From Archaeoglobaceae archaeon (GTDB lineage Archaea > Halobacteriota > Archaeoglobi > Archaeoglobales > Archaeoglobaceae), in assembly GCA_027064525.1 (NCBI GenBank), contig JAMOPJ010000035.1, positions 1-37,999 of the forward strand: a DNA stretch of 37,999 nt, given 5' to 3'. Of the stretch, positions 1 to 37,999 are shown piece after piece. Below the pieces are notes generated by a model. The model was not told the DNA's origin. It saw only the letters and a program-made list of their open reading frames with translations, and made no database searches. The stretch's first letter is position 1; the number at the start of each line of letters is the position of its first letter. A program made the translations under genes and the position numbers.

Positions 1-102
1 CCGTCATCAATTTCCTTCTACCAGTTAGCCTATCCTTCCAATAACAGGGAGGAGAAACCTTACGAATGTAAGAAGGAAGCTTACCTTGCTTCTTTAGTCT
101 AA
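1..102 (+). CDS. possible C-terminal end of a gene entering from the left
   Basis: The first plus-strand frame is open from the window edge to a TAA at 100-102 and would encode the last 33 residues of a protein, ending in ...KKEAYLASLV. The other two plus frames close within about 45 bases. The tail is rich in charged residues and I recognise no family. It would converge on the QueG-like gene that ends at 134. With so little sequence the open frame may be chance. Confidence 0.25.
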   Translation, partial: PSSISFYQLAYPSNNREEKPYECKKEAYLASLV

Positions 103-130
103 GCAAGGAGAAAAAGCTTCTCCAAGCTTC
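76..130. repeat. nested inverted repeats between two gene ends
   Basis: An 8-bp perfect stem (CCTTGCTT at 84-91 with AAGCAAGG at 101-108, 9-base loop) is flanked by GAAGCTT at 76-82 and AAGCTTC at 114-120 and again at 124-130. A second stem, GGAGAA at 107-112 with TTCTCC at 118-123, overlaps the first. The block lies between a possible plus-strand gene tail and the 3' end of the minus-strand QueG-like gene, so a bidirectional transcript end or mRNA-stabilising hairpin is the simplest reading. No long T run follows it, so it is not a classical intrinsic terminator. Confidence 0.4.
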
Positions 131-133
131 GTT

Positions 134-886
134 TTATATGGGACGTTGCAAATCGCACGGAACCCCGCAACAACACTTTCCACAGACGTCCGTGAGCGGT
201 AGATCCGAATGATGCTTATCGTTCTCAAGCAGGACATCGTAGCATTTTCGCTTATCCAACCCGTTCTCGGTTAAAGCCCCGAATCTGCAGTTTTTCACGC
301 ATTCTAAACAGTCAATACCCCGTTTGTGCAAGCAAAGCTCTTCATCAAGCGGTTCACCGTATTCAAATTCTGCTTGGGTTATGAGGCTGCCCAGCCTCCC
401 ACAGCAACCCTTTTCAGTTATAATCAAAGAATGAACACCAAAAGACCCCAACCCGGCTAAGTATGCTATGTGTTTGTGAGACCAGTCGCTGACCAGCCGA
501 ACCTCATCGAAGTTGTGCGTCGGGGGCAAGATTACCGATTTGAAGCCTATGTTCTCAAGCTTCCTTGCAAGATATTCGTTCAACCCAACTATGAGCTCGT
601 TCGTCTTGACGTAAGCCTTTGCCCAAAGTTTCGAGGAGAAATGTCTTCCAACGTTACTCTTAACGACTTTCTCGGTGAAGGGGATGAAATAAACGATTAC
701 GGATCTCGCAGAATTCAGAACTTCGTCCGGCATGAGATGGTTTGGCGAAACAACTTTCCGCAACATTTCAACGTCATCAGCATCACAAAATCCTACCAAG
801 GGCTTTCTCCAAAGATCTCCTTTAACGAATTCATCGATCCATTTTCTAACCATCTTTTCCACGACCAAAATTTGCCAGAAAGACAA
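134..886 (-). CDS. QueG-like (epoxyqueuosine reductase family) iron-sulfur protein
   Basis: A 250-aa protein if read from TTG 886; an ATG at 853 (MVRKWIDEF) would give 239 aa. The C-terminal third carries CLHKRG, CLECVKNC, KRKCYD and CGKCCCGVPC, enough cysteines for two [4Fe-4S] clusters arranged as in QueG-like proteins. The middle part (residues about 130-165, AYLAGLGSFGVHSLIITEKG) matches the conserved central region of that family. Typical QueG proteins are longer, and archaea usually make archaeosine rather than queuosine, so the true substrate is unknown; a redox role in cofactor metabolism is inference. A TATA-like TTTAAAT at 912-918 would put transcription start near 887, favouring a leaderless TTG, but the ATG cannot be excluded. 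It is divergent from enolase, only about 44 bp away. Confidence 0.7.
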   Translation of the reverse strand: MSFWQILVVEKMVRKWIDEFVKGDLWRKPLVGFCDADDVEMLRKVVSPNHLMPDEVLNSARSVIVYFIPFTEKVVKSNVGRHFSSKLWAKAYVKTNELIVGLNEYLARKLENIGFKSVILPPTHNFDEVRLVSDWSHKHIAYLAGLGSFGVHSLIITEKGCCGRLGSLITQAEFEYGEPLDEELCLHKRGIDCLECVKNCRFGALTENGLDKRKCYDVLLENDKHHSDLPLTDVCGKCCCGVPCDLQRPI

Positions 887-930
887 AAAGCTTATCTATT
901 CTCTCGCCGAATTTAAACGGGGGTGATATT

Positions 931-2139
931 CTGATTATTGAAGATGTCAGATACAGAATCGTTTTTGATAGCAGAGGTAATGAAACCGTCGAATGTGAAG
1001 TTTTTGCTGGAGATGCAATTGGAAGGGCTATAGCACCGAGCGGAGCTTCTACTGGGAGCGAAGAAGCGATAGTAGTCGATCCTTACAAATACGAGGAAAT
1101 CGAGGAGAAGGTTTCGAAAGCTTTGGTTGGAATGTCGGTCTTCGATCAGGTGAGCATAGATGAGAAGCTGAGGGAGATCGATGGAACGGAAAACTTCTCA
1201 AACATCGGTGGCAACTTCGCAATAACAGCCAGCTTGGCTTGTGCAAAAGCAGCTTCAAACCTTTTGGGAATCCCGCTTTACGAATACGTAGGTGGAATAT
1301 TTGCAAAGGAGATCCCCTACCCCCTGGGAAACGTAATCGGTGGAGGAGCTCACGCTCCCGGATCAACGAGCATCCAAGAGTTCTTGGTTATCCCAGTCGG
1401 AGCCAAAAACTTCTTCGAAGCTCAAAGAACGAATGCGTTAGTTCACAAAACTCTGAAGAAGATATTCAAAGAAAAAGGGATTTTCGCAGCCAAAGGTGAC
1501 GAAGGAGCTTGGGCAGCCCAAATTACGGATGAACAAGCTTTCGAGCTTTTGAGCGAAGCCATAACGAGGGTTAAAGATGAAACTGGTGTTGATGTTAAGA
1601 TCGGGCTTGATTTCGCCGCAACCGAACTTTGGGATGGCGAGCGTTACGTTTACAAGGATAAGAAGCTGACGACCGAAGAGCAAATAGCTTACGTTGCTGA
1701 GCTTGTTGACAAGTATGGAATAATCTATGTTGAAGATCCGTTGCATGAGAATGACTTCGAAGGTTTTGCAGAGCTTACAAAGCAGATCGGCAACAAGTGC
1801 ATGGTATGTGGAGATGATATTTTCGTAACGAATATAAAGAGAATTCAGAAGGGTATAGAGATTGGAGCGGCCAATACCGTGCTAATAAAGCCGAATCAGA
1901 TCGGAACTCTGACAGATACCTTCAGGGCTGTTAAGCTTTCCAAGGATAACGGTTATAAAGTCGTTGTGTCTCATAGAAGTGGCGAAACTGAAGATGAAAC
2001 AATCGCCCATTTGAGTGTCGCTTTCAACGCAACATTAATAAAGACTGGTGTAGTTGGTGGCGAAAGAATTGCCAAGCTTAACGAGTTGATTAGGATTGAA
2101 GAGGAGATGGATTCATCAAAAATGGTGCGGGTGATGTGA
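931..2139 (+). CDS. eno: enolase (phosphopyruvate hydratase), apparent CTG start
   Basis: Interconverts 2-phosphoglycerate and phosphoenolpyruvate in the cytosol. Family marks are the N-terminal [25 protein letters not shown], the metal-binding [10 protein letters not shown] and GDDIFVTN, the catalytic-lysine region [13 protein letters not shown] and the signature [20 protein letters not shown]. The first ATG/GTG/TTG in frame is TTG at 1123, which would delete the substrate-loop and DSRGN region, yet the coding frame runs upstream through perfect enolase N-terminal sequence. An SD GGGGGTG at 919-925 lies 5 nt before CTG 931, giving MIIEDVRYR and 402 aa, the expected N-terminus. The start is thus inferred to be CTG. 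The stop overlaps the ATG of uS2 by one base, so the two are translationally coupled. In many archaea eno-rps2 follows rpl13-rps9-rpoN-rpoK; here those are absent. Confidence 0.93.
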
Positions 2140-2744
2140 TGGAGGCGAAGGTAAAGGAGGAATACGAGTATCTAATTCCGCCGGATGAGTATTTAGCTGC
2201 GGGAGTTCATATTGGAACTCAGATCAAGACGGGAGACATGAAGAAGTTCATCTACAAGGTCAGACCGGACGGTCTATACGTTTTGGACATAAGACAGCTT
2301 GACGAGAGGATCAGAATAGCTGGCAAGTTCTTGGCAAGATTCGAGCCGAGCAAGATCTTGGCTGTTGCAGCGAGGCAGTATGGACAGAAGCCGGTCATGA
2401 TGTTCGCAAAAGCGGTGGGTGCGGATTACGTAATCGGTAGATTCGTTCCCGGAACTCTGACGAATCCGATGCTCAAGGAATACAAAGAGCCAGACGTAGT
2501 TCTTGTTACAGATCCGGCCATAGACAGACAAGCGGTTGAAGAGGCCACGGACATAGGCATTCCGGTTGTCGCACTGTGCGATTCCAACAACTCCGCTTCG
2601 AACATCGATCTGGTAATTCCAACAAACAACAAAGGTAGAAAAGCGTTGGCGTTGGTTTACTGGTTGCTGGCTAAGGAAGTTCTCAAGAACAGAGGTATAA
2701 CGGACTTCCCGTATAGCGTAGAAGATTTTGAGGCCGAGCTTTAA
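2139..2744 (+). CDS. rps2: small ribosomal subunit protein uS2
   Basis: A 201-aa archaeal-type uS2 of the 30S subunit. It shows [17 protein letters not shown] near the N-terminus, the central [22 protein letters not shown] and [19 protein letters not shown], and [13 protein letters not shown], all hallmarks of S2/Sa. ATG 2139 is chosen because CGGGTG ends 5 nt upstream and the codon overlaps the enolase TGA (TGATG). A GTG three bases earlier is also in frame but leaves a worse spacing. Length agrees with archaeal S2. It is second gene of a two-gene operon with enolase, an old archaeal linkage. Confidence 0.96.
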
Positions 2745-2949
2745 TTTCGTTTTTCATCTCTTTGGATGTTCTCCACCCATATTCAACAATTTTTTGGCTT
2801 AATGGCAGTAGCTCGCACTTCAAAGCTGTTATTGACTGAATATACGACACGATTAAAGAAGTGTCGAAAGAGAGCATGCAAATAAAACGATTTCGCACGT
2901 GGGAGCTTAATGGTATCGCTAAGTTAATGTGCACCTTTGGCATCTTAAA

Positions 2950-4566
2950 ATGAGAAAAAAGATCGGATTTTGGGAGGCTTTCAGCATAGGCGTTGGAGGA
3001 ATGATTGGCGGTGGTATATTTGCCGTCTTAGGTTTGAGCGTTCAGCTATCCAAAAGCGCCGCTCCTATAGCCTTTCTACTAGCCGGTATGATCGCTCTCA
3101 CGACAGCTTACTCCTACGCAAGACTTTCGATTCGTTATCCAAGCGAAGGTGGGACGATGGAGTTCATAGTTAGAGCGTTCGGGACGGGGTTGTTTTCCGG
3201 AACGCTAAACGTCCTACTTTTGGCGAGCTACATCGTCATGATCTCCCTCTACGCTTATGCGTTCGGTAGCTACGGTGCAAACGTTCTTCCATTGAATCCT
3301 GCGATCTCAAAGCATATTCTAATATCGCTGGTGATTGTCGCGTTCACGATCTTAAACGCGTTCGGAGCGGTTGTAAGTGGGAAGACTGAGGATTTACTCG
3401 TAGCGTTTAAGTTGGCGGTTCTTCTTTTGGTGGCCGGAGCCGGCATGACCTTCATCGATCTTTCAAAGCTTTCGCCGTCCAATTGGGCGGATCCGGTAAG
3501 CGTAGTTGCTGGAGGGATGATGATATTTCTTGCCTACGAGGGATTCGAGCTGATAGCGAACGCCGGTAATGATGTCGAGGATCCGACCATACTGCCCAAA
3601 GCCTTTTACGCGTCGGTTTTGCTCGTTGTGGCCATATACGTGATGGTGGCGATCGTCACGGTTGGAAATCTTCCATACGACACGATAATCGAATCGAGAG
3701 ATTACGCGTTGGCCGTTGCGGCGAAACCTTCGCTCGGCGATGCGGGTTTTTGGCTTATAACGTTCGCAGCCTTGGCATCTACGAGCTCGGCTATAAACGC
3801 AACGCTTTACGGAACGGCGAGGGCGAGCTACATGGTCGCGAAGTATGGTCAGCTCCCCGAAGCGATTGAAAGGCCACTCTGGAAGCAGGCTTACGAAGGT
3901 TTGATACTCATATGCCTTATGTCGTTGTTGCTCGCAAACGTATCGAGTTTGGAGTCGATATCCACTGCCGGAAGCGGTGGCTTTCTGCTGATATTCTTCT
4001 TCGTAAACTTGGCCGCTTTAAAGCTTCGCAACAGAGTCAAGATCAATCCAGCAATTCCGGCGATCGGAGCGATCTTCACGTTCGTCGCTCTGGTGATACT
4101 CACCTATAGGATGGCACAAACAAACATAAAAAATCTGACGACGTTCGCGTTTATGATCTTTGCGTCCTTTTTGATCGAAGCCACGTATCGACTCCTAACG
4201 GGAAGAAGGATCGAGGAATATTTGGATGTGAGGCTCAGGAAGAAGGAAGAAAACTTGAAAAACTGGCATATGTGGATCGATAAGCTCATCGAATGCTTAT
4301 CTGAGAAGTTCGAAGATGCAGAAATATATTTAGTCGGAAGCTTGGCCCGAGGCGAAATGGATAGAGCTCACGATGTCGATCTGCTCGTTCTTACCGATAA
4401 ACCACTGGCTAAAGATGAAATAAAGTCCATCGTGAGCGAACTCAAACGAAAAGCTAGACTGACAGCCTACCATTCTATCGATATTCACTTCGAAAGCTTA
4501 AAGAAGAAGGATGAAGCTCTAAGAAAAGCCATGCATTACAAACCGCTGTCACCAAAAGCTACATAA
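2950..4566 (+). CDS. APC-family amino acid transporter fused to a C-terminal nucleotidyltransferase domain
   Basis: A 538-aa protein from ATG 2950; a GTG at 2929 is also in frame. Residues 1 to about 420 form a hydrophobic permease that starts with the APC signature SIGVGGMIGGGIFAVLGLSV and has roughly twelve membrane segments; AYEGFELIANAGNDVEDP is a typical mid-family motif. After a basic linker (LRKKEENLKNWHMW) comes a soluble domain, residues about 440-538, with the polymerase-beta-type nucleotidyltransferase motif GSLARG (463-468), two metal-binding aspartates in HDVDLLVL (475, 477) and a third candidate in SIDIHFE. All three carboxylates are kept, so the domain may be active. The best relatives of the tail are minimal nucleotidyltransferases (MNT type), usually free-standing. 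The frame is continuous with no stop at the junction. Substrate of either part is unknown; regulation of transport by nucleotidylation is speculation. Confidence 0.85.
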   Translation: MRKKIGFWEAFSIGVGGMIGGGIFAVLGLSVQLSKSAAPIAFLLAGMIALTTAYSYARLSIRYPSEGGTMEFIVRAFGTGLFSGTLNVLLLASYIVMISLYAYAFGSYGANVLPLNPAISKHILISLVIVAFTILNAFGAVVSGKTEDLLVAFKLAVLLLVAGAGMTFIDLSKLSPSNWADPVSVVAGGMMIFLAYEGFELIANAGNDVEDPTILPKAFYASVLLVVAIYVMVAIVTVGNLPYDTIIESRDYALAVAAKPSLGDAGFWLITFAALASTSSAINATLYGTARASYMVAKYGQLPEAIERPLWKQAYEGLILICLMSLLLANVSSLESISTAGSGGFLLIFFFVNLAALKLRNRVKINPAIPAIGAIFTFVALVILTYRMAQTNIKNLTTFAFMIFASFLIEATYRLLTGRRIEEYLDVRLRKKEENLKNWHMWIDKLIECLSEKFEDAEIYLVGSLARGEMDRAHDVDLLVLTDKPLAKDEIKSIVSELKRKARLTAYHSIDIHFESLKKKDEALRKAMHYKPLSPKAT

Positions 4567-4589
4567 ACTTCAACGATCAATCATTATAT

Positions 4590-4751
4590 ATGTCGTCCGA
4601 AGATCGTGAGATAGACGAAGACGAGCTCGAACGACTGCTTGAGGAGCTTATGGAAGCTCAGCTCAGAGCGAACTACAGGAAGTCGCTGGGGAGAGAATAC
4701 GTCAGAAGAAGTTGGGATTTGGAGATAAAAAAGGCTATTAAAAAGGATTAA
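4590..4751 (+). CDS. small highly charged protein, 53 aa
   Basis: ATG 4590 to TAA 4751. The N-terminal half is strongly acidic (REIDEDELERLLEELMEAQ) and predicts one amphipathic helix; the C-terminal half is basic (REYVRRSWDLEIKKAIKKD). It starts 23 bases after the transporter fusion ends and has no SD, but TACATAAACTT at 4559-4569 sits at TATA distance, so it may be leaderless. I do not recognise a family. Dense charged codons and helical periodicity suggest a real gene. Its stop overlaps the end of the degraded ligase on the other strand. Confidence 0.55.
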   Translation: MSSEDREIDEDELERLLEELMEAQLRANYRKSLGREYVRRSWDLEIKKAIKKD

Positions 4752-5406
4752 AACATCAGATCTAAAACCTCCCAATCTTTCCCGAGCTTTTCGACGAGTT
4801 CTATTTCATTGGGCGTTATCGATGTAGCTTCCTTTATCTCGACGTAGCGGAAGCACATTCACAAGCGATCGGTGTGCATTCTGCTAAACCGTAGTAGTCT
4901 ATCAGCGTTATGTCCCCTCCAAAAGCATCTCTGAGCTTATCCTTGTATCCTCCTATTGAGGAGAATGGCTCTCCGGAGGCTATGAGTATTCTTATATCTT
5001 CCAAACCCTCTTTGGCAAGTTTTAAGGCGAAACTTGGATTCGAAACCAATACCGTCGGTTTAACCTTCTCGGCTATTTCGAGGGTTTTCTCGGTTGAGCC
5101 TGGCCCTACGGGAACGATCTTCGCACATAGTCTCTCCAAACCACTGTGAAACATCAGTCCGGCTATGAATATGTGGTATCTGAACGTAATCAGAGCTATG
5201 TCGTCCATCCTAATTCCGGCTCTTTTGAAAGCTTCGGCGTTTCAAGGAATTGCTGGATTAACTCTTCTCTTGTCATAAACGGTAGCTTTTGAAAGTCTTC
5301 TATTGTTTTAATGTCCTCCGGCTTTAATCCAGCCTCTTCAAACTTTTTTCTGTAAAAACGGATGGTTGTAGTTTTTGGTAAGTTGGGCTTTAAGCTTTTC
5401 AAGCAT
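4748..5406 (-). pseudogene. degraded adenylate-forming ligase (phenylacetate-CoA ligase / coenzyme F390 synthetase family)
   Basis: Reading from ATG 5406 (MLEKLKAQLTKNYNHP), the frame breaks at a five-T run near 5355-5359 and resumes one frame over as FYRKKFEEAGLKPEDIKTIE, the usual PaaK-family start. A second break near 5215-5235 jumps from QQFLETPKLSKE to KRAGIRMDDIALITFRY; the intervening family segment with the SGTTG-type ATP-binding loop is missing. The remainder continues through VPVGPGSTEKTLEIAEKVKP and DYYGLAECTP, then breaks again near 4850. The C-terminal domain of about 130 residues is gone; only an unrelated-looking tail ending LVEKLGKDWEVLDLMF remains. Loss of the nucleotide-binding loop and the C-domain means no ligase activity. 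Its position beside ftr makes an F390-synthetase-like ancestor attractive but unproven. Confidence 0.85.
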
Positions 5407-5475
5407 GTTAGCTTCTTCCACGGAGAAATTAAAAGCTTTTCAAATGTTGTTTTAAATTAAAAATTATTAAAATTT

Positions 5476-6369
5476 TTATATTAATTCTTTTAGATATATT
5501 TTGTATTTACCAAGTTTCCCACCGTAGTTGCCAGCTGAGATTCTAACAACTCCATCCACTTCGGTTCCAACCTTTATGCATATTGCCATAGCCTTTTTTA
5601 CTGCTTCCAAGCTCGTTCCGTTGATAACTATTTCTGGAATCGCTTTAACTCCTTCTGGCACCTTTGAGTCTGGAATCTTTCCCTTCAGAGTCGGACAATA
5701 GGGATGGTTAGTAGTTGGTCCAATCTCTGGGAACTTTGTTTCAGGCTTCGATCCCGCTGAGCATATGTCGAAAGGAGTAATGACTTCTTCAACGTCCTTC
5801 AAAGCTTCTACAGCTCTTTCTCCAACCTCTAAGGCGGATTCCTCACTCTCGCAGAAGAACCAGATGTTTCCGCCAGCTACACCTTCTGCGTATCCCAAAT
5901 ATCTCTCGATTGCAAATTCACCGAACATTATCGGAACTATGATCATCTTTCTGTCCCATCTTTCGTCCTCCCACTCGTAGCCATCTCCACATCTCCCAAC
6001 GTTTATCTCGGCATCGATCTTGCTTTCGCTATCGCAGGCATTGAATACCCTTGTAGTCGGAACGACCAATATCCCCTGTCTTATCCTTTTGCCCGTTTCC
6101 CTCATTAGAATGTCCATGAACCTCTTAGTTTTCGGAACCCATATCTGAATGATAGCTCCAACTCTCCCGTCTGGGGTTTCGGTTGGGCTGAGCCATTTCT
6201 CCACTCCAGCTTCGGATTCCCCAAAGACGGTTGAAGGCAGTGCTGTGGAGCCATAAACAGCCTTCTCCAAAAGCCAGCGATGCTTTGCGGTTACGATCAG
6301 CCTGACGTATATGCCTTCAAAGGCCTCGCAGTATGTGTCCTCAATTGGAACGCCATTCATTTCGAGCAT
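5476..6369 (-). CDS. ftr: formylmethanofuran:tetrahydromethanopterin formyltransferase
   Basis: A 297-aa cytosolic enzyme moving the formyl group between methanofuran and tetrahydromethanopterin. In Archaeoglobales it serves lactate/acetyl oxidation to CO2 or the reverse. The N-terminus MNGVPIEDTYCEAFEGIYVR, the central GRCGDGYEWEDERWDRKM, GYAEGVAGGNIWFF and CSAGSKPETKFPEIGPTTNH follow Ftr sequences over the full family length. Two ATGs compete (6369, 6360). No SD is present; ATTAAATAG about 27 bases upstream, overlapping the stop of the preceding small gene, indicates a leaderless transcript. It therefore has its own promoter even though it lies downstream of the restriction cassette on the same strand. 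Mer, a later enzyme of the same pathway, is 20 kb away. Confidence 0.96.
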   Translation of the reverse strand: MLEMNGVPIEDTYCEAFEGIYVRLIVTAKHRWLLEKAVYGSTALPSTVFGESEAGVEKWLSPTETPDGRVGAIIQIWVPKTKRFMDILMRETGKRIRQGILVVPTTRVFNACDSESKIDAEINVGRCGDGYEWEDERWDRKMIIVPIMFGEFAIERYLGYAEGVAGGNIWFFCESEESALEVGERAVEALKDVEEVITPFDICSAGSKPETKFPEIGPTTNHPYCPTLKGKIPDSKVPEGVKAIPEIVINGTSLEAVKKAMAICIKVGTEVDGVVRISAGNYGGKLGKYKIYLKELI

Positions 6370-6394
6370 GGTTTGAGGTTGGTGAGTTTGCTAT

Positions 6395-6619
6395 TTAATC
6401 TTTGGTTAGTTTTTTCAGTTCAGTTATGTATCTTTTGAATCTACCTTCGATCCATTTTAGCGGATCTACCGGAATTCCGGTTTGTGACCAACCCATGTCA
6501 TCCAAAATCAATTCTTCTATATACTCCTTCCACTCTTCTACCGTTCCATTCCAATCTCCAAGAAACGACAGAACGGTATTGACGGCCTTTACCAAATCGT
6601 CGTCGATTTCAACTATCAT
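6395..6619 (-). CDS. small protein of the restriction-modification cassette, 74 aa
   Basis: ATG 6619 overlaps the stop of the endonuclease gene by four bases (ATGA) and has a strong GGGTGGAGG eight bases upstream; the in-frame TTG at 6637 lies before this SD and is rejected. The protein begins MIVEIDDDLVKAVNTVLSFLG, is acidic in the first half and ends with a basic helix (RFKRYITELKKLTKD). It contains two Trp-containing motifs (GDWNGTVEEWKEY and MGWSQTG). No helix-turn-helix is evident, so it is not an obvious controller protein. The tight coupling suggests a stoichiometric partner, inhibitor or subunit of the nuclease; this is inference. No family is recognised. Confidence 0.75.
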   Translation of the reverse strand: MIVEIDDDLVKAVNTVLSFLGDWNGTVEEWKEYIEELILDDMGWSQTGIPVDPLKWIEGRFKRYITELKKLTKD

Positions 6620-7320
6620 TTCAACGCCTCCACCCAATTTTCAGCTATTAGCGCATCATTCTTATAAAGTTCTCTATTATCTGCGTTGAACTCAGGCTTC
6701 ATGCTCACATATATTTTTGATAGATCCACAATTTTCCAACCAACCGTTTTGAACACTTTTGGTTCCACTTCTTTAATTACGAATCCGAGCAAGATATGTC
6801 GCCCGTTATCAGAAATTTTATCTTTGGTATTTTCGAGTGGGGTGAAAAAGAAATCCCTTGGAGATCCCTCATTCGGACGTGTTGTGGCCTTGATCTCTAT
6901 GAATGTCGTTCTACCGTAAACGTCGGTTACCTTTTCGTCGGGATATCCGGTTTTGGTCAAGTGTTCAACATTTTTTATAACCTTAAATTTATCTTTATTC
7001 TCATTAAATATTTTTGGAAACACGTATTCCAAGTAGATGCTAACCTCGTTCGGTCTGAAGTTCTTTGGAACTTTTCCCCGAATTTCACCATATTTTGATT
7101 TATCTATTGGATCTTTATTAAATTCTAGAACTATGATATCGGCTAATGTTGCGAGATCTCTTATCAGAAATTTATCTTCATTTTTATGAATGTCAATCGG
7201 TACAACCTTCTTATTGGTCGCAACTTCAACTATTATTGGAAATGGAACGTTGTTAAATGCTTCCAATATCTTTTGAACGATTCTCCTGTATTCTTCAAGT
7301 CTCCAAACATCATCTAGCAT
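6616..7320 (-). CDS. probable type II restriction endonuclease (PD-(D/E)XK fold)
   Basis: A 234-aa protein whose ATG directly abuts the methyltransferase stop (TGA-ATG), with GGAAGGTGG as SD. A candidate nuclease core is seen at about residues 125-145: TDVYGRTTFIEIKATTR, with Asp followed about nine residues later by E-I-K after a hydrophobic strand, as in PD-(D/E)XK enzymes. N-terminal LLDDVWRLEEYRRI-like helices and a beta-rich middle (VPFPIIVEVATNKKVVPIDI) precede it. I cannot name the recognition sequence or a close family. The endonuclease call rests on the motif plus the fused gene order with a DNA methyltransferase. The base composition is more A/T-rich than the flanking ftr and peptidase genes, consistent with acquisition by transfer. 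Confidence 0.72.
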   Translation of the reverse strand: MLDDVWRLEEYRRIVQKILEAFNNVPFPIIVEVATNKKVVPIDIHKNEDKFLIRDLATLADIIVLEFNKDPIDKSKYGEIRGKVPKNFRPNEVSIYLEYVFPKIFNENKDKFKVIKNVEHLTKTGYPDEKVTDVYGRTTFIEIKATTRPNEGSPRDFFFTPLENTKDKISDNGRHILLGFVIKEVEPKVFKTVGWKIVDLSKIYVSMKPEFNADNRELYKNDALIAENWVEALK

Positions 7321-8541
7321 TCATTCCACCTTCCTGAATATCAGTATGTTCTCCTTCTGCATCACATTATACAGACCATAAATTATCTTATCAATATTAT
7401 TTACCAATTTAAATCCAATTTTTTGGCAGTAATCTATGACGAACTCTACAGTCTTTATTTCCCTTCCCTGATACGTTGCGTTTCCAAGAATTATGACACA
7501 ATATCTGTTTGGCTTTAGAACTCTATACATTTCGTTTAGACATTTTATCATGTCTTTATTATACAATTCAATTCTTCTTGATCCGGTTCCTCTAACGCCT
7601 ATAAACTCCTCTCTAATTTTTTCTAAGTCGTATCCTAAAGCTTTGAGAGCATGGGCATCGTTCTTAACGTAATCTAAAGCTATAGAGTATGGGGGAGATG
7701 TTATGATTCCGTCGACGCTTTCATCTTTGAGAGGTAAGCTTCTTGCATCGCATCTCATTATCTTAACCATACCTAATTTAAGGTCTAATTCTCTGACGAC
7801 TTTTGCATAATACTCCACTGATTTTATCATCAAATCCAAATTCTTTATGAATGAATCCAATATCTTTCTACTTCTTCTAACCTGATCGCTCAAAGCGACC
7901 AACTTCGCAAGCAAGTAAAAATTTTTAACCCTTTCATCGTCGATCGATTCCAAAAAACCGTTATAATCTGCCGACTCTTCAAGAAATAATGATAATCCCC
8001 CAGAATTGCTACTACTGAAAGCTCTTATGGCATCGTTGCGTAGGGCTTTGATTTTATCTAGCACATATATAGATTCAACTTTAACTTTCGACTGTAAAAC
8101 ACATAGCGGTGACACATCTATCCCGATACAATTTATCCCCAGCAGTTGTGCTTCCACGGCAGTAGTCCCACTACCGATAAATGGATCCAATACCGTATCA
8201 CCTCGATTTAACCCGATTATATTCAATAAGGCCCGAATCATTTGCGGATGAAACTTCCCTTTATACGGATAAATCCAGTGGGTAAGATACTGATTGACCG
8301 ATTTAGTAACATTATATTTGATAATTTTATAATAATCCGTTACCTTACTGTTTATCGTTTTAAAATATGCCAATCGTTTTACAAGCATATTTTCTTTTTC
8401 AAAATTTAAATTTAACAATTCAAATTCTCTTAAATTGTTTAATATTTTATATTCAATTCCGAACGATCTTAACTCCATTTGGGCCAAGGCTAATTCATAT
8501 ATGAACTGAACGTTGTCTATTAGCTTTGCTTTAGTGATCAT
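7321..8541 (-). CDS. DNA methyltransferase (N4-cytosine or N6-adenine type)
   Basis: A 406-aa SAM-dependent amino-methyltransferase from ATG 8541 (an upstream in-frame GTG at 8550 is possible). Motif X-like KGKFHPQMIRALLNI (residues about 95-109) precedes the SAM loop DPFIGSGTT (about 119-127) and acidic strand GIDVSPL. After a variable helical insert of roughly 130 residues comes the catalytic TSPPYS (SPPY at about 282-285). SPPY is more usual in N4-cytosine enzymes, DPPY/NPPY in N6-adenine enzymes, so m4C is favoured. The long insert between motifs I and IV may hold the target-recognition region. It is first gene of the cassette M-R-small protein, with a likely promoter TTTTAATAG about 30 bases upstream. 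Confidence 0.88.
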   Translation of the reverse strand: MITKAKLIDNVQFIYELALAQMELRSFGIEYKILNNLREFELLNLNFEKENMLVKRLAYFKTINSKVTDYYKIIKYNVTKSVNQYLTHWIYPYKGKFHPQMIRALLNIIGLNRGDTVLDPFIGSGTTAVEAQLLGINCIGIDVSPLCVLQSKVKVESIYVLDKIKALRNDAIRAFSSSNSGGLSLFLEESADYNGFLESIDDERVKNFYLLAKLVALSDQVRRSRKILDSFIKNLDLMIKSVEYYAKVVRELDLKLGMVKIMRCDARSLPLKDESVDGIITSPPYSIALDYVKNDAHALKALGYDLEKIREEFIGVRGTGSRRIELYNKDMIKCLNEMYRVLKPNRYCVIILGNATYQGREIKTVEFVIDYCQKIGFKLVNNIDKIIYGLYNVMQKENILIFRKVE

Positions 8542-8606
8542 ACTTACCACTCTGATCTTTCACACTATTAAAACGTTCGCGCTTTAAATTTTAAAAAATT
8601 AGATCA

Positions 8607-9656
8607 TCAACCAAAATACTTCTCGGCCCTCTCCAAGGCCCGTGCAATGAGCAGAGCTCCATTCTTCAGATCTTCCAAGTCGATAATCTCAACTGGACTG
8701 TGGATATATCGAGCTGGAACGCTTATGACTCCCGTGGGAATTCCGGCCTTTGTAAGATGTATGGCTGTTGCGTCGGTAGTTCCGCCTTCAGCAACCTCAA
8801 GTTGATAAGGGATGTTGTTCTTTTCTGCCGTTTCCCTCAGCCAATCCAAAACCTTCCTGCTTGCTATCAAACCCCTTCCGCTCGCATCAACGATCGTTAT
8901 TGTTGGTCCTCTGCCCATCTTTACATCCATATAGGCTGACTCGGCTCCGGGAAAGTCTGCCGCTATACATACGTCTGTAGCTATAGCGACATCCGGCTCT
9001 ATTGCGAATGCAGAAACTTTCGCTCCCTTCAGACCGACCTCTTCTTGCACAGTTCCAACAGCAAATATCGTGGCATCGCTCTTAGTCTCTTTCAACGCTT
9101 GGATCATCATCGCCACTCCCGCTCGATTGTCGAGAGCTTTGCCCGTCACCTTGCTTTTTCCGAGTTCTACAAGCTCTCTGTCGATAGTGATGGGCGTTCC
9201 GACCTCTATTCCCATATCGAGCACCTCATCCTTGCTTGAAGCACCGATGTCTATGAACATATCCTTGATCTCTATCGCCTTCTTCCTTTCATCGCCCTTC
9301 ATCAAGTGGGGTGGCTTACAGCCGATGACCCCGTAAACCTTACCTTTATTTCCGTGCAAAATGACTCGCTGTCCCAACGCAATTTGATCAAACCAGCCAC
9401 CAATGGGTGTAAAGCGGATGAAACCTTTATCGTCGATATACTTGACCATAAAACCGATCTCATCCATGTGTGCGGCAATCATCTCCTTGAATTCACTTCC
9501 GTTTTTGATGCAGATGATGTTACCCAACTTGTCTACCTTAATCTCGTCCACATAATCCTCAAGCTCCGCCTTTACGATCTCCCTGATGTCATCTTCATAG
9601 CCGCTTATTCCGTGCGCATCGCTGAGTTTCTTCAAAAGAGATTTGAGTTCCTCCAT
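8607..9656 (-). CDS. M42-family metallo-aminopeptidase (TET-like)
   Basis: A 349-aa di-zinc peptidase, cytosolic, expected to form large tetrahedral assemblies that trim peptides. Metal ligands and catalytic residues fall in AAHMDEIGFMV (His), GKALDNRAGVAMM (bridging Asp), TVQEEVGLKGAK (catalytic Glu and ligand Glu), ATDVCIAADFPG (Asp) and RYIHSPVEI (final His). Length and domain order match M42 enzymes; the old 'endoglucanase' label for this family is misleading. ATG 9656 (MEELKSLLKKL) is chosen over a GTG at 9665. Substrate preference (acidic, hydrophobic or basic N-termini) cannot be read from the sequence. It lies upstream of the methyltransferase with a 65-bp A/T-rich gap and is probably transcribed separately. 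Confidence 0.93.
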   Translation of the reverse strand: MEELKSLLKKLSDAHGISGYEDDIREIVKAELEDYVDEIKVDKLGNIICIKNGSEFKEMIAAHMDEIGFMVKYIDDKGFIRFTPIGGWFDQIALGQRVILHGNKGKVYGVIGCKPPHLMKGDERKKAIEIKDMFIDIGASSKDEVLDMGIEVGTPITIDRELVELGKSKVTGKALDNRAGVAMMIQALKETKSDATIFAVGTVQEEVGLKGAKVSAFAIEPDVAIATDVCIAADFPGAESAYMDVKMGRGPTITIVDASGRGLIASRKVLDWLRETAEKNNIPYQLEVAEGGTTDATAIHLTKAGIPTGVISVPARYIHSPVEIIDLEDLKNGALLIARALERAEKYFG

Positions 9657-9726
9657 ATCTTTCACTTCTCATCGAGTAAAAAATAGATTGCGGAATCGAT
9701 AATAAATCGCAAGCCAAACGATATCT

Positions 9727-10188
9727 ATGCATCGAGAAGGGCACATCGGCTTCTCGTTGGTAGTCCTATCGATTCTCATGAGCATTCTGAACCACTGGGA
9801 TCTTTTAACGGCGATCATTGCCTTGGGGTTCTCGATCTTCCCGGATATCGATCTAAAGCTCGGGATAGCCCACAGAAAGTGGACTCACAATATCTTTTTT
9901 GGCCTCATCGCTGGCTTAGCGTTCGGCTACATAACTGAGCTGTCGGGCTTGGGCTTCAAAGCGGGATTCTTAGGAGCTTTCGGAGGTGTAATCCTCCACA
10001 TAATGGGTGATCTCCTGACATACAGAGCCTTTGCGCCACTCTATCCATTTTCAAAGCGTTCGATCGCTTTGGGCCTTTTCAGATCCGACAATGCCATCGT
10101 GAACAGACTGATGCTGATCTTGGGAATTTTGATTTTCAGCGTTCTCTATCTCCATCGAAATTCCGGAATATTTTTAACTTCGCCTTGA
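9727..10188 (+). CDS. YdjM-type membrane-bound metal-dependent hydrolase
   Basis: A 153-aa polytopic protein with about four membrane segments. Conserved polar motifs of the YdjM/DUF457 family are present: MHREGHIGFS at the start, FPDIDLK, HRKWTHNIFFG and HIMGDLLT. These His/Asp residues are thought to bind metal in the membrane; the reaction is not known. It is divergent from the M42 peptidase across a 70-bp spacer, with an A/T-rich ATAATAAAT about 27 bases before the ATG suggesting a leaderless mRNA. Bacterial members have been linked to the SOS response; that link should not be assumed here. Confidence 0.82.
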   Translation: MHREGHIGFSLVVLSILMSILNHWDLLTAIIALGFSIFPDIDLKLGIAHRKWTHNIFFGLIAGLAFGYITELSGLGFKAGFLGAFGGVILHIMGDLLTYRAFAPLYPFSKRSIALGLFRSDNAIVNRLMLILGILIFSVLYLHRNSGIFLTSP

Positions 10189-10200
10189 GAGTTCGTTACA

Positions 10201-10599
10201 ATGAAAAGACTGCTGATCGTTGCATTGGCCTTGTTTCTGATAGGATGTGCAAGCGTTAAGCACAACGAAACAGTTCCTACAACTCCCGTTGAGGAATCAA
10301 CAATGCCTTATCTTAAGCAGGCCGTCGTGATGAAGATAGACGGAGATTACAAGGTAATGGTGTTCTTCGAGCTTCCGAACCCCTGCCACAAGATAGAATT
10401 CGAAGGCATGAGCATCGAAGGAAACACGATAACGATAAACTTCGACTACACTCCACCAAAGCCCGGAGAGATATGCATTCAGGTTTTGCAGAAATACAAC
10501 AAAACTATCGACTTGGGCAAGCTTGCTAAGGGGACTTACACGATTCTGATAAAGGTCAACGGTTCAGTCGTTAAGGTTTTGAGGTTTAAGGTTGAGTAA
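10201..10599 (+). CDS. small secreted lipoprotein, unknown function
   Basis: A 132-aa protein with a lipoprotein signal: basic MKRLL, hydrophobic stretch and lipobox LIGC at Cys16. A Thr/Pro-rich linker (ETVPTTPVEESTMP) is followed by a compact beta-rich domain with two cysteines (NPCHK and GEICI) that could form a disulfide, ending in KGTYTILIKVNGSVVKV, typical of an immunoglobulin-like sandwich. Expected at the outer face of the membrane. ATATTTTTAAC about 26 bases upstream, inside the end of the previous gene, suggests its own leaderless promoter. The last 36 bases overlap the convergent MFS gene. Confidence 0.75.
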   Translation: MKRLLIVALALFLIGCASVKHNETVPTTPVEESTMPYLKQAVVMKIDGDYKVMVFFELPNPCHKIEFEGMSIEGNTITINFDYTPPKPGEICIQVLQKYNKTIDLGKLAKGTYTILIKVNGSVVKVLRFKVE

Positions 10600-11694
10600 C
10601 AGCAAAATTGCAAATATCCCAGCCAAGATCTCTGCTATAATTGCGTATATCCAGACAAGATTCGGCGAGATATCGTATATGAATCCGATCGCTGAGCTTC
10701 CGAAGAACAATCCCAACCCATAGACGAAGTTCAGCAGACCATAAGCTGTTCCTCTCTTGCTCACCTCACTCAGATCCGCTACTGCGGATCTCATCACAGT
10801 TTCATGGATCGCCATAACCAAGCCGAAGAAGACGATGGCGATCGGATTTAGGAATGCCAAGGGTATCAGCACTGTTAGGGCTGGAATTAGTAGGAGAACT
10901 TTAAATCCGATTTTATCGTAAAGCTTTCCGACCGCTATTGCAAACATTGCATCGACTCCCATCGCTATTGCATAGAGGATGGGTATCAGCTCATCTTCAA
11001 CGATCTTTGTAAGTTTGAAGTGGTAAGAGATGATTTGGAAGTTGACGAATCCCGCAACTCCGAAGAACACGAAGACCAAGTAAAACCAGAACACCTTATT
11101 TGGATTTGAAATCGTTTTTTCTTCAAACTTCTGCGGATTTGGAACCTGAAAAAATGAGTAACCTAAGATTGCGAGCAGAGCTATTGTTGGTATCGCCAGA
11201 ATTGCGAAACCGAAGCGGTATCCTAAGCCAAGATGTAGGGCAAAGAATATTACGAGCGGCCCCAAGAAGGCTCCTATTTGATCTAAAGCCTCGTGAATAC
11301 CGAATCCCAACCCTCTACCAACCTTCTTTGTTGCAAACGACAAAATCGTGTCTCTCGCTGGAGTCCTTATTCCCTTACCCAGCCTTTCAAGAATTATAAG
11401 CACTGCGGCTATTTTCCAATCGTATGTGAGAGCGAGGAGGGGAATTGCTAAGATTAAGCCGTAGCCCAAGAACGTTGCGAACCAATACCTCCTGCTCCTG
11501 TCAACTAAATAGCCAGAAACGAGCCTGAAACCGTATCCGGCGAATTCCGCAAATCCTATGATCAAGCCCAATGTGAAGGCGCTAACGCCCAACGTAGCAA
11601 GGAAAGGCCCTAAAACGCTCCTCGCTCCTTCGTAAGTCATATCGCCGAGTAGGCTTACGATACCCATCAGGAGTATGAACTTCAGAGGTCTCAC
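10564..11694 (-). CDS. major facilitator superfamily transporter
   Basis: A 376-aa polytopic protein with about twelve hydrophobic segments. The loop between segments 2 and 3 (GYLVDRSRRYW) and the repeat in the second half (AVGKLYDKIGFKV) are the MFS motif-A type G-x3-D-x2-G/R-x-R-R. GKGIRTPARDTILSFA is characteristic of a widespread prokaryotic MFS subgroup often annotated as multidrug or sugar efflux; the substrate is not determinable. GTG 11694 is used as start; no ATG is in frame before the first membrane helix except MGIVSLLGD, which would shorten it by nine residues. Its 3' end overlaps the lipoprotein gene tail-to-tail. Confidence 0.87.
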   Translation of the reverse strand: MRPLKFILLMGIVSLLGDMTYEGARSVLGPFLATLGVSAFTLGLIIGFAEFAGYGFRLVSGYLVDRSRRYWFATFLGYGLILAIPLLALTYDWKIAAVLIILERLGKGIRTPARDTILSFATKKVGRGLGFGIHEALDQIGAFLGPLVIFFALHLGLGYRFGFAILAIPTIALLAILGYSFFQVPNPQKFEEKTISNPNKVFWFYLVFVFFGVAGFVNFQIISYHFKLTKIVEDELIPILYAIAMGVDAMFAIAVGKLYDKIGFKVLLLIPALTVLIPLAFLNPIAIVFFGLVMAIHETVMRSAVADLSEVSKRGTAYGLLNFVYGLGLFFGSSAIGFIYDISPNLVWIYAIIAEILAGIFAILLLLNLKPQNLND

Positions 11695-11747
11695 GGGTCA
11701 TCGTGAATGCGTAAGGTAGATAAAATTAATGAGCTTCCGCTTGCAAA

Positions 11748-12803
11748 ATGAAGGTCGTTCTAACAACGCCCTACTACCCTCCACACATGGGTGGTGTGGA
11801 AGTTCACGTTCGCAACTTGGCTCTGAGACTGAAGGAGGGGGGGTTCGATGTAGAGGTCATCTCATCTTCAGGTTATGACGATTCTGTGAGGGTTAGAACT
11901 GTTCCGTCCATCCCGATACCCTACTCCCCAATCCCGCTGATTTTTCCGAGGGTTTGTGGAGCTGTTTACCACTCTCACATTCCATCACCTTTTTTTGCCA
12001 GAGAGATCACTAAAAGAGGGCTCAGACCGCATGTTGTTACATATCATAACGATGTGGTCATTCCCGAAAGGGTGAACGGTTATAGAATTCCGGCCAAAAT
12101 AGGCTCGATCGTGGAAAAGATAAACGAGGAGATTACAATTCCAATACTCGAATCCGCGGATGTGATAATCGCAACGACTAAGAGCTATGCCAAAACATCG
12201 CCAATCTTAAGTAAATTCGAAGTTGAGATTGTCCCCAATGCTATAGATGTCAACAGATACGAGTTCTGCGAGGATAAAGAGGATTACGTGATTTACATTG
12301 GGAGGTTGGTCGAATACAAAGGTTTGCCGATCCTGCTTGAGGCTATGAGTATCGTTCAGAGGGAGATTCCGCTCAGACTCGTTGTGGTCGGAGATGGAGA
12401 AGATAGGCAGAGGTTCGAAAACCTCGCCAAACGCTTAGGTGTTGAGGTAACTTTCACTGGAAGAGCATCTGAAGAGAGAAAGATCGATCTACTCAAAAGG
12501 GCAAGGATACTCGTTCTTCCATCCCAATCGAGGCTTGAAGCGTTTGGGATAGTTCTGCTTGAGGCGATGGCCTGTGGAACTCCTGTTATCGGATCTAACA
12601 TCGCTGGAGTTAGAGATGTCGCAAAAGAAGGTGGGCTGGTATTCTACGATGTTGAAGATTTGGTGGAGAAGATTCTTAAGCTTGCGACGAACGATGCTCT
12701 CGCAAAATCGCTTGGAAGAAAGGGTAGAAAGGCTGTTGAAGATAGATACGATTGGGATGTTGTTATTGAGAAGATCAAAATGATATATTCGGCCGTCGTT
12801 TAA
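11748..12803 (+). CDS. GT4-family glycosyltransferase
   Basis: A 351-aa retaining glycosyltransferase with GT-B fold. The N-terminal glycine loop YYPPHMGGVEVHVRNLA binds the acceptor side. The C-terminal half has IYIGRLVEYKGLPILLEA, VVGDGEDRQRFENLA, FTGRASEERKIDLLKRA and the E-x7-E nucleotide-sugar motif EAFGIVLLE followed by AMACGTPVIGSNIAG. No membrane segment is present, so it should act at the cytosolic face, for example on lipid, N-glycan or polysaccharide intermediates. No other sugar genes adjoin it, so the donor is unknown. A leaderless start is likely: ATAAAATTAA is about 28 bases before ATG 11748. Confidence 0.92.
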   Translation: MKVVLTTPYYPPHMGGVEVHVRNLALRLKEGGFDVEVISSSGYDDSVRVRTVPSIPIPYSPIPLIFPRVCGAVYHSHIPSPFFAREITKRGLRPHVVTYHNDVVIPERVNGYRIPAKIGSIVEKINEEITIPILESADVIIATTKSYAKTSPILSKFEVEIVPNAIDVNRYEFCEDKEDYVIYIGRLVEYKGLPILLEAMSIVQREIPLRLVVVGDGEDRQRFENLAKRLGVEVTFTGRASEERKIDLLKRARILVLPSQSRLEAFGIVLLEAMACGTPVIGSNIAGVRDVAKEGGLVFYDVEDLVEKILKLATNDALAKSLGRKGRKAVEDRYDWDVVIEKIKMIYSAVV

Positions 12804-12943
12804 CCGTTTTGGATCGCTCGCATCGTTGATAGTATCTAAATCACGCACACATCAATAACTCTCGATATGAACGTAAGGATTGATGATAATAATCGGACTG
12901 GCAGAGTCATGCCATCGTGCATTATTCAAAATAATTCGTTGTT

Positions 12944-12998
12944 AGATAATTATTATATATATAAATTATATCACAATTTAAGACCGAAGATTTATAAA
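12944..12998 (+). promoter_or_regulatory. A/T-rich tract and archaeal promoter of RNase P RNA
   Basis: TTTATAAA at 12991-12998, preceded by a purine-rich BRE-like CCGAAGA at 12984-12990, lies 25 bases before the first base of the RNase P RNA P1 helix, ideal archaeal spacing. A very A/T-rich run of alternating TATATA (12944-12975) precedes it and may help promoter opening. This is the clearest stable-RNA promoter in the window. Confidence 0.85.
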
Positions 12999-13016
12999 CA
13001 TCTACGGCCAAATACT

Positions 13017-13283
13017 TTGGGGGAGCGGCGGTGGGCGGCTGCCCGTGAGGAGGAAAGTCCCCCCACCGTCAAAAGGCGGACCCCCGCAAGGGGGTGCCCC
13101 GAGAGGGGCGGCAACGGCACAGAAACGACACCCGCTTGGGGAAATGCGATGATTCCGAAAGGATGAGGTCACCCAAGCGGGATGAAACGTGCCGACCCCG
13201 CCGGTGCAAGGCCGTAAGGCCGCTTAGACTAATGCCGCCTAAAAACAGAAGGGGGCTTACTACCGCCACTCCCCCGCCCAACT
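13017..13283 (+). ncRNA. rnpB: RNase P RNA
   Basis: Catalytic RNA of RNase P, which matures tRNA 5' ends. All universal blocks are present: GAGGAAAGTCC at 13050-13060, ACAGAAA at 13119-13125, AGACTAATGCCGCC at 13226-13239 and ACAGAAGGGGGCTTAC at 13245-13260, the two halves of P4 among them. The ends pair as P1 (GGGGGAG at 13019-13025 with CTCCCCC at 13269-13275). A perfect 10-bp helix is formed by CCCGCTTGGG (13131-13140) and CCCAAGCGGG (13172-13181). About 267 nt and very G+C-rich compared with the flanks, as expected in a hyperthermophile. The exact ends are inferred from P1 and the promoter. A short CTTTT follows at 13282. Confidence 0.97.
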
Positions 13284-13312
13284 TTTAAATTCTGAGAGAT
13301 ATAATATTCCTT

Positions 13313-13534
13313 ATGCGAATCGAAAAGGTGTTCATGGGCATAACGCTTATATTCATGGGTTTGGCTTTGCTCATGATAGCCTCAGCTATGCATTCCGCAA
13401 ATGTCCAATACGGTGGAGTCATAATAATAGGTCCCTTTCCGATCGTTTTCGGCTCCTCGTTGGACATGGCCGTGTTTGGGATAATGTTTGCCGTTATAAT
13501 GTTGCTGATGATGCTCGCACTGCTGAGGTGGTAG
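13313..13534 (+). CDS. DUF131-family membrane protein, copy 1
   Basis: A 73-aa archaeal membrane protein with two hydrophobic helices flanking the family signature YGGVIIIGPFPIVFGSS (about residues 33-49). Function unknown. TTTTAAAT at 13283-13290 is about 26 bases before ATG 13313, so it should be leaderless, with the promoter touching the 3' end of RNase P RNA. It is followed one base later by a second member of the same family. Confidence 0.8.
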   Translation: MRIEKVFMGITLIFMGLALLMIASAMHSANVQYGGVIIIGPFPIVFGSSLDMAVFGIMFAVIMLLMMLALLRW

Positions 13535-13535
13535 C

Positions 13536-13835
13536 ATGTTACTTGAAATCATCGCTCTGATGATGATAGTTTTGGGGATCTTTTTGATCTTCCGCGGTCT
13601 TACGGAAAGCCCATACGAGTTCGAGTTGCCCGAGTCCGAAATCGAACCGGAATTCGAAGAGGAAGATTGGGAGAGGAGAAAGAGAAGGAAGAAGACCGAA
13701 GTGAAGGCTGGAGGGGTAGTTCTCATTGGGCCTATTCCAATAGTGTTCGGCGAGTCAAGGCTTGCCGTCTATGCTCTGATTTTGACAATAATACTGATGC
13801 TCATGACTTTTCTGCTCATGTTCGGTTGGAGGTGA
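13536..13835 (+). CDS. DUF131-family membrane protein, copy 2
   Basis: A 99-aa paralogue of the preceding gene. It carries an N-terminal helix ([16 protein letters not shown]), an acidic then basic cytosolic linker ([21 protein letters not shown], about residues 35-55), the signature [17 protein letters not shown] and a C-terminal helix. SD GAGGTG ends 5 nt before ATG 13536 within the end of copy 1, so they are co-translated. The linker is absent from copy 1, hinting at division of roles in a heteromer; that is inference. Confidence 0.8.
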
Positions 13836-13839
13836 TATC

Positions 13840-14418
13840 TTGATAGAAAAGAAGATCGTTTACTTCGAAAAGCCCGGAAAGCAAAACACCGAACAAACTC
13901 TAAAGCTCGCGATCGAGAGGTGTGAAGAGCTAGGAATAAATCATCTCGTCGTAGCTTCATCAACAGGGGAGACTGCGAAGAAGGCTCTGGAGATGCTCGA
14001 GGGTAGAGATATAAAGCTCGTGGTTGTAACGGATCACACGGGCTTTGAGGGAGAAGGGATCAACACTATGGATCCCGAAACCGAGAAGTTTCTCCGCAAA
14101 AACGGAGTTACGATAGTGAGGCAGTCTCACGTTCTTTCTGGGTTGGAGAGAAGCTTTACGAGGAGGTTCGGTGGGCTGTCGAGGACTGAAGCGGTTGCTG
14201 AAGCTTTGAGAGCACTTTTTGGGCATGGTTTGAAGGTCTGTGTGGAGATCACAATAATGGCGGCAGATAGCGGAGCGATTCCTATAGAGGAGGTAGTAGC
14301 TGTAGCTGGGAGGGAGAGCGGAGCTGATACAGCAGTAGTGGTAAGACCGGCGCATACGAATAACTTCTTCAACATGCAGATAAAGGAGATAATCTGCATG
14401 CCGAGGGAGAAGAGATGA
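13840..14418 (+). CDS. COG1751 protein (pyruvate-kinase C-terminal-like fold)
   Basis: A 192-aa soluble protein starting at TTG 13840, supported by GGAGGTG exactly 5 nt upstream and overlapping the end of the DUF131 gene. The fold is alpha/beta: [39 protein letters not shown] and [17 protein letters not shown] resemble the C-terminal allosteric domain of pyruvate kinase, and the C-terminal part has [20 protein letters not shown] and [13 protein letters not shown]. The family is conserved in archaea with no proved function; ligand binding at the STGET loop is plausible. It is third gene of the DUF131 operon. Confidence 0.82.
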
Positions 14419-14463
14419 TGATAACAATAAGCTTAATATTTTTGATGGCAAATTTTGTAAGTG

Positions 14464-15195
14464 ATGAGGCGACTTGTAATTCTGCTTTTGGCTTTAATCC
14501 TGCTGGGTTGTGCTGGACAGAAGGTCGAAAAGGTTGATCCCCATGAGATACTCTCTAAGGCTGAAAGAGCGATGGTCTCCACAGACTTGGATGCCAAAGC
14601 AACATTTGAAATGAATCTCAAATCACCCAAGTTTACCGATTACACGCAATACGATCTGAGAGTTGTTAAGTTGAATAACACGACCAAGATATTCATCCTA
14701 AGCTACGAATACAACACGACAGATTCCTCTTTAGCTGAAACACACAAGAAAATGAAAGTAGCCTTAAAAGACGCTTGGATTCTCGATGAGGGTGATTACT
14801 TTTACGTTTACACGCCCAATCTGAAATACATGAATGATAAGGTAGGCAAATATAAACCAGCTGACTCTTTGCCCAAATACAGATACATTCCAATTGTAAC
14901 GTGCTTGGACATTGCTAAGACTTTTACAAATGCAAAAAACGTCAGTTTGGCTGAAGAGGATGAGAACTACTATGTAGTAGCGTATCTGCTCCAGTATCCT
15001 GACATTGCATTTGCCAAAGTTGCCAACGTGAAGGTCTGGATATCCAAAGCGGATTACATGCCGGTAAAGGCTGAGATCTCGGCGAACTTCGGCCAGACTT
15101 CGATAAAGATGACCACGGAGCTCAAAAGCTACAAGACAGAGAGTGTGAAGTGCGACATGTCCCTAAAGAGGTTAAGTGTTGTCGAACGTTACTGA
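14464..15195 (+). CDS. lipoprotein, LolA/outer-membrane-lipoprotein-sorting-like
   Basis: A 243-aa exported protein. The signal MRRLVILLLALILLGCAGQ has a lipobox LLGC. The mature part has the LolA-like pattern: SKAERAMVSTDLDAKATFEM, repeated beta strands (TTKIFILSYEYN; DAWILDEGDYFYVYTP), KVWISKADYMPVKAEIS and a last amphipathic strand. Such proteins are common in Archaeoglobales and haloarchaea; without an outer membrane the role is not lipoprotein sorting and is unknown. GCTTAATATTTT about 30 bases upstream suggests a leaderless start; a GTG one codon earlier is possible. The end overlaps the convergent ArlF/G-like gene by 24 bases. Confidence 0.8.
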   Translation: MRRLVILLLALILLGCAGQKVEKVDPHEILSKAERAMVSTDLDAKATFEMNLKSPKFTDYTQYDLRVVKLNNTTKIFILSYEYNTTDSSLAETHKKMKVALKDAWILDEGDYFYVYTPNLKYMNDKVGKYKPADSLPKYRYIPIVTCLDIAKTFTNAKNVSLAEEDENYYVVAYLLQYPDIAFAKVANVKVWISKADYMPVKAEISANFGQTSIKMTTELKSYKTESVKCDMSLKRLSVVERY

Positions 15196-15621
15196 AGATT
15201 TCCATTCCAAATTTTTATATCGCACCCTTACCCACACTTTATCGCCCTTCTTCAGCACTCCAAAAGAACATTTCGCAAGGTTAAAGTAGCCATATTGTCC
15301 GAACTTCCATAAGTCACCTTTCTTCGAGAACACACCTCCAACACCGTGGGTTTTTGGAATTCCCACAGCTTTAACTGGAAGACCTTTAAGCGTTAACGTG
15401 TTTTTGCTGGTAGATACGATCACAACGACATCTTTTAGCTTTAAATCGTCTCCGATGTTTGTTATCGTAACTCTCTGAAGGTTCGAAACGTTTCGAGCTG
15501 AGACTTCGAATCTCAACGCTTTGTGCTCGTATTCTGGTGGCTTGAAGTCCCAATTCGAGATCGTAATGGAAATCGCTACGGTTGCGAAGATCAACAGAAA
15601 GGTTGCAAAAACGGCCTTCAA
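15172..15621 (-). CDS. ArlF/ArlG-like membrane-anchored beta-sandwich protein of the pilus locus
   Basis: A 149-aa protein starting at TTG 15621, which overlaps the upstream stop (TTGA) and follows GAGGGAT. One N-terminal hydrophobic helix (FATFLLIFATVAISITI) anchors an external beta domain: RFEVSARNVSNLQRVTITNI, LKDVVVIVSTS and KGDKVWVRVRYK. The pattern 'single helix then NIGD-containing sandwich' resembles archaellum stator proteins ArlF and ArlG and pilin-like sandwiches; there is no class III cleavage site, as in ArlF/G rather than pilins. Last gene of the minus-strand secretion operon. Homology is inferred from pattern, not alignment. Confidence 0.6.
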   Translation of the reverse strand: MKAVFATFLLIFATVAISITISNWDFKPPEYEHKALRFEVSARNVSNLQRVTITNIGDDLKLKDVVVIVSTSKNTLTLKGLPVKAVGIPKTHGVGGVFSKKGDLWKFGQYGYFNLAKCSFGVLKKGDKVWVRVRYKNLEWKSSVTFDNT

Positions 15622-16172
15622 ACTATATCCCTCGAAGTGTCGATCTCAAGAACGCTCCTTTCGGTCTTAAACCTAACGTAGCTCGACAGCGATTGTCCGC
15701 CGATCATCTTTGGAATCGCAAACTTGTAAACGAACCTCTCGCCCATTCTTTCAGCCTCAACCAAAATTATTCCATTGCAAACGTATTTCAAAACGTTTAT
15801 AGTCTTTTCGTCGTAGTAATCCTTCAGAACAACGAGATAAACTATTAGGTTGTTTTTAATCGCCACATCTCTGATCTTGATTGCGTCCTCAATTCCGAAC
15901 GTGAACTCTACCAATACCTTGCAGTTCGCGAGCTTCTCCAAATCTTCCAACTTCTCGATTATTATTGCATTGAATCCTAAAATTCTGAGCTCCTCTTCAA
16001 CGATGTCCGGAGACTTGAGGGATGGAAGGTAGTAGTTTCCGTCGCTGAGGTTGTATATCAAAAGTTCTGGTGATGCCAGAGGGTCAACTAAGATCAAAAT
16101 CACCGATGGTGAGGGGAATCCTCCGATGGCTCTATCTATAACTCTGATTCCGCTCTTGACTAAATCAACGAT
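15618..16172 (-). CDS. KaiC/ArlH-like RecA-fold protein lacking the Walker A motif
   Basis: The reading frame has its first ATG/GTG/TTG at GTG 16103 (161 aa), but upstream in-frame sequence VDLVKSGIRVIDRAIGG matches the beginning of KaiC/ArlH domains. A strong GGGGGTG (16184-16178) ends 5 nt before ATC 16172, giving 184 aa; an ATC start is therefore proposed with caution. Where KaiC proteins carry G-x4-GK-T, this one has LILVDPLASPELL, so no P-loop. The equivalent of Walker B (VLVEFTFGIED) is also altered, while the last strands (GIILVEAERMGERFVYKFAI, IGGQSLSSYVRFK) keep the family pattern. It sits after ATPase and platform genes, as arlH neighbours arlI/arlJ. Probably a non-hydrolysing structural partner of the ATPase. 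Confidence 0.65.
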   Translation of the reverse strand: MVDLVKSGIRVIDRAIGGFPSPSVILILVDPLASPELLIYNLSDGNYYLPSLKSPDIVEEELRILGFNAIIIEKLEDLEKLANCKVLVEFTFGIEDAIKIRDVAIKNNLIVYLVVLKDYYDEKTINVLKYVCNGIILVEAERMGERFVYKFAIPKMIGGQSLSSYVRFKTERSVLEIDTSRDIV

Positions 16173-18076
16173 ACCAACACCCCCAGAGTAACTATCAGCA
16201 TGATTATCGAATGCTTGATTCCGCTCAGCGGGTCTCCTTCACCCATCACTCCGGCAACTATTCCGGAGAACAGTCCTTGGAATAAAGTGGCTTGGCTCAT
16301 AACCCATATCAGCTCGTCCTTGCTGACAGTCTTCTTGAAAATTCCACCACCGGACTGGAACATCGACGGGAAGAACTTCGTGAACAGCATATACATTATG
16401 CCCAAGAATGCGAAGAACGCTATGTAAATTATGATCACGTAGATCAGCATGCTTATTTTCCTTTCCCTCGCAAGCGTTCTTTCGAGCTCGGCATCCCTCG
16501 CACACAGATGTAAAGCTTCGGTCAGATCTCCTCCGATTCGCAAAACGTCCATCAAAACTACAACGACCCTTGTCAACGCTGGAACTTTGAGTCTGTTGCT
16601 GAACTTCGCAAAAGCTTCAACCAATCCGGCACCCCACTCTACATCTCTCTGCATCTTATTGACTTCTTCGTATATCCCTCCCTTTCCAGTCTCTGCAACT
16701 ATCTCGATCGCCTGCTGAAGCGTAGCTCCGGTAGCACATATTCCGGCTAAATCTTTCAGAAACTCCGGTATCTGCTCCTTGATTCTGCTCAGCCATCTCT
16801 TCTTCATTTCGTGGAAGAATGATAGAGGAGCTAAGGCGATTATTATGGCAATTACGACTGCAAATTCGGGACGGATCGCGTGGATTGCCAAAATCAAGTA
16901 TATTAAAGCGACGGGGATGGAGAATACCAGCGAATAAATCGGTTGTTCTCTGATAACGTGAAGGGGAGCTTCCAGAAGCTGGAGACTCTTTTTCTTCTTC
17001 AAAGCCCTAACGAACCTCTGGTAGAGCTCGCTTCTCTGAACCTCTTCCGTTGGCTCCATCCTCTCCTCCTCAACCTCAAGGATCGCAACTCTCTCTGTGC
17101 CCTTTGGTGTTATGAAGTAGATGAGGCCAGCGAAGGAAATCGATCCTAAAGGAACCATGATGTAGGCGAGGGCATACATCGTCGAGATATCTCCGCTACC
17201 CATCGCAAGCATTATGCTCTCGATTATGAATAGGAAGAGTGGAGTAGCCACGGCTGCGGTAACGTAAGCTTCCGCAAGCAAAGCGAGCGTATCCAAAAAA
17301 CCTTTCTGTTCGACTCTGGCCTTTTCCGCGTATTGCTCCGATTTTCCAGCCAAGAATACCGATATGTCTCCACCGCTGTCTATTGTTGTAAGCAAACCGC
17401 TGATAAGCTCCTTTAGAGTTGGGGATGGCGTTATGTCGTAAAGCTCCATCATAGCTGAATGAAGATCCATACCAAAGAACTCCATGTGATAGACGACGAA
17501 CTGAAACTCCCTTGCGACCTCACCATACGTTTCCTCATGGTTCGCGAGTGAGTAGATGATGTCGAGCACGCTCACTCCTCCTCTGCTCAAGGCGAACATG
17601 TAGTTCACGGCGTATGGCAACATCCTCTCGATCTCTCTCTTTCTCTCATCGACCTTTATTGAAGGATAAAGCAAGAATAGGCCATAGACAAGGTAGTAGA
17701 AGAGAGTTGTAAAGAGAAGAATTATGATAACCATCAAGACGTAGTTTCCAACGTCTCCGAGGCTTATCGTTATCTTCGGTAAGGAGGGAAGACTTATGGG
17801 CAAACTGTAGGGAACTTCGGGCTTGTAAACGTTCGTGAATATCTTCATCAGCTGAGGTTTTATGAAGGGATAAACGATCATCCCTGTTATCGCGCCAAAA
17901 ACGGCTGAGATTACACTATACAGCTTGGCTTCAGCCAAGTAGTAGTCGTAGGTCTTAGGAATCCTCGCCGATTTGAGAAGGCGATCTAACTTCGCATACT
18001 TCGATTTCTCGGCCTTTAGCTTTTTTCCGAAAATCGAATACGCCAGCCTGCTTATCTTAGCTTCTGGCGGCTTCAT
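16160..18076 (-). CDS. type IV pilus/secretion platform membrane protein (TadC/GspF/ArlJ family)
   Basis: A 638-aa polytopic protein forming the membrane base on which the secretion ATPase acts. It contains two T2SF-type modules: residues about 150-290 (MLPYAVNYMFALSRGGVSVLD ... SGGDISVFLAGKSEQYAEKA) and about 450-575 (QIPEFLKDLAGICATGATLQQ ... IGGDLTEALHLCARDAELER), each followed by membrane helices, plus helices near the N-terminus. Double-module proteins of this size are typical of euryarchaeal pilus loci. ATG 18076 overlaps the ATPase end by 20 bases. The TAG stop at 16160-16162 overlaps the proposed start of the ArlH-like gene. Confidence 0.93.
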   Translation of the reverse strand: MKPPEAKISRLAYSIFGKKLKAEKSKYAKLDRLLKSARIPKTYDYYLAEAKLYSVISAVFGAITGMIVYPFIKPQLMKIFTNVYKPEVPYSLPISLPSLPKITISLGDVGNYVLMVIIILLFTTLFYYLVYGLFLLYPSIKVDERKREIERMLPYAVNYMFALSRGGVSVLDIIYSLANHEETYGEVAREFQFVVYHMEFFGMDLHSAMMELYDITPSPTLKELISGLLTTIDSGGDISVFLAGKSEQYAEKARVEQKGFLDTLALLAEAYVTAAVATPLFLFIIESIMLAMGSGDISTMYALAYIMVPLGSISFAGLIYFITPKGTERVAILEVEEERMEPTEEVQRSELYQRFVRALKKKKSLQLLEAPLHVIREQPIYSLVFSIPVALIYLILAIHAIRPEFAVVIAIIIALAPLSFFHEMKKRWLSRIKEQIPEFLKDLAGICATGATLQQAIEIVAETGKGGIYEEVNKMQRDVEWGAGLVEAFAKFSNRLKVPALTRVVVVLMDVLRIGGDLTEALHLCARDAELERTLARERKISMLIYVIIIYIAFFAFLGIMYMLFTKFFPSMFQSGGGIFKKTVSKDELIWVMSQATLFQGLFSGIVAGVMGEGDPLSGIKHSIIMLIVTLGVLVSLI

Positions 18077-19784
18077 ACTCCTCTACCATCTTGAAAACTT
18101 CCTCCGGATTGGCATGATATGCTTTTATGAATCTCAAGAACTCGTGGGCAGTGATACCTTTTTCTACCATATACTCTAAGATCACTCTCCTTTTTTCGAA
18201 CTCCTCTACGAGCCTTCTTTCATCCCAAGCCTTGAACAGCATTATGTCTCTCATGACTTTCGAGCTCCAGACATCGTTGAGTAGGAATCGATGCGAATCT
18301 GTCATCGGATCCCATTTGAATATCGTCATCGTCTTTATGTTCTTGGTAACCGGATCTATCTCCGTGATCTCCGCGATCTCCAAGTTCCTCCTAACTTTTC
18401 TTCCTCCCACAAACGTCTGAGCCTGAACGCTGACTATGTCCAAAGCGGAGATCATCGAACGCGGAACGCTCAGCGGTGGATATTCGAGTCTGTGAATCGC
18501 TGCCTCAACCGAATCTGCATGGAAAGTTGAGAGGGTCGTATGGCCTGTGCTCATAGCCTGGAAGAGGGTTTGGGCTTCTCTTCCTCTGACCTCACCGACT
18601 ATTATGTATTCCGGCCTCTGCCTCAACGCAGCTCTTAGCAGATCATACATGTCGATTTTACCCCTCTCACCCTCTGTGAAGCTCTCTCTCGTTACCGCAG
18701 GGATCCAGTTCATGTGAGGGAGTTTTAGCTCTCTCGTATCCTCTATGGTGACTATCTTGGCGTTGAGCGGGATAAAGAGAGCTACAGCGTTCAAAGAGGT
18801 AGTCTTACCGCTTGCAGTTCCACCTACAAAGAGCATGCTCTTTCCATTCTCCGCAGCGAGCCAAAGGTAGGCCATCTGCTCTGCGGAGAACGTTCCCCAC
18901 CTGATCAGATCGACGGGGGTGATCAAGACCTCTCTGAACTTTCTTATCGTGAATGTGCTACCTCTCGTCGTAACATCCTTGCCCAACGTTAGCTGAATCC
19001 TGCTCCCATCTGGGAGAGTGGCATCAACGAGCGGGTTAGATGTTGATATGTGCTTCCCACTTCGCTGGGCGAGTCTTATCACAAAGGAATCGAGTTCTCT
19101 TCTGTCGAACTTTATGTTCGTTTGCATGTTTCCGTAGTTCCAGTGATAGACGAAGATAGGAATGTTCCAGCCATCGCAGGATATGTCTTCGATATATGGA
19201 TCTCTCATTATCCCATCGATCTTGTAAAACCCTATGAAGTCTCTCCTTATGTAGTAGAAGAACTTGTGGAAGGTCTGCTTGTCCACATAGAGATCGTATT
19301 CTTCCAAAACCTCTTCAAGAGCTTTCTCAAGTGTTCTCTCCTTGTCCGTCTTTTTGGTTTCGGAAACCTTGCCGTATACGAGCTTGTTTCGAACGAGTTC
19401 CTTCACTTCATAAAGAAGATATCTCTCAGCCTTATCGAGCAACGGTTCTGAGAGGAAGTAAAGATGATCGTTTGTTTCCTTGCTGAAGAGAATGAAAACC
19501 TTTGCGAATGGCCTATAAACCCAGTATTCCTCCACGATTTCATAACCGCTTGGGAAGGAGGTATCCAAGAACTCCTCAATCGTTCCGTATTTAGCTACTT
19601 CCCTAACCTGCTTGAAGAGTTCGGAAATTTCCTCAACTTCGATCTCTTTAAGAACGTCCGTAATATCTTCTAAAACTTTATCCGAAATCTTATCTGGAGC
19701 TTTAACTTCACTAACCACTTCCACAAGCTTCTGTTTTGATACCCTCTTGGGCATGATACGTTTAACCTTACCTTCTTCAGCCAT
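18057..19784 (-). CDS. type IV pilus/secretion ATPase (GspE/TadA/ArlI family)
   Basis: A 575-aa cytosolic motor ATPase powering pilin assembly. Walker A VGGTASGKTTSLN lies near residue 318; the Asp box TIEDTREL, Walker B EYIIVGEVRGREA and His box STGHTTLSTFHADS follow in the right order. The N-terminal 200 residues are a lineage-specific domain rich in charged helices, and DATLPDGSRIQLTLG is the usual strand before the ATPase core. ATG 19784 (MAEEGKVKRIM) is preceded by GATGAGGGGAAAGTT, an SD-like run. It begins the core of the minus-strand operon after the 156-aa anchor protein. Whether the product builds pili or a secretion fibre cannot be told. Confidence 0.95.
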   Translation of the reverse strand: MAEEGKVKRIMPKRVSKQKLVEVVSEVKAPDKISDKVLEDITDVLKEIEVEEISELFKQVREVAKYGTIEEFLDTSFPSGYEIVEEYWVYRPFAKVFILFSKETNDHLYFLSEPLLDKAERYLLYEVKELVRNKLVYGKVSETKKTDKERTLEKALEEVLEEYDLYVDKQTFHKFFYYIRRDFIGFYKIDGIMRDPYIEDISCDGWNIPIFVYHWNYGNMQTNIKFDRRELDSFVIRLAQRSGKHISTSNPLVDATLPDGSRIQLTLGKDVTTRGSTFTIRKFREVLITPVDLIRWGTFSAEQMAYLWLAAENGKSMLFVGGTASGKTTSLNAVALFIPLNAKIVTIEDTRELKLPHMNWIPAVTRESFTEGERGKIDMYDLLRAALRQRPEYIIVGEVRGREAQTLFQAMSTGHTTLSTFHADSVEAAIHRLEYPPLSVPRSMISALDIVSVQAQTFVGGRKVRRNLEIAEITEIDPVTKNIKTMTIFKWDPMTDSHRFLLNDVWSSKVMRDIMLFKAWDERRLVEEFEKRRVILEYMVEKGITAHEFLRFIKAYHANPEEVFKMVEEYEAARS

Positions 19785-19803
19785 AACTTTCCCCTCATCA
19801 CAA

Positions 19804-20274
19804 TTATGATACTATACTCTTTATCATCTCTGTAGTTTTGTCCTTAATAATCTTTTTTGCTATCCTTCTGGCACTCCTGACATCAACGGGTCTGTCGGAC
19901 TTTATATAGATAAAGCCGTTTTCAAGTTTTACAAAAGTTTCGCATTTATCCGATTCGACCACCACCCTATCCGCATACGGAAAAACGTAGAATGGATCGA
20001 CGAGCGTCTCCTTTCCAGTCGTATAAACTATCTCACCGAAACCGTTGGCTATTACGATCTCGTCGAACTTTCTATCCTTTTTCTCCTCTTCCTCATCTTC
20101 GATCTTCTCGAACTCTTCGAGCTCTTCTTCGATCTCCGCAAGAACACCTTTTGCCTTTAGATCTTTGAGTCTGACCACTTTAATTTCAGATTCGCTCTCC
20201 TTCCTTCTTTTTATGATTAGAATGATTATCGCAACAATTAAGATGATTAGGAGAAGCATCAGGGGAATATCCAT
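19804..20274 (-). CDS. membrane-anchored protein with acidic coiled coil, first gene of pilus operon
   Basis: A 156-aa protein: an N-terminal helix (IPLMLLLIILIVAIIILII) followed at once by KRRK, so the body is cytosolic; a Glu/Lys coiled-coil (about residues 48-70, EIEEELEEFEKIEDEEEE); then an alpha/beta domain (FDEIVIANGFGEIVYTTGKE, DRVVVESDKCETFVKLENGF, SARRIAKKIIKDKTTEMI). The soluble part faintly resembles roadblock/longin-type dimer domains, but I would not assign it. Its place ahead of the ATPase suggests a tether between membrane and motor. Divergent from the first pilin-like gene over about 55 bases. Confidence 0.7.
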   Translation of the reverse strand: MDIPLMLLLIILIVAIIILIIKRRKESESEIKVVRLKDLKAKGVLAEIEEELEEFEKIEDEEEEKKDRKFDEIVIANGFGEIVYTTGKETLVDPFYVFPYADRVVVESDKCETFVKLENGFIYIKSDRPVDVRSARRIAKKIIKDKTTEMIKSIVS

Positions 20275-20329
20275 GATAAAATGATACCAATTAGCTTTAT
20301 TTAATATTTACCCTTCGATGCAAAGCTTT

Positions 20330-21061
20330 ATGTTCTTTAAAAGCGGAAGTTGTTATGTGAATTCGAAGGGACAGATGAGCGTCGATCTCCTTATAGCTGT
20401 GGCGATAATGGTTCTGTCGATAACGATGGCATCCTATTACGTCATCTCAGCCTTCGTTCCCTATTCAAGTAGGGATATCGATCTCCAAGCTTCAGCTTAC
20501 AGAATCGCAATGATTCTGAGCGAGGATGGAGGTCTCTGGGCTACCGGAAACCAATTGCTCGAGTCGGATTGGGCTGTTAAGGTTCTGCAAGATATGAATC
20601 ATGGAGACTACCAAGATATCGCCGATAGTCTGAAAAGGATAGGGCTGGCGAACACCTCCACGACTTATCTGACCAAGCTGAGTTATGAGGTCAAAATTCC
20701 ATGTTACTTGAATGAAACTAAGGTTGATCTTTTTTTCAATTACGATCTGTGGAATAGAACTTGGAACTCCACTACATTGGTTAACCAGTATGATAACTGT
20801 CTAGATTATCTAGCAACACTTATAGGGCTAAACTCTACGATCAAACACTATCGCTACAATATATCCATTTGTGATATGGGGGGTCATATCGTGAATAACT
20901 GGACGATAGGCTATCCCTTATACGTCAATGGAGAGTTCATCCCCAAAGAGTTTGGAAAGTTCGAGAGGATCGTCGTGATTGATTGTGATTACGATCCAAA
21001 TGTAAATAAATCTCAAGATCTCGCAAAATCGCTGAGAAGACTCGTAGTTTACGTGTGGTGA
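20330..21061 (+). CDS. pilin-like protein 1 (class III signal peptide)
   Basis: A 243-aa exported protein. The prepilin-peptidase site is NSKG followed by QMSVDLLIAVAIMVLSI, the canonical archaeal class III signal: basic, Gly, then Gln and a hydrophobic helix that stays on the mature protein. ATG 20330 would be leaderless (TTATTTAATATTTA 25-30 bases upstream). GTG 20357 (MNSKGQ...) with GGAAG upstream would give a more compact leader, 234 aa. The external domain has several N-glycosylation sequons (NTS, NETK, NRTW, NSTT, NISI, NWTI) and four or more cysteines. The first of five consecutive pilin-like genes; probably a minor component or adhesin given its size. Confidence 0.82.
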   Translation: MFFKSGSCYVNSKGQMSVDLLIAVAIMVLSITMASYYVISAFVPYSSRDIDLQASAYRIAMILSEDGGLWATGNQLLESDWAVKVLQDMNHGDYQDIADSLKRIGLANTSTTYLTKLSYEVKIPCYLNETKVDLFFNYDLWNRTWNSTTLVNQYDNCLDYLATLIGLNSTIKHYRYNISICDMGGHIVNNWTIGYPLYVNGEFIPKEFGKFERIVVIDCDYDPNVNKSQDLAKSLRRLVVYVW

Positions 21062-21066
21062 TAAAC

Positions 21067-21510
21067 ATGAACAAGAGAGGCCAGATGTATACGCTCGAAG
21101 CTCTGCTGGCATCTCTGATAATTTTCGGAGTAGTCATATTCGCCATCAACGCATCACCTCAGTTCGGAACGGAAACGAAGGAGTTTACAAGTTTCCAGTT
21201 AAAGAAATACGCCGATGACATTTTGGAAATATTGGATTTAGAGAGGAGTTATCCCCCAACAGAAGAGCATACAAGTCTACTTTCAGAGTGGCTTGAAGGA
21301 AAAAATATTATTGATTGGTCGGCAATTGAACAAAATTTAAGAGAAAATCTTAGTATCATGATGCACGTTGAAGTTTTAGCTCCAAACGGAACTGTGGTAT
21401 ATTGTTATGGACCACCACCTCCGGAAGGGGCAGTTTCGAGCTTTAGGGTTGTTCCTGTCTCGACTTCTCCTTACGCTTACGAGGTTAGACTCTATCTGTG
21501 GTTCGTGTGA
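21067..21510 (+). CDS. pilin-like protein 2 (class III signal peptide)
   Basis: A 147-aa protein starting at ATG 21067 with GTGGTG six bases upstream; an in-frame GTG at 21055 is rejected because it precedes the SD. The leader is MNKRG followed by QMYTLEALLASLIIFGVVIFA, a textbook class III signal with the conserved Glu at position +5 of the mature helix region. The remainder includes FTSFQLKKYADDILEILDLE, a Pro-rich segment (YGPPPPEG) and a C-terminal VRLYLWFV. Short and probably a minor or major subunit of the fibre. Confidence 0.83.
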   Translation: MNKRGQMYTLEALLASLIIFGVVIFAINASPQFGTETKEFTSFQLKKYADDILEILDLERSYPPTEEHTSLLSEWLEGKNIIDWSAIEQNLRENLSIMMHVEVLAPNGTVVYCYGPPPPEGAVSSFRVVPVSTSPYAYEVRLYLWFV

Positions 21511-21519
21511 GGTGATCTT

Positions 21520-21888
21520 ATGAATGATAGAAGAGGTCAGCTCCTCCTGCTTTCGGGGATGTTGATCGCGATGAGCGTCGCTCTGATTTCGCTATACCTC
21601 ACAACAGCATCGATTTCTGGTTATAGGGTTTCGTATTCTCCTTGGGATCTGCCTTATTACGAGATGAGAATGAGCGTTTATGAGGCCACGAGAGCTATAA
21701 AACTGTATAAAAGTTCAGATGTGATTTCGGAATTTTATCAAAATATGTCCAAGATATACGCGAGACATGGCTACTTCGTAGTTGCGCAGGCTAACAAAAC
21801 GGCTTCAGAAGATCTATACGAGCTCAATCTGACGTTTAAGACTGATAGAGTTAAGTTGGAGGTGAAGAAGAATGTTCCTACTTACTGA
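21520..21888 (+). CDS. pilin-like protein 3 (class III signal peptide)
   Basis: A 122-aa protein; GAGGTG ends 5 nt before ATG 21520. Leader MNDRRG is followed by QLLLLSGMLIAMSVALISLYL, again a basic-Gly-Gln cleavage site with a 20-residue helix. The helix lacks the early Glu of copies 2 and 5, as in some minor pilins that start assembly. The external part is short and helical (MRMSVYEATRAIKLYKSSD) and ends DRVKLEVKKNVPTY. Overlaps the next gene by 17 bases. Confidence 0.8.
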   Translation: MNDRRGQLLLLSGMLIAMSVALISLYLTTASISGYRVSYSPWDLPYYEMRMSVYEATRAIKLYKSSDVISEFYQNMSKIYARHGYFVVAQANKTASEDLYELNLTFKTDRVKLEVKKNVPTY

Positions 21889-22300
21889 CAGAAGAGGAGT
21901 CTCATCCTTGCTATTTATAATAATGACAATGTCTGCCTTTATCATGTTCATAGCTACCCTCCAGCTCTACAACGTGATGACAGATGCTCCGAAAAAAGTC
22001 GTTATAAGGCATCAGTTCGACGATATAGGTAACATACTCGCGAACGACGTTGTTGGGATTGTTCTTTCTCTTCCTCACGGTGGAAAGATAGAATACACAG
22101 AAATTCTGCCTGTTGACGTAGCTGGGCAGGGCTATTGGGTAGAGCTTAACTCGAGCAAGGAGTCTGTCAACGTTTCAACTTTCGGATACACGGCAAGGTA
22201 TATAATTGGTGGAATCAAATATGAGATAAACATGAGTTCGAGCATAAACGCTACTTCAAGCGGTGGTAAGATCGTTATCAAAGCGAACAGGCTGATATAG
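21872..22300 (+). CDS. pilin-like protein 4
   Basis: A 142-aa protein from ATG 21872, inside the end of the previous gene, with GGAGGTG seven bases upstream. Leader MFLLTDRRG is followed by VSSLLFIIMTMSAFIMFIATL; the residue after Gly is Val rather than Gln, as in haloarchaeal minor pilin-like families. The exterior is beta-rich with short Gly turns (SLPHGGKIEYTE, YIIGGIKYEINM) and sequons NSS, NVS, NMS, NAT. It may well be an assembly-priming subunit rather than the main fibre; that is inference. Confidence 0.78.
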   Translation: MFLLTDRRGVSSLLFIIMTMSAFIMFIATLQLYNVMTDAPKKVVIRHQFDDIGNILANDVVGIVLSLPHGGKIEYTEILPVDVAGQGYWVELNSSKESVNVSTFGYTARYIIGGIKYEINMSSSINATSSGGKIVIKANRLI

Positions 22301-22314
22301 TGGAGGTGTCCCGG

Positions 22315-23079
22315 CTGAACGGTAAGGCAGTTTCTGAGATTCTTGGATACATCTTAGTTTTGTCTGTGGTAGTTGCTACGATCACTGTTATCTATGCGGC
22401 CGGGATGCCGGCGATAAGAAGTCAGCAGGATATCGCGGTATTTAGAAGTATGGAGAATACCTTTTACGTTTTGCAGAACGTTGAGAGGTTAGTCGCCTAT
22501 AATATAACTCCAGAAAAGTCCGTTAGCGTTAGAGTTGAGGAGGGGTCTATTGCCGTTATTCCGGACTGGGGTTGGATAAACATAACTATTAAGCAAGGGC
22601 CTGTTCCTCCTACTACTATTAAATATGGTGTAATTGTCTATATTAGTAAAAATAATAAAGCAATTATTCTTGACAACGGAGCAATAATTGAATGTTATGG
22701 CGATCGCTGTTATATGGTGTCCAATCCGAGAATATTGAAGTGGAATAACTCAACAACATGTAATTTATATATTTCTGTGATAAATGTTTCAGGAGATCTG
22801 AGCTTTACTGGATATAAGTCTATTACGTTCAAGAATACTAACTCCATCATAATGCAACCAACTACTAAGTCTAAGGCTCAAACTGTTAATATTACAATTA
22901 ATATAGTTGGAGCCGATAAACTTGGACTAAATGCTACAGCCATAGAAGAAGCGTGGGTTAACTATCTTAAAAGCATTGGTGGTCAGGAGATTTGGGCAGG
23001 GCCAGGAAAATCGGCAAAATTTGATTATAAAAATATAAGTATTATAGTTGGTTGTTATAACATAACAGTCTCAGGCTGA
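22315..23079 (+). CDS. pilin-like protein 5, apparent CTG start
   Basis: A 254-aa protein. GTG codons at 22300 and 22306 are in frame, but the first lies before, and the second inside, the strong SD GGAGGTG (22302-22308). CTG 22315 sits 6 nt after it and yields MNGKAVSEILGYILVLSVVV, the standard 'short leader, basic-Ala, V-S-E-x-L-G' form of archaeal pilins with the conserved Glu. The exterior has repeated beta strands and about eight N-glycosylation sequons (e.g. NITI, NNST, NVSG, NATA, NITV), plus three C-terminal-half cysteine pairs. The middle of the gene is clearly more A/T-rich (22600-23060), often seen in fast-evolving surface genes. Confidence 0.8.
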   Translation: MNGKAVSEILGYILVLSVVVATITVIYAAGMPAIRSQQDIAVFRSMENTFYVLQNVERLVAYNITPEKSVSVRVEEGSIAVIPDWGWINITIKQGPVPPTTIKYGVIVYISKNNKAIILDNGAIIECYGDRCYMVSNPRILKWNNSTTCNLYISVINVSGDLSFTGYKSITFKNTNSIIMQPTTKSKAQTVNITINIVGADKLGLNATAIEEAWVNYLKSIGGQEIWAGPGKSAKFDYKNISIIVGCYNITVSG

Positions 23080-23088
23080 GGTGATAGA

Positions 23089-23217
23089 ATGGAAGACCTA
23101 CCCCAAGATAAGGTCTATTTCCAATGCAATACGTGTGGATACGTATTTCAGGAAGATCCGTTCAAATTTCCGATAGTTTGCCCGATGTGCGGAAGTGAGG
23201 ACGTTATTAAAATATGA
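23089..23217 (+). CDS. 42-aa zinc-ribbon (rubredoxin-like) protein
   Basis: ATG 23089 to TGA 23217, with a perfect SD (GAGGTG, 5 nt spacing) that overlaps the pilin 5 stop. The protein has two knuckles, CNTC at residues 13-16 and CPMC at 31-34, spaced as in one-metal zinc ribbons or rubredoxin-like domains; the segment between holds GYVFQEDPFKFPIV. It is too short to be anything but the metal-binding fold. Co-transcription with the pilin genes is suggested by spacing; whether it works with them or is only carried along is unknown. Confidence 0.85.
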   Translation: MEDLPQDKVYFQCNTCGYVFQEDPFKFPIVCPMCGSEDVIKI

Positions 23218-23326
23218 TTGCTGTAATTGATAAAATTTGAGATACTCAATAAAACGGGAAGACATTTAAAGTATGAATTTTGAGCTTGTGATGTATTGAT
23301 GTGCCCGCTCCGACAGTCAAACGTAT

Positions 23327-23698
23327 CTACTTTATGATTACAAATCTTAGACCGTATTCTCTAAAGATTTCAAAATCTGAATCACATGTGTAGAGAATCT
23401 TTGAGTGAGCTATTGCTGAAGATGCTATGAGCAAGTCCTTAACCTTTGGAACTTTTCCCTTTGATTTTAAATCTCTGTAAATCTTACCGGCGAACATCGC
23501 ACTTTTTTCATCGAATTCCAACTTTGGAATTCTTTCCAAAAATATTTCTTCCCTATCTTTTAGGCTTCCACAATAAAGTTCAAACAGCGTTATGACGGAA
23601 ATGCCATAAACTGTAGTCTCATCCTTCAATCTGTCCAAAATCCTTTTGTTTCCTTTGAATAACTCAATCACTATGCTTGTATCAAGGATTGCATCCAT
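23327..23698 (-). CDS. vapC: VapC-family PIN-domain toxin (RNase)
   Basis: A 123-aa PIN nuclease. Acidic metal-binding residues appear in [12 protein letters not shown] (Asp6), LFELYCGS (Glu), [14 protein letters not shown] (Asp) and CDSDFEIF (Asp). Targets of VapC toxins are tRNA, rRNA or mRNA, not predictable here. ATG 23698 lies within the end of vapB, with GGAGGCT five bases upstream, so toxin translation depends on antitoxin translation. The two genes form one module expressed towards the zinc-ribbon gene. Confidence 0.92.
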
Positions 23699-23892
23699 TT
23701 TTCAGCCTCCTTAGTCTCCTTTTTCAACTTCTCAACATCCTTTTCATCTCTCGTTCCAAATGCAATCATCAAAAGTTCCCAATTCCCTTTCTTTTCGATT
23801 AAATCTCTTATAACTTCGGAAAAACTTCTCTTACCCTTTATTCTTACGAGCTTTTCATAAACATCGTCCGAAATGCTAATCGTTTTTGACAT
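23671..23892 (-). CDS. vapB: VapB-family antitoxin
   Basis: A 73-aa protein from ATG 23892 ([20 protein letters not shown]). The N-terminal ribbon-helix-helix-like or AbrB-like DNA-binding part resembles the archaeal VapB antitoxin group that starts '[11 protein letters not shown]'; the C-terminal acidic helix ([19 protein letters not shown]) would wrap the toxin. Two further ATGs upstream (23901 and beyond) are in frame, but TATTTAAA at 23913-23920 puts transcription start about at 23890, so a leaderless start at 23892 is preferred. The gene overlaps vapC by 28 bases. Confidence 0.87.
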
Positions 23893-23896
23893 ACTA

Positions 23897-23920
23897 TGCA
23901 TGTATGCACAGATATTTAAA
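23897..23920 (-). promoter_or_regulatory. vapBC promoter with near-palindromic operator candidate
   Basis: TGCATGTATGCA at 23897-23908 is a near-perfect palindrome (one central mismatch pair) between the TATA box TATTTAAA (23913-23920) and the vapB start. VapB or VapBC commonly binds such sites to repress its own promoter. Position and symmetry are seen; binding is inferred. Confidence 0.5.
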
Positions 23921-24083
23921 ATTGTTACTGCACGGAGATCTCCATTACCAATATTCAATAGCTTTAGTTGATGCCAGTGAAATCTATTAGCAGATGTTCT
24001 ATAGGTATTCGTCTAAGCCAAGACTTGTAAGAATCTTCATGCCATCTATTTTTTAAACCCATCCACTCGACATCATTTGATCC

Positions 24084-25088
24084 ATGAAGGCAATCAGAGT
24101 TCCGAAGCACGAGGCTGAGAGGGTCAGAAAGCTTGCGGAGAAGATTGGGGCAAAGGATAAATCCCGCCTAATCGTAGTTAGGGGTGATTATGTCGAGATC
24201 CCGATATACGACTGTTACGAGGAACACTTCAAAGGTTACGAAATAGTCGAGCAAGAAAATCCAGTGTTCGCAAAGAAAACCGATATATACGAAATTTTAA
24301 AGGAAAAGATCCCGAAAGAACTTTGGGAATTTATTCCAAGAAGGTATAAAATTTTGGGAGACATAATTCTAATCAAGATTCCGGATGAACTTGAGCAATT
24401 CAAGCATCTGATTGGAGAAGAACTGCTGAAGCTCCACCCTCGCTGTAAAGCAGTATGGAGAGACAAGGGTAAGGAGGGAATGCTAAGAAAGCCGAACGTC
24501 GAGCTCATAGCTGGGCAGGGAAGTGTCACGATCCACAAGGAGAACGGCTGTCTGTTCAAGTTGGACGTTACCAAAGTTATGTTTAGCCCCGGAAATCAGG
24601 GAGAAAGGATGAGGATGGCAAGGATAGTCGAGCCGGGAGAAGTTGTCGTTGATATGTTCGCCGGCATAGGTTACTTCTCAATTCCGATAGCTGTCCATTC
24701 GAAGCCGAAGCGGATATATTCGATCGAGATAAACCCCGATTCATACGAATTCCTGCTTGAGAACATCGAGCTGAACGATGTAAGCTGTATAGTTCCAATT
24801 TTGGGCGATTCCAAGCATGTTACTCCGGAAGGTGTAGCGGACAGGGTGATAATGGGACACATATTCTGCCATGAGTTCTTACCCGTTGCGATAAGAGCTC
24901 TAAAGGAGGATGGTGGAATAATCCACTACCACGAGTCCGTTCCAGAGGCTGTGATAAACAGACCTATCGAAAGGGTAAAGAAGGCCTGCGAAAAGCTTGG
25001 AAAGAAAGTCAAAATTTTGAACTTCAGAAAGGTTAAGAACTACTCTCCGGGAGTTTTGCATGTAGTTGTAGATGCCTACATATCGTAG
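24084..25088 (+). CDS. taw2: tRNA(Phe) wybutosine-pathway aminocarboxypropyl transferase
   Basis: A 334-aa Trm5/Taw2-superfamily enzyme. It should transfer the 3-amino-3-carboxypropyl group of SAM to the imG-type base at tRNA(Phe) position 37. FDVTK-like KLDVTKVMFSPGNQGERMRMA, the SAM loop VVDMFAGIGYFSIPIAVHSK, SIEINPDSYEFLLENIELN and DRVIMGHIFCHEFLPVA plus IIHYHESVPE are Taw2-type; Trm5 has different residues at the IEINP and IHYHE positions. The N-terminal 130 residues, with YRILGD-like RRYKILGDIILIKIP, make it longer than some Taw2 proteins. TATTTTTTAAACC about 30 bases upstream suggests a leaderless mRNA. Trm5 itself cannot be fully excluded without alignment. Confidence 0.83.
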   Translation: MKAIRVPKHEAERVRKLAEKIGAKDKSRLIVVRGDYVEIPIYDCYEEHFKGYEIVEQENPVFAKKTDIYEILKEKIPKELWEFIPRRYKILGDIILIKIPDELEQFKHLIGEELLKLHPRCKAVWRDKGKEGMLRKPNVELIAGQGSVTIHKENGCLFKLDVTKVMFSPGNQGERMRMARIVEPGEVVVDMFAGIGYFSIPIAVHSKPKRIYSIEINPDSYEFLLENIELNDVSCIVPILGDSKHVTPEGVADRVIMGHIFCHEFLPVAIRALKEDGGIIHYHESVPEAVINRPIERVKKACEKLGKKVKILNFRKVKNYSPGVLHVVVDAYIS

Positions 25089-25546
25089 AATATCGTCACA
25101 TAATTTTCAATTTCTTCATATTGGTCAAGCATGGATTTAGGTTTGATGAATATCGCTGTTCTTTCACCGAATCTCTCCCCAATAAAAACGCCAACCAATA
25201 GGATTCTACCAAATTGAGTCTTTATGATTGCCGATCTAGGAAACTTGCTAATTTTGTAAGTTAGACTGTATTCCCTCAAAATTTCTTCGATGTCATTTAT
25301 AGCATCTGGTAAAGTTCTTCTAATTCTTGTCGCAAAATCGTAGCTGATGAGTCCATAGAGAACAAAAGTTCCTTCAAATAACGGGAAGAAACAGAGTAAG
25401 AAAATAATTACAAATATTCCCAAAGCACGAATATCACCTGAGGTAAATCCTACAACCATTGCAATTCCACTCAAAATCAACAGAAATGTTGCCAAACCAA
25501 AGTTGAGAAGCCCATAAATCCAAAGTGACAATCTCTTCTCCCACAT
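25076..25546 (-). CDS. two-helix membrane protein of unknown function
   Basis: A 156-aa protein with two or three N-terminal membrane helices (FGLATFLLILSGIAMVVGF; IFVIIFLLCFFPLFEGTFVLY) and a C-terminal cytosolic domain of about 80 residues: RRTLPDAINDIEEILREYSL, KTQFGRILLVGVFIGERFGE, IENYVTIFYDM. I do not recognise a family. Its ATG directly abuts the coaD stop, so the two form an operon; the 3' end overlaps taw2 by 13 bases tail-to-tail. Confidence 0.72.
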   Translation of the reverse strand: MWEKRLSLWIYGLLNFGLATFLLILSGIAMVVGFTSGDIRALGIFVIIFLLCFFPLFEGTFVLYGLISYDFATRIRRTLPDAINDIEEILREYSLTYKISKFPRSAIIKTQFGRILLVGVFIGERFGERTAIFIKPKSMLDQYEEIENYVTIFYDM

Positions 25547-25999
25547 CTAAATCAACCTACCATATCTGTCGATTTCGCCATTCTTGATCCTCGTTGAAGA
25601 TATGGGTTTACAATCTTCAGCTAAAACAAAATCCACCTTCACAATTTTTATCGGCTTTTTACCCAGCTCTCTTCTTTTTTCATTAATTTTTAAGGCAACT
25701 TCATACGTTTCTGGGGAAACAACCAAATATTCAAAGTCTATTTCGAGAGTTTTGCCATAAGGATCGCAGATCTCTACAATTTCGGGTTCAAAGCCATACT
25801 TTCGTTTAATGTATTGTCTAACATTTTCAGCCCTAATTTTGAAGGGGAGAACGGATCTAAACCTCTTGCGAGCCATTTCGTCACACGTAACTCCAATCAT
25901 AACACTTCTACCACCTAACTTAATCGCCACATCTATCAACTTTTTGTGTCCTTCGTGCAGAGGCTCGAACGTCCCGCCCAAGGCTACTCTCGGTTGCAT
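25547..25999 (-). CDS. coaD: phosphopantetheine adenylyltransferase, archaeal type
   Basis: A 150-aa nucleotidyltransferase making dephospho-CoA from 4'-phosphopantetheine and ATP. The N-terminal GGTFEPLHEGHKKLI has the HxGH motif, and the C-terminal ISSTRIKNGEID has the K/ISSTxI motif; both bind ATP. IGVTCDEMARKR and EYLVVSPETYEVALKIN follow archaeal PPAT sequences rather than bacterial CoaD. ATG 25999 begins at the conserved start (MQPRVALGGTF). It precedes a membrane protein gene with no gap. Confidence 0.92.
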   Translation of the reverse strand: MQPRVALGGTFEPLHEGHKKLIDVAIKLGGRSVMIGVTCDEMARKRFRSVLPFKIRAENVRQYIKRKYGFEPEIVEICDPYGKTLEIDFEYLVVSPETYEVALKINEKRRELGKKPIKIVKVDFVLAEDCKPISSTRIKNGEIDRYGRLI

Positions 26000-26036
26000 C
26001 GAACCGAGAACAATGAACAGAATAATATTTTTTCCG

Positions 26037-27011
26037 TTAAGCGAACTTTGGAATTATCTCCTTTCCTATCAGCTTTATAGCCTTCACCCTGTCCTTTCCG
26101 ACTGGACTCCCGACTATGAACTGTGTAACCCCAAGCTTTTCGAGTTCTTCGATCTTCTCGATAACTTCATCCGGTGTCCCGCTTATCGAAAAAGCTTCGA
26201 TCATCTCCTCGCTTACAGCTTCTGCCAGCTCCTTCCAATTACCTTTGGTGAACGCATCGTTTAAAGCTGATCTTACGGCATTCGCAGAGGTCTCATCTAT
26301 TCCGTGCCTCTTCAAAACCTCGCTCGGACAACTGGCAACGATAAAAGCAACCACAACCTTCACGTTCTGAATCGCCACATCTCTGTCCTTATCCACACTG
26401 AAAGCTGAGCAGACAGCTATATCAAACCCTTCCTTTGGCTTGAGATTTTCGATCGCAAATCTAACGTCCTTCGGATGTGATGCGTTGATTATAACTCCGT
26501 CGCCGATTTCCGAAGCCAATCTCAGCATCTTCGGCCCCTGAGCTCCGATGTATATTGGAACGTTTCCAGAGCTAAACGTAAGCTTCGCACCGCTGAACTT
26601 GAAAACATCTCCCTCAAATTCCACGGATTCGCCTTTTAGCAACCTCTTTATAATCTCAACGGCCTCCTTAACGGTTGTTAAAGGCTTTCTCCTATCGATG
26701 CCTATCTTCTCAAGCGTAAACTTGTCTCCTGCTCCTATCCCTAGAACAGCTCTTCCTCCACTCAGCTCGTTTACCGTGGCTATGGCAGAGGCTATTACGG
26801 CCGGATTGATGTGAAAGGGGTTTGTAATGCCGGTTCCGATCCTAACCATCTGCGTGGCTTTTGCGAGAATTGAAAGGATCACGAAAGCGTTTCGATTGTT
26901 GTAGTGGTCGGTGATCCATACGTAGCCAAAACCGTTATCTTCAGCGAGCTTTGCGTAATATTCGAGCTCGTATGGTTTAACGTTGGGTAACATTTCGATC
27001 CCGAACTCCAT
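26037..27011 (-). CDS. mer: F420-dependent methylene-tetrahydromethanopterin reductase
   Basis: A 324-aa luciferase-like TIM-barrel enzyme that reduces methylene-H4MPT to methyl-H4MPT with F420H2, or the reverse during oxidation of C1 groups. It shows MEFGIEMLPN at the start, ITDHYNNRNAFVIL, MVRIGTGITNPFHINPA, GRAVLGIGAGDKFTLEKIGI, and IYIGAQGPKMLRLASEIGDG, each conserved in Mer. ATG 27011 is used rather than the upstream MILCD; CTTTAAAAATCG about 30 bases upstream indicates a leaderless transcript. Ftr in this window acts in the same pathway. Confidence 0.95.
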   Translation of the reverse strand: MEFGIEMLPNVKPYELEYYAKLAEDNGFGYVWITDHYNNRNAFVILSILAKATQMVRIGTGITNPFHINPAVIASAIATVNELSGGRAVLGIGAGDKFTLEKIGIDRRKPLTTVKEAVEIIKRLLKGESVEFEGDVFKFSGAKLTFSSGNVPIYIGAQGPKMLRLASEIGDGVIINASHPKDVRFAIENLKPKEGFDIAVCSAFSVDKDRDVAIQNVKVVVAFIVASCPSEVLKRHGIDETSANAVRSALNDAFTKGNWKELAEAVSEEMIEAFSISGTPDEVIEKIEELEKLGVTQFIVGSPVGKDRVKAIKLIGKEIIPKFA

Positions 27012-27087
27012 GTCACATAATATCAATAACGATTTTTAAAGATAATTATTCGACCAAACATTTTTGAACCTCCGACGAACTTATGGT

Positions 27088-27501
27088 ATGAAGTTCCGTT
27101 TTATCGATCACACAGCCGATGTGGCCTTTGAAGTTTACGGTTCAAGCTTAAAGGAGCTGATTGAAAATGCCACGCTCGCATTTTATGAAGCATTCGTTGA
27201 TCTATCTAAATTAAAGGTAGATACCGAGAAATCTTTGGAGGTGGAAGCGGACTCGCCAGATTACCTCCTATTTAACTGGCTAAACGAGCTTCTCTTCATG
27301 TTTGAAACGGATTTCTTTGCAGGCAAGGAGGTCAGCGTTGAAGTAAAAGAGAACGGAATACTGAAAGCGAAAGGAAGGATTAGAGGTGGAAGAATCACGC
27401 CGGAAATAGTTAAAACCGAGCCTAAGGCTATAACCTTTCACAAGTTCAAGGTTGAGCAGAGGAATGGAAAGTGGGTAGCGTTCGTGATCGTCGATATTTA
27501 A
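27088..27501 (+). CDS. archease
   Basis: A 137-aa chaperone-like cofactor of the RtcB tRNA ligase. RtcB joins tRNA exon halves after intron removal, and archease helps its guanylylation. Features are the N-terminal FIDHTADVAFEVYG with the metal-binding Asp/His, DYLLFNWLNELLFMFETDFF, the glycine-rich AKGRIRGGRITPE and the C-terminal EPKAITFHKFKVEQ and VIVDI. ATG 27088 fits the family start; a TTG at 27064 is poorer. Divergent from mer across about 76 bases. rtcB is not in the window. Confidence 0.95.
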   Translation: MKFRFIDHTADVAFEVYGSSLKELIENATLAFYEAFVDLSKLKVDTEKSLEVEADSPDYLLFNWLNELLFMFETDFFAGKEVSVEVKENGILKAKGRIRGGRITPEIVKTEPKAITFHKFKVEQRNGKWVAFVIVDI

Positions 27502-27588
27502 ATTTAATATAAAAAATATAATATCGTAGAAAAAGATGGTAAAGCTCTTAAATCATCAAAATGATTGTAAGGATGCGGCGGTGATGTT

Positions 27589-28824
27589 ATGAACATATTT
27601 GAAGATATCCTTACTTCTCCGAAGATTTTCAAAAATAGGGATGTCTTACGCCATACATATACCCCTGACGATCTTCCGCATAGAGATGAGCAGATCCGAA
27701 CCCTCGCCTCCATCCTTGCCCCAGCGTTGAGGGGTGAGACTCCCTCGAACGTTCTGATTTATGGTAAAACCGGAACGGGAAAGACTGCAACCGTGAAATT
27801 TGTTGGAAGACAGCTTGAGGAGATGAGCAGAAAGCTCAACGTCCGTTGTATGGTTCACTACATAAACTGTGAGCTGATAGACACCCAATACAGAGTTCTC
27901 GCTTCGTTAGCAAACGCTTTGGGGAGAACAGTTCCGATGACCGGTTGGCCGACGGATCAGGTTTATGAAGAGGTAAAGAAGGCTTTGGATCTGAGGGAGC
28001 AGACGGTTATAATCGTGCTTGATGAAATAGATAAGCTGGTTAAGAAGGGTGATGAGGCTCTATACAATCTATCGAGGATAAATTCTGAATTGGAGAAAGG
28101 AAAGGTTAGTATAATTGGAATCTCGAACGATCTCAAGTTCAAGAACTATCTCGATCCTCGTGTAATTTCATCGCTCAGCGAGGAGGAGATAATATTCCCT
28201 CCATACAATGCGGAACAGCTTAAAGATATCTTAGAGCAGAGAGCCAAGCTCGCGTTCTATGAGGGAGTTTTAGATGACGAAGTGATTCCCTACTGCGCAG
28301 CTTTAGCCGCACAGGAGCACGGAGATGCCAGAAAGGCTTTGGATCTGCTTAGAGTAAGCGGAGAAATTGCGGAGAAGGAGAATGCAGACAGGGTTACGAA
28401 GGAGCACGTGAAGAAGGCGGTGAAGAAGATCGAGAGTGACCACATAGCTGAGGCTGTTCGAACCCTCCCAACTCAGAGCAAGATCCTTCTGTTTGGAATG
28501 GTCCTGCTTACCGAATCCGGCTACCGAAAGTTCACGACTGGAGAGGTTTACGCAGTATATAAGAATTTATGCAGGAGGATCGGAATGGACGTTTTAACGC
28601 AGAGGAGGATAAGCGATCTAATCTCTGAATTGGACATGCTCGGAATAATAAACTCGATCGTGATATCGAAGGGTAGATACGGAAGGACGAGAGAGATCAA
28701 ATTGGATGTGCCAATAGATGATGTTAAGAGGGTCATACTGGAAGACTACAGGCTCGAAGCTTTGGAGAGGATAGAAAGAGATCTGAAGAACGTCATGTCT
28801 TTGAGCGTTTTTGAGGAAGTGTAA
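27589..28824 (+). CDS. cdc6: Orc1/Cdc6 replication initiator
   Basis: A 411-aa AAA+ origin-recognition and helicase-loading protein. Walker A IYGKTGTGKTA (about residues 59-69), Walker B IIVLDEIDKL (about 141-150), sensor 1 IIGISNDLKFKNYLDPRV, sensor 2 in HGDARKALDLLRVSGEIAE, then a winged-helix DNA-binding domain in the last 100 residues (GYRKFTTGEVYAVYKNLC, QRRISDLISELDMLGIINS). SD GGCGGTG lies exactly 5 nt before ATG 27589. A short hairpin (AATCAT/ATGATT, 27551-27566) is in the leader region. Archaeal origins often lie beside such a gene; the flanks are A/T-rich but carry no complete origin box that I can see. Confidence 0.97.
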   Translation: MNIFEDILTSPKIFKNRDVLRHTYTPDDLPHRDEQIRTLASILAPALRGETPSNVLIYGKTGTGKTATVKFVGRQLEEMSRKLNVRCMVHYINCELIDTQYRVLASLANALGRTVPMTGWPTDQVYEEVKKALDLREQTVIIVLDEIDKLVKKGDEALYNLSRINSELEKGKVSIIGISNDLKFKNYLDPRVISSLSEEEIIFPPYNAEQLKDILEQRAKLAFYEGVLDDEVIPYCAALAAQEHGDARKALDLLRVSGEIAEKENADRVTKEHVKKAVKKIESDHIAEAVRTLPTQSKILLFGMVLLTESGYRKFTTGEVYAVYKNLCRRIGMDVLTQRRISDLISELDMLGIINSIVISKGRYGRTREIKLDVPIDDVKRVILEDYRLEALERIERDLKNVMSLSVFEEV

Positions 28825-28977
28825 TATTATTTTTTTCTTAGTAAATTTTGGCTGGAAAATTTATGATGAAACGCTAAGACATCTGGCGTAATCCTCACTA
28901 ATGATCATGAAATTAATATTTTGCAATTTTTAATTATTTTTCATTATAACGGTTAATAATTCTGGAAAGTGATAAAT
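28825..28977. other. A/T-rich intergenic region after cdc6, weak origin candidate
   Basis: About 150 bp that is far richer in A/T than the genes around it, with T runs (TTATTTTTTTC) and two CTGGAAA copies (near 28850 and 28962), which match part of the archaeal origin-recognition box (CC-x-x-TGGAAA). No full box with its G-rich tail is seen and the copies are in the same direction. It also contains the SD of the GNAT gene at its end. An origin here is possible but weakly supported. Confidence 0.25.
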
Positions 28978-29520
28978 ATGAAGAATGCCAAAAATCTATT
29001 GGTGGTGCTTATGCTAACCGATAAGCTGCATTGCATATTTAAGCCCATCGAATTCAAGGATAAGATTGGTGAATCCATAGTTATTCGTCTCTACAATCCC
29101 AAGAATGATAGAAATAAGCTGATAGAAATGTATGTTAACTTCGATCCGGAAGATAGATGCTTAGGATTGCCACCCTTGACAAAGGAAGGTATAGAAAGGT
29201 GGGTAGATTACCTCTCTAAGAACGGATACAACATTGTAGCCGAGCATAGGGGGAAGATAGTCGGGCATGTTGCGATCGTTCCCCTTGAAAATCGTAAGGA
29301 TGTTGAACTTGACATATTCGTGCTCAGACCCTACCAGAACAGGGGAATAGGACAAGAACTGCTAAGAAATGCGATAAATTTCTGCAGGGAGATGGGATTT
29401 GAGGGAATAATGATAACGACGCAGTGCTCAAACCTGAGAGCGAAGAGACTTTTCAGGAAGTTCGGATTCGTAACGATAGACTCAGACATGGACGAATGCT
29501 ACATGTATCTGAAGCTTTAA
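28978..29520 (+). CDS. GNAT-family N-acetyltransferase
   Basis: A 180-aa acetyl-CoA-dependent transferase from ATG 28978 (GGAAAGTG six bases upstream). The core spans residues about 35-180: IVIRLYNPKNDRNKLIEMYV, GKIVGHVAIVPLE, the acetyl-CoA loop LRPYQNRGIGQELLRNAI (Q/R-x2-G-x-G/A), EGIMITTQCSNLRAKRLFRKFGF. The first 30 residues are non-typical and may be an extension. Substrate unknown; RimI-like protein acetylation or small-molecule modification are both possible. Its end overlaps the winged-helix gene by a few bases, tail to tail. Confidence 0.87.
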   Translation: MKNAKNLLVVLMLTDKLHCIFKPIEFKDKIGESIVIRLYNPKNDRNKLIEMYVNFDPEDRCLGLPPLTKEGIERWVDYLSKNGYNIVAEHRGKIVGHVAIVPLENRKDVELDIFVLRPYQNRGIGQELLRNAINFCREMGFEGIMITTQCSNLRAKRLFRKFGFVTIDSDMDECYMYLKL

Positions 29521-29882
29521 CCCATCATAGCTCTTCTCAAAAACCAAACTTCAAGCTTTAGGCATCTCTTAGCTTCGCATTCCTTCTCCAAGCAACCGAA
29601 ACACGGTGGTAGTCCAGTTAGTTCTTCCATTCTTTCCATTATCGCTCTTAGGCTCAGCTCCTCCTCTTTTTCCTCTTCGATCTCTGCTTCCGCTGGAACT
29701 ATCTTGAACGTCTTTACGCCGTCGACGACGACCTCTACTCTCTTGATAAGGCCCTCCTTCTCCAACTTTCTAAGAATACGGGAACACTTACTGCTATCTA
29801 TTTTGAGCTCCTTCCACAAATCCTTTTGAAGAATCGCACCCCTTTCCTTTAAAATTTGTAAAATCTCTTCTCTCGTGTCCAT
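29517..29882 (-). CDS. winged-helix regulator with C-terminal four-cysteine cluster
   Basis: A 121-aa protein. Residues 1-65 form a winged helix-turn-helix: REEILQILKERGAILQKDLW, IDSSKCSRILRKLEKEGLIK (recognition helix) and a wing RVEVVVDGVKTFKIVP. An acidic linker (AEIEEEKEEELS) leads to a C-terminal part with CFGCLEKECEAKRC (C-x2-C-x4-C-x4-C, about residues 94-107), a spacing that could hold an Fe-S cluster or zinc. It follows the Sm gene by 24 bases on the same strand and is likely co-transcribed. A redox- or metal-sensing transcription regulator is inferred; target genes unknown. Confidence 0.75.
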   Translation of the reverse strand: MDTREEILQILKERGAILQKDLWKELKIDSSKCSRILRKLEKEGLIKRVEVVVDGVKTFKIVPAEAEIEEEKEEELSLRAIMERMEELTGLPPCFGCLEKECEAKRCLKLEVWFLRRAMMG

Positions 29883-29906
29883 CTATAATCTCCTTACAAA
29901 ATTTTA

Positions 29907-30137
29907 TTATATATGTTCTTCGTAGGGCTGGATTATGATTATGTTATTCCCCCTGAGCACTATCGTTCCCAAATTTCTGATTTTTTCGCCGTTCTTGTAT
30001 TCCATGGCATTGCTGAGGTGGAGGTTCATGTAATCGTCGACACCCTCAAGTTTACCAATTAGATCGCTCTCTTCGCCCTTCATCTCAACCCTAATAACCT
30101 TGCCGATCAAGGACTTAACCATCTGGTTCGGTAGCAT
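29907..30137 (-). CDS. Sm-like archaeal RNA-binding protein, Sm2 type
   Basis: A 76-aa LSm protein, ring-forming and U-rich RNA-binding. Sm1 motif KVIRVEMKGEESDLIGKLEG and VDDYMNLHLSNA, Sm2 motif LGTIVLRGNNIIIIQP. The sequence, beginning MLPNQMVKSLIGKVIRVEMK, strongly resembles Archaeoglobus fulgidus Sm2, recalled from knowledge, rather than Sm1. GAGGTG is seven bases before ATG 30137. Unlike the Sm1 locus it is not followed by rpl37e; a winged-helix gene follows instead. Divergent from the epimerase. Confidence 0.93.
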   Translation of the reverse strand: MLPNQMVKSLIGKVIRVEMKGEESDLIGKLEGVDDYMNLHLSNAMEYKNGEKIRNLGTIVLRGNNIIIIQPYEEHI

Positions 30138-30215
30138 CTCATATCACCTCTAACTACTCTATCAACAAAATATTTTAGGGTTGTGGTGCCAGCAAAAACT
30201 CTGAGTAACAAAAAC

Positions 30216-30226
30216 CGTATATATAC
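30216..30226 (+). promoter_or_regulatory. TATA box of the epimerase gene
   Basis: GTATATATACC at 30218-30228 region lies 20-30 bases before ATG 30246 with no SD in between, so the epimerase mRNA should be leaderless. This supports ATG 30246 over the earlier in-frame codon at 30183, which would add a tail without family match ahead of the Rossmann loop. Confidence 0.7.
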
Positions 30227-30245
30227 CTTTCTCTCTCCCTCAGCT

Positions 30246-31169
30246 ATGGCAATCCTTGTCACGGGGGGTGCGGGCTTCATAGGAAGTCACGTAGTCGATA
30301 GGCTCATCGATGAAGGTTACGATGTCGTGGTGGTGGACAACTTAAGTTCTGGCAGAAGGGATTTCGTTAACGAGAACGCTCGATTTTATCAGCTTGATCT
30401 GGCCGAAGACTCTGATAGGCTATTGGAAATCTTCAAAACGCACGATATTGATGAAGTTTGGCACATCGCAGCCAATCCGGACGTTAGGATTGGAAGCGAG
30501 AATCCGGATGAAATATATAGGAACAACGTCCTCGCCACATACAAACTGCTCGAGGTTATGCGAAAGGTTGGAGTTCGCAGAATAATATTCACGTCCACAT
30601 CGACCGTTTACGGTGAAGTTAAAGTGATTCCAACGCCCGAGGATTATCCAACGATTCCGATATCCATCTACGGAGCTTCGAAAGTCGCTTGCGAGGCACT
30701 GATAGCCTCATACTGCCACACCTTCGACATGAAGAGCTGGATCTATAGATTTGCAAACGTCATAGGAAGGAGAAGCAACCACGGCGTTATATACGATTTC
30801 ATCATGAAGTTGAGGAAGAATCCAAACGAGCTCGTGATCTTAGGAGATGGAGAACAGAACAAGTCCTACATCTACATATCGGACTGCGTGGATGCGATGT
30901 TCTTCGGGCTTAAGGCGGATGAAGATGTCAACATATTTAACATCGGAAGTGAGGATCAGATCAAGGTGAAGCGCATAGCGGAAATAGTGTGCGAGGAGAT
31001 GGGGCTCAATCCAGTCTTCAAGTTCACGGGCGGAAGGAGGGGCTGGAAGGGAGATGTGCCGATAATGTTGCTGTCGATAGAGAAGCTGAAGTCCATGGGC
31101 TGGAAGCCAAAATACAACTCGGAACAGGCCGTTCGAAAGGCCGTCAGGGATCTGCTCGAAGGTCTATGA
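30246..31169 (+). CDS. galE: NAD-dependent sugar epimerase (GalE / nucleotide-sugar epimerase family)
   Basis: A 307-aa extended short-chain dehydrogenase. Rossmann loop TGGAGFIGSHVVDRL (residues about 6-20), NLSSGRRDFV, HIAANPDVR, catalytic Ser/Thr in FTSTSTVYGE, catalytic Tyr-x3-Lys in IYGASKVACEAL, then FANVIGRRSNHGVIYDF and ILGDGEQNKSYIYISD. It should interconvert UDP-glucose and UDP-galactose or related sugars; exact specificity is not clear, so the symbol is provisional. The stop codon overlaps the end of the ModE-type gene on the other strand by 26 bases. Confidence 0.88.
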   Translation: MAILVTGGAGFIGSHVVDRLIDEGYDVVVVDNLSSGRRDFVNENARFYQLDLAEDSDRLLEIFKTHDIDEVWHIAANPDVRIGSENPDEIYRNNVLATYKLLEVMRKVGVRRIIFTSTSTVYGEVKVIPTPEDYPTIPISIYGASKVACEALIASYCHTFDMKSWIYRFANVIGRRSNHGVIYDFIMKLRKNPNELVILGDGEQNKSYIYISDCVDAMFFGLKADEDVNIFNIGSEDQIKVKRIAEIVCEEMGLNPVFKFTGGRRGWKGDVPIMLLSIEKLKSMGWKPKYNSEQAVRKAVRDLLEGL

Positions 31170-31566
31170 TCTCAACGGTGTCCCCCTCTTTAAGCTTGCA
31201 ACCTTCCAGAAGCTCGATTATAACGTGGTTACCCTCAACCTTCTTAACTTTCCCCCTAACACCGTTCAAAGCTGATTCAAACAACTTTTCCATCCTTTCG
31301 TAGGTTCTGAGAAGATCTTTGCCTAAAGGTGTGAGCTTCGTCCCTCCCCTCTCGATTCCACCTCTCTCCTTCTCCACCACAGCATCTCCCAAAGCCTCTT
31401 CCATCTTTTTCAGATAGTTCCAGACGAACCGATAAGACATCCCCAACTCTTTGCAGGCTTTCGAGATCGAGCCGTGCTTTTCTATGGCCTTTAGAATCTT
31501 CGCCCCTCCCTTACCCATGACGTGCATTCCGTCCTTCTCGAACCAGAGACGCCATCTCAGTTCCAT
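31144..31566 (-). CDS. modE: ModE-type molybdate/tungstate-responsive regulator
   Basis: A 140-aa protein. The N-terminal LysR-like helix-turn-helix of ModE is seen at residues about 18-85 (GGAKILKAIEKHGSISKACKE, MSYRFVWNYLKKMEEALGD, EKERGGIERGGTKLTPLGKDL). The last 40 residues (VRGKVKKVEGNHVIIELLEG, LKEGDTVEII) look like half of a Mop/TOBE oxyanion-binding domain. It is shorter than E. coli ModE, which has two Mop modules. It lies downstream of wtpC on the same strand with a 20-bp gap, and a ModE-like inverted repeat is present at the wtpA promoter, so control of this transporter is a natural inference. Confidence 0.85.
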   Translation of the reverse strand: MELRWRLWFEKDGMHVMGKGGAKILKAIEKHGSISKACKELGMSYRFVWNYLKKMEEALGDAVVEKERGGIERGGTKLTPLGKDLLRTYERMEKLFESALNGVRGKVKKVEGNHVIIELLEGCKLKEGDTVEIIDLRADP

Positions 31567-31586
31567 GATCGCCGTTGGTTAGATCG

Positions 31587-32591
31587 TCATAAAAGTTTAA
31601 AGCCCTTAATGGAAACAAAAACACTATCTCCGTTTTTTATCCCTTCTTCTATGATCTTGGAGGTTACGGTTAGCGCTCTGAGCTTTAAGCCGTTTAGATT
31701 CAAGGTTATCTTGGATGTGAAACCCAAGTTTTCTATCGATTCTACCTCCGCCTCGAAATTTCCATTCGACTTCGAAATGATCACATCTTCGGGCCTAATG
31801 GCAACCTTAACCCTGCCAAAAACGTGAACTCTTGAGGTCAACTCTACATCACCAAATCTGATGGTTGTGCCATCGGAACGAGCTTCGAAGATGTTTTCGT
31901 AACCTAAGAACCTCGCAACATCCTCACCCTTAGGATTGAGAAAAACTTCGTTCGGCTTCCCGATTTGAACGATCCTTCCATCTAACATTATTCCAATCCT
32001 ATCCGCCAAGCTGAAAGCCTCTTCAAAGCTGTGGGTAACGTGGATTGCTGTGAATCCAAACTCCTTTCTCCATCTTCTCATCTCTTCAATCAGCTTGGAT
32101 CTAATTTGAACGTCTAAATTCGAGAATGGCTCATCCAAAAGCAGGATTTTTGGTTGTGCTGCCAAAGCTCTCGCAATTGCAACCCTCTGTTGCTCTCCTC
32201 CACTAAGCGTTTTCGGCTTTCTGTGGAGGAGGTGATCTATTCCGAGAATTTTGGCAAGCTCTCTAACGGTTTCATCGAAATTCTTGAGTTTTCTGATCTT
32301 TAGGCCGAACGCTATGTTCTCGAAGACGGTCATGTGCGGAAATAGCGCGTAGTTCTGTGGGATGTAGCCGACACCTCTCCTCTCAGGCGGGAGCTCCGTA
32401 ACATCGATTCCGTCTATGTATATCCTTCCGCTGTCTGGGGTGTGGATTCCGGCTATAGTCTCAAGTAGAAGGGTCTTTCCGGCTCCACTTGGCCCTAAGA
32501 GAACGAAATACTCCTTTCTCTCAACCTCAAGCTCAACGTCTCTAATTCTGAATTCCTTCCAGTCCTTGCTAACGTTTTCAAGCTTGAGCAT
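31587..32591 (-). CDS. wtpC: tungstate/molybdate ABC transporter, ATPase
   Basis: A 334-aa ABC ATPase. Walker [14 protein letters not shown]-loop [21 protein letters not shown], signature [16 protein letters not shown], Walker [13 protein letters not shown], switch His in [10 protein letters not shown]. The last 110 residues are a TOBE domain ([37 protein letters not shown]) typical of molybdate, sulfate and tungstate types. ATG 32591 ([11 protein letters not shown]) follows GGGAGGAG and overlaps wtpB by 14 bases; the upstream in-frame start at 32624 is rejected. Confidence 0.94.
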
Positions 32592-33324
32592 GTCTTCTCC
32601 TCCCAACGATTCCTCGCAGTGCAACGAAGATCGCCAAGCTGATTAGAATCAAAAGGACAGCTATAGGCCTCGAAGCTCTCAAGCCGTAGTTTTCGAAGTA
32701 TTCCATTACGAGTATCTGAGCGGTCTTTGGATAGTATGCGACTATAAGTATTGCTCCAACCTCACTCATAGCCCTTGCAAACGTCATTATCGCTCCACTG
32801 AGTATCGAAGGCAAAGCTAAGGGTAGGCTGATCGTGAAGAAAGTCTTTAGCTTTGAAGCGCCCAAAGTTCTTGCGACATGCTCGAGGTTCTCATCTATCG
32901 CCAAAAAGCCATCTCTCGCCGAATTTATCGTGAAAGATGCTGAAACGAAGAGCATCGCTGAGATTATTCCCAAGTAGTTGTCGAGTATTGCCGAAGAGAA
33001 AGTTATGAGCAGCATTATTCCAACTACGGAGTGGGGGATCACTATGGGAACATCTACGATTCCCTGCACTATGCTCTTGCCTTTAAAATCCTTCCTCGCG
33101 AGAACGTAGCCCAAGGGAACGCCGAAAATCAGAGATATAAACATCGTGGCTGTGGAGGTTATCAGAGTATTCCAAAGAGCTTCGAGCACTCTCTCATCTT
33201 GCAAAGCCTTCAAAAGCATGCTCAAGTCGAAGATCTGAAGTGTGATGGTTACGGCTATCGGCAGAATTATGTAAACGACCAAAAACGATCCTAAAAATAT
33301 GAAGAGATAATCTGAGCTTCTCAT
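32578..33324 (-). CDS. wtpB: tungstate/molybdate ABC transporter, permease
   Basis: A 248-aa membrane protein with about six helices. The EAA loop that contacts the ATPase is [21 protein letters not shown], and the ModB/WtpB pattern [20 protein letters not shown] is present. ATG 33324 shares one base with the wtpA stop (TAATG), giving strict coupling. The order wtpA-wtpB-wtpC is that of archaeal WtpABC. Confidence 0.94.
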
Positions 33325-34316
33325 TAGATCACTTCGGCTATCTCCTTTGGGATCTTGCCGAAAGCGATCGGCTTTGGAAGGAAATCCTGATGGTTCTTCT
33401 CGAAGATCTCCCTGCCTTTGGTGAGCATGAACTTCAGGAATTCGATCGCAAGCTCCTTGTGCTCTGCATTCTTCGGAATCGCCACTCCATAGACTATCGG
33501 CTTTGCTGGAATCGTCTTGTTCTTAAACTCCAAGAATACGCTGACTTTGGCATATTGTTTTTCGAGGTTTGGATCTTTCAAGTTTATCTCCTTAGGAAGC
33601 TCGACGAATCTCAAGTGATGTTGCAACGCTACGCTCTTGTATTCGAACGCGTAGTCTATCGTCCCGCTTTCGAGCAATCCTAAAAGCTCGACTGACTTCG
33701 GCCTTATGACTATTTTGTCGTTTGTTTCGATCTGAGGCGGGACGATTATCTTTCCATCTTCAGCCCTTATGTTCGTGTTGTTCTCGATCAGCTTCTTAAA
33801 GACCTCTTCGCCATACTCGTAATCGGCAAGCTTTAGAACCATGAGCGTTCTGTAACCGCATGGATCCCTGTTAGGATCCGAAAATCCAAATCTTACATCG
33901 TCCTTTGCAAGGACATCGAACCAGTTGCTCGAATTTATCTCATTCGCGTATCTGCTGTTGTTAGTGTATGCCAAAACTACCTCGTTTGTCGCAAAAGCGA
34001 TGTAGAAGTCGACGAACTTCGGGAACATCATGTCTCTGAGCAGTAGGTAATCCGCAACGGCAATTACGTCAGCTTTTCTCCCCAAATCGGTTATCTTTCT
34101 CACTGCATCCACGCTTCCACTCGATTCCATCCTGATTTCTACATCGTAACCCTTCGATTTCATATATTCTTTGAATTCCCTGGACAGATCCTCAAGCGGT
34201 TTCGAAAGAGATCCTGCGTGGAATATAATAAGTGTAGCTTTCTTTAGCTCTGATTTTTGACCAGTGCAACCGCATACAACTAAACTCAACAGTAACAGAA
34301 TTACAAGCTTCCTCAT
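33324..34316 (-). CDS. wtpA: tungstate/molybdate-binding lipoprotein
   Basis: A 330-aa solute-binding protein that captures tungstate or molybdate outside the cell. Signal [20 protein letters not shown] with lipobox VCGC. Binding region: [47 protein letters not shown], then [20 protein letters not shown] and [18 protein letters not shown], all as in the WtpA/ModA proteins of archaea. ATG 34316 is taken because CGGTG lies 5 nt upstream; ATG 34319 is the alternative. The promoter carries a ModE-like operator. Confidence 0.94.
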
Positions 34317-34324
34317 CATACCAC

Positions 34325-34356
34325 CGTTATGTATGAACAATCATAACGATATAAAC
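34325..34356 (-). promoter_or_regulatory. wtpABC promoter with ModE-like operator
   Basis: CGTTATG at 34325-34331 and CATAACG at 34342-34348 form an inverted repeat with a 10-base spacer; 9 of 12 positions of each half match. The E. coli ModE box is an inverted repeat of CGTTATAT half-sites, so the halves agree closely. The TATA-like TTTATAT (34349-34356, minus strand) puts transcription start near 34325, so a bound ModE would cover the initiation region and repress. With the modE-type gene downstream of wtpC this is a coherent circuit. Binding itself is inference. Confidence 0.75.
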
Positions 34357-34424
34357 TTTTTGATGCTTTCATAAATATATTCAAATAGCAAACTGTTTTA
34401 TTTCGTTACCCTTACCTGCAGAAT

Positions 34425-34709
34425 ATGATTACCAAGGAGGACGTTTATCATATAGCGAACTTGGCAAAGATCGAGCTAAAGGAGGAAGAGGTCGAGAAGT
34501 TCAGGCGGGAGTTCGAGAAGATTTTGGAATACTTCAACATCCTCGACGAAGTGCCTGAGGATGTCGAGCCCACGTATCAGGTTCATAACCTTAGCAACGT
34601 CTTTAGAGAGGATGTTCCTACTAAGCCTATGCCGAGAGAGCTCGTTTTGATGAACGCAAAGCACGTTGAAGATGGTTACTTCAAGGGCCCGAAGATCATG
34701 GAGGGTTGA
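34425..34709 (+). CDS. gatC: Asp-tRNA(Asn)/Glu-tRNA(Gln) amidotransferase subunit C
   Basis: A 94-aa GatC that holds GatA and GatB together. Family motifs: [51 protein letters not shown] and [11 protein letters not shown] at the C-terminus. ATG 34425 has no SD; TGTTTTATTT about 28 bases upstream suggests a leaderless mRNA. First gene of gatC-gatA-sepS. gatB is not in the window. Confidence 0.95.
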
Positions 34710-34711
34710 TC

Positions 34712-36109
34712 ATGATCACGATTGCAGAATGGAGGGATAGGCTTGAATCCGAATCCTGTTACGATCTGATTTCGGAGCTGTTCGATAGGATTGAAAAGAG
34801 TCGGCTCAATGCCTTCATAACGCTCAACAAGGATGAAGCTCTAAGGCTGGCGGAGGAATACGACAAGGGAAAGCTTGAAGGAAAGTTGGCTGGGATTCCC
34901 ATAGCTGTGAAGGACTGCATAACCACCAAAGGCCTCAGAACTACCTGTGGCTCTAAGATGCTCCACGACTACATCCCACCCTTCGACGCTCACGTCGTTG
35001 AGAGGATCAAGCAGGAGGGAGCGATCATAATTGGAAAGACGAACATGGACGAGTTCGCCATGGGAACAACTACCGAGACCTCATACTTCGGAGTCGTCAG
35101 GAATCCCTACGATTTGGAGAGAGTTGCCGGAGGGAGCAGTGGTGGAAGTGGAGCCTGTTTGGGAGGAGATGAGAGCGTCTTGGCTTTGGGAAGTGACACT
35201 GGGGGAAGTATAAGATGTCCGGCAAGTTTCTGTGGTGTCGTTGGATTGAAGCCCACATACGGCTTGGTTTCGAGATACGGGCTAATTCCTTATGCGAACT
35301 CTTTAGAGCAGATCGGTCCGATGGCCTGCTGTGTTGAGGACTGCGCATTGCTGTTGGAGGTAATAGCTGGAAGGGATTCGAGGGACTCCACAAACGCTGG
35401 AGTTGAATTTAGATTCAATCCTGTCGATAAAAAATTCAAGGTTGGAATTATCAAGGAGATGGGCGGAAACGACGATGTTATGGGTAAGTTTGAAGAGATC
35501 GTCAATGAGATTGTCAGGTCTAACTTCGAGGTTGTGGAGGTTTCTATGCCCTCCTTCAAATATGCTTTGCCGGCATATTACATCATAGCGATGAGCGAGG
35601 CATCATCAAACCTTGCCAGATATGACGGAGTCAGATATGGATACGCTTTGGAAAAGCTCGACACTTGGACGAAGTATTTCTCGAAGGTTAGAGCAGAGGG
35701 GTTTGGTGAAGAGGTGAAGAGGAGGATAATGCTCGGAACGTATGCTTTGTCGGCTGGATATTACGGTAAGTATTACCTAAAGGCTTTGAAGGTTAGAACT
35801 CTCGTCAAGCAGGACTTCGAGAGAGCTTTGAAGGAGTGTGATGTGCTCATAGCACCTACGATGCCAGCGTTGCCGTTCAAGATTGGCGAATTGGCTGATC
35901 CGCTGACGATGTATAAGATGGACGTCAACACCGTGCCCATAAATTTGGCCGGAGTTCCAGCCCTATCCATTCCAATCGGATTTGTGAAAGGCTTGCCAGT
36001 TGGAATGCAGATCATAGGCAGATACTTCGAAGAGAACACGATTCTCAGCTTTGCTTTGAAGATCGAGGAGGAGGTGAAGGATGAAATTCAGCGCAAAGGA
36101 GTGGCTTGA
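34712..36109 (+). CDS. gatA: Asp-tRNA(Asn)/Glu-tRNA(Gln) amidotransferase subunit A
   Basis: A 465-aa amidase that releases ammonia from glutamine for GatB. Catalytic triad: Lys in [10 protein letters not shown], cis-Ser in [13 protein letters not shown] and nucleophile Ser region in [13 protein letters not shown]; also [18 protein letters not shown] and [18 protein letters not shown] 34712 follows GGAGGGT with 5 nt spacing; a TTG at 34706 is an alternative. The 3' end overlaps sepS by 29 bases. Confidence 0.96.
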
Positions 36110-37697
36110 GAAAGTTGAGAGGGATTTCGAGAGCGCTTGGCTTAAGAGCCCAAGTGTTTTGGTTGAAAGAGATCTTAATTCGAGATATCCCCGATACGGT
36201 TATACCGTTGGAGAAGAGCATCCTCTCTTCAAGACGATTTTCGATTTGCGTAAAGCTTACCTTTCCTTGGGCTTTAAGGAGGTTGTAAATCCGCTGATAG
36301 TTGAGGATGTTCACGTCAGGAAGCAGTTTGGGAAAGAAGCTTTGGCCGTTCTGGACAGGTGCTTCTACTTAGCAACATTGCCGAGACCCGACGTTGGTCT
36401 CTCCAAAGAGAAAATTACGGAAATAGAACGGATAGTTGGGAGATCTCTTGAGGATGAGGAGATCAGAAGTCTGCAGTCCGTATTCCATGCGTTCAAAAAG
36501 GGGAAGATCGACGGAGATGATTTGAGTTACGAGATCGCGAGTGCTTTGAACATCGACGATGCTACGGCAGTCAGAATTTTGGATGGGGTCTTTCCAGAGT
36601 TCAAGGAGTTGAAGCCTGAAGCTACTACACTAACGCTGAGAAGCCACATGACGACGGGTTGGTTCATAACCCTGAGCGAAATAGCGGACAAACTCCCATT
36701 GCCGATAAAGCTCTTCAGCATAGACCGATGTTTCAGAAGGGAGCAAGGAGAGGATGCCACTCGTCTCTACACATACTTTTCCGCGAGCTGTGTTGTTGTG
36801 GATGAGGATGTGAGCGTTGATGAAGGAAAGGCCATAGCGGAAGCTCTGTTGAGGCAGTTTGGATTCGAGAAGTTCAAGTTTAAGCCTGATGAGAAGAGAA
36901 GCAAGTATTATATTCCCGGAACGCAGACTGAAGTTTTCGCCTTCCATCCGAAGCTCGTGGGGAGCAACACGAAATACAGCGACGGATGGATAGAGATAGC
37001 GACGTTTGGCATATACTCTCCCACAGCTTTATGCCAATACGATATCGAGTATCCCGTGCTGAACTTGGGGTTAGGTGTGGAAAGACTTGCAATGGTTCTC
37101 TACGGTTATTCAGACGTTAGGGAGATGGTCTATCCTCAGCTTTATGGCAGGATCGAGCTGAGCGATATTGACATAGCGAGGGCGATAAGGATTAAAGAGG
37201 TGCCGAGTTCAATTGGGCTTAAGATTGCGAATGCGATAGTAGAGACAGCAGACAGATACGCAAACGAAAGGAGTCCGTGCGAGTTTTTGGCTTGGGAAGG
37301 GGAGGTTTTTGGCAGAGACGTAAAGGTCTATGTAGTTGAGAGAGAAGAAGACACAAAGCTCTGCGGGCCTGCGTATGCGAACGAGATAGTTGTTTATAAG
37401 GGGTCGGTATACGGAATTCCCAAGAGTGAGAAGTGGAAGAAATTCTTTGAGAATGGAGTTGCTACGGGTATAAGATATATCGACTCCTTCGCCTATCTTG
37501 CCGGAAGTGTCATAGAAAGGGCCGTCGCTGAAGGAAAGGAGGAAGTTGAGGTCAGAGTTAGAGTGGTTGAAGGTTTAAGCGACATAAATCTGGTTCTGCA
37601 GGACAACGTGAGAAGATACATAGCCTCGAAAGGTGGGAAGATAGACGTTAGAGGGCCTATGTTCGTAACCGTTAGGGCTGAGATCGAGCGGAGATAG
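36081..37697 (+). CDS. sepS: O-phosphoseryl-tRNA(Cys) synthetase
   Basis: A 538-aa class II synthetase that charges tRNA(Cys) with O-phosphoserine, later turned into Cys by SepCysS. It is confined to methanogens, Archaeoglobales and a few others. Class II motif 2 appears in [20 protein letters not shown], motif 3 in [30 protein letters not shown] is the phosphoserine pocket region. The C-terminal part ([35 protein letters not shown]) is the tRNA-binding domain. ATG 36081 with GAGGTG four bases upstream lies inside gatA, so translation is coupled. No frame break seen. Confidence 0.96.
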
Positions 37698-37736
37698 ACT
37701 GAGTTACGTAGAAATTACGGTTAAAATAATCTTCCA

Positions 37737-37844
37737 ATGGTAAAGAACGAAGATGAGCTTGAATTATATTTTCTTGGACTTTTCAGGGAATTTTACGGTA
37801 GAAAGATAGAATTTAAGTTCGAAGTAAACTATTTATCGATTTGA
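37737..37844 (+). CDS. possible 35-aa ORF between sepS and the acylphosphatase-like gene
   Basis: ATG 37737 to TGA 37844 would encode MVKNEDELELYFLGLFREFY followed by a short beta-like tail. There is no SD, and A/T-rich AAAATAAT at 37723 is too close to serve as TATA box. The acidic-hydrophobic helix could be real, but the gap may simply be non-coding. No family is known to me. Confidence 0.25.
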   Translation: MVKNEDELELYFLGLFREFYGRKIEFKFEVNYLSI

Positions 37845-37859
37845 AAAGAAGGATAATCT

Positions 37860-37999
37860 GTGAAGGCTAAGATCACGATAACGGGCGAGAAGGTTCACGG
37901 GGTTGGTTACAGGGTTAAGCTCATAAACATAGCATTGGAGTATGGAATTGACAGGTTTAGCGTTTTTAACACGTTTATCGACGGAAAAGAAGCTGTTGT
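37860..37999 (+). CDS. acylphosphatase-like protein, N-terminal part
   Basis: GTG 37860 opens a frame that runs off the window edge: KAKITITGEKVHGVGYRVKL then NIALEYGIDRFSVFNTFIDG. The G-x-V-x-G-V-G-Y-R loop is the phosphate-binding motif of acylphosphatases, with the catalytic Arg in GYR; the first strand also fits. The second catalytic residue, Asn, would be in SVFNTF, where classical enzymes have V-x-N. At 46 residues visible I cannot tell a free acylphosphatase from a larger protein. AAGAAGGA about ten bases upstream is a possible SD. Confidence 0.7.
   Translation, partial: MKAKITITGEKVHGVGYRVKLINIALEYGIDRFSVFNTFIDGKEAV

Follow-up and report, generated by a model that had tools for sequence, protein, structure and literature searches.

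In archaella, ArlH docks under ArlI, stimulates this ATPase when ATP-bound and leaves it when autophosphorylated (PMC8978795, PMC12024892). Reviews describe ArlH as unique to archaella and recruited "from an unknown source", with other type IV filaments being assembled without an ArlH homologue (PMC12024892, PMC9087265). KaiC-family ATPases were reported in the neighbourhood of archaeal pilus genes, those of Clade 2 systems among them, and their genes were described as co-transcribed in Methanomicrobia (Makarova 2016, PMC4858521). Therefore, the association of KaiC with pili as such is not new. That study treats these proteins as KaiC-family ATPases, and its text mentions no family lacking the P-loop as a component of the motor operon, which is the feature of the locus described here. 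The family in question, DUF7125, was not found by name in the literature searched, and a P-loop-less family with the ArlH fold as a recurrent part of pilus motor operons appears to be new within that literature.

The locus lies in a window of 37,999 nucleotides, the whole stretch of DNA that was analysed, from a genome of 1.89 Mb whose nearest relatives are Archaeoglobaceae. Four genes follow each other in overlapping order on the minus strand from 19784 down to 15172. The first encodes a type IV pilus assembly ATPase of 575 aa (18057-19784), which matches T2SSE with an E value of 3.7e-39 and has a canonical Walker A motif, GGTASGKTT. The second encodes a platform protein of 638 aa (16160-18076) with two TadC/PilC-like T2SSF modules (PF00482, two stretches, E 1.2e-31). 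They are followed by the genes of a 184-aa protein (15618-16172) and a 149-aa protein (15172-15621, TTG start), and a weakly LolA-like lipoprotein is encoded convergently with the operon on the plus strand (14461-15195). In a pilus locus of Methanophagales, a relative of this lipoprotein is encoded at the corresponding position.

Five pilin-like genes run in the opposite direction (20318-23079, plus strand). The first, second and fifth match DUF7287 (20318-21061, E 1.8e-6), DUF7288 (21055-21510, E 5.7e-8) and DUF7289 (22300-23079, E 1e-18) above the curated cut-offs, and the matches of the third to DUF7261 (21520-21888, E 0.022) and of the fourth to DUF7266 (21872-22300, E 8.8e-4) are weak and below them. 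An earlier sequence-only reading had named a GspE/ArlI-type ATPase, a double-module platform protein, the two small minus-strand genes behind it and the five divergent pilin-like genes, and all of these were found in place. The spacer of 55 bp that it gave between the two groups holds when counted from the second in-frame ATG of the first pilin gene; from the first ATG, the spacer is 43 bp. The same reading had passed over a further minus-strand gene (19804-20274), which precedes the ATPase gene and separates it from the pilin genes. It encodes a 156-aa protein with an N-terminal membrane helix, an acidic linker and a small alpha/beta domain, and was found in all four genomes of the genus in which a contig covers the place. 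Nothing similar to this protein was found in the family libraries searched, and comparison with the ArlCDE-like proteins of the same genome gave no signal. The layout is complete in two other genomes of the genus and lacks the 149-aa gene in one relative; in a fourth relative, whose contig is truncated, the 149-aa gene is missing too. Immediately after the pilin genes comes a pair (23327-23958) that, judged by eye, resembles a VapB/VapC toxin-antitoxin of the PIN type.

By its gene content, the locus encodes a type IV pilus of the euryarchaeal Clade 2 type and not an archaellum. The T2SSE ATPase, the TadC-like platform protein and the pilin genes occur together, the combination that marks a euryarchaeal type IV pilus. 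Like the Clade 2 pili of the PilB4 type (PMC4858521), the window combines ATPase and TadC genes with its own pilin set, and KaiC-family ATPases have been reported near such loci. Against the ArlI model, the window ATPase scores 420 bits, under the cut-off of 550 bits, whereas the ArlI of the same genome (contig C38) reaches 830 bits. The latter belongs to a complete archaellum operon away from the window, with genes for ArlF/G-like proteins, ArlH, ArlI and ArlJ, and its normal ArlH passes the ArlH cut-off. A tree of linked ATPases places that of the window with those of Alkanophaga and Methanophagales-type archaea (98/97), far from ArlI.

The 184-aa protein was modeled by AlphaFold with 68 relatives (pLDDT 90.4, pTM 0.86). 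The model is of the RecA type, and disorder is confined to its C-terminal tail. Although a PDB sequence search with the single protein gave nothing meaningful, the best structural match of the model in the PDB is FlaH/ArlH (4yds; Foldseek E 3.5e-11, TM-score 0.73 on the query), followed by KaiC-like proteins. The KaiC/ArlH-like nature proposed from the sequence is thus borne out by structure prediction. The protein passes the gathering threshold of Pfam DUF7125 (PF23442) with 30.9 bits against 29.1 (E 1.8e-7), and DUF7125 is matched by all 68 relatives. The ArlH model is the commonest NCBIfam match, being hit by 64 of the 68 (best E 2e-13); however, the 184-aa protein itself scores 14.5 bits against the ArlH equivalog NF052589, below the curated cut-off of 215 bits. 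A tree of 66 proteins separates DUF7125, ArlH and the archaeal KaiC-like ATPases into three clades (100/99, 100/95 and 99/92). The program flagged meeting long branches, so only the clades themselves, and not their mutual order, are read from the tree. Since the clades are separate, the 184-aa protein is ArlH-like in fold but is not an ArlH. It shares with ArlH/FlaH the common RecA/KaiC fold in a single domain, and both are encoded beside an ATPase of the PilB/ArlI family and a platform protein. ArlH has an intact Walker A motif and is encoded in archaellum operons, whereas DUF7125 is a clade of its own that lacks the P-loop, mostly has the C-terminus DTSRDI[AV] and is found beside pilus ATPases. 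We refer to the DUF7125 protein as a pseudo-KaiC.

The loss of the P-loop is a property of the whole family. The pattern GxxxxGK[ST] occurs in none of 132 distinct DUF7125 members. The column of the Walker A Ser/Thr is Glu in 129 of them, and nearly all have Pro, Ser or Ala in the lysine column; the window protein reads VDPLASPE at this place. Both residues are kept in 31 of 31 ArlH and 20 of 20 KaiC-like proteins. The idea that the window carries a degenerate ArlH therefore has to be given up, as the protein stands in another clade and the replacement is common to the family. Apart from the P-loop, the Walker B Asp is retained in 124 of the 132 members, and the C-terminus ends exactly in DTSRDI[AV] in 108 and in a DT[SA][RK]DI-type sequence in 117. 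The window protein differs from the rest of the family in its length (184 versus about 230 aa) and in a Glu at the Walker B Asp, shared by its subfamily. Within the genus, the gene has a dN/dS of 0.04-0.06, which indicates strong purifying selection. A decayed, non-functional gene was rejected on the basis of this value and of the conserved, family-wide replacement; a uniform and conserved change of this kind points to an altered function and not to decay. The orthologue in G015, of genus g4, is split by an in-frame TAA and looks broken (L049:9250-9889).

A strongly conserved and undecayed replacement, uniformly Glu, could also mean that the loop binds a metal ion, a basic residue of a partner or another small ligand, so that the protein would be a ligand sensor of the pilus motor and not a passive adaptor. 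We consider this improbable because no ligand is indicated and the window subfamily has Glu at the Walker B Asp as well.

The start of the 184-aa gene is unusual. No ATG, GTG or TTG start is found upstream of the conserved N-terminus of the frame in five genomes of the genus; therefore, a -1 frameshift at the conserved GGGGG, which would fuse the platform protein with the 184-aa protein, was considered. A conserved ATC (16172-16170) is located where the g4 orthologues have ATG, and 5 nt before it lies a Shine-Dalgarno-like GGGGGTG (16178-16184, minus strand), identical in all five genomes, which pairs with the anti-Shine-Dalgarno sequence at -12.3 kcal/mol and is the strongest site in the stretch. 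The putative AUC start and this site (16170-16184) fall in the overlap with the platform gene in all five. Because of the alignment of ATC with ATG and the strong site 5 nt upstream, the frameshift is less likely, and an AUC start at 16172-16170 is the simplest reading of the nucleotide sequence. Such a start perhaps keeps the expression of the protein low.

At least eight further archaeal families show the same succession of ATPase, platform and DUF7125 genes. Among 39 loci outside Archaeoglobales, which were picked by DUF7125 score alone, 15 from eight families have the ATPase and platform genes beside DUF7125 on the same strand, and in several of these the pilin genes run the opposite way, as in the window. 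The order is also found in Alkanophaga, Methanophagales, Methanoxibalbensis and ANME-2. Over 149 loci, some of them fetched twice, the commonest neighbours of DUF7125 are the ATPase and the platform gene (35 each). Since a genome of 2000-3500 genes has only a few such ATPases, we estimate that adjacency by chance would be well under 1%. Pairwise distances between the DUF7125, ATPase and platform proteins of 25 loci correlate with r of 0.63-0.66, and none of 5000 permutations was as high, although this partly reflects shared ancestry. Some near-complete genomes that lack ArlH and have no ArlI above the cut-off carry linked loci as well (G061, 97% complete, and G073, 99%, both in one contig; G217, 100%; G102, 94%). 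The genome of the window has a second pilus locus (contig C31) with its own DUF7125 gene adjoining the ATPase gene, in the order DUF7125-ATPase-platform, and a third pilus-type locus (contig C41) with no DUF7125 copy beside it.

The linkage with the ATPase thus extends far beyond Archaeoglobales; however, within most of this order the gene lies apart from the motor genes, as it does in Halobacteria and Methanosarcinaceae. Haloferax volcanii is among the species that have a DUF7125 gene. In genus g4, the closest orthologue (50% identity) is beside htpX. Therefore, the protein may function in trans or together with a different partner. These stand-alone genes, together with the published proposal that KaiC-like ATPases near pili are regulators of expression (PMC4858521), favor a regulator that works away from the motor, for example in gene regulation or as a signalling hub, and is merely co-transcribed with the motor genes. 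Such a role seems rather unlikely to us, since the phosphorylation cycle of KaiC regulators depends on the P-loop, which is missing here, and the position 3' of the platform gene recurs across eight families.

The fold, the loss of the P-loop, the disordered but conserved tail, the selection and the placement 3' of the ATPase and platform genes are all computed from the data. By analogy with ArlH, we infer from them that the 184-aa protein probably serves the pilus motor as an ArlH-like adaptor that does not depend on nucleotide, and that the pseudo-KaiC is probably a third conserved part of the motor module besides the ATPase (PilB) and the platform protein (TadC/PilC). It would bind to the PilB hexamer in the way that ArlH binds to ArlI and, once docked, support or gate pilus assembly. 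It would not be switched by ATP or autophosphorylation but would stay permanently in one nucleotide-independent state. The conserved DTSRDI tail may contact PilB, the platform protein or a second regulator. The earlier suggestion of a non-rotating fibre with an ArlH-type regulator was a fair reading, considering the KaiC/ArlH fold and the conserved linkage with the ATPase.

Such an adaptor role would be at odds with the published statement that filaments which do not rotate have no ArlH homologue. A broader proposal, which we make tentatively and regard as possible rather than probable, is that non-rotating pili of Halobacteriota-type archaea have a counterpart of ArlH, namely an ATP-blind subunit of the PilB-platform motor with the KaiC fold, and that ArlH is the ATP-binding relative of older partners of filament motors. 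If this is true, ArlH was not an invention for rotation. The conserved ArlH-fold protein in pilus motor operons, which is also present in genomes free of archaella, makes the origin and the role of ArlH testable, and a natural version without the P-loop separates the docking role of the fold from the ATP and phosphorylation switch.

The 149-aa protein has an N-terminal hydrophobic helix and a predicted beta-sandwich. Its gene occurs in three of the five genus genomes, and the other 52 genomes of the order lack it; in G036 and G037, the lipoprotein gene lies directly next to the 184-aa gene. The protein has no match in Pfam, NCBIfam or, by sequence, the PDB. Its profile gave hhalign probabilities of 0.5-0.6% with ArlF and ArlG (sets of 14-16 sequences), a comparison of low power with only three 149-aa sequences, and the control of ArlF against ArlG gave 99.4%. 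The low-confidence model (pLDDT 66) matches archaellins (E 6e-4) as well as FlaG (E 1e-3). The N-terminal helix and the Ig-like sandwich predicted in this model would resemble those of ArlF/ArlG and archaellins; the protein has no sequence signal of these families and is limited to the genus. Its gene evolves under constraint (dN/dS 0.17). We take the protein for a pilin-like accessory that is specific to the lineage and belongs to the same operon, not for evidence of a stator, and by sequence its proposed likeness to ArlF/ArlG was not upheld.

In its stronger form, the sequence-only reading combines degenerate forms of ArlH and ArlF/G into an evolutionary intermediate between pilus and archaellum. 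The ArlH-like fold of the 184-aa protein and the weak similarity in fold of the 149-aa model to ArlG fit this idea. However, the former protein belongs to a separate clade, the latter is encoded by a sporadic, genus-limited gene with no ArlF/G sequence signal, and a complete archaellum is encoded elsewhere in the genome. Therefore, there is no positive evidence for an intermediate machine, and the window ATPase falls short of the ArlI cut-off; we regard this origin as highly improbable.

Several observations were made on other loci. A Methanophagales pilus island (L157:1-12523) combines prepilin-peptidase-like, Roadblock, MinD-like, ATPase, platform and pseudo-KaiC genes with a convergent gene for the same lipoprotein that is encoded in the window. 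A contig titled "Candidatus Nitrosotalea" (L156) bears a pilus locus of the Methanophagales type and probably comes from a mislabelled genome. A family of 218-267-aa proteins with no Pfam match and no relation to KaiC by profile is encoded near the pseudo-KaiC gene in g4 and in G014 (L058:8127-8930; L051:8353-9009). This family is multicopy, and a query from it matches five places in the genome of the window.
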